NCBI RefSeq assembly: GCF_030347395.1
Contig: NZ_CP128170.1
Location: forward strand, 310,001-374,000
From: Microbacterium sp. ET2
Lineage (GTDB): Bacteria; Actinomycetota; Actinomycetes; Actinomycetales; Microbacteriaceae
Length of the DNA stretch: 64,000 nt
Direction of reading: 5' to 3'
Shown: positions 1 through 64,000 of the stretch, piece after piece
Layout of the letters: each line of letters begins with the position of its first letter
Numbering within the stretch: position 1 is the stretch's first letter
Program-made: the position numbers and the translations under genes
Notes under the pieces: generated by a model
Database searches by the model: none
Seen by the model: only the letters and a program-made list of their open reading frames with translations
What the model was told of the DNA's origin: nothing

Positions 1-502
1 ACGGGTCGCGGGTGCCCGACAGGAAGAGCTGAGGCGGCGAGATGTCGGGAAGGTGGGTCGCGCGTTCCTTCTCCGGTTCACCCGGCGGGTGGAGGGGGTA
101 GCCGAGGTAGACCAGGGCGGCCGGTTCGATCGCTCCCGACGCGGCGGCAAGCGACGCCATGCGGCCCCCGTACGACTTCCCCGCAGCGAAAACCGGCACC
201 GCCGGGCACCAGCCCGAGAGCGCCGCCATCGCCGCGGCCCAGGTGGCGGTCGCATGCGCGGCAGGACCCGGCATACGACGCCCGGCTTCGCGATACGGGA
301 AGGCGAAGCGCAGCACGCCGACGCCCCGACGCGCCAGAGCGTCGGCGACGCCGACGAGAAAGGGGTGCTCGGGCCCAGCCCCCGCGCCGTGAGCGAGGGC
401 GACGCCGCCCCAGCATTCGTCGGGGAGCGTGAGGAGAGCCGACACTGCGACGGTTCCCCGCGGAAGCTCGACGTCGATCCGTTCGTCGCGCGAGAGCGTC
501 AT
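1..502 (-). CDS. Alpha/beta hydrolase, dienelactone-hydrolase-like (partial)
   Basis: The C-terminus runs off the left edge, leaving about 167 residues. The visible part shows an alpha/beta hydrolase fold: an oxyanion-type AHGAGAG segment at residues 37-43 and a nucleophile elbow GKSYGG with Ser110. This resembles the small Tex30/KANL3-like or dienelactone-hydrolase-like bacterial hydrolases; the substrate is unknown. The ATG at 502 overlaps the stop of the upstream membrane protein gene (ATGA), so the two are probably translationally coupled. The acid and histidine of the triad would lie in the missing part. Confidence 0.8.
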   Translation of the reverse strand, partial: MTLSRDERIDVELPRGTVAVSALLTLPDECWGGVALAHGAGAGPEHPFLVGVADALARRGVGVLRFAFPYREAGRRMPGPAAHATATWAAAMAALSGWCPAVPVFAAGKSYGGRMASLAAASGAIEPAALVYLGYPLHPPGEPEKERATHLPDISPPQLFLSGTRDP

Positions 503-1146
503 CTCGGATCGGACGTGGAGCCTTCGTCGGGGTCCCCTCCGGACGGCTCGGGGGGTGCCACGCGCTCGCCGTACCGTGGAGGATCGGCGCTACCGGGAGG
601 AGTCGGAGGCACGGGGGCGACCGCAGGGGCGTCGGCCGGATCGACCGGTTCGGCGACCGGGGCGGGTGCGTGGGCACGGGGGCCCAGCACGCCGCGCGCC
701 TTCGCGACGTCGGACGCGCTCACGGTGACGTCGTAGCGCTCGGCGACCACCTGCATCACCGAGGCGAAATCGCGCCGGCGGCGAACGAGCGAATAGGTGA
801 TGAGGCTCAGGAGCATGCCGATGGCGATGCCGACGAACAGCACGCCCACGAAAGCCTGGATCGGGACGGAGGGAGACCCGAGGACGAGGATCGCGGAGAA
901 CAGCATGCCCAGGAGCAGACCGTTGATCGCGCCCGACCGCGCGGCCTCGGCGTACCCGAGCCGCCCGGTGACCCGTTCGACCGAGCGGAGGTCGTGACCG
1001 ACGATGGCGATGTCGCGTGCGGGGATCTCCGCCGCGATCAGGGTCGAGACGGCCTTCTGAGCCGCTTCGTACGTCGGAAAGCTCGCGATCGCCTGACCCG
1101 GTTCCCCCACACCCTGCGGCAGACGCCCCCCACCCATCATGCTCAT
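499..1146 (-). CDS. General stress protein 17M/YflT-like membrane protein
   Basis: 215 residues. Residues 20-65 match the YflT/general stress protein 17M type of domain (ASFPTYEAAQKAVSTLIAAE, then IAIVGHDLRSVERVTGRLGY). Two hydrophobic segments follow (about 73-95 and 98-120), then a basic stretch RRRR and a long Pro/Ala-rich cytoplasmic-type tail. It is therefore a small inner-membrane protein with an N-terminal soluble domain. Its function is unknown; homologues are often stress induced in Gram-positives. It is divergent from the MgtE-N/CBS gene and coupled to the hydrolase downstream. Confidence 0.7.
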   Translation of the reverse strand: MSMMGGGRLPQGVGEPGQAIASFPTYEAAQKAVSTLIAAEIPARDIAIVGHDLRSVERVTGRLGYAEAARSGAINGLLLGMLFSAILVLGSPSVPIQAFVGVLFVGIAIGMLLSLITYSLVRRRRDFASVMQVVAERYDVTVSASDVAKARGVLGPRAHAPAPVAEPVDPADAPAVAPVPPTPPGSADPPRYGERVAPPEPSGGDPDEGSTSDPR

Positions 1147-1169
1147 CTCATCATCCTCCCACGCGCGAC

Positions 1170-1175
1170 TACGCT
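1170..1175 (+). promoter_or_regulatory. -10 hexamer TACGCT, leaderless-type promoter
   Basis: TACGCT ends six bases before the GTG at 1182 and no Shine-Dalgarno sequence is present, so transcription probably starts at or next to the start codon. The same arrangement recurs at several other genes in the window. Confidence 0.5.
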
Positions 1176-1181
1176 TGACCC

Positions 1182-2477
1182 GTGAGCACGCAGAGGGTTT
1201 TCGTCGCGCGGCTGGCGGGGTGCTCCGTCTTCGACCCCACCGGCGATCGCCTCGGCAAAGTACGCGATGTCGTGGTGATCTATCGAAGAGACGACCCGCC
1301 CCGCGTCATCGGTCTCGTCGTGGAGATCCCCGGGCGGCGGAACGTCTTCCTCTCGATCAACCGGGTCACCTCCATCGCCACCGGGCAGGTGATCACGACC
1401 GGATTGATCAACGTGCGCAAGTTCCAGCAGCGCGGCGGTGAGGTGCGGGTCATGTCGGAGATGCTGGGGCGGAAGGTGTACTTCCGCGACGGATCGGGCC
1501 ACGCCGTCATCGAGGATGTCGCCATCGAGCGCAATCGACTCGGCGAGTGGGATGTCGGCCAACTGTTCCTCCGCAAGCCCAAGACGAGCGCCTCACCGTT
1601 CGCCAAGGGACCGACCACGTTCGCCTCATGGGCCGACGTACGCGAGGATCACACCCCCGGCGAGGCGCAGTCGGCCGAGCAGCTCGTGGCGACCTACTCG
1701 GAGCTGAAGCCGGCCGATCTCGCCAACACTCTCCTCGATCTTCCCGACGACCGCCTCCTCGAGGTCGCCGAGGAGCTCTCCGATGAGCGTCTGGCCGATG
1801 CCCTGGAGGAGATGCCCGAGGACGAGCAGGTCCACATCCTCGAGCAGCTGGGCGACGAACGCGCCGCGCACATCCTCGACGCCATGGAACCCGACGATGC
1901 CGCCGACCTCCTCGGGCAGCTGCCCGAGGAGCGTTCGGAAGAGCTGCTCGACCTGATGGAGCCGGAGGAGGCCGAGGACGTCCGTGAGCTGCTGAAGTAC
2001 CTGCCCGACTCCGCGGGAGGGCTCATGACGAGCGAGCCCATCGTGCTGTCCGCCGACGCCACCGTCGCAGAAGCACTCGCCCTCATCCGCCGTCATGAGC
2101 TGCATCCCGCTCTCGCCGCCGCGGTCTTCGTGACCCTCCCGCCCTATGAGACGCCGACGGGGAGGCTTCTCGGGACGGTGCATTTCCAACGGATGCTGCG
2201 CTACCCGCCGCACGAGAGGCTCGGGACGATCATCGACGACACCCTCGACCCCGTCCCGGTGACCGCGTCCGCCGCCGAGGTCGCCCGCATGCTCGCCAGC
2301 TACAACCTCGTCTCGCTGCCGGTGGTCGATCGGGCGCGACGGCTCGTGGGAGCGGTCAGCGTCGACGACGTGCTGGACTACCTCCTGCCCGAGGACTGGC
2401 GCTCGCATGACGGCGACGACAGCTCCCGCGCACCCGTTTCCGCCGCGTCACCGGCATCCCCGACGGGGACGCGCTGA
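1182..2477 (+). CDS. MgtE N-terminal and CBS domain protein (soluble)
   Basis: 431 residues. The N-terminal part (about 1-150) has two PRC-barrel-like beta-rich repeats. Residues ~165-270 form an acidic, superhelical MgtE-N domain with repeated LxxLPxE-type helices (LADALEEMPEDEQ, AADLLGQLPEER). Residues ~275-410 are a pair of CBS domains. The membrane channel part of true MgtE magnesium transporters is absent, so this is a soluble sensor-like relative and should not be called a transporter. The GTG start follows a likely -10 with no leader. The stop overlaps the next gene by one base (TGATG). Confidence 0.85.
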   Translation: MSTQRVFVARLAGCSVFDPTGDRLGKVRDVVVIYRRDDPPRVIGLVVEIPGRRNVFLSINRVTSIATGQVITTGLINVRKFQQRGGEVRVMSEMLGRKVYFRDGSGHAVIEDVAIERNRLGEWDVGQLFLRKPKTSASPFAKGPTTFASWADVREDHTPGEAQSAEQLVATYSELKPADLANTLLDLPDDRLLEVAEELSDERLADALEEMPEDEQVHILEQLGDERAAHILDAMEPDDAADLLGQLPEERSEELLDLMEPEEAEDVRELLKYLPDSAGGLMTSEPIVLSADATVAEALALIRRHELHPALAAAVFVTLPPYETPTGRLLGTVHFQRMLRYPPHERLGTIIDDTLDPVPVTASAAEVARMLASYNLVSLPVVDRARRLVGAVSVDDVLDYLLPEDWRSHDGDDSSRAPVSAASPASPTGTR

Positions 2478-3005
2478 TGGCCCGGGGTCACCGCAGCGCG
2501 GTGTCGTTGGACGCGCCCCGCGGCCGATCAGGAGTGCTCAGCCGGACCCCTCAACCTTCGCGGGACCGGTTCGGGCGGTTCACCGAGTGGATCGCGCGCA
2601 ACATGGGCACGCCCGTGTTCCTCCTGGGGCTCACCCTGTTCTGCGTGAGCCTGGATCGCCTGGAACACGCTCATGCCCATCTGGCTGCGTTTCGACTCCG
2701 CCGAATTCGGGTTCACCGCCCTGACCCTCGTCCTCTCGCTCCAGGCGTCGTACGCCGCGCCCCTCATCCTGCTCGCGCAGAACCGGCAGGATGACCGCGA
2801 TCGCGTGCAGATCGAGCAGGACCGCCAGCGCGCCGAGCGCAACCTCGCCGACACCGAGTACCTCGCTCGGGAGATCGTCGCCCTGCGGATGACACTGCGC
2901 GACTTCTCCGACGAGGTGGTCACGAAAGACACCCTTCGAAGCGAGCTGCGGGCCCTGCTGGAGGATCTGGACCAGCGACGCGACGCCCCCGGTGAGCGAC
3001 CGTGA
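2477..3005 (+). pseudogene. DUF1003 membrane protein gene, split by a frameshift
   Basis: Two frames together make one DUF1003 protein. The first (from ATG 2477) encodes the N-terminus and first membrane helix (WIARNMGTPVFLLGLTLFCV). The second, open from 2649, continues with AWIAWNTLMPIWLRFD, a second helix and the basic/acidic tail typical of the family (QNRQDDRDRVQIEQDRQRAE). The break is a single extra A at about 2648. As written, frame one runs on to 2794 and makes a nonsense tail. The gene overlaps the preceding stop and the following mrp start (GTGA), so it sits in an intact translationally coupled operon. It is either a sequencing error or a recent inactivation. Confidence 0.8.
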
Positions 3006-4159
3006 CCGACGCCGCATTGACCTCGGCCGTCGCCGCCGCCGTCGGCGCGGTGACCGACCCCGAGCTGCGGCGCCCGCTCTCCGAACTGCAGATGGTCACA
3101 GACGTCCGCACCGATCGCGGCGTCGCCCACGTCACCATCGCACTCACGATCGTCGGCTGCCCCGCCTCGGACCGCATCGAATCCGACGTCCGCCGTGCCG
3201 CGGCGTCCGTCCCCGGCATCCGCGACGTCGACGTCACCCTCGGCGTCATGACCCCCGATGAGCGGGCGGCGCTCACCGAGCGCCTTCGCGGGGGGCGCGC
3301 GCGTCGGGAGATGCCCTTCGGAGCAGGCTCCTTGACCCGGGTGATCGCGGTCACCAGCGGCAAGGGAGGCGTCGGCAAGTCGACGCTCACCGCCAACCTC
3401 GCCGTCGCCCTGGCGGCATCCGGCCTGTCTGTGGGTCTCGTCGACGCCGACGTCCACGGCTTCTCGATCCCCGGTCTGCTGGGTTTGGTCGCGGAAGACG
3501 GATCCGTACCGCAGCCCACCCGGATCGACGACCTCATGATCCCTCCGATCGCCCACGGCGTGAAGGTCGTCTCGATCGGGATGTTCCTGCGCCGCGGGCC
3601 CGAGGATGCTCCGCTGGGCGCGGTTGCGTGGCGCGGCCCGATGCTCCACCGCACGGTGCAGCAGTTCCTCACCGACGTGTGGTTCGGCGACCTCGACGTC
3701 CTGCTGCTGGACATGCCGCCCGGCACCGGCGACATCGCCATCTCGGTCGGCCAGCTCCTTCCGGACGCCGAGGTCCTGGTGACCACCACCCCGCAGTCGG
3801 CAGCCGCGGACGTGGCGATCCGCAGCGGACTGGTCGCTCGGCAGACCGGTCAGCGGGTCGTGGGCGTGGTCGAGACCATGGCGCCGATGACGCTCCCCGA
3901 CGGAACGACGCTCGACCTCTTCGGTACCGGAGGCGGAGAAGCGGTCTCGCGCGCCCTGTCGACACCCGACGAGGCGGTCGACCTCCTCGCCTCGATCCCG
4001 CTGAGTCCTGCCCTCCGCGCGGACGGTGATGCGGGGACGCCGGTCGTCCTCGCCCACCCCGACGATCCGGCCGCGCGGGCGGTCCGCGATCTCGCAGCGC
4101 GGCTGGCCCGCTCCCCACGGGGGTTGTCGGGTCGCTCGCTCCCCCTCCGCACCCGCTGA
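3002..4159 (+). CDS. mrp: Mrp/NBP35-family P-loop ATPase, Fe-S carrier
   Basis: 385 residues. The N-terminal MIP18/DUF59-like domain (about 1-90) is followed by a deviant Walker A motif GKGGVGKST near residue 120, the DADVHG segment and the DMPPGTGD signature. This family binds Fe-S clusters as dimers and hands them to apo-proteins. The C-terminal CxxC seen in many homologues is replaced here by a TLPDGTTLDLFGTGGG stretch, a variant I associate with actinobacteria. The GTG start overlaps the DUF1003 stop. It is the last gene of the rightward cluster and meets tatB head-on after five bases. Confidence 0.92.
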   Translation: MTDAALTSAVAAAVGAVTDPELRRPLSELQMVTDVRTDRGVAHVTIALTIVGCPASDRIESDVRRAAASVPGIRDVDVTLGVMTPDERAALTERLRGGRARREMPFGAGSLTRVIAVTSGKGGVGKSTLTANLAVALAASGLSVGLVDADVHGFSIPGLLGLVAEDGSVPQPTRIDDLMIPPIAHGVKVVSIGMFLRRGPEDAPLGAVAWRGPMLHRTVQQFLTDVWFGDLDVLLLDMPPGTGDIAISVGQLLPDAEVLVTTTPQSAAADVAIRSGLVARQTGQRVVGVVETMAPMTLPDGTTLDLFGTGGGEAVSRALSTPDEAVDLLASIPLSPALRADGDAGTPVVLAHPDDPAARAVRDLAARLARSPRGLSGRSLPLRTR

Positions 4160-4164
4160 GCGCC

Positions 4165-4545
4165 TCAGGTGGCTTCGCTGTCGAACGGCGGCTGCTCGCC
4201 CGCGGTGAGCGACGTCTTGCGCACGGGCGCCGCGTCCATCGCCGTCACCACCGATGCGGCCTGTGCCGCGCGGACGGTCGCCACGGGCGCATCGTCCAGG
4301 AGCGCCTCACGGATGATGCGACGAGGGTCGTACTGGCGGGGGTCGAGCGAACGCCAGTCGACGTCGTCGAAGTCCGACCCCATCTCGTCGCGCACGCGCG
4401 TCTTGGCCCCCTGAAGGAAGTCGCGGGTGCGGCGGGTGAACCGCGCCAGCGACTCGGCATAGCGCGGCAGCCGTTCGGGGCCGATGAGCAGAGCAGCGAT
4501 CACACCGATCAGCAGAAGCTTCTCGATCGTGATCCCGAAGAACAT
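4165..4545 (-). CDS. tatB: Sec-independent translocase subunit TatB
   Basis: 126 residues with one N-terminal membrane helix (residues 1-20) starting MFFGITIEKLLLIGVIAALL, then the conserved GPERLP hinge and an amphipathic helix rich in Arg (AESLARFTRRTRDFLQGA). The C-terminal half is variable and acidic. TatB recognises twin-arginine signal peptides together with TatC. The gene is divergent from the O-methyltransferase gene. Its position near an O-methyltransferase and mrp is common in Microbacteriaceae. Confidence 0.9.
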   Translation of the reverse strand: MFFGITIEKLLLIGVIAALLIGPERLPRYAESLARFTRRTRDFLQGAKTRVRDEMGSDFDDVDWRSLDPRQYDPRRIIREALLDDAPVATVRAAQAASVVTAMDAAPVRKTSLTAGEQPPFDSEAT

Positions 4546-4630
4546 GCGTCCAGATTACCGCCGCGCCTGAGGAGTCAGCCCGCAGGATCACCGTAGGCTG
4601 AGGCGGCAGGCCGGCAGGAAGGACGAGCGC

Positions 4631-5269
4631 ATGGGCGAGCACGACGCGAACCACCGTTTCGCCGACGAAGCGACACCCGAACCCGACCACATCGCCCGCG
4701 CGAGAGCGCACGCCCTCGAGCTCGGCGCCGCGCCGGTGAGCGCCGCCGTCGGCTCTCAGTGCGCCCTCATCGCCGCATCCTCCCGAGCCCTGAACATCGT
4801 CGAGATCGGCACCGGGGGTGGAGTCTCCGGCCTGTGGCTCCTCCACGGATCTCCGCGGGCGACCTTGACCACGATCGACAACGAGCCCGAGCACCTCGGC
4901 GCGGCCCGACAAGCCTTCGCCGACGCGCGCATCCCCGCCGCCCGCGCACGCTTCATCACCGGTCGCGCGTCCGAAGTGCTGCCCCGCATGAACGAGGCGT
5001 CCTACGACATCGTCCTCATCGACGCCGATCCCGACGGGGTCCTGGAGTACGTCGAGCACGGCCTGCGCCTGGCCCGCCTCGGCGGCACGGTGCTGGTGCC
5101 CCGGGTCCTCCGCGGCGGTGCGGTCGCCGATCCGGTGCGCCGCGACGCCGTGACCACCGCCTACCGATCGCTCATCCAGGAGACGTTGGCCTCATCCGCC
5201 GTGATCGGCGCGCTCTCCATCGCCGGGGAGAGTCTGCTTCAGCTCACGACCGTCGGCGCGGACGTCTGA
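4631..5269 (+). CDS. Class I SAM-dependent O-methyltransferase
   Basis: 212 residues of the caffeoyl-CoA/catechol O-methyltransferase-like family (PF01596 type). The SAM-binding motif I is IVEIGTGGGVSGLWLL at about residues 57-72, the acidic ribose-contact region is LTTIDNEPEH, and the metal/catalytic region DIVLIDADPDGVLEYVEHGL lies near 125-145. The acceptor is unknown. A ribosome-binding sequence AGGAAGGA lies about 6 bases upstream of the ATG. A perfect hairpin terminator follows the stop codon. Confidence 0.88.
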   Translation: MGEHDANHRFADEATPEPDHIARARAHALELGAAPVSAAVGSQCALIAASSRALNIVEIGTGGGVSGLWLLHGSPRATLTTIDNEPEHLGAARQAFADARIPAARARFITGRASEVLPRMNEASYDIVLIDADPDGVLEYVEHGLRLARLGGTVLVPRVLRGGAVADPVRRDAVTTAYRSLIQETLASSAVIGALSIAGESLLQLTTVGADV

Positions 5270-5285
5270 CGCGGTCGCAGAACGG

Positions 5286-5313
5286 AAACGACCGGTCCGA
5301 GGACCGGTCGTTT
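5286..5313. terminator. Bidirectional hairpin terminator
   Basis: A perfect 13-bp inverted repeat (arms 5286-5298 and 5301-5313, starting AAACGACC and ending GGTCGTTT) lies between the convergent stops of the O-methyltransferase and the DUF3117 gene. The A and T ends give a short U-tract on either transcript, so it can serve both. Confidence 0.85.
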
Positions 5314-5336
5314 CACGCAGAGTCTGTGGCGAGGGC

Positions 5337-5507
5337 TCAGGCGCCGACGACCTCACCGAGGACGTCGTACAGCTCTTTCGCTTCCGCGTCGTTGACGGAG
5401 ACCACCAGACGGCCACCGCCTTCCAGCGGGACGCGCACGATGATGAGGCGTCCTTCCTTCACGGCCTCCATCGGCCCATCCCCGGTTCGCGGCTTCATGG
5501 CTGCCAT
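5337..5507 (-). CDS. DUF3117 small conserved protein
   Basis: 56 residues, beginning MAAMKPRTGDGPMEAVKEGR and continuing with a beta-rich core and NDAEAKELYDVLGEV. This is the near-invariant DUF3117 protein of actinobacteria; no function is established. A good ribosome-binding site (GAAGGAG) sits 6-7 bases before the ATG. The 90 bases upstream to the mannosyltransferase stop contain AT-rich GATAAA and GATATA elements that probably form its promoter. Confidence 0.93.
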   Translation of the reverse strand: MAAMKPRTGDGPMEAVKEGRLIIVRVPLEGGGRLVVSVNDAEAKELYDVLGEVVGA

Positions 5508-5597
5508 CGCGGCTCCTTCTCGTCGTCGGTATATCGGTCAAGTTTATCGGGTGCGCCAGGTGCCGCGGCATCATCTCGTGTCCGTGCCGCGCATCGG

Positions 5598-6827
5598 TCA
5601 GGGGATCTGCCAGAACGAGGTCCCCAGTCCGTACACGTTCCAGATCCACCACCACTGACCGAGCACGCACAGCACGAGAACCGATCCGCGCCAGACCGGG
5701 TGGCGCGGTGCCGCGAACGCGCCCCACAGGGGCGAGAGCGGGAACAGCAGCCGGAACACGCTGGACTGCGGGAAGAAGACCGCCAGGAGATACACCAGGT
5801 AGCTCACCGCCCAGAGTCGCACCTCGATTCCCAGACGGGCGACGTGGGGCTCGAAGAGCACGACGCCGCCGACCACGGCGACCCCCAGACCCAAGACGAC
5901 GAACCCGAGCCACGCAGGAAGCCCCCACACCCCGAACCAGAACTGCGCAGCCTGCGCCCATCCTTCGAACGGGACGAATCCGCCGGTGTCCCCCACCCAC
6001 ACCCGCCGCCAGGCCAGTTCTGTGTCCAGGTATGCCGTCGGATCGGCGGTGACGGCGCCGGCGATGAACGTCCAGGAGAAGCCGGTGACCGTCGCCAGGG
6101 CCCCGAGCGCGAGGATGTGCACGACCTCCGTCCCGCGCAGCGGGTCCCTTCGCCGGACGGCGAACCGCCGGATTCCGTAGAGCCCGAACAGCAGCGCCAC
6201 GGCCAGGACGCCGGGGCGGGTGTACGCCATCAGCACCACCGCGGGATACAGCCAGCCATACCGACGCGTCTGCAGACACCGCAGGATCCACAGCAGGAGC
6301 AGGAGGAACAGTGTCTCGGCATAGGCGACCTGGAACATCGCCGCGAGAGGAGCGGACGCGAAGAAGGCAACGGCCCACATCGCCGCGATCCGCCCGATGC
6401 GCTCGCGCAGCAGCATCCAGAGCAGGACACAGCAGCCGTAGCCGGCGGCGAGGGCGACGAGGACCCCACCCGCTCCCCACGCTCCCAGGGGCGCACCCAC
6501 CGCTCGCGCCACCAGGGCGAACACCGGCATGAACGCCCAGGCGTTCTCTCCGACCGTGCCCTGCGGGTCGCGGGGCAGCTCCGCGGGGTAGCCTTCCACA
6601 GCGATCAACCAGTACCACTGCGCATCCCAGCCGACGATGTAGTCGGCCAGGCTCGCCCCGGGGCCGAACCGGCTGCCTGCCGGAGCGAGCGCGGAGGTGA
6701 GGAGGAAGAGCGCTGTGGTCACTGCCCGCGCAGCGATGTAGAGGACGAGGATGAGCAGCGCGGGATGGCGGAACAGCACCGCGCCGGTGCGACGCCGGGT
6801 GAGCGACGAGGTCAGCCCGCCAGCCAC
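5598..6827 (-). CDS. PIG-V-like mannosyltransferase, polytopic membrane protein
   Basis: 409 residues with about ten hydrophobic segments. The first luminal loop carries the GWDAQWYWLIAVEGYP motif, whose Asp matches the WD(A/S)xWY signature of PIG-V/GT-C mannosyltransferases. GT-C enzymes use polyprenyl-phosphate sugars on the outer face of the membrane; in actinobacteria they modify lipoglycans or glycoproteins. The acceptor cannot be told from the sequence. Its start overlaps the dapE stop by 16 bases, so dapE and this gene form a leftward transcription unit. Confidence 0.85.
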   Translation of the reverse strand: MAGGLTSSLTRRRTGAVLFRHPALLILVLYIAARAVTTALFLLTSALAPAGSRFGPGASLADYIVGWDAQWYWLIAVEGYPAELPRDPQGTVGENAWAFMPVFALVARAVGAPLGAWGAGGVLVALAAGYGCCVLLWMLLRERIGRIAAMWAVAFFASAPLAAMFQVAYAETLFLLLLLWILRCLQTRRYGWLYPAVVLMAYTRPGVLAVALLFGLYGIRRFAVRRRDPLRGTEVVHILALGALATVTGFSWTFIAGAVTADPTAYLDTELAWRRVWVGDTGGFVPFEGWAQAAQFWFGVWGLPAWLGFVVLGLGVAVVGGVVLFEPHVARLGIEVRLWAVSYLVYLLAVFFPQSSVFRLLFPLSPLWGAFAAPRHPVWRGSVLVLCVLGQWWWIWNVYGLGTSFWQIP

Positions 6828-7885
6828 GCCCGCAGCCCGCGCTCGACGTCCTCGATCTGCGCGAGCGCGACCCGCTCCTCGTCGTGGTGCGCCAGGTGCG
6901 GATCGCCGGGGCCGTAATTGACGGCGGGTACTCCGAGTGCCGAGAAGCGCGCGACGTCGGTCCAGCCGTACTTGGGACGGGGCTCCCCGCCGACGGCGTC
7001 GAGGAACTCCTGCGCGAGCGGCGCGTCGAGCCCGGGCCGTGCCCCCTCCGCGAGATCGACGACCTCGACGTCGAAGCCCGCGAAGACGTCGCGGACGTGT
7101 CGCTCGGCCTCCTCGCCGCTGCGACTCGGGGCGAATCGGTAGTTCACTTCGATCTCGCAGGCATCGGGGACGACGTTCCCGGCGATACCGCCGTGAACGC
7201 GGACGGCGTTCAACCCCTCGCGGTAGACCAGCCCGTCGACGCCGACATCACGCGGACGATACTCGGCGAGCCGGGCCAGCGCGGGCGCCGCGGCGTGGAT
7301 GGCGTTGACCCCCACCCAGGCACGCGCGCTGTGGGCGCGAACGCCCGAGGTGCGCACGATCGCGCGGAGATTGCCGTTGCAGCCGCCCTCGACGGTTCCG
7401 TTGGAGGGCTCGCCGAGGATTGCGAAGTCGCCGGCGAAGAGATCCGGGCGGGCCCGCGCGAGGCGGGTCAGGCCGTTGAGGTCGGCGTCGACCTCCTCGT
7501 GGTCGTACCACATCCACGTGAGGTCGACGCGGGGCGCGGTCAACTCCGCGGCGAGCTTGAGCTGCACCGCGACGCCCGCCTTCATGTCGACCGTCCCCCG
7601 GCCCCACAGGAAGGCCTCGCCGTCGATCTCGACGTCGCGCGTGGGCACATTCGCGTTGATCGGCACGGTGTCGATATGCCCGGCGATCACGACCCGCTGC
7701 GCCCGCCCGAGATCGGTCCGCGCCACGATGGTGTCGCCGTCTCGGTGGATCTCCAGGTGAGGGAGGTCTGTGACCGCCGCGAAGATCGCATCAGCCAGCG
7801 GCGTCTCCTCACCGGAGACGCTGGGGATGTCGCAGATGGTCCGGGTGAGATCCACGGATGACGCGGACAGATCGATCGCGGGCAC
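6812..7885 (-). CDS. dapE: Succinyl-diaminopimelate desuccinylase
   Basis: 357 residues of the M20 metallopeptidase family. Zinc ligands are visible in [11 protein letters not shown] (His and Asp), GTVDMKAG (Asp) and DHEEVD, where the Glu pair supplies the catalytic base and a zinc ligand; a dimerisation domain follows. It hydrolyses N-succinyl-L,L-diaminopimelate to L,L-diaminopimelate and succinate. I chose the GTG at 7885 ([10 protein letters not shown]), because the frame upstream is only the antisense of dapD. It is divergent from dapD and shares a 72-base promoter region with it. Confidence 0.93.
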
Positions 7886-7945
7886 GCCCTGGAGTCTACC
7901 CAGCCCGCACGTCGCCGATCGTCCGGGTCGGGGGTCCCGGTTCGC

Positions 7946-7951
7946 TACCGT
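7946..7951 (+). promoter_or_regulatory. -10 hexamer TACCGT before dapD
   Basis: TACCGT is followed by GGAGGT and the ATG at 7958. The sequence between hexamer and start is itself a Shine-Dalgarno sequence, so the transcript is either very short-leadered or starts near the ATG. Confidence 0.45.
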
Positions 7952-7957
7952 GGAGGT

Positions 7958-8914
7958 ATGAGTGAAGACCGCTGGGTGTGGGGCGTAGGGCTCTCGACGA
8001 TCGCCGAGAACGGCACGGTTCTGGACGCATGGTTTCCCGAGCCACGGATCGGCCGCCTTCCGGCCGGATTCGATCCGGCGCTGGCGCCCTCGGACATCGA
8101 GCGTCACGCCGTCCCCGACCCCCGTCGGGCCGTCGACATCGAGGTCGTCGCGATCGAGATCGATCTCGACCACCGTCCCACCTCCACAGCGGACGCGTAC
8201 CTCCGCCTGCACGCGCTGTCGCACCGCCTCGTCGCGCCCAACGACCTGAATCTCGACGGCATCTTCGGCCAGCTCCCCAACGTCGCCTGGACGACGGCCG
8301 GGCCGATGCATCCCGACGACCTCACACGTCTTCGTCCGTTCCTGGCCCGCGACGGCATCCAGGTTCAGGGAATGGACAAGTTCCCACGTCTGCTCGACTA
8401 CGTCACACCGATCGGGGTCCGCATCGCCGACGCTTCGAGAGTGCGCCTGGGCGCCCACCTCTCCCCCGGCACCACTGTCATGCACGAGGGCTTCGTCAAC
8501 TACAACGCCGGCACTCTCGGCGCATCAATGGTCGAGGGCCGGATCTCGCAGGGGGTGATCGTCGGCGACGGCAGCGACATCGGTGGCGGCGCCTCGATCA
8601 TGGGGACGCTTTCGGGGGGCGGTTCGCACCGCATCTCCATCGGGCGACGCACGCTTCTCGGGGCCAACGCCGGCATCGGCATCTCCCTCGGCGACGACTG
8701 CGTCGTCGAGGCGGGCCTCTACGTCACGGCCGGCACGAAGGTCGTGCTCTCCGACGAGCCTGCGCGCGCCGATGGAGCGCAGCCCGTCGTGAAGGGCGCC
8801 GAGCTGTCGGGCCGGGACGGTCTGCTCTACCGCCGCAACTCGCTCACCGGAGCCGTCGAGGCGGTGCGCCGGACCGGAGTGGGCGTCACACTCAACGAGT
8901 CGCTGCACGCGTAG
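7958..8914 (+). CDS. dapD: Tetrahydrodipicolinate N-succinyltransferase
   Basis: 318 residues. The N-terminal alpha/beta domain leads into a left-handed parallel beta-helix made of hexapeptide repeats (about 160-270; ARVRLGAHL-, [10 protein letters not shown], [16 protein letters not shown] turns). Uses succinyl-CoA to open and protect tetrahydrodipicolinate, the step before DapC. The length and the [20 protein letters not shown] segment fit the actinobacterial DapD class. It is divergent from dapE, with dapC 4 kb away, so the whole succinylase branch lies in this window. Confidence 0.95.
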
Positions 8915-8936
8915 CCGCAGGCAGAGAGGAGCGGAC

Positions 8937-9778
8937 ATGGCTCGCAGGATCCCGCGGGAACTGTATGAGAACGAGCTCGCCAGGCTCCAGGCGCAGCTGG
9001 TCGAGATGCAGGCATGGGTGCAGGCCACCGGCGCCCGGATCGTGGTGATCTTCGAGGGCCGGGATGCGGCGGGCAAAGGTTCCACGATCAAGCGGGTGTC
9101 GGAGTACCTCAACCCCCGCGTCACGCGGATCGTCGCCCTGCCCGCTCCCACCGACCGCGAGAAGACCCAGTGGTACTTCCAGCGGTACATCGCCCACCTG
9201 CCCGCGGCCGGCGAGATCGTGCTGATGGACAGATCCTGGTACAACCGAGCCGGTGTGGAGCACGTGATGGGCTACTGCACCAATGCCGAGTACCACCGGT
9301 TCCTGCACCAGGCGCCGATCTTCGAGCGGATGCTGGTGGAGGACGGCGTCCTGCTGCTGAAGTACTGGTTCAGCGTCTCGGACGTGGAGCAGGAGCGCCG
9401 CTTCCGCTCCCGCGCGAAGGATCCGATGCGGCGCTGGAAGCTCAGCCCCAACGACGTGCTGTCGATCACCAGGTGGGAGGACTACTCCCGCGCCAAAGAC
9501 ACGATGTTCGTGCACACCGACATCCCCGAGGCGCCGTGGTTCGAGGTGGACAACGAGGACAAGCGCCGCGGCCGACTCAACATGATCGCGCACCTGCTCT
9601 CACAGGTCCCATACCGCGAGATCGAGCGTCCCGTCATCGAGATCCCCGAGCGCCCCGCCTCCGGCGGCTACGAACGCTCACCGCGCAACGTCGAGAACCA
9701 TGTCCCCGACTTCGCAGGCGAGGTGCTGCGACGCATCCACGCCGGAGAGAAGCTCCCCCGCTGCCCCTGCTGGAATAA
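8937..9778 (+). CDS. ppk2: Polyphosphate kinase 2 family protein (3' end disrupted)
   Basis: The first ~265 residues are a complete PPK2 domain: Walker A GRDAAGKGS near residue 43, Walker B-like VLMDRSWYNRAGVE, and a lid region with the KDPMRRWKLS motif. PPK2 enzymes move phosphate between polyphosphate and nucleotides. The expected stop is missing. The frame continues past the citrate synthase stop and antisense to that gene until 10337, giving 466 residues. One extra C in the CCCCC run at 9757-9761 would end the protein at the TAA 9776-9778 (tail LPPLPLLE), and I use that end. The ATG has a GAGAGGAG ribosome-binding site. Confidence 0.8.
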
Positions 9779-9803
9779 TGCGGAGCGGACTGACTCGCGC
9801 GGG

Positions 9804-11099
9804 TCAGGCCTCTCCGGGGTAATTCCGTTCGACGGCGCCCGTGTACAGCTGCTGCGGACGCCCGATCTTGGTCTGCGGGTCCTGCTGCATCTCGCGCCAG
9901 TGCGCCAGCCAGCCGGGCAGGCGCCCGATCGCGAACAGGACGGTGAACATGCGCGTGGGGAAGCCCATCGCCTTGTAGATCACGCCCGTGTAGAAGTCCA
10001 CGTTGGGGTACAGGCGACGCTCCTTGAAGTAGTCGTCCTCGAGCGCGATCGCCTCGAGCTCCTTCGCCAGGTCCAGCAGCGGATCGCTGACCCCGAGCGC
10101 CTCGAGCACCTCGTCAGCCGACTCCTTCACGAGCTTGGCGCGCGGGTCGTAGTTCTTGTAGACGCGGTGCCCGAAGCCCATGAGCTTCACGCCGTCTTCC
10201 TTGTTCTTCACACGCTCGACGAAGCGACGCACGCCCTCGCCCGAGTCGCGGATGCGACCGAGCATCTCCAGAACGGCTTCGTTCGCGCCGCCGTGCAGCG
10301 GACCGTACAGCGCGTTGATGCCCGCCGATATCGATGAGAACTGGTTCGCGCCCGTCGAGCCGACGAGGCGCACGGTCGAGGTGGAGGCGTTCTGCTCGTG
10401 GTCTTCGTGGAGGATCAGCAGCCGCTCGAGGGCCCGCGTCATCACGGGGTTGACGTCATAGATCTCCGAGAGCACACCGAAGTTCAGCTTCAGGAAATTG
10501 TCGACGAAGCTCAGCGAATTGTCGGGGTAGAGGAAGGCCTGCCCGACGCTCTTCTTATGCGCGTACGCGGCGATCACGGGAAGCTTCGCGAGCATCCGGA
10601 TGGTGTTCAGCTCGACGTGCTCCGGATTGTTCGGGTCGGATTCGCGCTCGTAGTAGGTCGACAGCGCCGCAGTCGCCGCGGAGAGCACCGACATCGGGTG
10701 GGCCGTGTGGGGAAGGGCGGAGAAGAACCGCTTGAGATCCTCGTGCAGCAGAGTGTGGCGACGGATGCGGTTGTCGAACTCCGCGAGCTGGTCGGCCGTG
10801 GGCAGTTCGCCGTAGATGAGCAGCCACGCGACCTCGAGGTAGGTGCTGTTCTTCGCCAGCTGCTCGATGGGATAGCCGCGATACCGCAGGATCCCCTTGT
10901 CGCCGTCGATGAAGGTGATGGCCGACTTCGTCGCCGACGTGTTCACGAAACCGTAGTCGAGGGTGGTGTGCCCGGTCTGACGCATGAAGGTGGAGATGTC
11001 GACGCTGGGGATGCCGTCGGTCCCCGCCAGCACCGGGAACTCGGCGGTGCGTTCCCCGACTGTGAAGGTTGCCTTCTCCTGCTGGGTTCCGTCGCTCAC
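9804..11099 (-). CDS. gltA: Citrate synthase (type II)
   Basis: 431 residues, full length. Catalytic residues are visible in YGPLHGGANEA (His), MGFGHRVYKNYDPR (His/Arg) and LYPNVDFYTG (Asp). It condenses oxaloacetate and acetyl-CoA to citrate; with fumC at 62.5 kb it is one of two TCA genes in this window. The N-terminus has the extra beta-rich domain typical of the hexameric Gram-negative/actinobacterial type. The GTG start is preceded by a GAGGCGCC stretch. The long open frames on the other strand are codon-bias shadows. Confidence 0.97.
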   Translation of the reverse strand: MSDGTQQEKATFTVGERTAEFPVLAGTDGIPSVDISTFMRQTGHTTLDYGFVNTSATKSAITFIDGDKGILRYRGYPIEQLAKNSTYLEVAWLLIYGELPTADQLAEFDNRIRRHTLLHEDLKRFFSALPHTAHPMSVLSAATAALSTYYERESDPNNPEHVELNTIRMLAKLPVIAAYAHKKSVGQAFLYPDNSLSFVDNFLKLNFGVLSEIYDVNPVMTRALERLLILHEDHEQNASTSTVRLVGSTGANQFSSISAGINALYGPLHGGANEAVLEMLGRIRDSGEGVRRFVERVKNKEDGVKLMGFGHRVYKNYDPRAKLVKESADEVLEALGVSDPLLDLAKELEAIALEDDYFKERRLYPNVDFYTGVIYKAMGFPTRMFTVLFAIGRLPGWLAHWREMQQDPQTKIGRPQQLYTGAVERNYPGEA

Positions 11100-11279
11100 G
11101 GCGCCTCCTCGCGATTCCTGGTCGTGCCGGGGGTGTCGTCCAGCCCGGGCGTCACGTTGCCTGCCCGAGCGATGCGGCCCACGACGCGTGTCGCGACGCC
11201 GCTTACAGCCTATCGGGCGACGGCGCCTACTGTTGTCATCGCCAAAGCCCGACGAGATCGGCTGGAGGGATCAGACGAT

Positions 11280-12386
11280 TCATCGCGTGCGCAGCCGCGC
11301 GGCCGCGGTTGCGATCCGCTCGTCCGACGCGGTGAGCGACAGCCGAACGTGCTGCGGATGATGAGGGCCGTAGAACGTGCCGGGCCCGACGAGGATGCCG
11401 AGATCGGCGAGGTCGGACAGGCTCGCCCATGCATCGCGTCCTTCCGTCGCCCAGAGGTACAGGCCGGCTTCGCTGCGGTCGATACGGAACCCGGCGTCGA
11501 GCAGGGCGGGGCGGAGGATGTCGCGGCGGCGGCGATAGCGCTCGCGCTGATGGTCCACATGCTCGTCGTCGCCGAGAGCGGCGACCATCGCGGCCTGCAC
11601 CGGCGCCGGAGGGATGAGACCGAGGTGCTTGCGGGCGGTGTGGATCTCGGCGAGGAGAGCGGCGTCGCCGGCGACGAAGGCCGCGCGATAGCCGGCGAGG
11701 TTCGACTGCTTGCTCAGCGAGTAGACCGACAGCACGCCGCGTCGGTCTCCGTCGGTGACCCGCGGGTCGAGCGCGGAGGGCACGGGGTCGGCGTCCCACG
11801 GGGCGTCCCAGCCGAGTTCGGCGTAGCACTCGTCCGAGGCGAGGATCGCCCCGAGCTCACGGGCGCGCTCTCGGGCATCTCGCAGCGCCGCGACATCCTG
11901 TACCGCTCCATCGGGATTCCCGGGCGAGTTCAGCCAGGCCAGCCGGGTCGCGTCGGGCCATTCGGATGGATCATCCGAGGCGATCGGCGTGGCGCCCACG
12001 AGCCTCGCGCCCACCTCGTACGTCGGGTACGCCGCGCGCGGATGTACGACGATGTCTCCCGGACCCACGCCCAGCAGGAGCGGAAGGAGGGCGACGAACT
12101 CCTTCGACCCGACGGTCGGCAGCACCTCGTCGGCACCGAGCCCCTCGACGCCACGTCGCCGGGCGTACCATCCGGCGATCGCCTCGCGCAGCGCCGGTGT
12201 GCCCGCCGTCTGCGGGTAGGCGTGCGCATCCGTCGCGTCGCGCAGTGCCGCGGCGACGACGTCGGGGGTGGGGTCCACCGGCGAGCCGACCGACAGATCC
12301 ACGATGCCATCGGGATGCTGCTGAGCCCGGACCGCGAACGGTCGGACGGCGTCCCAGGGGTAATCGGCGAGGTCGGCGACCCCCAC
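11280..12386 (-). CDS. dapC: N-succinyldiaminopimelate aminotransferase
   Basis: 368 residues of the class I/II PLP aminotransferase family. It starts VGVADLADYPWDAV at the GTG 12386; the longer frame upstream is only antisense of the ferredoxin gene. Key features are the substrate loop NSPGNPDG, SDECYAELGWD and the PLP lysine in YSLSKQSNLAGYR. The actinobacterial DapC type usually lies next to the 7Fe ferredoxin, as here. The GTG lies three bases beyond the ferredoxin stop, so translation is probably coupled. Confidence 0.92.
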   Translation of the reverse strand: MGVADLADYPWDAVRPFAVRAQQHPDGIVDLSVGSPVDPTPDVVAAALRDATDAHAYPQTAGTPALREAIAGWYARRRGVEGLGADEVLPTVGSKEFVALLPLLLGVGPGDIVVHPRAAYPTYEVGARLVGATPIASDDPSEWPDATRLAWLNSPGNPDGAVQDVAALRDARERARELGAILASDECYAELGWDAPWDADPVPSALDPRVTDGDRRGVLSVYSLSKQSNLAGYRAAFVAGDAALLAEIHTARKHLGLIPPAPVQAAMVAALGDDEHVDHQRERYRRRRDILRPALLDAGFRIDRSEAGLYLWATEGRDAWASLSDLADLGILVGPGTFYGPHHPQHVRLSLTASDERIATAAARLRTR

Positions 12387-12388
12387 GA

Positions 12389-12709
12389 TCAGTGTTCCTG
12401 GGGAGGAAGAGCCGCGATGATCGGATGGTCCTTCGCGATGACGCCGACCTTGGCCGCGCCGCCGGGGGACCCCACGTCGGAGAAGAACTCGACGTTGGCG
12501 GTGTAGTAGTCCTGCCATTCCTCGGGCAGATCGTCCTCGTAGTAGATCGCCTCGACCGGGCAGACGGGCTCGCACGCACCGCAGTCCACGCACTCGTCGG
12601 GGTGGATGTACAAAGAGCGTTCACCCTCGTAGATGCAGTCGACCGGGCACTCGTCGATGCAGGCGCGATCCTTGACATCGACGCACGGGAGGGCGATCAC
12701 ATACGTCAC
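12389..12709 (-). CDS. fdxA: 7Fe-type ferredoxin
   Basis: 106 residues. Cysteine pattern: CVDVKDRACIDECPVDC at residues 9-25 and CVDCGACEPVCP at ~40-51, giving one 3Fe-4S and one 4Fe-4S cluster, followed by the acidic DDLPEEWQDYY segment found in actinobacterial FdxA. It is a small cytosolic electron carrier. It is co-directional with and directly upstream of dapC, in an order conserved in actinobacteria. Confidence 0.95.
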   Translation of the reverse strand: MTYVIALPCVDVKDRACIDECPVDCIYEGERSLYIHPDECVDCGACEPVCPVEAIYYEDDLPEEWQDYYTANVEFFSDVGSPGGAAKVGVIAKDHPIIAALPPQEH

Positions 12710-12713
12710 GTGA

Positions 12714-13106
12714 TCAGTCTATGGGCTCCGACCGTGCAGTCCTCGCCGGGACGGACATCCGCTCGGGCCAGGCGACGACGATCGCGACCACGAGGGGGAC
12801 GGAGAACGTCCACACGATCCCCAAGCTCGTCTGCGGCACGATGACGCTCCCGCCCGGGCCTTCCCCGGAGAAGACCAGGGTGGCGGCGAGCATCCCGAGC
12901 CCGGCGGCCAGCGTCGCCCACCGATCTCCCGTCAGGAGTCGGATGGCGACCAGGAGCGCGGTCGATCCGATGATCGCCAGCACCAGCCCGACGGGCAGGA
13001 CCCACAGGGTGAAGGGATGGGCGATGGTGCCCGCCAGTCCGTACGCTCCGCCGATCACGACCGCGACGATCCAGGTGAGGATGCGGGCGAGGGTGGACGT
13101 GCGCAT
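12714..13106 (-). CDS. Small membrane protein, DUF6113-like
   Basis: 130 residues with four hydrophobic segments (about 10-30, 35-60, 66-85, 95-115) and a basic C-terminal tail. It has no catalytic motif. Its place immediately upstream of fdxA-dapC and its size match the DUF6113 membrane proteins of actinobacteria; the family assignment is from memory of that context and is uncertain. Only four bases separate it from the ferredoxin start, so it is likely in the same operon. Confidence 0.6.
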   Translation of the reverse strand: MRTSTLARILTWIVAVVIGGAYGLAGTIAHPFTLWVLPVGLVLAIIGSTALLVAIRLLTGDRWATLAAGLGMLAATLVFSGEGPGGSVIVPQTSLGIVWTFSVPLVVAIVVAWPERMSVPARTARSEPID

Positions 13107-13143
13107 CAGACCAGCGTAGGCGCTGCACGACCGGCGGACGCGA

Positions 13144-13458
13144 TCAGGCCGCCCATCCGAGCCACCGCAGGAGCGCCGCGGTCAGCGCCGCGGCAGCCAC
13201 CACCACGAGGAAGGGCGCACGAAGGAGGAGAAGGCCTGCCGCGACCAGTACGGCGGGTACCCGCGCGTCCACGACGATCGCCTGGCCGGCACCGAGGGTC
13301 TGCACGGCGACGAGCGCCGCGAGCAGCGCGACGGTCAGGAGATCGGCGATCCGGGCCGGGCGGGGCGCCTCGAGGACCTTCGGCGGGATGAGGTATCCGA
13401 CGGCCTTGAGCGCCACGCAGATGATCGAGGCGACCAGCACCGCTGTCCAGAGCGTCAC
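13144..13458 (-). CDS. azlD: AzlD-family branched-chain amino acid exporter small subunit
   Basis: 104 residues with three to four membrane helices and the conserved early AVGYLIPP segment. The GTG at 13458 (VTLWTAVLVASII) overlaps the azlC stop (GTGA), which decides the start over a longer frame. AzlC and AzlD together form an exporter for branched-chain amino acids or their analogues. Confidence 0.88.
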   Translation of the reverse strand: MTLWTAVLVASIICVALKAVGYLIPPKVLEAPRPARIADLLTVALLAALVAVQTLGAGQAIVVDARVPAVLVAAGLLLLRAPFLVVVAAAALTAALLRWLGWAA

Positions 13459-14171
13459 GGCGCACTCCTTCCCGGCGTTGCGGTGGCGGCGGTCCCCCCG
13501 AGGAGGTTTCCCCACCCGATGACGACGGCGACGAACGCCGCGACGAGGACGGGCAGCCCCGGCATCAGCACCGGGGTGAGCACAGTCGCGACCGCGGCCG
13601 CGGCGATTCCGGTTGCGATGGCCTGCCGTTCACGCAGGCGCGGCCAGAGGAGAGCGAGGAACGCAGCGGCGGCCGCGGCGTCGAGCCCCCATGCGCGGGG
13701 ATCCCCCAGAACATCACCGAGGAGCGCTCCGGCCAGGGTGGAGAGATTCCAGCCGAGGTAGATGCCGATGCCGGTCGCCCAGAATCCGATGGTGCGTCCC
13801 CGAGGCGTGTCGCGCGCGAGCGAGACAGCCGTGGACTCGTCGATCGTGACGTGCGCTGCGGCCAGCCGCTTCAAGGGACCTGTGCCGATGATCGCCGACA
13901 TCCGCATCCCATAGGCGATGTTTCGAACCCCGAGGAGTGCGGCGGAGGCGATGGCGGCAGGGGCGGCGGCCACTCCCCCGGCTCCGATGATGCCGACGAA
14001 GGCGAACTGGGACCCACCGGTGAACATGAGAAGACTGAGCACGCACGTCTGCCACACATCCAGACCGGCCGCGACCGCCAGCGCGCCGAAGGACACCCCG
14101 TAGGCACTGGTGGCCAGCGCCACGCCGAGGGCGTCGTGCCAGGCCTCGCGCGCGTCGGCGTGATCGGTCAT
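13455..14171 (-). CDS. azlC: AzlC-family branched-chain amino acid exporter
   Basis: 238 residues with about seven membrane helices. AzlC signatures are present: PYG/AYGVSFGALAVAAGL near the start, SLLMFTGGSQFAFVGIIGAGG, and ALLGVRNIAYGMRM. It exports branched-chain amino acids together with AzlD, which follows with a four-base overlap. The divergent XRE-cupin gene 115 bases away is the likely regulator. Confidence 0.92.
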   Translation of the reverse strand: MTDHADAREAWHDALGVALATSAYGVSFGALAVAAGLDVWQTCVLSLLMFTGGSQFAFVGIIGAGGVAAAPAAIASAALLGVRNIAYGMRMSAIIGTGPLKRLAAAHVTIDESTAVSLARDTPRGRTIGFWATGIGIYLGWNLSTLAGALLGDVLGDPRAWGLDAAAAAAFLALLWPRLRERQAIATGIAAAAVATVLTPVLMPGLPVLVAAFVAVVIGWGNLLGGTAATATPGRSAP

Positions 14172-14258
14172 CTCGTCCGCCTCTCAGAACGGTCACGGAC
14201 ATCTCCCCGGTTCGGGGGGTCCGGGTTCATCCTGGACGACCACAATCGGCCAGTCAAG

Positions 14259-14288
14259 TGAACGAATGTTTGGCATACTGAACGAATG
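14259..14288. promoter_or_regulatory. Pair of direct repeats, probable operator of the azlCD/XRE region
   Basis: TGAACGAATG occurs at 14259-14268 and again at 14279-14288, exactly 20 bp apart (about two helical turns). The second copy overlaps the XRE start codon and a -10-like CATACT (14274-14279) lies between them. This position fits autoregulation by the XRE protein and control of the divergent azlCD. Confidence 0.55.
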
Positions 14289-14834
14289 GAATCATTGGGA
14301 ACCCGGATCGCCGTCGCCCTCCGCCGCGAGCGCGAAGCAGCCGGCCTCTCGGTGTCGGAGCTGGCGCGGAGGGCCGAGGTGTCCAAGGCGACGATCTCGC
14401 AGCTGGAGGGCGGAGCCGGAAACCCGAACGTGGAGACGCTGTGGGCGATCGCCACGGCGCTGGGCATCCCCTTCTCGGTCTTCGTCGACGACCCGGCGCC
14501 GATCACCCGTGTCGTCCGTGGCAGCGAGATGCCCGCAGTGCCCTCAGGGGTGGCACCGTACGCGGCCGCCCTGCTGTCCGCGTGCCCACCCGGAGCGCGT
14601 CGCGACCTCTACGTGATCCGAGCCGATCCCGGCGGCACGCGCCGGTCGGCGCCCCACCCCCGCGGCACGGTCGAGTACGTCGTCCTCATCTCGGGACGGG
14701 CACTGGTCGGGCCCGAGTCAGAGCCCGTGACCCTCGAGCCCGGCGACTTCCTCACCTACGCCGGCGACGGTCCGCACGTCTTCGAGGCACTCGAGCCCGC
14801 GACATCCGCCGTGCTTCTCTCGGAAGCGCGGTGA
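14286..14834 (+). CDS. XRE-family transcriptional regulator with cupin domain
   Basis: 182 residues. An N-terminal helix-turn-helix (about 6-60; LSVSELARRAEVSKATISQLE) is followed by a C-terminal cupin barrel (about 105-180; HPRGTVEYVVLISG, LEPGDFLTYAGDGPHVFE). In this architecture the cupin usually senses a small metabolite. Being divergent from azlCD, it probably controls amino-acid export. The -10 lies six bases before the ATG, which suggests a leaderless transcript. Confidence 0.9.
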   Translation: MESLGTRIAVALRREREAAGLSVSELARRAEVSKATISQLEGGAGNPNVETLWAIATALGIPFSVFVDDPAPITRVVRGSEMPAVPSGVAPYAAALLSACPPGARRDLYVIRADPGGTRRSAPHPRGTVEYVVLISGRALVGPESEPVTLEPGDFLTYAGDGPHVFEALEPATSAVLLSEAR

Positions 14835-14835
14835 G

Positions 14836-14858
14836 TCGGCCCGCGAGGGCGGGCCCGA
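14836..14858. terminator. GC-rich hairpin between XRE gene and typA
   Basis: A stem GGCCCGC (14838-14844) / GCGGGCC (14849-14855) with a GAGG loop lies in the 24 bases between the convergent stops. It has no T-run, so it may be a weak or Rho-assisted terminator. Confidence 0.5.
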
Positions 14859-16772
<1,914 letters not shown>

Positions 16773-16899
16773 GAGGGAATCCTTGAAAGCTGTGGGAAAA
16801 GCCCGGAATCGGGCGGACCCATCCTACCGTCCGCGCCTGCGCGACCCGTTCAGGAGCCTCGCAGGCGCGGAGGAGAGTCCTCCGGCGCAGCGGTGTCGG

Positions 16900-18669
<1,770 letters not shown>

Positions 18670-18701
18670 GCGGTGGCATCCCATCTGAGAAGCTTGAGGT
18701 C

Positions 18702-19310
18702 ATGGCGTTCCAGGAGGTCGACTACAGGCCGATGTTCGGCCGCATCCTCGCTGTCGTGACCGGGGTGTTGTGCGCGGGGGGAATCATCGCGCTGTGGGTG
18801 GATGACCCGGGGTCGGGGCTGCGCTACTCGTGGCCCCTGGTGTTCATCGCCGTGCTGGCGTGGACCTTCTTCTGGCGTCCTCGCCTGAAGGTCGAGCCGC
18901 ACGGGGTGACGGTCGTCAACGTCCTTCGCACCCACTTCGTGCCGTGGCCGGCGATCCGCGACATCGACACGCGCTTCGCGCTCACGCTGCGGACCGGTCA
19001 CGGCAAGGTGCCCGTGTGGGCGGCGCCCGCGCCGGGGCGGCACCGCGCACTCGGATTGGCGGAGAAGGACTTCGACGGTGTCGGCGCGAGTGCCCGCGGC
19101 GAATTCGGCTCGCTCCGCCCGAGCGACGCCGTCTCGACGCCGACCGGAAACCTCGCTCAGCTCATCCGCGGCCAGTGGGAGGCGCTGCGCGCCCAGGGCC
19201 TTCTCGCCCCCGGGGAAGACCCCGAGGCTGAGAAGGTGACCTGGCACGTGGGGACGATCGCCGCTCTCGCGGTCAGCGGCGCGGCGACCGTCCTCGGCCT
19301 CGCGCTGTAG
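18702..19310 (+). CDS. PH-domain (bPH6-like) membrane protein
   Basis: 202 residues: two N-terminal membrane helices (about 12-32 and 40-58), then a bacterial PH-like domain (PRLKVEPHGVTVVNVLRTHFVPWPAIRDID) and a C-terminal hydrophobic segment. Function unknown. It lies on the opposite strand between dppC and the dppDF ATPase gene: its stop is 10 bases from the dppC stop and its start only 33 bases from the ATPase start. A GAGG ribosome-binding sequence precedes the ATG. Confidence 0.75.
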   Translation: MAFQEVDYRPMFGRILAVVTGVLCAGGIIALWVDDPGSGLRYSWPLVFIAVLAWTFFWRPRLKVEPHGVTVVNVLRTHFVPWPAIRDIDTRFALTLRTGHGKVPVWAAPAPGRHRALGLAEKDFDGVGASARGEFGSLRPSDAVSTPTGNLAQLIRGQWEALRAQGLLAPGEDPEAEKVTWHVGTIAALAVSGAATVLGLAL

Positions 19311-19320
19311 GAGCGGCATC

Positions 19321-20523
19321 TCAGCGCTCCGGATCGAACCGGCCGTGACCGGCATCGCCGGGCTCTTCGGGGCGGGGGTCGTGGTAGTTCTCCACGTCAC
19401 CGGTGTAGACCGCCTCCCCGGCGACCGTGACGGTGGCGGGTTCGTGAGCCTGCGCGGTGCCACCGGCGGGCGCCGCCGGCCCCTTCGCGATTCCCGCGCG
19501 GGCCATCGCCCGCTCGCTCGGCATCTTCTTCTGGCGCGGGTCGAACGCGTCGCGGAGGCCATCGCCGATGAAGTTGACGCAGAGCGCGATGGCGATGATG
19601 AACAGACCCGGCCACCAGAACAGCCACGGCCTCGTCGAGAACGCCGCCTGGTTGTCGGAGACGATCTTGCCGAGCGACGTGTCGGGCGACTGGACGCCGA
19701 ATCCGAGGAAGCTCAGCGCCGACTCGAGCAGGATCGCGCCCGCCATGAGGAGGGTCGCGTTCACGACGATCACGCCGACCGCGTTCGGGAGGATGTGGCG
19801 GAAGATGATGCGTCGATCACGGGCTCCCGACACCCGAGCGGCATCCACGAACTCGCGCTCGCGAAGCGTGAGGAACTCACCACGCACGAGTCGCGCCAGG
19901 GTCGTCCAGGCGAAGAGGCCGATCACGACACCGAGGACGGCGGCTCCGAGGTTTCCGAGCGCGTTGCCGAGCACCGCGCCGATGACGATGAGCGGGATGG
20001 TGATGATGATGTCGGTGAAGCGCATGAGCACCGAATCGGCCCACTTGCGGTAGTAGCCCGCCACCGCGCCGATGACGACGCCGATGATCGTCGCCACCAC
20101 ACCTGCGATGACCATCACCATGAGCGACTGCTGCGCGCCGCGCATGACGACCGCGAAGGTGTCGCGACCGACCTCGTCCTGCCCGAACGGGTGGTTGCCG
20201 AAAGCGATCCCGGCCCCGCCGAGGAATTCGGGGATGAGGCTGAGCGACGGAGCGCCACGATTCTCGACCGTCGGGATCTCCCGCCAGTCGTACTGCCACC
20301 ATCCCGGGATGCGGAGACTTCCGATCTCGATGCCCACGGAGGTGAAGGCCAGCACCACGATGAACGCCAGCACGATCATGGAGGTCACGGCCGCGCGGTG
20401 ACGGAAGAACCGGCGGCGGACGATCTGACCCTGACTCAGGCCCTCGGTCTCGCGCTGCTCGATGGAGATCTCCGCGGTGGCCTCGGCCTCACGGTCTTCG
20501 GGTCCTTGTGTGACGGTGCTCAT
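19321..20523 (-). CDS. dppC: Oligopeptide ABC transporter permease DppC
   Basis: 400 residues. It has the OppC-like N-terminal cytoplasmic region, a first helix near residue 50, a long periplasmic loop (NHPFGQDEVGRDTFAVVMRG, the usual DppC signature), then the binding-protein-dependent transport domain with the EAA-type loop (EFVDAARVSGARDRRIIFRHILPN). The C-terminal ~60 residues are hydrophilic and unusual in length. The ATG overlaps the dppB stop by one base (TGATG). Confidence 0.92.
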   Translation of the reverse strand: MSTVTQGPEDREAEATAEISIEQRETEGLSQGQIVRRRFFRHRAAVTSMIVLAFIVVLAFTSVGIEIGSLRIPGWWQYDWREIPTVENRGAPSLSLIPEFLGGAGIAFGNHPFGQDEVGRDTFAVVMRGAQQSLMVMVIAGVVATIIGVVIGAVAGYYRKWADSVLMRFTDIIITIPLIVIGAVLGNALGNLGAAVLGVVIGLFAWTTLARLVRGEFLTLREREFVDAARVSGARDRRIIFRHILPNAVGVIVVNATLLMAGAILLESALSFLGFGVQSPDTSLGKIVSDNQAAFSTRPWLFWWPGLFIIAIALCVNFIGDGLRDAFDPRQKKMPSERAMARAGIAKGPAAPAGGTAQAHEPATVTVAGEAVYTGDVENYHDPRPEEPGDAGHGRFDPER

Positions 20524-22040
20524 CAGCCCACCTTGATTCTCGGGTCGAGCGCGGCGTAGACGAGGTCCGCGATGAGGTTGAACAACACGGCCAGCGTCCC
20601 CGTGACGACGAAGAACGCCATGATCGGGTTCGGATCGGAGACACGCAGTGCGTCGACGAACAGGCGCCCCATTCCGGTCCAGCCGAAGATCGTCTCCGTG
20701 ACCACCGCGCCGCCGACGAGGGCGCCGACGTCGAAGGCGATGATCGTCGTGATCGGGATGAGGGCGTTCCGGAAGGCGTGGCGGACGACCACGGTTCGCT
20801 CGGTGAGGCCCTTCGATCGCGCCGTGCGGATGTAGTCCTGGTTCATCACCTCGAGCAGGCTCGCCCGGGAGTAACGCGTGTAGGACGCGAACGAGATCAG
20901 CACGATCGCGATGGTCGGCAGAAGCAGGTGGGTGTAGAGGTCGATCCCCTGCACCCAGAAGTTGCCGCCCAGTCCCGGCGTCGAGGCGCCCACCGTGGCG
21001 ATCGGCCGCCCCCGGATGCGGCTGGAGTTGGCGTAGGCCTCCCAGTAGGACATGTACTTGTCGAGGGCGATGAGGCCCGCGGAGAAGACACCGACGAGGA
21101 TCGCGGTTCGGATCACCGGGCCCCGATCGGGGGCACCGAAGAACCACCCGATGGCGCCGGTCACCACGATGGTGAGGACGATGAGCAGGACGAAGAAGCC
21201 CAGCGTCATCCCATTGAGGATGTAGTTCATCATCGGGAAGTACAGCGCGATGCCGAGCACCGCGACGGCCAGTGCCGCGTACAGGGCCTTGCGGTTGCGC
21301 AGTCCGGTGGAGACGGCGGTGATGCCGAAGGCGATGCCGATGACGAGTGCTGCGTACACGACGATCCCGATACTCGGGTCGGCGAACCACTGGGTGACCG
21401 ACAGGTAGGCCAGGACTCCCGCGGTGGCGAGGGTCGCCGCGCCGAACACGATGAGACGACGCTTCCAGTGGCCGCCGATCAGCGACATCCACAGCACACC
21501 GGCGATCAGCGATATCAGCACGATCGCGGGTATCGCGATCGTCGGATCGGCGAGCCAGGAGTTCAGCTGGATCGCGCCGTACTGCTTCAGCAGCACCGCG
21601 ACCCAGAAGATCGGCAGGGAGAAGAAGAGGAACGCGATGAGGGTGACGGAGTAGTCGAAGCCGGTGTACTGGCGAAGCGCCGAGATGATGCCGACCGTGA
21701 TACCCAGGACGATCGCCACGACCGTCGCCGTCGTCACGAGCGTCAGCGTCGACGTCAGTGCGTTGGAGAGGAGGGCGTTGACCGACTGGTTCTGGATGCT
21801 GATGCCGAGGTCGCCGCGGAAGAGACCGCCGAGCCACAGGAAGTAGCGCAGCGGTGCGGGGACATCCAGGTTGAGAAGCCGCGTGCGAGCTTCCATGAGC
21901 TCCGCTTTGTTCGGAGCATTGGACTGTCTGAGCTCTTCGAGCGGGTCACCCGAGAGCGAGACCAGGATGTACATCAAGAAGGTGGCGGCGAAGAGCACGA
22001 AGATCGACGCGATCAACCGCCGGATGATGAATGAAGCCAT
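20523..22040 (-). CDS. dppB: Oligopeptide ABC transporter permease DppB, long form
   Basis: 505 residues, whereas typical DppB is 310-340. The N-terminus (ASFIIRRLIASIFVLFAATF) and C-terminus (EAA loop NQDYIRTARSKGLTERTVVVRHAFRNALIPI, then GGAVVTETIFGWTGMGRLFVDA) are canonical. Between about residues 165 and 335 there is an insertion with several extra hydrophobic segments. It pairs with DppC in the membrane. It is separated from the upstream binding-protein gene by 188 bases carrying a strong hairpin. Confidence 0.92.
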   Translation of the reverse strand: MASFIIRRLIASIFVLFAATFLMYILVSLSGDPLEELRQSNAPNKAELMEARTRLLNLDVPAPLRYFLWLGGLFRGDLGISIQNQSVNALLSNALTSTLTLVTTATVVAIVLGITVGIISALRQYTGFDYSVTLIAFLFFSLPIFWVAVLLKQYGAIQLNSWLADPTIAIPAIVLISLIAGVLWMSLIGGHWKRRLIVFGAATLATAGVLAYLSVTQWFADPSIGIVVYAALVIGIAFGITAVSTGLRNRKALYAALAVAVLGIALYFPMMNYILNGMTLGFFVLLIVLTIVVTGAIGWFFGAPDRGPVIRTAILVGVFSAGLIALDKYMSYWEAYANSSRIRGRPIATVGASTPGLGGNFWVQGIDLYTHLLLPTIAIVLISFASYTRYSRASLLEVMNQDYIRTARSKGLTERTVVVRHAFRNALIPITTIIAFDVGALVGGAVVTETIFGWTGMGRLFVDALRVSDPNPIMAFFVVTGTLAVLFNLIADLVYAALDPRIKVG

Positions 22041-22142
22041 GGTGAGGCTGCCTGCCTATCGATGAGTCGGCACGGCGCGCGCGGGAGCGGGGGATGCAGC
22101 TCGGGCGTGCGGCTGCCGCGGGGAGAAGTCTAACAAGCGGGA

Positions 22143-22174
22143 GGGGTGCAGATTCCCGAGGGAATCTGCACCCC
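22143..22174 (-). terminator. Intercistronic hairpin between binding protein and permease genes
   Basis: Perfect 14-bp arms (22143-22156 and 22161-22174; GGGGTGCAGATTCC type) with a four-base loop lie downstream of the binding-protein stop. No strong T-run follows. Such hairpins usually allow partial termination or protect the upstream mRNA, giving an excess of binding protein over permease. Confidence 0.7.
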
Positions 22175-22228
22175 CCGACCTTGGTGCGGGTTCAGGCGGC
22201 GCGCGCCCGAGTCAGACCGTGGTCTTGC

Positions 22229-24070
22229 TTACTCCTCCGAGCCGGCGTCCGTGACTTCCCAGTCCCACGCGTTCCAGAAGATGGTCGGCGCGAGAATCGA
22301 CGGGTCGATGTTCGTCACGCGGTCGCTGAAGGCAGTGACCTCGGGGAACTGGTAGATCGTCACGCCGTAGAAGTCCTCCCACAGCAGACGGTCCATCTCG
22401 ACCTGGAGCTCGATCTGGGTCTCCTCGTCGAACGTGGTGTTCAGCTCGGTGATGATCTCGTCAACGCGCTCGTTCGAGTAGAAGTTGAGGTTGTTGATAC
22501 CAGCGGTGACGAAGGTCGGCAGCGAGTTGGTGACACCCAGGCTCGTCGACTGCCATCCGAACAGCGAGGCGTCGTAGGCACCGGGGGTGCCCAGCAGGCC
22601 GCCCCAGTCCTCGGAGCCACAGTCGGTGACGTTGAAGCCGGCCTCGTTGGCCGACTGCTGGATGAGCGCGAACTCGTTGACACGACGCGGGTTGTTCGAG
22701 GCGTAGAGGACGCAGACCTCGGTGTTGGTGACGCCCGACTCCTCCAGGAGCTGGCGGGCGCCCTCGATGTCGACCTCGGCGTAGTCGGCGGAGGTGTTGC
22801 TGGCCGCCGCCTCGTCGTAGCCCGCCGCACCGGGGACGAACAGCTGCGAGTCACGGAGGATCGCGTCGTCGCCGATGATCGGCTTGATGAGGGTGTCGAC
22901 GATCTCCTGGCGCGGGATGGTCTTCATGAAGGCCTCACGCACCTGGGGGTTGGAGAAGATGTTCTCCGGGTTGCGTCCCTGGTCGAACTGCAGGTCGACG
23001 TGCTCGTACGTGCCACCGAGACCGGTGTTCACGGTGATGCCGTCGATGCCTTCGAGGGCCGTGGTGATGTCCGCGGTCGCCTGCGGCTGGATGATGTCCA
23101 CCTCACCGTTCTCCAGCGCCTGAACCGCTGCGAGCGGGTCGGGGATGAAGCGGACGGTGATCTCCTCGATGTTCGCGGTGTTATCACCGGAGTACTCGGG
23201 GTTGGCCGTCAGGGTGATGTACTCGTCGGCGACGAAGTCGCTGATGATGTACGGGCCGCTGGCGGTGACCAGCTCGGCGTCGTCGGGCATCGCCGTGAAG
23301 TTGAAGCCCGAGTTCCAGAACGAGGCCATCGGTGCGAGCGCGGCGGCGTCGTTGGACTCGATCGCGTCGAGGACGGCCTGCTTGGCCTCCTCGTTGTCCT
23401 CGAGGCCGAGGGCGTTCTTGGCGATGACGTGCGCCGGCAGCGGAGAGGTGAAGACGAGCTCCCAGTCGACGAACGGCTGGTCGAAGGTCATCGTGATGGA
23501 GCGACCGTCCTCGCCGACCTCGGGGGTCTCGCTGACCAGACCCATGCCCGACTCGGGCGTGGCACCGGAGTCGAAGTACACGACGTCGGTGGGGAACGCG
23601 TCGGTGAACTCACCGGTCTCGGGGTCGGTGAACTCGCCCGGGTCGAAGTCGGGGGTGTCCAGCGCGCGCGACAGGGCGGCCCAGTTGAGCATGAGGTCGG
23701 CGGCGTCGATCGGGGTGCCGTCGGACCAGTTGACGCCCTCGTTGACCGTGAAGGTGACCGTCAGCGGGTCTTCGCTGACGAGCTCGTAGGTGCCGAACGA
23801 GGTGTTCTGCACGAGCTCCGGGGTGTTGTTGTAGTAGTTGAAGCCGTCCAACACCAGGTAGTTGATGTTGTTGTTGGCGGTGGCGTTTCCGAACGACGTA
23901 TTGCCGTTCATGGAGTAGAACGCCTGGTTCCACGCCGCGGTGATGGACGATCCTTCGACCAGACCCGAGTCGTCGCCGGCATCGCCGCCGCCGCCCGGGG
24001 CGCAGCCCGAGATCACGAGTGCGCCGACCGCGGTGAGTCCCACCGCGATCGAGAAGCGCTTCATTCTCAC
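22229..24070 (-). CDS. Oligopeptide ABC transporter substrate-binding lipoprotein
   Basis: 613 residues of the SBP_bac_5 family. The signal peptide ends in a lipobox (VISGC, Cys about residue 23), so the mature protein is lipid-anchored. The mature N-terminus is Gly/Asp rich. Typical SBP_bac_5 features include VNEGVNWSDGTPIDAADLM and YTFNQP-like segments. It delivers peptides (or another SBP_bac_5 ligand) to DppB/DppC. The GTG at 24070 follows an AGGAGG by four bases; an ATG two codons later is the alternative. Confidence 0.93.
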   Translation of the reverse strand: MRMKRFSIAVGLTAVGALVISGCAPGGGGDAGDDSGLVEGSSITAAWNQAFYSMNGNTSFGNATANNNINYLVLDGFNYYNNTPELVQNTSFGTYELVSEDPLTVTFTVNEGVNWSDGTPIDAADLMLNWAALSRALDTPDFDPGEFTDPETGEFTDAFPTDVVYFDSGATPESGMGLVSETPEVGEDGRSITMTFDQPFVDWELVFTSPLPAHVIAKNALGLEDNEEAKQAVLDAIESNDAAALAPMASFWNSGFNFTAMPDDAELVTASGPYIISDFVADEYITLTANPEYSGDNTANIEEITVRFIPDPLAAVQALENGEVDIIQPQATADITTALEGIDGITVNTGLGGTYEHVDLQFDQGRNPENIFSNPQVREAFMKTIPRQEIVDTLIKPIIGDDAILRDSQLFVPGAAGYDEAAASNTSADYAEVDIEGARQLLEESGVTNTEVCVLYASNNPRRVNEFALIQQSANEAGFNVTDCGSEDWGGLLGTPGAYDASLFGWQSTSLGVTNSLPTFVTAGINNLNFYSNERVDEIITELNTTFDEETQIELQVEMDRLLWEDFYGVTIYQFPEVTAFSDRVTNIDPSILAPTIFWNAWDWEVTDAGSEE

Positions 24071-24136
24071 TGTTCCTCCTGTGCAGGGTTGTGCGCACGC
24101 GAAAAGGCCTGGACCTTACGCCGCGCGGATACCGAA

Positions 24137-24166
24137 ACACTAAGCACGCCCTCTGCGGATGGTCAA
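24137..24166 (-). promoter_or_regulatory. Promoter of the peptide transporter operon
   Basis: On the minus strand TTGACC (24161-24166) and TAGTGT (24137-24142) are separated by 18 bases, a good vegetative promoter. The leader to the GTG start is about 60 bases and holds the AGGAGG. Confidence 0.65.
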
Positions 24167-24230
24167 AAGGGTGGCCCAAAACGTTACAGAGCCTTAACTC
24201 AGAGCGACCGGAATGTGACAATCTGACAAG

Positions 24231-25058
24231 ATGGCCGCCGTGATGCCCCCCGATGATGTGAGGATTCCCACGTCGTTCCCCCGGGCCCGGACGTGGTGGG
24301 AGATCGGCATCGTGCTGGCCATCACGGTCGGTCAGAGCGCGGCCTACAGCGTCCTGGCCTTCGTCCGCTCGGTGATCCGCGCCCTCGAGGAGGAGCGTCG
24401 GATCTCCGACCAGCAGACGCAGCTGAACCCCTCGAGGGACGCCGCGGCCATCTGGGATCTCGTCTATCAGCTGCTCGACATCTTCTTCTCCCTGGCCCTC
24501 GTCGCCCTGGTGATCTACCTGCTGTGGGAACCCGGGAAGAGCGCCTTTGCCAGGATCGGCCTCGACTTCCGGCGATTCGGCGGCGATCTGGGTCGCGCCG
24601 TGCTGCTCGGCCTCGTGATCGGCGTCCCCGGCCTCGGCCTCTACATCCTCGGCCGTTCACTCGGCGTGACGGTGGCCGTGGTCGCCTCGCCGCTGGATGC
24701 CGCGTGGTACACCGTTCCCCTTCTGCTGCTTGCGGCCCTCCGCGCGGGTCTGACGGAAGAAGTCATCTTCCTCGGCTACCTCTTCGACCGCCTGCGGCGC
24801 GTCGGCTGGTCATGGTGGGCGATCATCCTCGCCACGGCCGGCCTTCGCGCGGCCTATCACGCGTATCAGGGCGTCGGCGCGATCATCGGGAACTTCGTCA
24901 TGGGCATCGTCTTCGGCTGGTGCTACCGCCGGTGGGGACGCGTGATGCCGCTGGTGATCACGCACACCCTCATCGACATCGTCGCGTTCGTCGGCTACCC
25001 GCTGGCCGTCGCCTTCTTCCCCGGCGTCTTCGCCCCCCTCCCCACCCCCACCCCGTGA
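24231..25058 (+). CDS. CPBP-family intramembrane metalloprotease
   Basis: 275 residues with about seven membrane helices. The CPBP (ABI) motifs are present: GLTEEVIFLGYLFDRL (the EE pair that binds the metal and activates water), a conserved His in AAYHAYQGVG, and VITHTLIDI. Members of this family cleave membrane substrates or support peptide maturation; no partner is evident nearby. A second ATG at 24243 could be the true start. The gene ends 28 bases before the first palindrome of the AbiEi cassette. Confidence 0.88.
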   Translation: MAAVMPPDDVRIPTSFPRARTWWEIGIVLAITVGQSAAYSVLAFVRSVIRALEEERRISDQQTQLNPSRDAAAIWDLVYQLLDIFFSLALVALVIYLLWEPGKSAFARIGLDFRRFGGDLGRAVLLGLVIGVPGLGLYILGRSLGVTVAVVASPLDAAWYTVPLLLLAALRAGLTEEVIFLGYLFDRLRRVGWSWWAIILATAGLRAAYHAYQGVGAIIGNFVMGIVFGWCYRRWGRVMPLVITHTLIDIVAFVGYPLAVAFFPGVFAPLPTPTP

Positions 25059-25085
25059 CCCCGCCCCACCCTCTCCCCCCTTCGG

Positions 25086-25152
25086 CGAGAGTGCATCTGG
25101 GCGCCGAGGATGCGGGGCGACCCCGCATTCTGGGCGCGCAGATGGATTCTCG
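25086..25152. repeat. 67-bp quasi-palindrome, left border of AbiEi cassette
   Basis: Two 32-base arms (25086-25117 and 25121-25152) around a three-base loop match at 27 of 32 positions. The outer arm is identical over all 32 bases to the reverse complement of the outer arm of the element at 26259-26290. As RNA it would form a long hairpin and could terminate the CPBP transcript. Confidence 0.85.
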
Positions 25153-25264
25153 GTGGCAGACGCCTGGTCGACGAGGCTCCTCCACAGGACGGCTTGAGCA
25201 CAAGTCATCCACAATCCGCCAAGACGACCGCACCGCTGCCCGACGACACGGTCAGGGTGAACGG

Positions 25265-26257
25265 ATGTTCACCTCTGCATCGACGCTCGGGATCGCTCCG
25301 AATCCGCTACCGCTCCTGAGGGCGCGGAGCGTTCCGCATCCCGAACGTGAGGTCGCGCGCGGCGCACTCGTTCGACTCCGAAGGGGCGTGTATGCGCCCG
25401 CAGAACGGTGGCGCGATCTCGCACCCTGGGACCGCTACCTGGCCCGCGTCCACGCGGTCAACCTCACGCATCCCGACACCGTGTTCAGTCACGAATCCGC
25501 CGCTGCACTCCTGGGCGGGCCGGTCTTCGGTGATCCCCAGGTCGTTCATGTCCTGGTCGGCCCTGCAGACACCTCGCGATTCGGCGGCGGCGTCCGCACC
25601 CACCGATCCGGCTCGGACCGCGACATCCTGGTGACCGACGGATTCGCGATCACGAGCCTGGCCGACACGGCGGTCGACCTCTCCCGATATCGGCACTCGT
25701 CGCTCGGGCTGGCGATGAGTGATTACGCGCTCCGATCCGACGCCGGCCTGAGCCGGGAGGAACTCCTCGGACGTAATGCGGAGCGGATCAGCGGCCGAGG
25801 GCGCGGGGCGGCTCGGTGGGCCCTTTCGCGGGCGACGCCCGTCGCCGAGACCGTCCTCGAATCGGTCAGTCGCGCCGTGATCGAGTGGCTCGGATTCCCC
25901 GATCCCGACCTACAGGTCGTCTTCCGCTCTGGTTCGGGTGTGGAAGATCGTGCGGACTTTCACTGGCCGACCCTCGGTGTCATCGGCGAAGCCGACGGCG
26001 ACGTCAAGTACGACGGTCGGTATGGAAACCCCGTCGAGATCTTCCGACGACAAGGTCATCGTGATCAGCGCCTCCTCGAGAGCATCGCGGCGACCGCGCA
26101 CTGGGGATGGAGCGACGTCGCTGCTGTCGCGCCACTTCGAGCGACTCTGCGCAGCGTCGGGCTTCGACCGATCGCATCGGAGAACACAGCCGAACTCGTC
26201 GCCGTCCGTCGCATCCTTTTTCGCGAGAATGCAACGGGGCGCCGAGAGAACGGGTGA
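25265..26257 (+). CDS. AbiEi-like antitoxin/PD-(D/E)xK nuclease-like protein
   Basis: 330 residues. The N-terminal part has an AbiEi-type winged-helix pattern (ARGALVRLRRGVYAPAERW, then FSHESAAALLGGP and VHVLVGPADTSR). The C-terminal domain looks like a PD-(D/E)xK or Vsr-like fold: Asp231 in ADFHWP, then Glu242, Asp244 and Lys248 in GEADGDVKY. Such fusions are abundant in Microbacteriaceae and are annotated as type IV antitoxin-domain or DUF559-like proteins; no AbiEii toxin is adjacent. The stop codon lies in the loop of the right-hand palindrome, so the last residues are encoded by the repeat. Confidence 0.75.
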   Translation: MFTSASTLGIAPNPLPLLRARSVPHPEREVARGALVRLRRGVYAPAERWRDLAPWDRYLARVHAVNLTHPDTVFSHESAAALLGGPVFGDPQVVHVLVGPADTSRFGGGVRTHRSGSDRDILVTDGFAITSLADTAVDLSRYRHSSLGLAMSDYALRSDAGLSREELLGRNAERISGRGRGAARWALSRATPVAETVLESVSRAVIEWLGFPDPDLQVVFRSGSGVEDRADFHWPTLGVIGEADGDVKYDGRYGNPVEIFRRQGHRDQRLLESIAATAHWGWSDVAAVAPLRATLRSVGLRPIASENTAELVAVRRILFRENATGRRENG

Positions 26258-26290
26258 ACCCCGCATCCTCGGCGCCCAGATGCACTCTCG
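26224..26290. repeat. 67-bp quasi-palindrome, right border of AbiEi cassette
   Basis: Arms 26224-26255 and 26259-26290 around a three-base loop match at 24 of 32 positions. The outer arm is an exact reverse complement of 25086-25117. The inner arm is coding (the last residues of the AbiEi-like protein) and more diverged. A hairpin here can also act as terminator for that gene. Confidence 0.85.
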
Positions 26291-26324
26291 CTGGCCGCGG
26301 GGAGCGCGCGAGGGACGCGAGCGC

Positions 26325-26351
26325 GGCGCGGCGCGGCGCGGCGCGGCGCGG
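26325..26351. repeat. Tandem GGCGC pentamers
   Basis: About five copies of a GGCGC/GCGCG pentamer lie between the right-hand palindrome and the gcvP stop codon. A slippage-prone simple repeat; no function is evident. Confidence 0.6.
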
Positions 26352-26352
26352 G

Positions 26353-29231
<2,879 letters not shown>

Positions 29232-29235
<4 letters not shown>

Positions 29236-29612
29236 TCGCCTCCCGTGAGGGCCTCGTACGCGGCGCGGTCGAGAAGCCTCTCGACGGCCGCCGGGTCGAC
29301 CCGCAGCTTCAGCAGCCAGCCGTCCTCGTACGGCGAGGAGTTCACCAGCGACGGGTCGTCGACGACGGCATCGTTGACCGCGACCACATCGCCTGCGACC
29401 GGGGCGTAGAGCTCCCCCACCGACTTCGTCGACTCGATCTCGCCGCAGACCTGACCGGCGCTCACGCCGGAGTCGACCGCGGGCAGATCGACGAAGACGA
29501 CATCGCCGAGCTTGTCGGCGGCGTAGTCGGTGATGCCGACGGTGGCGACATCACCGTCCAGGGCGATCCACTCGTGCTCGGCGGTGTACTTCAGAGCGTT
29601 GGTGTCTGTCAT
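29232..29612 (-). CDS. gcvH: Glycine cleavage system H protein
   Basis: 126 residues. The lipoylation lysine sits in the canonical [20 protein letters not shown] segment. The N-terminus ([23 protein letters not shown]) and C-terminus are complete. It carries the aminomethyl intermediate between P and T proteins. It overlaps gcvT upstream and gcvP downstream by four bases each (ATGA), so the three are made as one coupled operon. Confidence 0.97.
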
Positions 29613-30826
29613 TTCTTCCTCCGGTAGAACGGCAGGGCGGTCACGGTGGCGGGAATGCGGGTGCCGCGCACGTCGATGGCCAGTTCGGTGCCGAGAGCGG
29701 ATGCCGCGGGCGAGACGTACGCCATGGCGATGGGGTGCCCGAGGGTCGGGCTGAGGGCGCCGCTGGTGACTTCGCCCACGCGGTCGCGGCCGACGCGTCC
29801 GTCGCCGGCGAAGACGCCGTAGCCGGCGCGGCCCGCACGGCGGCCCTCCGAGACGAGCCCCACGAGCACGGGAGCGCCCTCATCGGCGACGGCGTTCTTC
29901 CCGACGAAGTCGGCCTTGTCGGCCGCGACGACGCGGCCGAGCCCTGCCTGGGCAGGGCGGATGCCACGTCCGAGCTCGTGGCCGTACAGCGGCATGCCCG
30001 CCTCCAGACGCAGCGTGTCGCGGGCGGCGAGGCCCGCAGGCACGAGGCCGAAGGGCTCCCCCGCCACCAGGAGCGCGTCCCACAGTTCGCCCGCGACGCC
30101 CGCGGGGGCGAGGAGCTCGAAGCCGTCCTCCCCGGTGTACCCCGTGCGGGCGACGAGAAGGTCGGCGTCCCGCCACCGAGCAGCGCGTGCGGCGTAGTAG
30201 GACAGGTCGGCGAGCTCCCACGGGGCTCTCGGCTCGCCGGCTCGTGGCGCCGGCTCACTGAGGTCGAGGTCGGGCAGAGCTTCGAGGACCTCGCGGGCAC
30301 GCGGCCCCTGCACGGCGATCAGGGCGGTCTGCTCCGTGAGGTCTTCGACCCGTGGCACCTCCGAGCCGGCGACGCCCGACCAGTCTCCCTCGACAGGGCC
30401 GTCGAGGAACGGCAGGATGCGGGGCCACGCCGTCCGAGCCGCGGCGAGCGCCTCCGCCACCGCGTCACGGTTGCCGGCGTTCGCGACGACGAGGAAGTAC
30501 TGCTCCCCCGTTCGGTACACGATGACGTCGTCGATGATGCCGCCGTCCTCGGCCAGCACGAGCGAGTACTTGGCCTTACCGATCTCCAGGGTGGAGACCC
30601 GGCCCGCGAGTACGTAGTCGAGGAAATCCGCCGCTCGGCCGTCGTGCACCCAGAACTCGGCCATATGCGAGATGTCGAACAGCCCCGCCGCCGATCGAAC
30701 GGCATGGTGCTCGGCGAGGTCGGACGTGTACCGGACCGGCATCAGCCAGCCGCCGAAGTCGGTGAACGAGGCACCGAGCTGAGCGTGTCGATCGTGCAGC
30801 GGGCTCTGCCGCGCTGTGCTGTCCAT
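29609..30826 (-). CDS. gcvT: Glycine cleavage system aminomethyltransferase (T protein)
   Basis: 405 residues. It has the folate-binding GcvT fold: [25 protein letters not shown] at the N-terminus, [13 protein letters not shown], then [15 protein letters not shown], plus the C-terminal barrel. It transfers the one-carbon unit to tetrahydrofolate and releases ammonia. I chose the ATG at 30826 ([10 protein letters not shown]) because a GGGAG ribosome-binding site sits six bases upstream. That site forms part of a helix with the riboswitch tail. Confidence 0.96.
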
Positions 30827-30879
30827 GGAGTTCTCCCGGTCGGATCGGGTCGGCACGGTGATCCGTGTCGAAGAACTCC
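30827..30879 (-). promoter_or_regulatory. Shine-Dalgarno-sequestering helix below the glycine riboswitch
   Basis: On the mRNA an 8-base segment (plus-strand 30872-30879) just after aptamer II is perfectly complementary to the 8 bases directly before the gcvT ATG (30827-30834), overlapping the end of the GGGAG site. A smaller CACGG/CCGTG hairpin lies in the loop. This is a plausible expression platform acting on translation. Confidence 0.55.
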
Positions 30880-30883
30880 CCCT

Positions 30884-31070
30884 CTGTCATGGACCTGAGA
30901 GTTTCGCGCCGGGCGGACCCGGGCTTTCACCGTCGGCGGATGACGCAGAAAGCGGCGGCATCCTTTTTCAGAGTCGGCCGGCACGGACGGTACGCGGTAC
31001 CTGAGAGATTGGCGGGGAGGCTTGCTCCTTCGGTGCTCGTCGCCGTGGCGACGAGGCTCTCCCGTCCGTG
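30884..31070 (-). ncRNA. Tandem glycine riboswitch (gcvT motif)
   Basis: On the minus strand two glycine aptamers follow each other. Aptamer I: GGGAGAGCC, GAAGGAGCAAGCC and AATCTCTCAGG; its P1 pairs CGGACGG (31062-31068) with CCGTCCG (30984-30990). Aptamer II: ACTCTGAAAAAGGA, GACGGTGAAAG and AAACTCTCAGG, ending near 30884. It lies directly upstream of gcvT and is expected to raise expression of the glycine cleavage operon when glycine is plentiful. Confidence 0.93.
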
Positions 31071-31164
31071 TCATGGGCCGGTATGGAGTTGTGTCCCGGC
31101 CTGGCCGGTGGGGCCCAGCATAGCCGCGGAAGAGACGTTGGCCCAGACTTCGCAAGCCGGCGCG

Positions 31165-32346
31165 TCAGCCGAGGCAGTTCCCGGTGGACACCCGGTCGCT
31201 GAGCCCCGGGGCACCGGCGGCGACGGGTTCGAGTTCGGCGTTCGTCATCGCGTATCCCCGCGTGTCGTCGCCGTCGGCCCGCGCGAAGACGACACCCGCC
31301 ACCTCCCCGTCACCGGTCAGGAGCGGCCCTCCCGAGTTGCCCGGACGCACCTGGGCGAACAGCTGATAGATCTCCCGCGCATTGGCGGTGTCGTCGTAGA
31401 TGTCGGGAACCGGAACCGTCCCCACCGAGAGCACCTCCGCCTGGGTGGGCGTCCACGGCCCGCCGAGCGGGTAGCCCTGCACTTGCGCAGCGCTTCCGGC
31501 GGGAAGGGTGTCACTGAGACCGAGCGGGGCGGCGGCGAGCCCGTCGACGGCGATGACGGCGAGGTCGTCGATGGGATCGAAGTACACCACCCGGCCCTCG
31601 ACGGCGGCGCCCGCGTTCGGCTGCACGACGGGCGTGTCCACCCCTGCCACCACGTGAGCGTTGGTCACCACGCGGTCGGGAGCGACGACGAACCCCGACC
31701 CCGTCGAGCTCGTTCCGCAGGCGAAGGCCGTACCCGAGACCCGGACGACGGATGCCGCGGCGAGCTCGAGCTCAGGATCGCCGGCCTCGACCGGCGTCGC
31801 CGTGCCGGGCAAGACCTGCGGCGAGAGCAGACCGCCGAGCCTCGGCAGACCGTCATCGGTGACGAAGCTCCGCCATTGCGCGAGCGTTTGCGCCACGGGT
31901 GCCGGGATCACGCCGTTGATCGCCGTCATCACCCGCGACGACGCCACCGCGGGTCCGAGCACCGGAGCCCCGGTGTTGGCGACGCTCTGTCCGACGAGCG
32001 ACAGGGCGAGGGCTGCGACGACGACGCTCACCACGCCGCCGAGGAGCCGATCGATGACCCGCAGCTTCACCCGATCGACGCCGCGACGCACCATGCCCCC
32101 GAGGACACCGCCGATCGTCCCGCCGAGCACCAGGAGGAGGAAGGACGCCACGATCACCACGAGCGGCCGCCACTGCTGCCAGGGCCACGCGTCATTGACG
32201 ACCGGGGCCAGCCACCATGCCGCCACCCCGCCGGCGGCGAGGCCGAGCAGCGTCCCGAGACTTGCCACGAGGCCACGCTGCAGCCCGACGACGAGCGCCA
32301 CCGCCAGCAGGGCGATGAGGAAGAGATCGACGAGCAGCACGGCCAT
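31165..32346 (-). CDS. marP: MarP-like membrane-anchored periplasmic serine protease
   Basis: 393 residues: four N-terminal membrane helices of the CvpA/colicin V production type (about 2-120), then a chymotrypsin-like protease with His in TNAHVVAG, Asp in DPIDDLAVIAVDG and Ser in RPGNSGGPL. Cysteines in FACGTSS and at the C-terminal TGNC can form the disulfide known for MarP. In mycobacteria MarP protects against acid and oxidative stress. ATG 32346 was chosen; longer upstream frames are not coding. It is divergent from nrtR and is the last gene read before the riboswitch region. Confidence 0.9.
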   Translation of the reverse strand: MAVLLVDLFLIALLAVALVVGLQRGLVASLGTLLGLAAGGVAAWWLAPVVNDAWPWQQWRPLVVIVASFLLLVLGGTIGGVLGGMVRRGVDRVKLRVIDRLLGGVVSVVVAALALSLVGQSVANTGAPVLGPAVASSRVMTAINGVIPAPVAQTLAQWRSFVTDDGLPRLGGLLSPQVLPGTATPVEAGDPELELAAASVVRVSGTAFACGTSSTGSGFVVAPDRVVTNAHVVAGVDTPVVQPNAGAAVEGRVVYFDPIDDLAVIAVDGLAAAPLGLSDTLPAGSAAQVQGYPLGGPWTPTQAEVLSVGTVPVPDIYDDTANAREIYQLFAQVRPGNSGGPLLTGDGEVAGVVFARADGDDTRGYAMTNAELEPVAAGAPGLSDRVSTGNCLG

Positions 32347-32419
32347 CCTTCGGCAGGGAGCCACCAGCGTACGGCGCCCGCCTGTGACATCACCGAGGCG
32401 CCGCCGTCCGACGTCGCAT

Positions 32420-32448
32420 TTGCCTTCAGGTCGGGATGACAATAAGAT
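32420..32448 (+). promoter_or_regulatory. Promoter of the nrtR-nadABC operon
   Basis: TTGCCT (32420-32425) and TAAGAT (32443-32448) are separated by 17 bases. The first NrtR-type box overlaps the spacer and -10, as expected for a repressor. Confidence 0.6.
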
Positions 32449-32484
32449 GATGGCGCACTTAGAGTCAGGATGACACGAAGATGA
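32428..32484 (+). promoter_or_regulatory. Two tandem NrtR-type operator boxes
   Basis: Two near-identical segments, 32428-32450 and 32461-32484, share GTC-R-GGATGACA-NN-AAGATGA with a 34-base period. Each holds a GTC/GAC inverted half-site pair as seen in NrtR operators. The first overlaps the -10 element; the second runs into the nrtR start codon. Binding would block both initiation and early transcription of the NAD synthesis genes. Confidence 0.6.
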
Positions 32485-33173
32485 GCCCGGATGAAGACAT
32501 GACCCGCGTCGCGGTGTCGACCGTGATCTTCTCGCTGCGCGCGCGCCGGCCCGGGCTCCCTCCGTCGGTCGTCCTCCCGCTCGTGAAGCGCACCCGGGAC
32601 CCGTTCGAAGGCCTGTGGGCGCTGCCGGGCGGATGGCTGGACGTCTCCGAGGGACTGGACGCCGCGGCATCCCGCACTCTCGGCGAGACCACCGGACTCG
32701 CTCCCAGCTACCTCGAGCAGCTCTACGCGTTCGGTGCGGTGGACCGCTCGCCGACCCGTGTCGTGTCGATCGTGTACTGGGCTCTGCTGCGACCCGAGGA
32801 GGTCTCCGACGTCGAGAACGTCGGGTGGTTCGACGCCGCCGATCTCCCCCGGCTGGCGTTCGACCACAACGAGATCGTCGACTACGCGCTGTGGCGCCTG
32901 CGCAACAAGGTCGGCTACAGCCGGATCGCGCACGGCCTCCTCGCCGACGAGTTCACCCTCGCCGAGCTCCGCGAGGTGTACGAAGCGATCCTCGATCGCA
33001 AGCTCGACCCCGCCAACTTCCGCCGCCAGGTCGACACCTCCGCCACCCTCATCCCCACCGACCGGTTCCGCACCGGCAGTCACCGTCCCGCCCGTCTGTA
33101 CCGCTACAACCGCGATGTGGAGCTCGCCGACCGCGGGCCCCTGTCGCGCTCGCCCGAAATGAGTGACCGATGA
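32481..33173 (+). CDS. nrtR: NrtR-type NAD biosynthesis regulator (degenerate Nudix plus winged helix)
   Basis: 230 residues: N-terminal Nudix fold (about 8-145) and a C-terminal winged helix (about 150-225; FTLAELREVYEAILDRKLDPANFRRQV). In the Nudix box (residues 51-73) the catalytic REUxEE core reads R65-T-L-G-E69-T, so two of the three glutamates are lost. This fits a regulator that binds ADP-ribose-like ligands without hydrolysing them. It is the first gene of the NAD operon and overlaps nadA (ATGA). Autoregulation is likely from the boxes upstream. Confidence 0.85.
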   Translation: MSPDEDMTRVAVSTVIFSLRARRPGLPPSVVLPLVKRTRDPFEGLWALPGGWLDVSEGLDAAASRTLGETTGLAPSYLEQLYAFGAVDRSPTRVVSIVYWALLRPEEVSDVENVGWFDAADLPRLAFDHNEIVDYALWRLRNKVGYSRIAHGLLADEFTLAELREVYEAILDRKLDPANFRRQVDTSATLIPTDRFRTGSHRPARLYRYNRDVELADRGPLSRSPEMSDR

Positions 33174-34489
33174 CCACCCTCATTCCCACCCTTGCGCTCC
33201 GCGAGCCCATCGACCCGTCGGTCGATCACGAGATCCAGGCGATCGTGTCGGGCCGGTCGACGACCGAGACCTGTGCGACCGATCTGTCCGCCGGCCCCTG
33301 GACCTTCGACACACGGCCGGGCTACGGGCCGGGATCGTCGATGGGCGATGTGATCCCCACCGGGGCCCCACGCCAGGGTGAACTGCCGCTCGAGTACCGC
33401 GAGGCCTCCGAGGCCGAGCTCGCCGATCGCATCCGGGCCGCCAAGGCCACCCTCGGCGAGCGGGTCGTCGTGCTCGGGCACTTCTACCAGCGCGAGGAGG
33501 TGATCGCCCACGCCGACTACGTCGGCGACTCGTTCCAGCTGGCCAACGCCGCTTTGGCGCACCCGCACGCGGAGGCGATCGTCTTCTGCGGCGTGCACTT
33601 CATGGCCGAGACCGCCGACCTGCTCTCAGGCCCCGAGCAGGCGGTGATCCTCCCCAACCTCGCCGCAGGCTGCTCGATGGCCGACATGGCCGACATCGAT
33701 CAGGTCGAGGACTGCTGGGAGCAGCTCGCCGATGTCTACGGCGACCTGGACGCCCCGGATGAGAACGGGCTCGTTCCGGTCATCCCGGTGACCTATATGA
33801 ATTCCTCCGCGGCCATCAAGGGATTCGTCGGCCGCCACGGGGGCATCGTGTGCACCTCGTCGAACGCGCGGACCGTGCTGGAGTGGGCCTTCGCCCGCGG
33901 GCACCGCGTGCTCTTCTTCCCCGACCAGCACCTCGGACGCAACACCGCCAAGGCGATGGGCGTGCCGCTGGAGCAGATGCCCCTGTGGAATCCGCGGAAA
34001 CCGCTCGGCGGCAGCACTCCGACCGAGCTCGCGGACGCCCGCGTCCTCCTCTGGCACGGGTTCTGCTCGGTGCACCGACGTTTCACCGTCGAGCAGATCG
34101 ACCGGGCCCGCGCGGAGCACCCCGGTGTGCGCGTCATCGTCCACCCCGAGTGCCCGATGGCCGTCGTGGACGCCGCCGACGAGGCGGGGTCGACCGACTA
34201 CATCCGCAAGGCCATCCAGGCGGCGACCGAACCGACCACCTTCGCCATCGGCACCGAGATCAACTTGGTGCAGCGGCTCGCCGCCGAGCATCCGCAGCAC
34301 ACCATCTTCTGCCTCGACCCCGTGGTGTGCCCGTGCTCGACGATGTACCGCATCCACCCCGGGTACCTCGCGTGGGTGCTCGAAGGACTCGTCCGCGGCG
34401 AGGTGCAGAACCGGATCACGGTCCCCGCCGATGTCGCAGACCCCGCCCGTGTGGCACTCGAGCGGATGCTGGCGGCCAAGCCCTCATGA
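33170..34489 (+). CDS. nadA: Quinolinate synthase
   Basis: 439 residues of the long NadA type. It condenses iminoaspartate with dihydroxyacetone phosphate to quinolinate using a 4Fe-4S cluster. Signature regions are LGHFYQREEVIAHADYVGDS, the cluster cysteines in LAAGCSMAD, HGFCSVH and VVCPCSTMYRIHP, and HPECPM. The N-terminal ~80 residues are an actinobacterial extension. Start and stop overlap nrtR and nadB by four bases (ATGA). Confidence 0.96.
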   Translation: MTTLIPTLALREPIDPSVDHEIQAIVSGRSTTETCATDLSAGPWTFDTRPGYGPGSSMGDVIPTGAPRQGELPLEYREASEAELADRIRAAKATLGERVVVLGHFYQREEVIAHADYVGDSFQLANAALAHPHAEAIVFCGVHFMAETADLLSGPEQAVILPNLAAGCSMADMADIDQVEDCWEQLADVYGDLDAPDENGLVPVIPVTYMNSSAAIKGFVGRHGGIVCTSSNARTVLEWAFARGHRVLFFPDQHLGRNTAKAMGVPLEQMPLWNPRKPLGGSTPTELADARVLLWHGFCSVHRRFTVEQIDRARAEHPGVRVIVHPECPMAVVDAADEAGSTDYIRKAIQAATEPTTFAIGTEINLVQRLAAEHPQHTIFCLDPVVCPCSTMYRIHPGYLAWVLEGLVRGEVQNRITVPADVADPARVALERMLAAKPS

Positions 34490-36087
34490 ACGCCACCACC
34501 GCACCCGCCGTGCACGCCGTCGTCGTCGGCAGCGGGATCGCCGGCCTCACCGCCGCGCTCCATGCCGTGAAGCGCGGATGCCGCGTGACCCTCGTCACCA
34601 AGGACGTCCTCGAGCACGCCAACACCCGCTACGCCCAGGGCGGGATCGCCGGGGTGATGTTCGACGACGACCGGATCGAGGACCACATCCGCGACACGAT
34701 CACCGCCGGGGCGGGTCTCAGCGATCCCGACGCCGTCCGCGTCCTCGCCGCGGAGGGCCCTGCGCGCATCCGCGATCTGATCGCGCTCGGTGTGGCGTTC
34801 GACCGGGCTCCCGACGGCACCCTCGTGAAGGGGCTCGAGGCGGCGCACTCCTACCCGCGAATCCTTCACGCCGGAGGGGATGCCACGGGCACCGCCGTCG
34901 AGAAGGCGCTCGTCGCGCGTCTGCGCGAGAGCGGCGTGACGGTCGTGGAGCACGCGTTCCTCGTCGACCTCGCCGTCGACGCGGGGCGGGTGCGAGGGGT
35001 GAAGCTGCTCGTCGGCGGGTCCGCAGACCGGATGGGTGAGCGCCGTCTCCTCGCCGCCGACGCGGTGGTGCTCGCCACCGGTGGCGCGGGAGAGCTGTAC
35101 TCCCACTCCACGAACCCGTCGGTGGCCACCGGCGACGGCATCGCCGCGGCGCTGCGCGCCGGCGCCGCCGTCACCGACCTGGAGTTCTTCCAGTTCCACC
35201 CCACCGTTCTTCCCGAGGACGATCAGGGCGAGGCCTTCCTCGTCTCCGAGGCGGTGAGAGGCGAGGGTGCCACGCTCATCGACGACGCCGGCCGCCGCTT
35301 CGTGTTCGACGTCCACCCCGACGGTGAGCTCGCCCCGCGCGATGTCGTCGCGGCGGCGATCGCGCAACGGATGGCCCGTCAGGACGGGCGTCCGGTGCGG
35401 CTGGATGCCACGCATCTGCGGCCGACCCTCACCGAGCGACGCGCGTTCCTCGCTCGGCGCTTCCCTACGATCGACGCCGCCGTGCACCGCCGAGGGTGGG
35501 ACTGGGCGGCCGAGCCCGTGCCTGTCACGCCTGCGGCGCACTACCTGATGGGGGGCGTCGTGACCGACCTCCGCGGGCGCACGTCGCTCCCCGGTCTCTA
35601 CGCGGTCGGCGAAGTGGCGCGCACCGGCGTCCACGGCGCGAACCGGCTGGCCTCCAACTCGCTGCTCGAGGGCGCCGTGTTCGGCGCACGAGCGGGTGAC
35701 ACGATCGCCGCGGACACCGCGCGCGACTGGCCGTCCACGCCGGGCGTCGTCCCGAACGCCACGCCGGCCCTCCCGATCGCCGTTGTCGCTCCTCCTCCCT
35801 TCGACCGCGCAGCCTTGCAGGACCTCCTGTGGACGCTCGCGGGGCTCGTCCGCACGGAGCGGGGCCTCGCCGAGGCAGCCGCCGTCCTCCGCGCCTGGAG
35901 CGCTGCGGCCCCCGCCGCGTCGACCGAGCGGGAGTACGAGGATGCGAACCTCCTCCTCGTCGGCACGCACCTCGTCGCGGCAGCACGCGCGCGTCGGGAG
36001 TCCATCGGAGCGCACGTCCGCGCTGACGCGTCGAGGCCGGTCTCCTCGGCGCCGACCGAGCCGATGGCACGGGCGGCATCATGCTGA
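34486..36087 (+). CDS. nadB: L-aspartate oxidase
   Basis: 533 residues. FAD-binding GSGIAGLTAALHA lies near the N-terminus; TRYAQGGIAGVM and the C-terminal AHYLMGGVVTDLRGRTSLPGLYAVGE and GANRLASNSLLEG segments are characteristic. It oxidises aspartate to iminoaspartate for NadA. The ATG at 34486 overlaps the nadA stop, deciding the start. Its stop overlaps nadC by seven bases. Confidence 0.95.
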   Translation: MNATTAPAVHAVVVGSGIAGLTAALHAVKRGCRVTLVTKDVLEHANTRYAQGGIAGVMFDDDRIEDHIRDTITAGAGLSDPDAVRVLAAEGPARIRDLIALGVAFDRAPDGTLVKGLEAAHSYPRILHAGGDATGTAVEKALVARLRESGVTVVEHAFLVDLAVDAGRVRGVKLLVGGSADRMGERRLLAADAVVLATGGAGELYSHSTNPSVATGDGIAAALRAGAAVTDLEFFQFHPTVLPEDDQGEAFLVSEAVRGEGATLIDDAGRRFVFDVHPDGELAPRDVVAAAIAQRMARQDGRPVRLDATHLRPTLTERRAFLARRFPTIDAAVHRRGWDWAAEPVPVTPAAHYLMGGVVTDLRGRTSLPGLYAVGEVARTGVHGANRLASNSLLEGAVFGARAGDTIAADTARDWPSTPGVVPNATPALPIAVVAPPPFDRAALQDLLWTLAGLVRTERGLAEAAAVLRAWSAAAPAASTEREYEDANLLLVGTHLVAAARARRESIGAHVRADASRPVSSAPTEPMARAASC

Positions 36088-36947
36088 CGCCGGCCTCGAT
36101 CGACCGCGTCGTCGCCGCGGCACTTGCCGAAGACGCACCGTGGGGCGATCTGACCAGCACCGCGTTCATCCCCGAGGCGGCGACGGCGCGCGCCGAGCTC
36201 ATCGCCCGCGAAGCCGGTGTCGCCAGCGGCCTCACCGTCTTCGCCGCGGCCTTCGGGCTCACCGACCCCGTCATCACGGTGATCGCTCAGGTGGAGGACG
36301 GCGCCCGCTTCGAGCCCGGTGCCGTGCTCGCCGTCGTCGAGGGGCCTGCCCGCGGCATCCTGACCGCCGAGCGGGTCGCGTTGAATCTGACCCAGCGGAT
36401 GTCGGGGATCGCCACCCTGACCGCTCGGTACGTCTCGGAGGTCGCGCACACACGGGCCCGTATCGCAGACACCCGGAAGACCACGCCGGGCCTGCGCGCG
36501 CTCGAGCGCCAGGCGGTGCGCGACGGCGGCGGACACAACCACCGCTTCTCACTGTCGGACGCGGTGATGGTCAAGGACAACCACCTGGCGGTCCTCACCG
36601 CGGGCGGCGCCTCGGTCACCGATGCCCTCCGCACCGCGATGGCGAGCCTCCCCCACACCACCCACGTCGAGGTCGAGGTCGACCGCCTCGATCAGATCGA
36701 ACCCGTGCTCGCCGCGAACGTGGACACGATCATGCTCGACAACTTCTCCCTCGACGATCTCCGTCGCGGGGTCGAGGTCGTCGCCGGTCGGGCCATCGTC
36801 GAAGCATCGGGTGGGGTGTCGCTCCAGACGGTGGGCGCCATCGCCGAGACCGGGGTCGACGTCGTCTCGGTGGGAGCTCTCACGCATTCGGCCCGCGCGC
36901 TGGATCTGGGGCTGGACATCCGGGTCTCCGCTGCCGGGACCACCTGA
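36081..36947 (+). CDS. nadC: Nicotinate-nucleotide diphosphorylase (carboxylating)
   Basis: 288 residues, quinolinate phosphoribosyltransferase. Characteristic segments: AEDAPWGDLTS at the N-terminus, ADTRKTTPGLRALERQAVRDGGG with the active-site Lys/Arg/His, and IMLDNF and EASGGVSL in the barrel. It converts quinolinate and PRPP to nicotinate mononucleotide. Completes the nadABC set. Confidence 0.96.
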   Translation: MLTPASIDRVVAAALAEDAPWGDLTSTAFIPEAATARAELIAREAGVASGLTVFAAAFGLTDPVITVIAQVEDGARFEPGAVLAVVEGPARGILTAERVALNLTQRMSGIATLTARYVSEVAHTRARIADTRKTTPGLRALERQAVRDGGGHNHRFSLSDAVMVKDNHLAVLTAGGASVTDALRTAMASLPHTTHVEVEVDRLDQIEPVLAANVDTIMLDNFSLDDLRRGVEVVAGRAIVEASGGVSLQTVGAIAETGVDVVSVGALTHSARALDLGLDIRVSAAGTT

Positions 36948-36957
36948 CGGGCGCCCG

Positions 36958-38103
36958 ATGTCACTGCTCTACCTCGACAATGCCGCTACGACCCCGGTGC
37001 GTCCAGAGGTCCTGGAGGCTATGGCGCCCTACCTCACCCGGTGGTTCGGAAACCCGTCGAGCCACCACACCGTCGGCGAGTCGGCTGCCGCCGCCCTCGA
37101 AGACGCCCGCGCGCGCGTCGCCCGGATCGTGGGAATGCGGCCAGGCGACATCGTCTTCACCTCGGGCGGCACCGAGGCCGACAACCTCGCGGTGAAGGGG
37201 ATCGCCATCGCGGCCCAGCAGCATCGCGGCGCGCGACACGTGGTGACCTCGCCCATCGAGCACGAGGCCATCCTGAAGTCGGTGGACTTCCTCAGGCGCA
37301 TCCACGGCTTCGCGGTGACGATGCTCCCCGTCGACCACGACGGCCGGATCGACCCCGCGGAGGTCTCCCGCGCACTGCGGGATGACACGGCGCTCGTCGC
37401 CGTCGGCTACGCCAACAACGAAGTGGGCACGGTGCAGGATGTCACGGCGATCGCCGCCGTGACCGGCGCACGACGCATCCCCCTTCACCTCGATGCCGTC
37501 CAGGCCGCGGGGTGGCTGCCTCTCGCCGGCACCGGCGCCGACAGTCTCGCGATCGCCGGCCACAAGCTCGGCGCGCCCAAGGGAACAGGAGCCCTCGCCG
37601 TGCGGGGCCGCGTCCCCCTCGAACCGCTGTTCCACGGCGGCGGGCAGGAGCGAGGACGTCGCAGCGGCACCGAGGACGTCGCGGGCGCGGTGGCCCTCGC
37701 CACGGCGCTCGACCTCGCCGAGGCCGAGCGGGGTACGAGCAGCGCGCGGGTGAGAGCCACGCGGGAGCGCTTCATCGCCGCCGTGCGCAGCCGGGTGCCC
37801 GAGGCCCTCCTCACCGGCCACCCCGCGGAGCGGCTTCCCGGGACCGCGAGCTTCGTCTTCCCCGGCACCTCCGGGGAGGCGATCCTCCTCGAGCTCGAAC
37901 GACGCGGAGTGGTGTCCTCCAGTGGATCGGCGTGTGCGGCAGGCAGCGACGAACCTTCGCACGTCCTGCTCGCCATGGGATACCCGCCCGAGGTCGCGCA
38001 GACCGCCGTGCGGTTCAGCTTCTCCCCCCACTCCCACGTGGAGGCGGACGGGCTGGCCGACCAGGTCGCCGCGGCCGTCCGGGCGGTACGATCGGCCCCG
38101 TGA
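36958..38103 (+). CDS. nadS: Cysteine desulfurase, NifS-like (NadS)
   Basis: 381 residues. PLP lysine in IAGHKLGAPKGTG and the sulfur-carrying Cys in SSGSACAAGSDEPSHVL. It mobilises sulfur from cysteine. The position directly after nadABC fits a dedicated desulfurase that supplies the NadA Fe-S cluster, a common actinobacterial arrangement; a more general role cannot be excluded. The ATG at 36958 follows the nadC stop by ten bases. Confidence 0.92.
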   Translation: MSLLYLDNAATTPVRPEVLEAMAPYLTRWFGNPSSHHTVGESAAAALEDARARVARIVGMRPGDIVFTSGGTEADNLAVKGIAIAAQQHRGARHVVTSPIEHEAILKSVDFLRRIHGFAVTMLPVDHDGRIDPAEVSRALRDDTALVAVGYANNEVGTVQDVTAIAAVTGARRIPLHLDAVQAAGWLPLAGTGADSLAIAGHKLGAPKGTGALAVRGRVPLEPLFHGGGQERGRRSGTEDVAGAVALATALDLAEAERGTSSARVRATRERFIAAVRSRVPEALLTGHPAERLPGTASFVFPGTSGEAILLELERRGVVSSSGSACAAGSDEPSHVLLAMGYPPEVAQTAVRFSFSPHSHVEADGLADQVAAAVRAVRSAP

Positions 38104-39041
38104 CACCCGCCCTCACCGTCATCGTCCCGGGTTTCGACGTCGGGCCCTGGGTGGGTGAGGCGCTGGCCTCGCTGCGGTCTCAGACGTTCCGCGAGTGGCG
38201 CGCCGTCCTCGTCGACGACGCCTCCACCGACGACACCCTCGAGATCTTCACGCGCGCCGCCGCGCAGGACGAGCGGTTCTCCGTCATCCGCCACGCCGAA
38301 CGGCGGGGCCTGGCCGCCGCCCGCAACACCGGGCTCGACGCGGTGGACACCCCCTACCTGGCCTTCCTCGACGGCGACGATCGGTTCACCCCCACCGCCC
38401 TCGAGCGCCTCCTCACCGTCCTCGACGACACCGGCAGCGACTTCGTCGTCGGCGCCTACGTGCGGCTCCGACCCGATGAGACGGGGGCCTACGCCGCCGG
38501 ACCGGTTCAGCCGTGGGTCACCGCCGCAACCCACCCCGAGCGTCGGCGCACCTCCCTGGAGGAGCACCCCGCGGCATCCGGCAACATCGTCGCCTGGTCC
38601 AAGGTCAGCAGGCACGACTTCTGGCAGCGCGCGGGCTTGCGCTTCCCCGAAGGACGACTGTACGAGGACCAGATCCTCGCCCAGCGGATGTACGCCGCCG
38701 CGCGGGCGTTCGATGTCATCCCCGACGTCGTCGTGGAGTGGCGCGAACGCGCGGACGGATCGTCGATCACCCAGCACAGGGAGGTCCTGCCGGTGCTGCG
38801 CGACTATCTCGACGGACTTCGCGGCGGTCTCGAGATCCTGGATGCCGCGGGGCATCCGGCCGCCGTGCGCGCGCGGATCGAGCTCATCCTCACCCTGGAT
38901 CTCCCACCCCTCGTCACCATCGCGCGCTCGCATGACGACGACGCCTACCGACGGGCGCTCGGGGTCTTCATCCGCGAGCTGCAGGGGCGGGGCCCGGACC
39001 GCGCCGTCTCGCCGGAGGTATCGGCCGCCGCGCTCTGGTGA
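38100..39041 (+). CDS. Glycosyltransferase family 2
   Basis: 313 residues with a GT-A fold: VIVPGFDVGPWVGEAL and VDDASTDDTLEIF at the N-terminus, AARNTGLD, and the DxD-type FLDGDDRF near residue 95. It transfers an activated sugar, probably to a teichoic-acid-like or lipid acceptor as in TagF/TuaG-type family 2 enzymes. The GTG start overlaps the nadS stop, so it is cotranscribed with the NAD genes although its role seems unrelated. Its stop lies inside the first of three 19-base tandem repeats. Confidence 0.85.
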   Translation: MTPALTVIVPGFDVGPWVGEALASLRSQTFREWRAVLVDDASTDDTLEIFTRAAAQDERFSVIRHAERRGLAAARNTGLDAVDTPYLAFLDGDDRFTPTALERLLTVLDDTGSDFVVGAYVRLRPDETGAYAAGPVQPWVTAATHPERRRTSLEEHPAASGNIVAWSKVSRHDFWQRAGLRFPEGRLYEDQILAQRMYAAARAFDVIPDVVVEWRERADGSSITQHREVLPVLRDYLDGLRGGLEILDAAGHPAAVRARIELILTLDLPPLVTIARSHDDDAYRRALGVFIRELQGRGPDRAVSPEVSAAALW

Positions 39042-39087
39042 TCTCAGGGCCCGGTGGTGATCTCGGGGGCCCGTGGTGATCTCAGGG
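39036..39087. repeat. 2.7 copies of a 19-bp tandem repeat spanning two stop codons
   Basis: Copies start at 39036, 39055 and 39074 (core TGGTGATCTC). Each unit carries TGA on the plus strand and TCA (minus-strand stop) within nine bases, so the glycosyltransferase stops in unit one and the convergent ABC exporter stops in unit three. Confidence 0.85.
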
Positions 39088-41124
39088 AAGAGGGCGGTCG
39101 GGGAGGACGACGACGGGCTCGGTGAGGAGCCGCGCGACCTCCTCCCGATCGCGTCGCAGGTCGGCGTCGGTCTGCCGATCCCCCGTCTCGTCCGGCGCGC
39201 GGTCCGCTCGGCGGTCGGGGAGGTCGGCCGGTTCATCTTCGGCCTCCGCCTCGAGCACGCGCGTGGTGGCGAGCTGCTGCGCGGCGAGCTCGGCGTAGAG
39301 TCCCCCCTCGGCCACGAGTCGGCTGTGCGTCCCCGACTCCACGATGCGCCCGGCCTCGATCACATGGATGACGTCGGCGGCGATCACCGTCGAGAGCCGG
39401 TGGGCGATCGAAAGGGTGGTGCGCCCCCGGGCGGCGGCGTCCAGCGCCTCCTGCACGACCCGTTCCGAGACGGTGTCGAGGGCTGAGGTCGCCTCGTCGA
39501 GGAGGAGGACGGGCGGGTCCTTCAGCAGCACGCGCGCGATGGCGATGCGCTGCTTCTCACCGCCTGACAGCCGATACCCCCGCTCCCCGACCACGGTGTC
39601 GTACCCGCGCTCGAATCCGGCGATGACATGGTGGATGTTCGCGGCGCGGCACGCCGCCTCCAGCTCGGCATCGGTCGCGTCGGGCTTGGCGTATCGCAGG
39701 TTCTGCCGGATGGTGGCGTGGAACAGGTACGTCTCCTGGGAGACGATCCCGATCCGGTCGATGATCGACTCCTGTGTGAGATGCCGCACGTCCTCTCCGG
39801 CGAAGAGTACGGCGCCGTCTCCTGCCTCGTAGAGGCGGGGGGTGAGGTAGAGCACCGTCGTCTTGCCCGCACCCGAGGGGCCGACGAAGGCGATGTGCTG
39901 CCCGGGCTCCGCCACGAACGAGATCCCGGCGAGCGTCGGACGTGTGTCGGGTGCCGCGTCGGGGTAGCGGAACACGACGTCGCGGAACTCGATCCGCCCG
40001 ACCGGTCCTGGTGCGTCGGCGACGTCGATCGCGTCGGGAGCGTCCTGGATCGCCGGCGTGAGGTCGAGGTACTCGAAGATGCGGGCGAACAGCGCGGCCG
40101 AGGTCTGCAGGTCCAACGCCACGCGCATGAGACCCATGAGCGGCATGAGCAGACGCGCCTGCACGGTGGTGAACGCCACGATCGTCCCCGCGGTGATGGC
40201 ATCGGCGCCGCCGGTCACCAGCAGTCCCGCCACGAGGTAGATGAGGGCCGGCACGCTGGACATGAGCACCTGGACGACGGCGAAGAAGCCTTGACCGCTC
40301 ATCGCGCGACGGACCTGCAGGCGCACCTGGTTGACGTTCTCGTCGGCGTACCGGGCCGACTCCGTGCGCTGTCGGTTGAAGGACTTCGACAGCAGGATGC
40401 CCGAGACGCTCAGCGTCTCCTGCGTGATGGAGGTCAGCTCCGACAGCGACTCCTGGGTCTCTCCGGCGATCCGCGCGCGCACCTGCCCGACCCGGCGCTG
40501 CACGATGACGAGGAACGGCATCATGATCACCGCGATGATCGTGAGCCGCCAGTCGATGATGATCATCGCGACGAGCGAGGCGATGACGGTGACGACGTTG
40601 CCGAGGATGCTCGTCACGGTGTTGGTGAGCACCCCCGACACGCCGCCGACGTCGTTCTGCAGGCGGGATTGGATGACACCCGTCTTCGTCCGGGTGAAGA
40701 ACGCGAGCTCCATCGCCTGGAGGTGGTCGAAGAGGCGCACCCGCAGATCGCCGGTGACCCGGTTACCCACGGTCGAAGTCAACCACGTCTGGACGACGCC
40801 GAGCACGGCGGAGAGCAGGAACAGGCCGATCATGATGGCGACGAGCCGAGCGAGGAGGGGGATGTCGGGCGATCCCCCGTCGACGGGGAACAGGGCGTCG
40901 TCGAAGATCCGCTGCACCAGCAGCGGCGGGATGACCGCGACGCCGGCGCCGACGACGACGAGGATGCCCGTCAGGGTGATCCTCCCGAGGTACGGCCGGA
41001 AGAGGGCCACGACGCGGCGGCCCAGGTTCGGGATCTTCGGCGCCTCGGCGTTCAGTCGGCGCTGCGCCTCGATGTCGACCGGCCGGAAGCCGCCGGGAGC
41101 TCCCCCACCGCCACCACCGCGCAT
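39082..41124 (-). CDS. ABC transporter, fused permease/ATPase (multidrug/lipid type)
   Basis: 680 residues: Gly-rich N-terminus, a six-helix exporter membrane domain (about 50-355), then an ATPase with Walker A GPSGAGKTT, Q-loop, signature LSGGEKQR and Walker B VLLLDEATSALD, ending in an acidic Arg/Asp-rich tail. Homodimeric or heterodimeric exporter; substrate unknown. I chose the ATG at 41124 because GAAGG lies five bases upstream; a GTG at 41130 adds two residues. Frames upstream of that are not coding. Confidence 0.92.
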   Translation of the reverse strand: MRGGGGGGAPGGFRPVDIEAQRRLNAEAPKIPNLGRRVVALFRPYLGRITLTGILVVVGAGVAVIPPLLVQRIFDDALFPVDGGSPDIPLLARLVAIMIGLFLLSAVLGVVQTWLTSTVGNRVTGDLRVRLFDHLQAMELAFFTRTKTGVIQSRLQNDVGGVSGVLTNTVTSILGNVVTVIASLVAMIIIDWRLTIIAVIMMPFLVIVQRRVGQVRARIAGETQESLSELTSITQETLSVSGILLSKSFNRQRTESARYADENVNQVRLQVRRAMSGQGFFAVVQVLMSSVPALIYLVAGLLVTGGADAITAGTIVAFTTVQARLLMPLMGLMRVALDLQTSAALFARIFEYLDLTPAIQDAPDAIDVADAPGPVGRIEFRDVVFRYPDAAPDTRPTLAGISFVAEPGQHIAFVGPSGAGKTTVLYLTPRLYEAGDGAVLFAGEDVRHLTQESIIDRIGIVSQETYLFHATIRQNLRYAKPDATDAELEAACRAANIHHVIAGFERGYDTVVGERGYRLSGGEKQRIAIARVLLKDPPVLLLDEATSALDTVSERVVQEALDAAARGRTTLSIAHRLSTVIAADVIHVIEAGRIVESGTHSRLVAEGGLYAELAAQQLATTRVLEAEAEDEPADLPDRRADRAPDETGDRQTDADLRRDREEVARLLTEPVVVLPDRPLP

Positions 41125-41168
41125 ACTCACCTTCGCCAGCCTACTGACGCCCACCCCCACCGGATCGG

Positions 41169-41174
41169 TAGGGT
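41169..41174 (+). promoter_or_regulatory. -10 hexamer TAGGGT, leaderless-type promoter
   Basis: TAGGGT ends seven bases before the ATG at 41182, with no Shine-Dalgarno sequence. Confidence 0.5.
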
Positions 41175-41181
41175 GTGACCT

Positions 41182-41391
41182 ATGAGCGAGACCACTCCGG
41201 AACAGCCCGCACGCGACGGTGAGGACCTCGCCGAGATCCGCGCCGAGATCGACGAGCTGAAGGCCGTGCCGGAGGAGGAGCTGGTCTCCCCGACCCCCGC
41301 GGCCCTGCTCGCCGCCGAGCCCGAGCCCGAGCCCACCGACCCGATCGGGTCGGCGGACGACGACGACACGGAGCCGACCACCGAGCACTGA
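41182..41391 (+). CDS. Small acidic protein of unknown function
   Basis: 69 residues, strongly acidic and Pro/Glu/Thr rich (EPEPEPTDP, DDDDTEP), with no membrane segment or cysteine. Probably disordered. A probable -10 lies seven bases before the ATG and the codon usage is normal for the window, so it is likely real. Divergent from the ABC exporter and 140 bases upstream of the MFS gene. Confidence 0.6.
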   Translation: MSETTPEQPARDGEDLAEIRAEIDELKAVPEEELVSPTPAALLAAEPEPEPTDPIGSADDDDTEPTTEH

Positions 41392-41411
41392 CCGTCGGAT
41401 TCGAACGGATT

Positions 41412-41493
41412 CACCTCCGAGGGGAATGCCCTGTCGGAGGTGGCGGTTAGCTTCAGACAGTTCTCACGGATGACGGGTGCACCCGCGTCATCC
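41412..41493 (+). promoter_or_regulatory. Two inverted repeats in the MFS gene leader
   Basis: An inverted repeat CACCTCCGA/TCGGAGGTG (41412-41420 and 41434-41442) is followed by a second hairpin (41468-41493) around a GGGTGCACCC palindrome with GGATGAC/GTCATCC outer arms. Either may be a terminator for the small gene or an operator for the efflux gene. Confidence 0.45.
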
Positions 41494-41532
41494 GTCATCC
41501 TTCGCCTTCTTCCGCCCGCCCTGAGGAGCCCC

Positions 41533-43050
41533 GTGGCAGCCACCGACACCATCCCCACCGCCGGCGCCGTCCGCGACTCCGCGCCACCCGCCACGCTCAG
41601 CCCCATCGAGAGCCGCATCATCTGGCTCCTGCTGGCCGCCGCCTTCGTCGCGATCCTGAACGAGACCACGATGGGCATCGCGATCCCGCGTCTCATCGTC
41701 GACCTCGGCATCACCGCCGTCGCCGCGCAGTGGCTCACGACCGCCTTCATGCTGACGATGGCCGTCGTCATCCCCATCACCGGCTTCCTCCTGCGCCGAT
41801 TCACGACTCGACAGATGTTCATCGCCGCGATGACCCTGTTCTCGCTCGGCACGCTCATCGCGTTCCTGGCCCCCGGCTTCCCGATGCTCCTGGTCGCACG
41901 CGTCGTACAGGCGTCGGGAACGGCGATCATGATGCCGCTGCTCATGACGACGATCATGAACGTCGTCCCGCCGCAGTCCCGCGGACGCATGATGGGGCGC
42001 GTCAGCATCGTCATCTCGCTCGCCCCGGCCATCGGCCCGTCGCTGTCGGGCTTCCTCATCGACACCGTCGGCTGGCGTTGGAACTTCGGCGTGGTCCTCC
42101 CGATCGCCCTGGTCGCCCTCGCTGTCGGCGCGATCTGGATCCGCAACCTCGGCGAGACCACGCGCGCCCCGATCGACGTGCTCTCCGTCATCCTCTCCGC
42201 CCTCGGTTTCGGCGGCCTGGTCTACGGCCTGAGCCAGATCGGCGGCGCCGCGGAGGCACACGGCGGCACCGCCGCCGAGGCGGCTACGGCGTCCACCACC
42301 GCGACCGTCTCCCTCATCGTGGCGTTCTCGGTCGGCGTGGTGGCCCTTGCGCTCTTCGCGTGGCGGCAGATCCGGCTGCAGCGCACCGACGACGCCCTCC
42401 TCGATCTGCGGGTGTTCACCTTCCGCAACTTCAGCTTCGCCACCGGTCACATGACGCTCCTCTCGGCGGCGTTCTTCGGCATCATCACGGTGCTGCCGCT
42501 CTACGCGCAGAACGTAGTCGGGCTCGACCCGTTCATGTCAGGCCTCATCGTCCTCCCGGGCGCCCTGGCGATGGGCCTGGCCGGACCCATCGTGGGGCGC
42601 ATCTACGATCGGCACGGCACCCGCGTACTCCTCGTCCCCGGCACCGTCATCGCCGTCGGCATGCTGTGGGTCTTCACGACCTTCACCGCGACGACGCCGA
42701 TCTGGGCCATCGCCGTGGGCCAGACCGCGCTGTCGATCGGACTGGCGCTGTCGTTCACTCCGCTGTTCACCGCATCGCTGGCCTCCCTCGACCGGAAGTA
42801 CTACTCCTACGGCTCTGCCGTGGTCGGGACGGTGCAGCAGGTCGCCGGAGCTGCCGGCATCGCCCTGTTCATCACGGTGATGTCCGGCGTCCAGTCCGCC
42901 GCGGAGGCGACCGGGGCCTCCGACGCGGGCGCGCAGGGTGCTCACGCAGCCTTCCTCCTCGCGGCGATCGTGTCGCTGCCGCTGCTGTTCAGCGCGTTCC
43001 TGGTGCGCAAGCCCGCCGACGAGAGGCTGCCACTGCCCGCTCCGCACTGA
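41533..43050 (+). CDS. MFS multidrug efflux transporter, DHA2 (14-helix) family
   Basis: 505 residues with about 14 membrane helices. Family features: the early LNETTMGIAIPRL segment (helix 1, as in EmrB/LmrB), the WLTTAFMLTMAVVIPITGFLLRRF region, and motif C-like PAIGPSLSGFLID in helix 5. A proton-driven drug exporter; substrate not predictable. The GTG at 41533 has GAGGAG four bases upstream; an ATG at 41440 would add 31 residues and lacks such a site. Confidence 0.9.
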   Translation: MAATDTIPTAGAVRDSAPPATLSPIESRIIWLLLAAAFVAILNETTMGIAIPRLIVDLGITAVAAQWLTTAFMLTMAVVIPITGFLLRRFTTRQMFIAAMTLFSLGTLIAFLAPGFPMLLVARVVQASGTAIMMPLLMTTIMNVVPPQSRGRMMGRVSIVISLAPAIGPSLSGFLIDTVGWRWNFGVVLPIALVALAVGAIWIRNLGETTRAPIDVLSVILSALGFGGLVYGLSQIGGAAEAHGGTAAEAATASTTATVSLIVAFSVGVVALALFAWRQIRLQRTDDALLDLRVFTFRNFSFATGHMTLLSAAFFGIITVLPLYAQNVVGLDPFMSGLIVLPGALAMGLAGPIVGRIYDRHGTRVLLVPGTVIAVGMLWVFTTFTATTPIWAIAVGQTALSIGLALSFTPLFTASLASLDRKYYSYGSAVVGTVQQVAGAAGIALFITVMSGVQSAAEATGASDAGAQGAHAAFLLAAIVSLPLLFSAFLVRKPADERLPLPAPH

Positions 43051-43139
43051 GGCCTAGCCGTCGAGGGCGGCCGGGGCAAGCCCGGGCGCGGAGGCGACCG
43101 ACCGACCTAGCGTGGGAGCAACCCACGAAAGGAAGTGTC

Positions 43140-43688
43140 ATGGCCGATCTGGACGGCAAGACCGTCGCGTTCCTCCTCACCGACGGTTACGAGGACAGTG
43201 AGTTGACCAGTCCCTGGCAGGCGGTGACCGACGCCGGTGCTCAGGCGCAGCTGGTCTCGCCCGCATCGGGCAGCGTGACCGGCAAGAAGGGACACGAGCA
43301 GGCGGTCGACATGTCTGCCGCTGATGCCGACGCGGCGTCCTACGATGCGCTCGTCCTGCCCGGCGGCGTCGTGAACGCCGATCACCTGCGGATGGATGAC
43401 GCGTCGGTGGCCTTCGCGCGCGCCTTCTTCTCGCAGCACAAGCCGGTCGGCGTCATCTGCCACGGCGCCTGGATCCTCATCGAAGCGGGCGCCGTCGACG
43501 GCCGAACCCTCACGAGCTACCCGAGCCTGAAGACCGATCTGACCAATGCCGGTGCCCGCTGGGTGGACGAGGAGGTCGTCGTCGACCAGGGCTTGGTGTC
43601 CAGCCGCACACCGGATGATCTGCCGGCCTTCAACGCGAAGGTGGTCGAGGAGATCGCCGAGGGAACTCACGCCGGCCAGACGATCTGA
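43140..43688 (+). CDS. DJ-1/PfpI-family protein (protease I / deglycase-like)
   Basis: 182 residues. Nucleophile elbow GVICHGAW with Cys near residue 103, the upstream acid in TDGYEDSEL (Glu18 region), and LVLPGGVVNAD. This is the PfpI/YhbO subgroup, linked to repair or detoxification of glyoxal-modified molecules and to general stress. A GAAAGGAAG ribosome-binding site lies about three bases upstream of the ATG. Confidence 0.9.
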   Translation: MADLDGKTVAFLLTDGYEDSELTSPWQAVTDAGAQAQLVSPASGSVTGKKGHEQAVDMSAADADAASYDALVLPGGVVNADHLRMDDASVAFARAFFSQHKPVGVICHGAWILIEAGAVDGRTLTSYPSLKTDLTNAGARWVDEEVVVDQGLVSSRTPDDLPAFNAKVVEEIAEGTHAGQTI

Positions 43689-43724
43689 CCGGCGCGCGGG
43701 GGTGGTGAGGCGGAGCCTGAGCGA

Positions 43725-43865
43725 TCAGACGCCGCAGGCGCCGCCCCCGCAGCACGACCCCGCTAAGCTCGGCTCACCCAGGAGGTTCTCACCCGGGACG
43801 AGGGGCTTGGCGTCCTCGACGCTCTGCGCGGTGGGGATCTCGGTGGCGGAGGTGTGAGCAGTCAT
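43725..43865 (-). CDS. 46-residue mini-protein with a Cys-rich C-terminal tail
   Basis: The reading frame begins MTAHTSATEIPTAQSVEDAK and ends with a Gly/Cys tail holding Cys38, Cys39 and Cys44 separated by glycines. It follows the Fpg/Nei gene on the same strand by 41 bases, so it may be cotranscribed. The tail resembles a metal-binding or modified-peptide tail, but I recognise no family. A GGAGGG ribosome-binding site lies just upstream of the ATG, which supports the start. Confidence 0.6.
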   Translation of the reverse strand: MTAHTSATEIPTAQSVEDAKPLVPGENLLGEPSLAGSCCGGGACGV

Positions 43866-43906
43866 CCCTCCATGCTAATCCGATCCCCGGAGCTCGGACG
43901 CTCGAC

Positions 43907-44755
43907 TCAGTCGATGGAGCCCTGACAGACCGGGCAGTACTGCGCCGCGCCCTTCGATCCCGGCACGTCCTCCACGATGCCCCCGCAGACCGGACAGGCC
44001 TCGCCCGTCCGCCCGTGCACCCTCATCGACGCGGCCTTGGCCTGCTTCATGCGCGGCAGTGGGATGCTGCGTCGTGCGCGGACCGCCTCGGAGAGCTCGT
44101 CGCGGATCGCCTCGAACAGCACCTCGCGCTCGGTGTCGTCGAGGGCGGCCGCATGGGTCGTCGGGGCGATCTTCGCGCGATGCAGGATCTCGTCGGAGTA
44201 GGCGTTGCCGATGCCGGAGATGCTCTCCTGCTCCTGCAGGAGGGCTTTGGGCTGTTTGCGCCGGCCGACGGTGATCCTGTCGAAGTCGGCCCGTGTGTAG
44301 GTCGGCGACATCGGGTCGGGTCCGAGCTTCTTCACCGCCGGCACGTCCTGGGGGTGATCGACGAGCGACAGAGCGAGGGAGAGCCACTCGCCGGCGTCGG
44401 TGAACTCCAGAGCGGTGCGGTCGTCGAGGTCGAGCGTGGCGATCACCGCGGCCGGAGGTGACGAGGGATCCGGCGGCTCGACGGTGTCGCCGTCGCCTCG
44501 CTCCCCCTCCACGCGATGCCGGACCCACCCGGCGCGACCGAGGGTGACGACGAGGTCTCCCCGATCGGTGTCGACGTCGAGGTGCTTGCCGAAGCGGGTG
44601 ACGCCGGTGATCGTCGCGCCGATGAGCCCCTCCGCCGGCCGGTCCCGGGTCTTCCACGAGCGGAATTCACCCACGTCCACACCGATGATCCGGCGATGGG
44701 TCACCGCGTCGTCGAGAACGTCGGCGAGAACCTGCACTTCGGGCGACTCGGGCAT
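43907..44755 (-). CDS. Fpg/Nei-family DNA glycosylase
   Basis: 282 residues. The mature N-terminus is PESPEVQVL, with the catalytic Pro2 and Glu3 retained although the usual PELPEV is altered. The helix-two-turn-helix region (QESISGIGNAYSDEILHRAKI) and a C-terminal zinc finger with CPVCGG and YCPVCQG are intact. It removes oxidised bases and nicks the strand. The actinobacterial subgroup is closer to Nei than to classic Fpg, so the exact damage specificity is open. Confidence 0.9.
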   Translation of the reverse strand: MPESPEVQVLADVLDDAVTHRRIIGVDVGEFRSWKTRDRPAEGLIGATITGVTRFGKHLDVDTDRGDLVVTLGRAGWVRHRVEGERGDGDTVEPPDPSSPPAAVIATLDLDDRTALEFTDAGEWLSLALSLVDHPQDVPAVKKLGPDPMSPTYTRADFDRITVGRRKQPKALLQEQESISGIGNAYSDEILHRAKIAPTTHAAALDDTEREVLFEAIRDELSEAVRARRSIPLPRMKQAKAASMRVHGRTGEACPVCGGIVEDVPGSKGAAQYCPVCQGSID

Positions 44756-44800
44756 GCGGTCATCCTTTCATCGACGGCCGCGATGCGGCATCCGCGTGTC

Positions 44801-44806
44801 TACAAT
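44801..44806 (+). promoter_or_regulatory. -10 hexamer TACAAT, leaderless-type promoter
   Basis: TACAAT ends six bases before the ATG at 44813, without a Shine-Dalgarno sequence. Confidence 0.55.
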
Positions 44807-44812
44807 CGCCGG

Positions 44813-45175
44813 ATGACGACCGCGACGATCTGGTGTCGGAGCAGAAGCGCGGGGGCCGTCTGCACCCGGCCCGCCGGTCACCCGGGCCTTCACAACCGTG
44901 TCGGCACCGGGAGGATGTGGTCGAACGCGCAAGCCGATGCCCCGCGCTGTTCAGGAAGCGGCAGGCGCGCGTCCGCCGCCCCTTCGCTGCCGGGCGGGTT
45001 CCCGAACGGCAAGGCGGTGTGTCCGGTCTGCTGGGGGTTCGTCGCACTCGAGGGCGGCGCGCTCTGCGACCATGACGCGTACACCCGACCGGCCGACGAC
45101 GACGACGCCGCAGATCGCGCCGCATGGTTCAACGCGTACGGCTGGTCCGACGGGGACGCGGAGTCGTCGATCTAG
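44813..45175 (+). CDS. Hypothetical Cys/His-rich protein
   Basis: 120 residues, no recognised family. The N-terminus has a zinc-finger-like pattern (WCRSRSAGAVCTRPAGHPGLH: two Cys then two His). Later Cys residues appear in GKAVCPVCWGF and LCDHDA, another possible metal site. It ends in an acidic tail. The gene is divergent from the Fpg/Nei gene and overlaps the stop of the next, convergent gene by four bases. Confidence 0.7.
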   Translation: MTTATIWCRSRSAGAVCTRPAGHPGLHNRVGTGRMWSNAQADAPRCSGSGRRASAAPSLPGGFPNGKAVCPVCWGFVALEGGALCDHDAYTRPADDDDAADRAAWFNAYGWSDGDAESSI

Positions 45176-45501
45176 AACTCCTCGCCCCAGTTCAGCCCCT
45201 CACCCGAATCGGAGGCAACCCGCATCACAGGTCGCTGCTCTCGTGTCAGGGACTGCAGCTGCGCCACGACATCGGGTGCCGAGAGCTCTGCCCCGGACAG
45301 CGGGGCGTCCTTCACCACGATCTGGCTCGCGGGTCCCACCAGGAACGTCGCTCCGACCGTGGAGCCGTCGGGCTCGCGGACCGGGATCTCGACGATGTGT
45401 GCGGCGTGGGCGGCGCCGAGGGACTCGCTGTATTCGAGGAGGGCTGTGGCGAGGTCATCCCCCGTCAGGAACTCGCTCCCGGCGTAGACGACGACTTTCA
45501 T
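45172..45501 (-). CDS. Hypothetical protein, Rossmann-like small domain
   Basis: 109 residues. Starts with MKVVVYAGSEFLTGDDLATA, which looks like a beta-loop-alpha start, and ends in a short acidic tail. It has no cysteine, signal peptide or membrane segment. I do not recognise the family. It is convergent with the Cys/His-rich gene and shares its stop region. Confidence 0.6.
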   Translation of the reverse strand: MKVVVYAGSEFLTGDDLATALLEYSESLGAAHAAHIVEIPVREPDGSTVGATFLVGPASQIVVKDAPLSGAELSAPDVVAQLQSLTREQRPVMRVASDSGEGLNWGEEF

Positions 45502-45546
45502 GTCTCTTGTCTACTCCGCGGGAAAAGCCTGAGGGGCCCCCTTGCA

Positions 45547-45585
45547 AACCCGGCGCCGGCGAGGTACTCGTGCCGGCGACGGGTT
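45547..45585. terminator. Strong hairpin after the hydrolase-like gene
   Basis: Nested arms AACCC (45547-45551)/GGGTT (45581-45585) and CGCCGGC (45554-45560)/GCCGGCG (45572-45578) lie 43 bases past the stop of the leftward gene. Probably ends that transcript. Confidence 0.6.
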
Positions 45586-45627
45586 CGTGCGGCGTGCGGA
45601 AGTGCGTCGGCAGCAGCGGCGGGGCGG

Positions 45628-46191
45628 TCAGTCCCAGTCGAGGTACTCCTCGATGAACAGCGCCGTCTCGATCGGATGCGACATCGGGAAGAGGTGATCG
45701 CCCGAAACCGTCCGGACCGTCGCCCGGTCGGCGGCCGACGTCTGGAGACGCGCACCGTTCTCGGGCGGGGTCTCGGCGTCATCCGTCCCCTGGATGATCA
45801 GGACCGGAATGCCGGGTGCGAGCGGAAGATCGGCGTCCTCGGCGCCCAGGAGCAGCAGTCCATCGACTCGCGCGGTGTGCTCAGCCGCCACCGCCCGGGC
45901 GACGGTGCCCCCGGGGCCGTGTCCACCGACCCAGGTATCGTCGAGACCCACGTGATCGAGGACGGCCATGACGTCCGCGACACGCTCGGCGACACTCGCG
46001 TCGCCGCCGGCAGGCTCATCGATGCGGATGACGCGGAACCCGGCCTCCTCGGCGAGATAGTGCGCGATGGCGCCCAGCGCGTCGCCCTCGAGGCTGTGTT
46101 CGGGAATGAGGACGAGCGAGACCGGTCCTTCGCCCTCGTCGATGAACGGGATGACGCGCGCGTCGCGCGTGACGCTCTGCAGGTCGGGCAT
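45628..46191 (-). CDS. Alpha/beta hydrolase-fold protein lacking the nucleophile
   Basis: 187 residues with the pattern of a compact alpha/beta hydrolase: an early SLVLIPEHS strand, RVIRIDEPAGG, an elbow at residues 90-94, the acid region IIQGTDDAE near 135 and a His in GDHLFPMSHP near 165. At the elbow the sequence is G-H-G-P-G, so the expected Ser (or Cys/Asp) at residue 92 is Gly. It may be a non-enzymatic relative or a different type of enzyme. It follows the sigma/anti-sigma genes in the same direction with a 72-base gap. Confidence 0.75.
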   Translation of the reverse strand: MPDLQSVTRDARVIPFIDEGEGPVSLVLIPEHSLEGDALGAIAHYLAEEAGFRVIRIDEPAGGDASVAERVADVMAVLDHVGLDDTWVGGHGPGGTVARAVAAEHTARVDGLLLLGAEDADLPLAPGIPVLIIQGTDDAETPPENGARLQTSAADRATVRTVSGDHLFPMSHPIETALFIEEYLDWD

Positions 46192-46263
46192 CAGGATCCT
46201 CTCGAGTCGGGCGGCGGGCGCTGGGCGCCGGACAATGCCTCGAGGAGCCTACCCGGTGGTGCG

Positions 46264-46977
46264 TCAGGCCTCGGGCAGGTCTGCTTGCGCGAGGATCGAT
46301 CGATCCTCCGCGCGCACCTCGAGACGCACGGCCTCGGTGCGCATCAGGGCGGCATTGAGGCGACATTCGATCGGCACCTCCGAGCCGAGCATCGCCCCCG
46401 CGGAGTACTCCACCCCCGATTCGTCGATCAGGACGACCTCGTAGGTCGCTCCGACGTCGAGCCCCGTGGCTTCGACCACCGTCTCGGTCCCCCAGGTGTG
46501 CGCCACGAGGTCCGCCTCGATCTCGACGTCATCGGGGACGCCGTCGAGAGCGACCGGTTCGATCGCGCCGAGAGTGCCGGGCGGTCCCGACGGCGTCGTC
46601 ACCGCCGGGTCGGGCCAGGAGACGCCGATGGCGATCCCGACGACCAGGCACGCCGCGGCCACGATCGGGGCGAGCCACCGACGCGAGCGCCGGGCCGGCG
46701 CGGCGGTCACCGTCGACCGCATACCCCGCGACTCGGTCTCGGCGTCGACGGCACGGAGGATGCGGTCACCGAGCGCGTCGATATCGCGTGGGGGCGTCCA
46801 GGTGACATCTCCCTCGCGGAGCCGATTCGACAACGTTGCCAGCTCGCGGAACTCGTCCTCCACGTCGGGACGACGTCGCCGCAGCGCCTCCCACTCCTCG
46901 ACTTCGCCCGGCGTCAGTTCGCCGGCGAGGGCTGCCGCCATCAGCTCGGCGATGCGGTCATCGGGGGTGCGCATCAT
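46264..46977 (-). CDS. Anti-sigma factor, RskA-like
   Basis: 237 residues: N-terminal anti-sigma helical domain (about 1-75; ELMAAALAGELTPGEVEEWE), a basic stop-transfer and one membrane helix near 97-118, and an extracytoplasmic RskA-type beta domain (DVGATYEVVLIDESGVEYSAGAML). No HxxxCxxC zinc motif, so it is not a ZAS-type redox sensor. The ATG at 46977 overlaps the sigma factor stop (ATGATG) and has a GGAGGA ribosome-binding site. It should hold the ECF sigma at the membrane until released by a surface signal. Confidence 0.88.
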   Translation of the reverse strand: MMRTPDDRIAELMAAALAGELTPGEVEEWEALRRRRPDVEDEFRELATLSNRLREGDVTWTPPRDIDALGDRILRAVDAETESRGMRSTVTAAPARRSRRWLAPIVAAACLVVGIAIGVSWPDPAVTTPSGPPGTLGAIEPVALDGVPDDVEIEADLVAHTWGTETVVEATGLDVGATYEVVLIDESGVEYSAGAMLGSEVPIECRLNAALMRTEAVRLEVRAEDRSILAQADLPEA

Positions 46978-47522
46978 TCCTCCTCCGTTCCCTGGAGATG
47001 TCTGCGAAGGGCCCTGAGCCCGTGAAACGCCCGCGTCCGCCACGTGGCCACGGGGATGCCGGTGGCGTCTGCGAGCTCCTGATAGCTGCGCCCCTCGACG
47101 TGCACCGCCACGACGACCGTACGATGCGCGTCACTGAGAGCCGCCAGGCCTTCGATGATGCCAAGCCTCTCCAGGGGGTCGATGGCGTCGGCCATCCGTG
47201 TCTCCAGCTCTGCGTCGTCGCCGATGCGCGGCAGGCGTGCACGGGCCCGGAGTGCGTCCACGATGACGTTCCGGGCTATCGCGAACAGCCAGGTGCGCTC
47301 GGTCGCCCGGGCCGCGTCGAAGCGGTCACGGGACCGCCATGCGCGCAGGAACGTCTCCTGTACGCAGTCCTCGGCGAGTGGACGGTCGCGGAGGGCGTTG
47401 ACGGCATAACCCAGGAGAGCGTTGCCGTTCTCGGCGAAGGCCCGTCGAACGTCGAAGTCCTCCGGTGGGCGCGGGTCCGAGATCATCCTCTCCCCCTCGC
47501 CCCGTCGTGCGGTGATTCCCAC
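46974..47522 (-). CDS. RNA polymerase ECF sigma factor (SigK-like group)
   Basis: 182 residues with region 2 (RPLAEDCVQETFLRAWRSR, then FDAARATERTWLFAIARNVIVD) and region 4 (LSDAHRTVVVAVHVEGRSYQELADATGIPVATWRTRAFHGL). It directs transcription under its anti-sigma partner, encoded immediately downstream. The GTG at 47522 has GAGGAG five bases upstream and a TAGCCT -10 just before that; an ATG at 47486, after GAGGGGGAGAGG, would shorten it to 170 residues. The divergent CHRD/sortase pair is the likely target or signal source. Confidence 0.9.
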   Translation of the reverse strand: MGITARRGEGERMISDPRPPEDFDVRRAFAENGNALLGYAVNALRDRPLAEDCVQETFLRAWRSRDRFDAARATERTWLFAIARNVIVDALRARARLPRIGDDAELETRMADAIDPLERLGIIEGLAALSDAHRTVVVAVHVEGRSYQELADATGIPVATWRTRAFHGLRALRRHLQGTEEE

Positions 47523-47713
47523 ACCATCTCCTCACAGGCTAGTGATCGCCCGGGCGCCGGAACGGCCTCGCGATCATCAGGTGTTACCGCCCGCGGCGTC
47601 CATCCGTTCATCGAGAAAGAAAAATCTGCGCGCCGATGAACGCACGCCCTTCGCGCCTCGTAGACCCCGACAACGGATGCGACCGGCGCGTCCAGATCGG
47701 AAGGTTCGAGGAA

Positions 47714-48427
47714 ATGACGAAGAAGACATCCGCCCGTCTCGTGACGATCGGTGCCCTGGCCGGCGTAGCCGCCCTCACCGTCGCGATGCCCGCCCACGCC
47801 GAGACCGCGGTCGAGGAGCCGGACACATTCACCAGCGCGTTCACCGTCATGGCGACTCCGGATCAGGTCATCAACAACGACGGCGTCGCCGCGCCCGGGC
47901 AGGAGGGTGCAACGGGGACGTTCACGTTCCGCATCAATTCCGAGTTGGAGATCATCTGCTACGACATCCGCCTGGAGGGTGTCAGCGGCGACTACCAGAG
48001 CCCGGCCAAGACGGCCACGCACATCCACGAGGCTGCGGCGGGTCAGCCGGGACCGCCGCGGATCGCGTTCCCGAACCCTGAGCCGGTGGGTGACGGACCG
48101 CGCACCTCCTCGGGATGCCTCCAGGGACCGTTCACGACGGGCGTCGAGGTTGACGGCGCCGACACCGGCGACGGATTCTCCCTCGCGGAGATCGAAGCGA
48201 ACCCCGCCGGATTCACCGGCGACTCGCACACCGTCGATTACGCGGCGGGCGTCGTACGCGGGCAGCTCTCAGCCATCCCCGTCGGCGGAGTGGACACCGG
48301 CGCCGGCGGAACCGCCGACACCGGCATCTCACCCCTCGGCATCGGCGGGGCCGCGCTGGCCGTCGCCGGTCTCGGGGTCGGCGCTGCGGTCGTCGTGAAC
48401 CGCCGCCGGCAGGCCGCCACTCGGTGA
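47714..48427 (+). CDS. CHRD-domain secreted protein with C-terminal sorting-like tail
   Basis: 237 residues. Signal peptide to about residue 28 (cleavage after AHA), then a CHRD domain with the conserved THIHEAAAGQPGPP segment. The C-terminus (about 195-237) has Gly/Thr-rich linkers with TADTG, a hydrophobic helix, and a terminal RRR tail, the shape of a sortase signal but not LPxTG. The next gene, overlapping by four bases (GTGA), is a class F sortase, so a substrate-enzyme pair is likely. The ATG at 47714 has GAGGAA just upstream; the longer frame is not needed. Confidence 0.85.
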   Translation: MTKKTSARLVTIGALAGVAALTVAMPAHAETAVEEPDTFTSAFTVMATPDQVINNDGVAAPGQEGATGTFTFRINSELEIICYDIRLEGVSGDYQSPAKTATHIHEAAAGQPGPPRIAFPNPEPVGDGPRTSSGCLQGPFTTGVEVDGADTGDGFSLAEIEANPAGFTGDSHTVDYAAGVVRGQLSAIPVGGVDTGAGGTADTGISPLGIGGAALAVAGLGVGAAVVVNRRRQAATR

Positions 48428-49068
48428 TCCGACCGCGGTCGGCCGCGCAGCGTCCATTCTGGGGGGAATGGGCGCTGCGCGGCGCGCTCGCGGCCGTGCT
48501 TGTGCTGGCGATCGGCAGCGCCGCCGCGTGCGCGACGCAGCGTTCGGCGGACTCACCGCCGCCCGCCTCGCCGGCGGTGAGCCAGGCCGCGCCGACGCCT
48601 TCGTCCGAGCCGGAGGCGCAAGCCCTTCCCCCTGCGCGGGTCTCCGTGCCGTCGATCAGTCTCGACGAGCCGCTCATCGACCTCGGCCTGAATGCCGACG
48701 GCTCGATGCAGGTACCGACCGACTTCGACGAGGTCGGATGGTTCACCGGTGGCGGTCGCCCGGGAGGAACCGGTCCGGTGGTGATCGCCGGGCACGTCGA
48801 TTCGCCGACCGGGCCCGCCGTGTTCGTGCGTCTTCGCGATGTGCAGGTCGGTGATCTCGTGGAGGTTGTGGACACGGCCGGCACGGCGCACGCGTACGTG
48901 GTGACGGAGACGACGGACTATCCGAAGTCCGCTTTCCCGACCGCGGCGGTGTTCGGAGCCGTCGTCACCGACGAACTCCGCCTCATCACATGCGGCGGGG
49001 TGTTCGACCAGGACGCCGGATCGTACGTGGACAACAGGGTCGTGTACGCCCAGCGCGTGGTTCCCTGA
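48424..49068 (+). CDS. Class F sortase
   Basis: 214 residues. N-terminal membrane anchor (about 17-40), Pro/Ala-rich linker, then a sortase barrel with catalytic His124 (VIAGHVDS), Cys190 (LRLITCGG) and Arg205 (NRVVYA). Sortase F members are actinobacterial transpeptidases that attach proteins to the wall; their sorting signals are poorly known. The GTG overlaps the stop of the CHRD gene. Its stop lies just before a 40-base copy of the ychF tail. Confidence 0.9.
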   Translation: MIRPRSAAQRPFWGEWALRGALAAVLVLAIGSAAACATQRSADSPPPASPAVSQAAPTPSSEPEAQALPPARVSVPSISLDEPLIDLGLNADGSMQVPTDFDEVGWFTGGGRPGGTGPVVIAGHVDSPTGPAVFVRLRDVQVGDLVEVVDTAGTAHAYVVTETTDYPKSAFPTAAVFGAVVTDELRLITCGGVFDQDAGSYVDNRVVYAQRVVP

Positions 49069-49108
49069 TCAGTCGTTGAAGCAGAACTCCACCACGTCAC
49101 CGTCCTAC
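49069..49108 (-). pseudogene. Duplicated 3' tail of ychF (40 bp)
   Basis: On the minus strand the sequence encodes DGDVVEF-C-FND and a stop, matching the last codons of ychF at 49976-50015 with 36 of 40 identical bases and only transitions. It is a remnant of a ychF copy, or the left half of a duplication that flanks the lipoprotein gene. Confidence 0.8.
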
Positions 49109-49169
49109 GCTCTTCCGGCGCGGCGCCCTCCTTCGCCGGAAACGACGACCAGCAGGAGCGGACATGGCT

Positions 49170-49175
49170 TAGGCT
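49170..49175 (+). promoter_or_regulatory. -10 hexamer TAGGCT, leaderless-type promoter
   Basis: TAGGCT ends six bases before the ATG at 49182, without a Shine-Dalgarno sequence. Confidence 0.5.
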
Positions 49176-49181
49176 TCGCGC

Positions 49182-49745
49182 ATGGAGCGGCGCCGATTTC
49201 TGCTTGCCGGCCTTGCCGCCGCGTCAATGATCGCGTTCGTGGGATGTTCAGACGCCGAAACCGACGTGCCGCAGACCCCTGCGGCAGTGGCCACGTACGA
49301 GTACCGCTACGGCGACGGTGCGAACGCGGCGCCGATCGTCGGAGTCCTCGATTTCAGCAGCGGCTGCGTGCGGTTCGAGGACGGCTCGGTACCTGTCTTC
49401 GCGAGCGCTGCCATTGAGTGGGTGGGCGACGCGCTGCTCATCGAAGGCGACCCGTATCGTGACGGCGATCTGCTCGATTCCGGCGGCGGCGAGTATTCCC
49501 AACCGCTGAAGGAGGGCCTTTCCATCCCGACGGAGTGCGAGGGACACCGGTACCTCGGCATCGGGCCGTCTCGAGACTTCATGCGCAGCTTTCCGCCGCC
49601 CGTCGCGAGACCGTGTCATGGTGAGTTCATCGCCGACGTCGATACGAGCGCTGAAGGCGCGGCATCCCCGGCGGAAGCAGCGGACGCCGGCGGATGGATA
49701 GTCTCCGGACTGAACTGCGCGAGCCCGTCCGACACAACCGGCTGA
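49182..49745 (+). CDS. Putative lipoprotein of unknown function
   Basis: 187 residues. Signal peptide MERRRFLLAGLAAASMIAFVG then Cys (lipobox), so probably lipid-anchored. The mature part is beta-rich with three more cysteines (GCVRFED, ECEGHRY, PCHGEF) and a final one near the C-terminus, which may form disulfides. I recognise no family. The gene and its flanks (49109-49975) lie between two copies of the ychF tail and look less GC-biased than the neighbours. Confidence 0.65.
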   Translation: MERRRFLLAGLAAASMIAFVGCSDAETDVPQTPAAVATYEYRYGDGANAAPIVGVLDFSSGCVRFEDGSVPVFASAAIEWVGDALLIEGDPYRDGDLLDSGGGEYSQPLKEGLSIPTECEGHRYLGIGPSRDFMRSFPPPVARPCHGEFIADVDTSAEGAASPAEAADAGGWIVSGLNCASPSDTTG

Positions 49746-49975
49746 GCTGGGGCCACTCGGTCCAAGATCAGGTGCTCGCGACACCGTCGGTGGTGTGAGA
49801 CGCACCGGACCCAGGGAGACGTCCGCAGACGTCTACCTATGACGTCGCCGTCCTGCGCACGGCCGATGTGCCTACCGTTGAGATAGCAGTGCGGCCTCAG
49901 CGCCGTCACCGTGGACCGAGTGCTCGCGGGAGGAGCGCTCTTCGGCTTACCGAAGTCGTGACCTCATTCGACCGA
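49746..49975. other. 230-base non-coding stretch upstream of ychF
   Basis: No plausible gene on either strand. It contains a short AGACGT/ACGTCT inverted repeat near 49818-49835. It belongs to the segment bracketed by the duplicated ychF tail. Confidence 0.5.
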
Positions 49976-51055
49976 TCAGTTGTTGAAGCGGAACTCCACC
50001 ACGTCGCCGTCCTGCATGACGTAATCCTTGCCCTCGAGGCGCGCCTTGCCCTTTGCACGGGCTTCGGCGACGGAGCCGAGGGCGACGAGGTCGTCGAAGG
50101 AGATCACCTCGGCCTTGATGAAGCCCTTCTCGAAATCGGTGTGGATGACACCGGCCGCCTGCGGCGCCTTCCAGCCCTTGCCGATCGTCCAGGCACGAGC
50201 CTCTTTCGGCCCCGCGGTCAGGTAGGTCTGAAGGCCCAGGGTGGCGAAGCCGATGCGGGCGAGCTGGTCGAGGCCCGACTCGGTCTGTCCCGTGGAGGCC
50301 AGCAGCTCGGCGGCATCCTCGGGGTCGAGATCGATCAGCTCCGACTCGATCTTCGCGTCCAGGAACACCGCCTGCGCCGGGGCCACCAGGGCGGCGAGCT
50401 CGGCCTTGCGTGCCTCGTCGGTGAGGACGGCCTCATCGACGTTGAAGACGAAGATGAAGGGCTTGGCCGTGAGAAGGCCCAGCTCCCTGATCGGCGACAA
50501 ATCGAGTCCGGAGGCCGACAGCAGCACGCCCTTCTGGAGCGCGTCCTGAGCGGCGACGGCGGTCTCGAGCACGGCGGGGTCGAGCTTCTTGCCCTTCACC
50601 TCCTTCTCGTACCGGGTGATGGCCTTCTCCAGCGTCTGAAGGTCGGCCAGCTGAAGCTCGGCGTTGATCGTCTCCATATCGCCGGCGGGGTTCACTGCTC
50701 CGTCGACGTGCACCACGTCATCGTCGGCGAAACCGCGCACCACCTGGGCGATGGCGTCGGCCTCGCGGATGTTGGCGAGGAACTGGTTTCCCAGCCCCTC
50801 CCCCTCGCTCGCGCCGCGGACGATGCCGGCGATGTCGACGAACGACACCGCCGCGGGCACCACACGCTCGCTGTGAAAGACTTCGGCGAGAGCATCCAGG
50901 CGCGGATCGGGCAGGTTCACCACCCCCACGTTCGGCTCGATCGTCGCGAACGGGTAGTTCGCTGCGAGCACCTGGTTCTTGGTGAGGGCGTTGAAGAGCG
51001 TCGATTTGCCGACGTTGGGTAGACCGACGATTCCGATGGTGAGAGCCACGGGCAT
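49976..51055 (-). CDS. ychF: Redox-regulated ATPase/GTPase YchF
   Basis: 359 residues. G motifs GLPNVGKST near the N-terminus, the switch region with [29 protein letters not shown] replacing the usual NKxD (typical of YchF, which prefers ATP), and a C-terminal TGS domain ending [21 protein letters not shown]. Ribosome-associated Obg-family protein. Transcribed leftward; a 40-base copy of its tail lies at 49069. Confidence 0.97.
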
Positions 51056-51091
51056 CCAGCCTACCGGCGGCGCGCGGCGTCGCCGACGCCG

Positions 51092-51838
51092 TCAGCGACG
51101 CACGACCCCTCGGAAGGCCTCGGTGCGATAGGGAAGCTCCACGACGCCGTTCTGGGCGAGTTCGTCGAACAGCGCTCCGACCTCGTCGAGGATCCTCCGA
51201 CGCGCGGTCACCTCGGCGGTGATGACAGAGCTGCGCGAGGCGGCCATATCGAGGAAGGCCTCGCGCCTGAGGGGGCGATGCCACTCCCAGACGCGCGTGT
51301 CGAATGCCTCGAAGCGCGGATGCGGCCTGGGACCGCCCTCCGAGATAAGCTGCTCCGCCGAGGACCCGTGCATGATCCCGGTGAGGCGGTGCACCCAGGC
51401 GACGCGCTCGTCGCGGACGTTCCAGACAAGACCCAGGACGCCGCCCTCGCGCAGCACCCGGCCCGCTTCGACGGCGCCGGCGACCGGATCGACCCAGTGC
51501 CATGCCTGACCGCCGACGACGGCGTCGACCGATGCGTCGGGGAGCGGCATCCGCTCTGCTGTTCCGACGAACGCAGGGGTTCCGGGAACACGTCGCCGCA
51601 GCTCCGCCAGCATGTCGGCATCGGGGTCGACCGCGACGACCTCCGCTTCGAGCTCACGAAGGACTCGGGTGAGCTTGCCCGTTCCCGCGCCCACGTCTGC
51701 GACCCGCGGACGCCGCCCGGGCTCGGTCACGGGCTCGAGGAGCCACGCGACCGCCTCCGCGGGGTAGTCAGGGCGGCCGCTCTCGTAGCGAGTGGCCTCG
51801 CGTCCGAACGAGGTGGACATCTCCTCACGGCTGACCAT
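51092..51838 (-). CDS. Class I SAM-dependent methyltransferase
   Basis: 248 residues. Motif I is VADVGAGTGKLTRVL, the ribose-contact VAVDPDADML follows, then DASVDAVVGGQAWHWVDP. The DAVVGGQAWHW segment places it in the UbiE/Methyltransf_11-like group. Substrate unknown. The ATG at 51838 or the in-frame ATG at 51820 (MSTSFGREATRYESGRPDYP, preceded by GAGG) could be the start. Confidence 0.85.
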   Translation of the reverse strand: MVSREEMSTSFGREATRYESGRPDYPAEAVAWLLEPVTEPGRRPRVADVGAGTGKLTRVLRELEAEVVAVDPDADMLAELRRRVPGTPAFVGTAERMPLPDASVDAVVGGQAWHWVDPVAGAVEAGRVLREGGVLGLVWNVRDERVAWVHRLTGIMHGSSAEQLISEGGPRPHPRFEAFDTRVWEWHRPLRREAFLDMAASRSSVITAEVTARRRILDEVGALFDELAQNGVVELPYRTEAFRGVVRR

Positions 51839-51920
51839 CCCCCGAGCCTACGCCGACACGATCCGGCGAACATCGGCGCGCCTCGGACACCGGCGGCCGG
51901 GTGACGGAGAGGGTGAAGCC

Positions 51921-52538
51921 GTGCCTCTGGACTTCACCGCAATCGACTTCGAGACGGCGAACTCCAGCAGCGCTTCGGCATGTGCGGTCGGCTTGGCGCG
52001 GGTCCGCGGCGGGGAGGTCGTCGCCACCGCGGGGTGGCTCATCCGCCCGCCCGCCGGCCACGACCACTTCTTCGACATCAACATGCGCATCCACGGCATC
52101 CGACCGGAGGACGTCCTCCACGCCCCAAGCTGGTCCGATCAGCTCGGCGACCTCGCCGGATTCGCCGGCGGCGACGTGCTCGTGGCGCACAATGCCGGCT
52201 TCGACATGGCCGTGCTCGCGCGCGCATGCGAGGCGACCGGTGACGAGTGCCCACCCTACCGGTACGCGTGCAGCCTGCAGGTGGCGCGCAAGGTGTATCA
52301 GCTGCCGTCCTATCGACTGCCCTTCGTCGCCGCGGAGGCGGGATTCGCCGAGTTCGCCCATCACAACGCCGTGGCCGACGCCCTCGCGTGCGCGCATGTG
52401 ATGATCGATGCGGCGCGACGCGTCGCCGCCGACGACATCGACGACCTGGCGGCGTGGACCGGTGTCCGGGTCTCGCAGATCGCCGTCGCCGCCGCGCCGG
52501 CGCCACGGCGTTCGGTGTCGTTCGAGGCCGTCGCCTAG
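51921..52538 (+). CDS. DEDDh-type 3'-5' exonuclease
   Basis: 205 residues of the DnaQ-like fold. Exo I: DFTAIDFETAN with Asp and Glu; Exo II: LVAHNAGFDMAVL; Exo III: HHNAVADALA with His and Asp. It resembles epsilon-like exonucleases, but it is not fused to a polymerase. The GTG at 51921 has GAGAGGG seven bases upstream; the longer frame is not supported. Divergent from the methyltransferase gene. Confidence 0.9.
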   Translation: MPLDFTAIDFETANSSSASACAVGLARVRGGEVVATAGWLIRPPAGHDHFFDINMRIHGIRPEDVLHAPSWSDQLGDLAGFAGGDVLVAHNAGFDMAVLARACEATGDECPPYRYACSLQVARKVYQLPSYRLPFVAAEAGFAEFAHHNAVADALACAHVMIDAARRVAADDIDDLAAWTGVRVSQIAVAAAPAPRRSVSFEAVA

Positions 52539-52595
52539 GCGTGAGACCTCACGCGCCGCGCAGGCGATGTCCTACCCCTCGGGCAGGGTGAGGTC

Positions 52596-53900
52596 ATGGA
52601 CGCGCTCCTTCTTCCCCTCCTCGTCACGGTGAGCCTCTTCGCCGGGGTTCTCGCCGGCTGGACGCTCGCAACGATGCGCGCGCACAGCCGTACGGCTGCC
52701 GTGCGCGAGCGCCTGGCGGCCTCCCAAGCCTCTGAAGCTGCGATCGGGGCACAGCTCACCGAGCAGCTTCGGCTCTATCGGGACTTCGTCGCGCAGTCCC
52801 GCGCCGAGCAGGCGACGCGCGAAGAACGAGAGCGCCGCGAGCAGGCGGTCCTTCGGGCCCTCGCGCCGGTCGCCGAGACCCTGCAGACGATGCAGCATCG
52901 CGTCGGCGAGATCGAACGTGAGCGGCAGGAGCAGTTCGGCAGTCTCGCCGAGCAGCTCCGTCGTGCGCAGCAGTCCGACGAGGCCCTGCGTGCCACGACC
53001 GAATCCCTCGCGTCGGCACTGCGATCGGGCACCACGCGTGGAGTGTGGGGCGAGACCCAGCTGCGTCGGGTCGTCGAAGCGGCCGGACTCACACGGCACG
53101 TCGACTTCGATCTGCAGAGCGCCGTGAGATCGGATGCCGGCGGCGGGCGTCCCGACATGGTGATCCGACTGCCCGGCGACAAGGCGATCCCCGTCGACGC
53201 GAAGGTGCCGCTGGACGCCTACCTCGAGGCATCGGCCATTTCCGACGGAGCCTCCGGTGAACCGGCGGTGCGCCGCCGTTCACTGCGCGAGAAGCACGTC
53301 AAAGCCGTCCGCGCACATGTGGATGCGCTGTCGAAGAAGGCCTACTGGGCGGGGCTTCGCTCGAGCCCCGAATTCGTCATCTGCTTCATGCCGAGCGAGT
53401 CGCTCTTGGCCGCGGCGCTGGAGGACGATCCGTCGCTTCTGGACTACGCCTTCAGCCGGCGCGTGGCGATAGCCTCGCCGGTCAACCTGTGGGCTGTCCT
53501 GAAGACGGTGGCCTACACCTGGACGCAGCAGGATGTCTCGGCCGACGCCCGCGTGCTGTTCGACCTGGGCACCCAGCTCTACGACCGCCTCGGCACTCTC
53601 GCCGGCCATGCTGACGAGCTGCGCCGGGCTCTCGAGCGCACCCTCGATGCCTACAACGGCCTGGTCGGGTCGCTCGAATCCCGCGTCCTCGTGACCGCAC
53701 GGAAATTCCCCGGCATCGATGAGACCAAGATCGATGCGCTCCGCGCGCCCGCGGCTGTCGAGTCCGGACCGCGCAGATTCACCGCGCCCGAACTGCTCGA
53801 CGATCTCGACGCGACGTCGGCGCCATCAGACGAACCGGCGCCCGCCGTGGCGGCGGATATCGGCGTCCTCCGGGACCGGCTCGGTCCCGAACGCCGCTGA
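52596..53900 (+). CDS. rmuC: DNA recombination protein RmuC
   Basis: 434 residues: one N-terminal membrane helix, a long coiled coil (about 30-145), and the RmuC nuclease-like domain with GVWGETQLRRVVEAAGL and PDMVIRLPGDKAIPVDAKVPLDAY. RmuC limits inversions between short inverted repeats. The ATG is at 52596. Ends 11 bases before the next, convergent gene. Confidence 0.95.
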   Translation: MDALLLPLLVTVSLFAGVLAGWTLATMRAHSRTAAVRERLAASQASEAAIGAQLTEQLRLYRDFVAQSRAEQATREERERREQAVLRALAPVAETLQTMQHRVGEIERERQEQFGSLAEQLRRAQQSDEALRATTESLASALRSGTTRGVWGETQLRRVVEAAGLTRHVDFDLQSAVRSDAGGGRPDMVIRLPGDKAIPVDAKVPLDAYLEASAISDGASGEPAVRRRSLREKHVKAVRAHVDALSKKAYWAGLRSSPEFVICFMPSESLLAAALEDDPSLLDYAFSRRVAIASPVNLWAVLKTVAYTWTQQDVSADARVLFDLGTQLYDRLGTLAGHADELRRALERTLDAYNGLVGSLESRVLVTARKFPGIDETKIDALRAPAAVESGPRRFTAPELLDDLDATSAPSDEPAPAVAADIGVLRDRLGPERR

Positions 53901-53910
53901 CGAGATGCGC

Positions 53911-54114
53911 TCAGGCCCCGCCGGGGACGAAGCTCAGAAGGGTGATGACCGCGATGGACACTCCGGCGAACGCGCCGATCATCCACCACGGCGAGAGCTG
54001 ATGGTCTTCATCCCGGCGCACCCGGAACAACACATCGGGGCGGCGGGCGGGGTCGACGGCGTCAGCGATGACCGCCTGAGCTCCCGTCTGCGGACCCACG
54101 GACTGTACCGACAT
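53911..54114 (-). CDS. Small hypothetical membrane protein
   Basis: 67 residues starting MSVQSVGPQTGAQAVIADAV with one strong membrane helix (WWMIGAFAGVSIAVITLLSF) near the C-terminus. No known family. The ATG at 54114 gives the most plausible start; the frame continues to 54189. Between it and glpX lie 160 bases with no convincing gene. Confidence 0.6.
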   Translation of the reverse strand: MSVQSVGPQTGAQAVIADAVDPARRPDVLFRVRRDEDHQLSPWWMIGAFAGVSIAVITLLSFVPGGA

Positions 54115-54273
54115 GGAGTAACCCCCTGCTGTGGATGAACGACACGTGACTCCGTTGGCACTGAGGTCAATTGTGCCAGAACCGTCCACAGATACCCGTC
54201 ACGACTGCGTCACGATCGACGATTCGCTAGAGTTCGCCCTTCGCTTCCGCGTGTCCGCACGACGAGGTCGCGT

Positions 54274-55263
54274 TCAGAGCCACTTGGAGGTCAGATGCTC
54301 CGACGTGATGCGGCGAAGGGTCCCCGAGGCGCCGCGGAGCACGACGCTCTCGGTGTAGACGTGGTCTCCTTCGCGACGCACGCCGTCGACCAGCTGCCCG
54401 TCGGTGACACCGGTGGCGACGAAGATGGTGTTGCTGCCCTTCACCAGGTCGTCGGCCTCGTACACATGGTCATTCAGGAGAAGACCGGCGTCGATGCCCT
54501 TCTGCTTCTCGTCATCGTCACGGGGCCACAGCACACCCTGGATGTGGCCGCCCAGGGCCTTGATCGCGCACGCGGTCACGATGCCCTCCGGACTGCCTCC
54601 GATCCCCACGCACATGTCCGTGCGGGCGTTGTGGCGCGCCGCATTGATCCCGCCGGCGACATCGCCGTCGCTCATCAGACGAGTGCCGGCCCCGGCGTCG
54701 CGGATCTCCGCGATCAGCCGCTCGTGCCGCGGGCGGTTCAGCACCGAGACGACGACCTCGTCGACGGGTTTGCCGAGCGCCTTGGCCAGCCGCCGGATGT
54801 TCTCGCCGATGGGGAGACGGATGTCGACCACGCCGACGCCGGCGGGACCGGTGACGAGCTTGTCCATGTAGAACACCGCCGAGGCGTCGAGCATCGATCC
54901 GCGGTCGGACACCGCGATCACCGAGAGGGCGTTGTTGCGCCCCGCAGCCGTCAGCGAGGTACCGTCGATCGGGTCGACGGCGATGTCGCACTGCGGGCCG
55001 CGGCCGTTGCCGACGCGCTCGCCGTTGAACAGCATCGGAGCGTCATCCTTCTCGCCCTCGCCGATCACGATCGTGCCGTCGAAGTTCACCGTGGTGAGGA
55101 AGGCGCGCATGGCGTCGACCGCGGCACCGTCGGCGGCTTCCTTCATCCCGCGGCCGATGAAGGGCACGGCGCGGATGGCCGCTGCTTCGGTGGCCCTCAC
55201 CAACTCCAGAGCGAGGTTGCGGTCGGGGTGCAGGGGGCTCATGTCGCCGGTGATGCTCACCAT
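54274..55263 (-). CDS. glpX: Class II fructose-1,6-bisphosphatase
   Basis: 329 residues. The metal-binding DPIDGTSL motif and IGEGEKDDAPM identify the GlpX type. It removes the 1-phosphate for gluconeogenesis; in actinobacteria it is usually the main enzyme. It is divergent from fba across 235 bases, so the two steps of the gluconeogenic branch lie together. Confidence 0.97.
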   Translation of the reverse strand: MVSITGDMSPLHPDRNLALELVRATEAAAIRAVPFIGRGMKEAADGAAVDAMRAFLTTVNFDGTIVIGEGEKDDAPMLFNGERVGNGRGPQCDIAVDPIDGTSLTAAGRNNALSVIAVSDRGSMLDASAVFYMDKLVTGPAGVGVVDIRLPIGENIRRLAKALGKPVDEVVVSVLNRPRHERLIAEIRDAGAGTRLMSDGDVAGGINAARHNARTDMCVGIGGSPEGIVTACAIKALGGHIQGVLWPRDDDEKQKGIDAGLLLNDHVYEADDLVKGSNTIFVATGVTDGQLVDGVRREGDHVYTESVVLRGASGTLRRITSEHLTSKWL

Positions 55264-55498
55264 GTCTCCAGCCTAGCCAGCGCCGGAGGCGAGCCACCGG
55301 CCCAGGGCAGGCCGGAGAGCGAAGGAACGCCGGTTCTTTCACCGTCGGTAAGTGCGCAGCGCTCGCCGTTCGCTTCGCAGACGGGCATGCGGCCGAGCCC
55401 TTCGCTAGAGTTTCGATCGACCCGCGTTGCGCGGAGCCCGCACGACCGACCCATCCCAGGCCACTCGACGACAGGCCGCTCGACAACAAGGAGTCCTC
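55264..55498. other. glpX/fba divergent intergenic region
   Basis: 235 bases with no gene. It holds TTCGCTAGAGTT near 55407 (a TAGAGT -10 for fba), which also occurs at about 54226. The ribosome-binding AAGGAG for fba is at its right end. Confidence 0.6.
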
Positions 55499-56530
<1,032 letters not shown>

Positions 56531-56549
56531 GGGCGACCGCGCCGACCGT

Positions 56550-57098
56550 TCAGACGCCGCGGTAGACCTCCAGGATGGTGGGTGCCCGCTCGGGGCGCTC
56601 CACCACCTCCACGGGGTCTCCCGCGCCGGCTGAACCGGTTCTCCGGACGCGCAGGTAGGCACCCAACCGGCCCTCGTCGGAGAAGCGCTTGACCCAGCCC
56701 CGCGCGTGGCTGCCGCCGACCCAGCGGGCGAATGTGGCGCACGGCGTGCGGGGCATCGTCACTTCGAGCTCCAGACGATCCCCGACGCGCCAGATCTCGC
56801 CCACGCGTGCCGCATTGACATCGATTCCGTCGACCCGGAGATTCTCGCCGAACCATCCGGGCGGAAGATCCCGTCCCAGCTGGCGTGCCCAGAAGTCGGC
56901 ATCCTCCTGCGCGTACGCGTAGAGCGCCTTGTCCAGCCCGCCGTGGTGCCTGCGATTGGCCTGGACATCGCCGCGCACGCCGTAGCGGCCGACGGGTGCC
57001 TGCCCCTCGATCGGGCGTTTGTCGATGGCGGTCACGCCGTTGGTTCCGGTGTCGGGTCGAAGCTGGTGGACCGCGCAGACGGCGAGGAGGCGAGGCAT
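56550..57098 (-). CDS. MOSC-domain protein
   Basis: 182 residues. The MOSC beta-barrel is present with HHGGLDKALYAYAQEDADFW and the conserved Cys in PRTPCATFARW. MOSC proteins (YiiM-like) act with molybdenum-cofactor sulfur or in detoxifying N-hydroxylated compounds. Convergent with fba. Confidence 0.85.
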   Translation of the reverse strand: MPRLLAVCAVHQLRPDTGTNGVTAIDKRPIEGQAPVGRYGVRGDVQANRRHHGGLDKALYAYAQEDADFWARQLGRDLPPGWFGENLRVDGIDVNAARVGEIWRVGDRLELEVTMPRTPCATFARWVGGSHARGWVKRFSDEGRLGAYLRVRRTGSAGAGDPVEVVERPERAPTILEVYRGV

Positions 57099-57126
57099 CC
57101 GATCAGCCTAGGGCGATGAGCCGGAA

Positions 57127-57867
57127 TCAGCGCAGCGGCGTCCAGCCGAAGGGCACGGGGCCATCCGTCTCCGCCCGCCGGAGGTCGGCCTCGGCGGACC
57201 ATCCCTGAGCTGCATCAGCGGCGTCGAAACCGCCGCGGGCGATGCGGAACCCGACGTCGTCGTGCGACGACCTGGGTGGTCCCCCACGGCGCGTGGATGC
57301 TCGCACACTCCACGCGTCATCCGCGAATCCGCCGCCTCGGAAGACGCGGTAGTCGGCGTAACGGGCCGGGTCGAGATAGTCCCAGCACCACTCCCACACG
57401 TTTCCGAGCGTGTCGAACAGCCCAAAGAGATTCGGGTGCTTCCCGCCGACGGCCTGGGGACCCCCGACGCCGTCGGCGCTCGTCCAGGCGACATCGGCGA
57501 GCGGACCGTAGTGGGGGCCGCTCGAGCCGGCTCGGCAGGCGAACTCCCACTCGGCCTCGGTGGGCAGTCGGAATCCATCGGCATCGACGTGCCACGTGAC
57601 CTGCTCGCCGTCGTAGGTGTAGGCCGGGTCCAGGCCCTCCCACTCCGACGCCGCGTTGCAGAAGCGGATGGCACGGAGCCAACTCACCTCCGACGCGGGC
57701 CGGCGCGAATGACGCCCACCGTCGAGCATCTGTGCCGTCTGCTCCTCGGTGACGGGATACACGCCGATCTCGAACGGCGCCAACTCGACCGTCCGGCGCG
57801 CCTTCCGGCGCGCGTCGTGCAGCACCACCGTGCCACCGGGGATGGCGGCGAGCGCGAAGTCCGTCAC
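57127..57867 (-). CDS. Sulfatase-modifying-factor (SUMF1)-domain protein
   Basis: 246 residues with the formylglycine-generating-enzyme fold: VYPVTEEQTAQML, RLPTEAEWEFACRAG, GNVWEWCWDYLD and GFRIAR. In true FGE two catalytic cysteines lie in the GGSF.C region; here that region reads GGGFADDAWSVRAS with no cysteine. A formylglycine activity is therefore unlikely; the fold is often reused for other roles. The GTG at 57867 overlaps the stop of the DUF6264 gene (GTGA). Confidence 0.8.
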   Translation of the reverse strand: MTDFALAAIPGGTVVLHDARRKARRTVELAPFEIGVYPVTEEQTAQMLDGGRHSRRPASEVSWLRAIRFCNAASEWEGLDPAYTYDGEQVTWHVDADGFRLPTEAEWEFACRAGSSGPHYGPLADVAWTSADGVGGPQAVGGKHPNLFGLFDTLGNVWEWCWDYLDPARYADYRVFRGGGFADDAWSVRASTRRGGPPRSSHDDVGFRIARGGFDAADAAQGWSAEADLRRAETDGPVPFGWTPLR

Positions 57868-58430
57868 TGCGAGAGCAGCGCCCCCATGAGCGCGGGGTCG
57901 CTCAGGAGCGGCACCATCAGGAGGGCACCCGAGAGGAGGTTGAACACGACGCCTCCCACGATCGGCACCCAGAACGTGATCTTTCCCCGCTGGAGCATGA
58001 TCCACGACACCGCGGCCGTCAGCAGAAGACCGACCCCCAGCACCACGGATGCCGCGACGCCCCACGCGCGGCCGTTGAGGCTCGGATCGGGCGCCTCCGC
58101 GACGCCCATGAACTCGAAGAGAGTCTGGACGTAGCCGTTGTAGTCCACCAGTGCCGGAATGGCCGTCGCGACGGAGAACACCGCGTAGACGAGCAGGGCG
58201 ATCGTGAGGACGCGGTCGAAGAACCGGCGCCGCGAGGCGATGAGGTTCGGCGCGCCGTCTTCGGCCGGCGCCGGTGTCGGCGCCGGCGCGCCGGGCGCGG
58301 CCTCGGACGGTGCGGCGCCGGTCTCCAACGCGACGGTGACGTCGGGCTGCTGGATCCGCGCCCGCTGCTCCTCGGGGGTGGCGTACTCGCCGTACTGCGG
58401 CCGCGGCCGAGGATCGGAACCGTCGGTCAC
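57864..58430 (-). CDS. DUF6264 membrane protein
   Basis: 188 residues: Pro/Ala-rich N-terminus, then four hydrophobic segments. Matches the actinobacterial DUF6264 type seen between ispH and its neighbours. Function unknown. It overlaps ispH (ATGA) upstream and the SUMF1-like gene downstream, so the three are probably one operon. Confidence 0.75.
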
Positions 58431-59488
58431 GCGCGACCCCGGCCGCCCAGGGCGCGCTCGTCACGACGACCCGCCGGGTCGGTCCGCAGCTCCTTGGGAA
58501 GGGAGAACATCAGATCCTCCTCGGCGGTCCGCACCTCTTCGACGTCGCGGTACCCGGCCCCTGAGAGCTCGGCGAGCACCTCTTGGACGAGCACCTCGGG
58601 GACGGAGGCCCCGCTGGTCACGCCCACGGTCTGCACGCCGTCCAGCCACTCCTGCTGGACCTCATCGACATAGTCGACCCGGTAGGCCGCTTTCGCGCCG
58701 TACTCGAGGGCGACCTCGACGAGGCGAACGCTGTTGGAAGAGTTCGCCGAGCCCACGACGATCACGAGATCGGCGTCTCTCGCAACCTTCTTGATGGCGA
58801 CCTGCCGGTTCTGCGTGGCGTAGCAGATGTCGTCGGACGGCGGGTCCTGCAACTGCGGAAACCGCGTGCGCAACCGTCGGACGGTCTCCATCGTCTCGTC
58901 GACGGACAGGGTCGTCTGCGAGAGCCACACGACCTTCGAGGGGTCACGCACGTCCACGAGATCCGCCTCGTCGGGCGAATTCACTACGGTCACATGATCA
59001 GGGGCTTCACCTGCGGTGCCCTCGACCTCTTCATGGCCCTCATGACCCACGAGCAGGATCTCGAAATCATCGCGGGCGAACCGCACGGCCTCGCGGTGCA
59101 CCTTCGTCACCAGCGGGCACGTCGCATCGATGGCCTGCAACCCTCGATCGGCGGCAGCGGAAACGACGGCCGGCGACACTCCGTGCGCGCTGAAGACCAC
59201 ATGCGCGCCCTCGGGGACTTCGTCGACCTCTTCGACGAAGATCGCACCCTTCTGCTCCAACTCCGTCACGACGTGGATGTTGTGCACGATCTGCTTGCGG
59301 ACGTACACCGGCGCGCCGTAGCGATCGAGCGCCTTCTCGACCGCGATCACCGCCCGGTCGACACCGGCGCAGTAGCCGCGCGGAGCGGCGAGGAGCACCT
59401 TCTTCGGTCCGGACACCGGGATATCCTGGAGCCGCCCGCGGCGCCCCGGTATGCGGGGAACGGGAAGGCTCACGGTCGGAGTGCTCAT
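58427..59488 (-). CDS. ispH: 4-hydroxy-3-methylbut-2-enyl diphosphate reductase
   Basis: 353 residues. The three Fe-S cysteines are in [19 protein letters not shown] and [11 protein letters not shown]. Final step of the MEP isoprenoid pathway. The ATG at 59488 with GAGGGG just upstream was chosen; the longer frame is not coding. Divergent from xseA, a common actinobacterial arrangement. Confidence 0.96.
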
Positions 59489-59546
59489 CCCCTCGATTCT
59501 ACGGGGCAACCGGCCCTGACGACCCCGATCGACCGATGGAGTCCCC

Positions 59547-60869
59547 ATGACCACCTTCCAGCCCGCCGCGGTCCCGGGCGAGGCGCCGCCGCCCGACTCG
59601 GTCCACCCCCGCGATTCCCGTTCGGAGACTCCGACCTCGGTCTCACGGCTGAACGACACCATCCGGGGGTTCATCGAGCGCTGGGGCTCGGTGTGGGTCG
59701 AGGGCGAGGTCACCTCGTGGAACGTGCGCGGGGGCAACGTCTTCGGTCGCATGAAGGACCTCGCGACCGACTCGACGGTCTCGTTCCGGGTCTGGTCCTC
59801 GACGCTGCAACGACTCCCGCGCGATCTCAAGGTGGGCGACCACGTCATCGCGTGCGTCAAGGCGGACTACTTCGTCCGCACCGGCGATTTCACCTTCGCC
59901 GTCTCGGCGATGCGGCACGTCGGCTTGGGCGACCAGCTCGAGAAACTCGAGAGGCTGCGCCGGAAGCTGCGCGCCGAAGGACTGTTCGACCCGGCACGGA
60001 AGAGAGCCCTGCCGTTTCTGCCGCGCACCATCGGCCTCATCACCGGAGAAAGATCCGACGCGGAGAAGGACGTGCACCGCAACGCGGAGCTGCGCTGGCC
60101 CCAGGTGGTCTTCCGTACGGCCTATGCCGCTGTACAGGGCGATCGCTGCGTGCCGGAGACGATCGGTGCGTTGAAGGCGCTGGATGCCGACCCCGAGGTG
60201 GACGTCATCATCATCGCGCGCGGCGGGGGCGATCCGCAGACGCTGCTGGGTTTCAGCGACGAGCGCCTGCTCCGCGCGGTCGCCGAGGCGCAGACCCCGG
60301 TGGTCAGCGCCATCGGACACGAGAACGATCACCCGCTCCTCGACGACGTCGCCGACGTGCGCGCCTCCACACCCACCGATGCCGCCAAGCGGGTGGTGCC
60401 GGATGTGGCGGAGCAGCGGGCGCTCATCGGACAGCTGAGGTCGCGGATGACCTCGCGCCTGACCCAGCGGGTGTCTCACGACATCGCGCAGCTGGAGCAG
60501 CTGCGCTCCCGTCCGGTGCTGAGGTTCCCGGAGCAGCTGGTGGACGCAAGGACACAGCAGGTCTGGCTGGCCACGGCACGCGGCCGCGACGTCGTCGACC
60601 GGGCTGTGCACGGCGCGGAGCGCGCCACCGCGGAACTGCGTGCCTCACTGCGCGCGCTCTCCCCCGCTTCCACGCTCGCGCGCGGGTACGCCATCGCGCA
60701 GGGAGAGGACGGCCACGTCGTCCGTGACGCGACCGATGCGCCGCCCGGAACGAAGCTCGTCGTCACGGTGGAGCGGGGAATCATCGCCGCACGATCGGAG
60801 GGTGTCTCCGATGTCACCGTCGCCGGCGAAGGGTCGAGGGATGGGCGTGGCGGAGCGGAACTAGAATGA
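59547..60869 (+). CDS. xseA: Exodeoxyribonuclease VII large subunit
   Basis: 440 residues: OB-fold nucleic-acid-binding domain at the N-terminus ([24 protein letters not shown]), then the catalytic domain with [24 protein letters not shown] and [24 protein letters not shown]. Digests single-stranded DNA together with XseB. Overlaps xseB. Confidence 0.96.
60862..60867 (+). promoter_or_regulatory. -10 hexamer TAGAAT inside the xseA 3' end
   Basis: TAGAAT ends seven bases before the ATG at 60875, which would give xseB a leaderless start nine bases after the ATG used here. Confidence 0.45.
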
Positions 60870-61111
60870 CGGGTATGACCGGGGCGAGCGAGGGCGTGGC
60901 CGACATCCAGGCGATGACGTTCGAACAGGCTCGCGACGAGCTCGTTCGCGTGGTCGCCGAACTCGAGCAGGGAACTCCGACTCTCGAGCATTCCCTCGCC
61001 CTGTGGGAACGGGGCGAGGCCCTCGCCGCACGCTGCGAGGAGTGGCTGCTGGGTGCCAAGCGGCGCCTTGACGCCGCCCGTTCGGCCGTCACCGCCCCAC
61101 AGGGGGGCTGA
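60866..61111 (+). CDS. xseB: Exodeoxyribonuclease VII small subunit
   Basis: 81 residues (78 from the ATG at 60875). The conserved helical core FEQARDELVRVVAELEQGTPTLEHSLALWERGEALAARCE is complete. It stabilises XseA. The first ATG overlaps the xseA stop; the in-frame ATG at 60875 is preceded by a possible -10. Its stop overlaps the DUF4245 start. Confidence 0.93.
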   Translation: MTGMTGASEGVADIQAMTFEQARDELVRVVAELEQGTPTLEHSLALWERGEALAARCEEWLLGAKRRLDAARSAVTAPQGG

Positions 61112-61755
61112 TGGCCCGCGACCCGAAGATCGTCGCCGAGCTGGGGCGTCCCGAGACCCCGGATGAGGCCGCGGACCGCAAGGCCGCCTCCTCGCGCACC
61201 TACCGGGCGAGCCAGAACACTCGCAACCTCGTCGCCGCGCTCATCGCGACCCTCGCGGTCGTGCTGGTGATCATCCTCGCCGTACCCCGCGGCGCTCCGC
61301 CCGAGCGCGAACCGATCGATGTCGCCGGGGTCGCCGCGCGCATCTCCGCGAACGAGAACCGGACGCTGGTCGTCCCCGACGTCCCCGCCGAATGGCAGGT
61401 CAACGTCGCGACCGTCGAGGGGGATTCCGTCCGCGCCTGGACGATCGTCTACGTCCCCGCCGAAGACCGGGGCTTCGTGAGGGTGGCACAGGGGTTCGGG
61501 GCCGATGAGGGCTGGCCATCGCGCACCCTCCGGGGTGCCGAGGTCGCCGACACCATCACCATCGGCGGTGTGGCATGGGACCGCTACGAGATCCGCAATC
61601 CGTCCGCGGCCGGCAATGTCGCCGCCGCTCTGGGCACCACGTCGGGTGAGGACACCATCCTCATCTACGGCACCACCGATCAGGCAGCGCTGGAAGAGGC
61701 TGCGACCGCCGTCGCCGCCGAACTGCCGCTGCCCACCGAGGAGGAGGGTCCGTGA
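61111..61755 (+). CDS. DUF4245 single-pass membrane protein
   Basis: 214 residues with one membrane helix (about 41-62) after a cytoplasmic N-terminus, then an extracytoplasmic beta-rich domain with WDRYEIRN. DUF4245 proteins are conserved next to xseAB in actinobacteria; function unknown. Starts on the xseB stop and overlaps the carbonic anhydrase start (GTGA). Confidence 0.85.
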   Translation: MARDPKIVAELGRPETPDEAADRKAASSRTYRASQNTRNLVAALIATLAVVLVIILAVPRGAPPEREPIDVAGVAARISANENRTLVVPDVPAEWQVNVATVEGDSVRAWTIVYVPAEDRGFVRVAQGFGADEGWPSRTLRGAEVADTITIGGVAWDRYEIRNPSAAGNVAAALGTTSGEDTILIYGTTDQAALEEAATAVAAELPLPTEEEGP

Positions 61756-62405
61756 GCGAGACCAGTCCGCAGCAGGTGTGGGACGAGATGAAGCGCGGCA
61801 ACGCGCGATTCGTGGGCGGCGAGCCGCGCCATCCCCGACAGGATGCCGAGCGCCGCCACGAGGTCGCCGCGGGGCAGCGCCCGCGCGCGGCGCTGTTCGG
61901 CTGCGCCGACTCGCGGCTGGCGGCGGAGATCATCTTCGACAAGGGGCTCGGCGACCTCTTCGTCGTCCGCAACGCCGGACAGGTCGTCTCGGACTCGGTC
62001 ATCGGAAGCCTCGAGTACGCCGTCGCCGTGCTCGGCGTGCCGCTGATCATCGTCCTCGCGCATGACGAGTGCGGAGCGGTACGGGCCGCCATCGACTCGG
62101 TCCGCCCTGACGCACCCGCCTTGCCACCGCACATCTGGCGGCTGATCGCCCCCATCGTCCCGGCCGTGCAGCGCGTCGTGCGCGCCGACCCCACCTCGGG
62201 TGCCATCGACGGCGAGGCGGTGGGCCGCGAGCACCTGCGCGACACCGTCGGCGACATCCTGAAGACCTCGGAACTGATCAGCGAGGCCGTCGCCGAGGGC
62301 CGCCTGGCGGTCATCGGGGCGAACTATCGCCTGGCCGAAGGCGTGGCCGTCCCCGAAGTCATCGTGGGCGCCGTCTCCGACGACCTCACCCCCTCGGCCG
62401 CCTGA
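61752..62405 (+). CDS. Beta-class carbonic anhydrase
   Basis: 217 residues. Zinc ligands are in GCADSRLAAE (Cys and Asp) and HDECGAV (His and Cys); the active-site Asp-Arg pair (DSR) is intact. Interconverts CO2 and bicarbonate. The GTG overlaps the stop of the DUF4245 gene by four bases. Probably expressed with the upstream xse genes. Confidence 0.93.
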   Translation: MSETSPQQVWDEMKRGNARFVGGEPRHPRQDAERRHEVAAGQRPRAALFGCADSRLAAEIIFDKGLGDLFVVRNAGQVVSDSVIGSLEYAVAVLGVPLIIVLAHDECGAVRAAIDSVRPDAPALPPHIWRLIAPIVPAVQRVVRADPTSGAIDGEAVGREHLRDTVGDILKTSELISEAVAEGRLAVIGANYRLAEGVAVPEVIVGAVSDDLTPSAA

Positions 62406-62477
62406 CCGGACGACCGACATCCGACCCAGCCCTTCGCCGCGCCCCGCGGCACCCGTCACACCTCGGAGGACAACGAC

Positions 62478-63872
62478 GTGACCGACATCGATTACCGCAT
62501 CGAACACGACACCATGGGCGAGGTGCGGGTGCCCAAGGACGCGCTCTACGCCGCCCAGACGCAGCGCGCCGTGGAGAACTTCCCGATCTCGGGAGATCCG
62601 CTGGACCCCTCTCAGGTCGTCGCACTTGCGCGCATCAAGAAGGCCGCTGCGCTGGCGAACAAAGAACTCGGCACCCTTGACGGCGAGATCGCCGACGCCA
62701 TCGCGCGCGCGGCGGACCGCATCATCGCGGGAGAGTACGCCGACCAGTTCCCGATCGACGTCTACCAGACCGGCAGCGGCACCTCGTCGAACATGAACAT
62801 GAACGAGGTCCTGGCCACTCTCGCCACCGGCGACCTCGGTCGGACGGTCCACCCGAACGACCACGTCAACGCGTCGCAGTCGTCCAATGACGTCTTCCCC
62901 ACCTCGGTCCACATCGCCGTGACCCAGGAGCTCATCGACGACCTGATCCCCGCGCTGGACCACCTGGCCGTCGCGCTCGAGGACAAGGCTCAGGCATGGG
63001 CCGAGGTGGTGAAGTCCGGCCGCACCCACCTGATGGATGCCACACCCGTCACCCTCGGGCAGGAGTTCGGCGGATACGCCCGCCAGATGCGCCTGGGCAT
63101 CGAACGTGTGCAGTCCGTCCTCCCCCGCGTGGCCGAAGTCCCACTCGGCGGCACCGCGACCGGCACGGGGATCAACACCCCCGTGGGCTTCCCTCAGCGC
63201 GTCCTCGAACTCATCGTCGCGGAGACCGACCTGCCGATCACCGAGGCGAAGGATCACTTCGAGGCGCAGGGCGCGCGCGACGGCCTCGTCGAGGCATCCG
63301 GCGCCCTCCGCACCATCGCGGTGTCGCTGACGAAGATCAACAACGACATCCGCTGGATGGGCTCGGGGCCGAACACCGGCCTCGCGGAGCTGCACATCCC
63401 CGACCTCCAGCCGGGCTCGTCGATCATGCCGGGCAAGGTCAACCCGGTCGTGCCCGAAGCGAACCTCATGGTGTGCGCACGGGTCATCGGCAACGATGCC
63501 ACCGTCGCCTGGGCGGGTGCCTCCGGGACGTTCGAGCTGAACGTGGCGATTCCCGTCATGGGCACCGCGGTGCTGGAGTCCATCCGCCTGCTCGCCAACG
63601 CCGTCCGGCTGCTCGCCGACAAGACCATACGGGGTCTGGAGGCCAACGTCGAGCGCGCCGCGGCCTACGCCGGCATGTCGCCGTCGATCGTCACGCCGCT
63701 GAACAAGCTCATCGGATACGAAGCGGCGGCGAAGATCGCCAAGCACGCCGTCGCCCAGGGGATCACCGTGCACGACGCGGTGATCGACCTCGGCTACGTC
63801 GAGCGCGGCGAGCTCACCGAGGCGCAGCTGCACGAGCGGCTGGACCTGCTGTCCATGACCCGACCGGGGTGA
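62478..63872 (+). CDS. fumC: Class II fumarate hydratase
   Basis: 464 residues. Signatures [13 protein letters not shown] (substrate), [13 protein letters not shown] and the [12 protein letters not shown] loop with the catalytic Ser. Hydrates fumarate to malate. GTG start; a GGAGGA ribosome-binding site lies about ten bases before it. Confidence 0.97.
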
Positions 63873-63902
63873 GCCCCGCGCGCTGCACCTGAACTCCGCA
63901 TC

Positions 63903-63926
63903 CGCCCCCAGGGTCCGCGGGGGGCG
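63903..63926 (+). terminator. Hairpin after fumC
   Basis: Arms CGCCCCC (63903-63909) and GGGGGCG (63920-63926), 31 bases past the fumC stop. Its right end touches the GATAAT -10 of the next gene. Confidence 0.5.
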
Positions 63927-63931
63927 ATAAT
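63926..63931 (+). promoter_or_regulatory. -10 hexamer GATAAT, leaderless-type promoter
   Basis: GATAAT is followed by seven bases and the GTG at 63939, so the mRNA probably begins at or beside the start codon. No -35 consensus is evident. Confidence 0.5.
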
Positions 63932-63938
63932 CAACAGC

Positions 63939-64000
63939 GTGGTCCGTATCCCGCGTCCGCTGTCGGCCAGAACGCGCATCCTTGCCGCGGTGCTCGCCGT
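63939..64000 (+). CDS. N-terminus of a probable sensor histidine kinase (cut by the edge)
   Basis: Only 62 bases are visible: MVRIPRPLSARTRILAAVLA. A basic start followed directly by a hydrophobic segment and the LSARTRI(L/V) pattern is typical of the first membrane helix of two-component sensor kinases. The identity is a guess from so short a piece. Confidence 0.45.
   Translation, partial: MVRIPRPLSARTRILAAVLA

Follow-up and report, generated by a model that had tools for sequence, protein, structure and literature searches.

The window, as we call the whole 64-kb stretch of DNA analysed, contains a single gene enclosed by two 67-bp palindromes, P1 and P2, in a slot between the genes for a CAAX protease and for glycine dehydrogenase, gcvP (Table 1). 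The outer arms of the two palindromes, at 25086-25117 and 26259-26290, are exact reverse complements over the 32 bp given in a preliminary description of this DNA, and the match runs one base further outward; it holds the sole exact inverted 18-mers that lie apart within 3 kb in the window. The same description had named one enclosed gene and a 67-bp palindrome at each end, both of which were borne out, the latter by a covariance-model search; the inner-arm agreement given for P1 (27/32) stood, and that given for P2 (24/32) rose to 25/32 once the best register was chosen. A search for a 22-base pattern of the arm, tolerating at most 3 mismatches, gave 3 hits in the window and 0 in 100 dinucleotide shuffles. 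The final 11 codons and the stop of the window gene are themselves P2 sequence. Between the left palindrome and the gene lies a TCCT(C/G)CACAG box, which 36 of 90 loci of the genus carry 30-180 bp 5' of the start of the matched gene and none of 88 carries at 600-750 bp, and which is followed in the window, 27 bp later, by a TCCACA that we take to resemble a DnaA box.

Table 1. Coordinates of genes, palindromes and other features at the locus, in window positions unless residues are given.
Feature	Position	Strand	Remarks
CAAX-protease (Rce1-like) gene, upstream neighbour, left wall of the slot	24231..25058	+	PF02517, 1.3e-18
Left palindrome P1, 67 bp	25084..25153	.	Intergenic, 25 bp past the CAAX-protease gene stop; covariance model R1, 77.2 bits; arms 27/32; exact outer arm
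TCCTCCACAG box	25178..25187	+	Just inside P1, read from sequence
Second TCCACA	25208-25213		After the TCCTCCACAG box
Window gene, 330 aa	25265..26257	+	Between P1 and P2
AbiEi-like, putative DNA-binding half of the window protein	about residues 14-191
Vsr/EDxHD-like, putative nuclease half of the window protein	about residues 195-302
E199-to-K248 codon stretch	25859..26008	+	Candidate catalytic E199, D231, E242, D244, K248
Right palindrome P2, 67 bp	26222..26291	.	Overlaps the 3' end of the window gene and provides its stop codon; covariance model R1, 82.3 bits; arms 25/32
gcvP, glycine dehydrogenase, downstream neighbour, right wall of the slot	26353..29235	-	PF02347, 1.8e-179

In structural modelling the window protein consists of an AbiEi-like half followed by a putative nuclease half of Vsr/EDxHD-like type. 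It has an AbiEi-like profile or fold, and its five candidate catalytic residues (E199, D231, E242, D244 and K248) are invariant in 76 aligned sequences, in a motif that looks nearer to PD-(D/E)XK than to EDxHD by sequence. Solved structures searched by sequence gave no convincing relative (best E 0.095). The window protein has no Pfam match to Y1_Tnp (PF01797), and the PF01797 RAYT was found in 0 of 18 palindrome-carrying genomes by a search that was positive in 5 of 14 controls. The window protein is probably a DNA-binding, DNA-cutting enzyme; the current annotation of such genes is either "hypothetical protein" or "type IV toxin-antitoxin system AbiEi family antitoxin".

We investigated the distribution of the palindromes in the genome of the window (G000, 3.6 Mb) with a covariance model, R1, built from 14 palindrome copies, and identified a family at 17 places (34 matches on two strands). 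The weakest place (2306301, 46 bits) is of another type by sequence, and the other 16 overlap no called gene, as called by a simple codon-position scorer that fails to detect a number of genes, including the window gene. Dispersed copies sit at gene ends, some of them between convergent genes. Identity among the arms of the 16 copies averages 25.8/32, and 8 of 496 arm pairs reach at least 31, the window pair itself scoring 31 in this comparison owing to a one-base register shift. The exact outer match of P1 and P2, which the preliminary description had read as a sign of recent movement, is therefore no such sign, because arm identities form a continuum of which it is the top, and we reject that reading. 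Changes between the paired arms of the 14 copies do not exceed those in shuffles, on which ground a conserved RNA structure was rejected, and in the stretch searched every Rfam family stayed below its gathering score; such non-compensatory changes fit a DNA site better than an RNA structure, without proving a DNA site.

Neighbouring copies are closer than 1.6 kb in three cases, against 0.13 expected, and one of these is the window pair. The second close pair encloses a FMN-reductase/flavodoxin-like gene and an HxlR regulator, unrelated to the window gene, and the third an unrelated 459-aa gene, presumably a PLP-dependent decarboxylase. On these grounds we rejected the proposal of the preliminary description that the palindromes form a cassette carrying antitoxin-like genes around the genome, against which also stand the fixed position of the gene and the searches of mobile elements given below. 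In G051 the orthologue of the window gene lies between two palindromes spaced, as here, by 1,184 bp. The FMN-reductase/HxlR genes are found in G126 too, where a 2.2-kb stretch holds them with no palindrome-model match. We additionally noted that the flavodoxin/FMN-reductase-like and HxlR-like pair (G000 1953169-1954448; orthologous regions L316-L320) is present in G000, G240 and G126, whereas the stretches retrieved from G051, G248 and G231 did not show it. The only other homologue of the window gene in G000 at a threshold of E 0.01 is a 39% identical paralogue at 2379341. We considered it as a negative control, as it has no palindrome at a score of at least 15, and rejected it as such, since at a score of at least 13 it is bracketed by a weak pair (L399 3268-3334 and 4429-4495), which counts for the association.

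Homologues of the window protein (P0001) at E <= 1e-60 were identified in 121 of 366 Microbacterium genomes. We examined 90 of about 126 listed matches (30 returned and 60 fetched) for hairpins with a score of at least 14 and arms of at least 18, no more than 400 bp from the gene. The link between the palindromes and AbiEi-like genes proved strong, with a palindrome at 86 of these 90 loci, on both sides of the gene in 52, and none at these thresholds in four (L100, L112, L131 and L158). Near the gene we counted 142 hairpins in 71,302 bases, against 3 in 123,200 bases at 500-1,200 bp (1.99 vs 0.024 per kb), a local enrichment of about 80-fold, and none of 180 shuffled flanks held such a hairpin. 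The edge-to-edge span is exactly 65 bases in 124 of the 141 palindromes with a GAGA- or GAAA-like edge. A second set of named relatives, the best 80 of 116, many of them loci also present in the set of 90, gave a palindrome (score at least 13) within 400 bp in 67 loci, and at a score of at least 14 held 97 palindromes in 61.5 kb near the gene vs 17 in 355 kb at 600-3,000 bp.

The association extends to other genera. In a family sample, 183 of 299 genomes match the homologue alignment at 1e-20, and among the 26 best-scoring loci returned from other genera, a palindrome lies no farther than 400 bp from the gene in 21 with a cut-off score of 13 and in 20 with 14, leaving 5 without one at the thresholds used. 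Distant homologues have palindromes with no apparent relation to R1, of types such as GCATAAACGCG in M. testaceum strains, TTTTCTCC in M. indicum, TTCATTTCTGGCACATCTCC in Frigoribacterium sp. JB110 and M. halotolerans, and GAAACATAC in Humibacter albus. Many of the homologue matches from other genera contain one stop, and are either broken genes or matches that overrun the gene end. At the level of whole genomes, the generic pattern CGAGAS-N55-STCTCG, which also turns up as background in coding sequence, gives a median of 16 matches for the 121 carriers vs 8 for the 245 non-carriers (Mann-Whitney p 4.5e-20), and R1 matches occur in 94 of 121 carriers vs 46 of 245 non-carriers (odds ratio 15), both being correlations that ignore shared descent. 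Our literature search found no paper on an association of AbiEi-like genes with palindromes, which is weak evidence, as subscription journals and preprints were barely covered.

The gene occupies a fixed slot. Of the 90 genus loci, 76 have gcvP on the downstream side, 75 have the CAAX-protease gene on the upstream side and 69 have both; the corresponding counts in the 80 named loci, which include more distant and cut-off loci, are 43, 47 and 37. The slot is empty in G118 (68% complete), where the CAAX-protease gene and gcvP are 68 bp apart; this was the one empty slot seen, and its divergence is too great for base-exact ends. Other states of the slot were also identified: an open frame of 253 residues that matches the family in its C-terminal half, with no palindrome, in G003; a full homologue and both palindromes in G037; and a palindrome without a recognisable homologue in G053. 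The plasmid and phage collections gave no match to the window gene at the limits used, and viral contigs gave no exact match to two palindrome patterns.

The dispersed sites, in turn, vary in occupancy. We compared 8 palindrome sites of G000 in 5 relatives by model search, giving 40 comparisons with 27 sites filled and 13 empty, in which insertion and deletion look alike. Copies are present in all five relatives at L030 and L024, and in all but G231 at L022 (G000 2302972), where alignment shows that only the ten-base CGCGAGAGCG is left in G231 (L326), as if most of the palindrome had been excised. G051 and G126 have copies at L031, absent from G231, G240 and G248, and, together with G248, at L049 and L045, absent from G231 and G240. 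At L028 copies were found in G051 and G240 and none in G126, G231 or G248, the last having a 39-bit match about 1.7 kb away; at L035 they were found in G126, G231 and, farther from the flank, G051, with none in G248 and a partial remnant in G240. No target duplication was found at these eight sites in the five relatives. The suggestion of the preliminary description that the ends are REP-like is upheld by this dispersed, intergenic family, present or absent at orthologous sites, and by the strong link to AbiEi-like genes, and its interpretation as a whole is partly supported.

Palindrome and protein co-vary. The left and right palindromes of one locus are on average 81% identical, against 54% between loci, and the partner palindrome of the same locus ranked first in 40 of 50 loci. 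Across the 74 of the 90 loci with both gcvP and a palindrome, the correlation between similarity of the palindromes and similarity of the proteins is 0.39 with gcvP removed (a value reached in none of 500 permutations), and that between palindromes and gcvP is -0.04 with the protein removed; the N-terminal, middle and C-terminal parts of the protein all contribute to this specificity. Between two close relatives, G231 and G240, gcvP is 96.8% identical, the protein 43.6% and the palindrome 42%. In the slots of G231 and G126 the neighbours match the window at 87-92% of DNA, the homologue at 42-45%, and the palindrome is unrelated; in this best case, what differs at the slot is the allele, gene and palindrome alike. 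Both the association of a palindrome family with its version of the gene and its co-variation with the protein are well shown. Within the arms of 187 distinct palindromes, positions 19 bp apart agree at 0.571 vs 0.275 in shuffles, with agreement also raised at lags of 27 (0.483) and 21 (0.357), and the full palindrome therefore tends to carry about four copies of a short motif.

We also compared dispersed copies with the palindromes of the gene in the same genome, using 32 of the places listed for G062, G065, G068 and G069 (2 beside the G065 gene excluded), of which 11 non-palindromic ones were dropped (2, 4, 5 and 0, respectively) and 21 kept. The palindrome of the genome's own gene ranked first for 8/8 places in G062, 1/4 in G065, 0/3 in G068 and 6/6 in G069. 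The old R1 family persists in G126 and G231 (28 and 16 strand matches) despite the other allele in their slots, with top R1 scores (86.5 and 83.8) in the range seen where the gene is present, such that dependence on the gene is not visible, and the R1 bit scores show no decay of orphan palindromes after the change of allele.

Our best reading of the locus, to which we give a probability of about one half, is a RAYT-like system built on a different enzyme. The locus would be a gene-plus-site unit, with a copy of the site on either side of the gene. The AbiEi-like half would bind the long palindrome, and the tendency of each arm to have the motif twice, 19 bp apart, makes a dimer or tetramer the probable binding form; the Vsr/EDxHD-like half would nick or cut DNA at the palindrome; and this activity may have copied the site into other intergenic places, as REPs are thought to be copied by RAYT. 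The gene is chromosomal, in one slot at most of the genus loci examined, with alleles that diverge or are exchanged very fast and a palindrome that follows. Several results tell against this RAYT-like reading: most dispersed copies in G065 and all in G068 failed to match the family of their own gene, the R1 family persists in G126 and G231, 4 of 90 and 5 of 26 loci lack a palindrome at the thresholds used, and at least 20 generic matches occur in 13 genomes without a close homologue, with no more than 5 in 13 that have one. More tentatively, the system may be a selfish one found across the Microbacteriaceae, in which an AbiEi-Vsr-type endonuclease spreads its own palindromic site of about 65 bp and enzyme-site pairs swap at a fixed slot.

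The window locus is like REP/REPIN-RAYT systems in having a single chromosomal gene with palindromes on either side and further copies dispersed over intergenic places of that genome (the 17 places in G000, and own-type copies in G062 and G069), in a palindrome type that goes with the gene, and in a gene that mostly stays put. It is unlike them in its enzyme, and its palindrome is longer, at about 67 bp. REPs as a rule are described as exceeding 100 copies (PMC2817692), whereas the generic pattern has 2 to 65 matches per genome here, background included, in the 121 carriers. Nor is the orientation regularly inverted, the direct alignment being better in 35 of 50 cases and the inverted in 15, a distinction that is weakly defined in palindromes so nearly symmetric. 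The locus works like REP/RAYT in its layout and is not a member of that group. It is also not a usual homing endonuclease gene, because the palindromes, if they are the target, remain intact beside it; compared with I-Bth0305I, an EDxHD homing endonuclease, and Vsr, it has no intron or intein and disrupts no target, lies on a bacterial chromosome, and has an extra AbiEi-like half and a motif that is not EDxHD by sequence. Finally, it is not a toxin-antitoxin pair of the AbiE type IV kind, because the slot holds no second gene; the next gene is gcvP on the other strand rather than an AbiEii toxin gene, and the one before is the CAAX-protease gene, and it differs further in its added nuclease half and in palindromes that also lie downstream and dispersed.

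So far, a single enzyme class (HUH, Y1) has been associated with the layout of REP and RAYT. If an unrelated enzyme were confirmed to share this layout, gene-plus-palindrome units would have arisen more than once, and there would be a way to test their purpose. A gene at present named as hypothetical or as an antitoxin would also gain a testable role. The matched pairs of protein and palindrome are natural material for learning how proteins recognise long DNA sites, possibly, if the reading is true, a collection of hundreds of matched long-site DNA-binding specificities.

Ranked next after the RAYT-like reading, and unlikely in our estimate, is autoregulation, in which an AbiEi-type repressor would use the palindromes as operators, the dispersed copies would be extra or regulatory sites, and the nuclease half would serve otherwise. 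AbiEi is described as binding long inverted repeats at its own promoter (PMC3985639), and the left palindrome ends 88-212 bp 5' of the matched gene start in 64 of the 67 loci that have one. Against it, there is a copy on the downstream side too, in most cases no more than 80 bp from where the matched coding region ends; the dispersed copies have unrelated genes around them and are missing from some orthologous sites; and the candidate catalytic residues are invariant. Less likely still is an IS-like unit, palindrome-gene-palindrome, that transposes and leaves lone palindromes as scars after recombination between its ends and loss of the gene. The layout is that of an IS, the G118 slot is empty, and the 14 of 90 loci without gcvP may lie elsewhere, but the sharing of one slot by most loci, the lack of a second close copy of the gene in G000 and the absence of matches in the plasmid and phage collections argue against it.

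We consider it improbable that the system serves defence, with a nuclease that attacks foreign DNA, palindromes that mark self or hold the enzyme, and an allele turnover that reflects an arms race. Fast divergence or allele exchange at one slot and the presence of AbiEi profiles in PADLOC would suit this, whereas the neighbours are housekeeping genes rather than defence genes, and the two palindrome patterns lack exact matches in viral contigs. That the palindromes are strong hairpins of other origin, such as terminators, with the window gene among them by chance, is hardly credible given the local enrichment, the gene-specific sequence and the co-variation with the protein, even with copies at gene ends and between convergent genes.

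Palindromes of other types were also noted in G000. One pair (L397 2688-2764 and 3645-3720; G000 1817887-1817963 and 1818844-1818919) brackets one gene, presumably for a MerR-type regulator, whose open frame passes through one of the two palindromes, with no AbiEi-like match there; palindromes of a third type lie 280 bp apart at 2306023-2306089 and 2306303-2306369. In the homologues of the window gene, third-position GC is lower than in gcvP in 74 of 74 loci (mean 0.82 vs 0.94).
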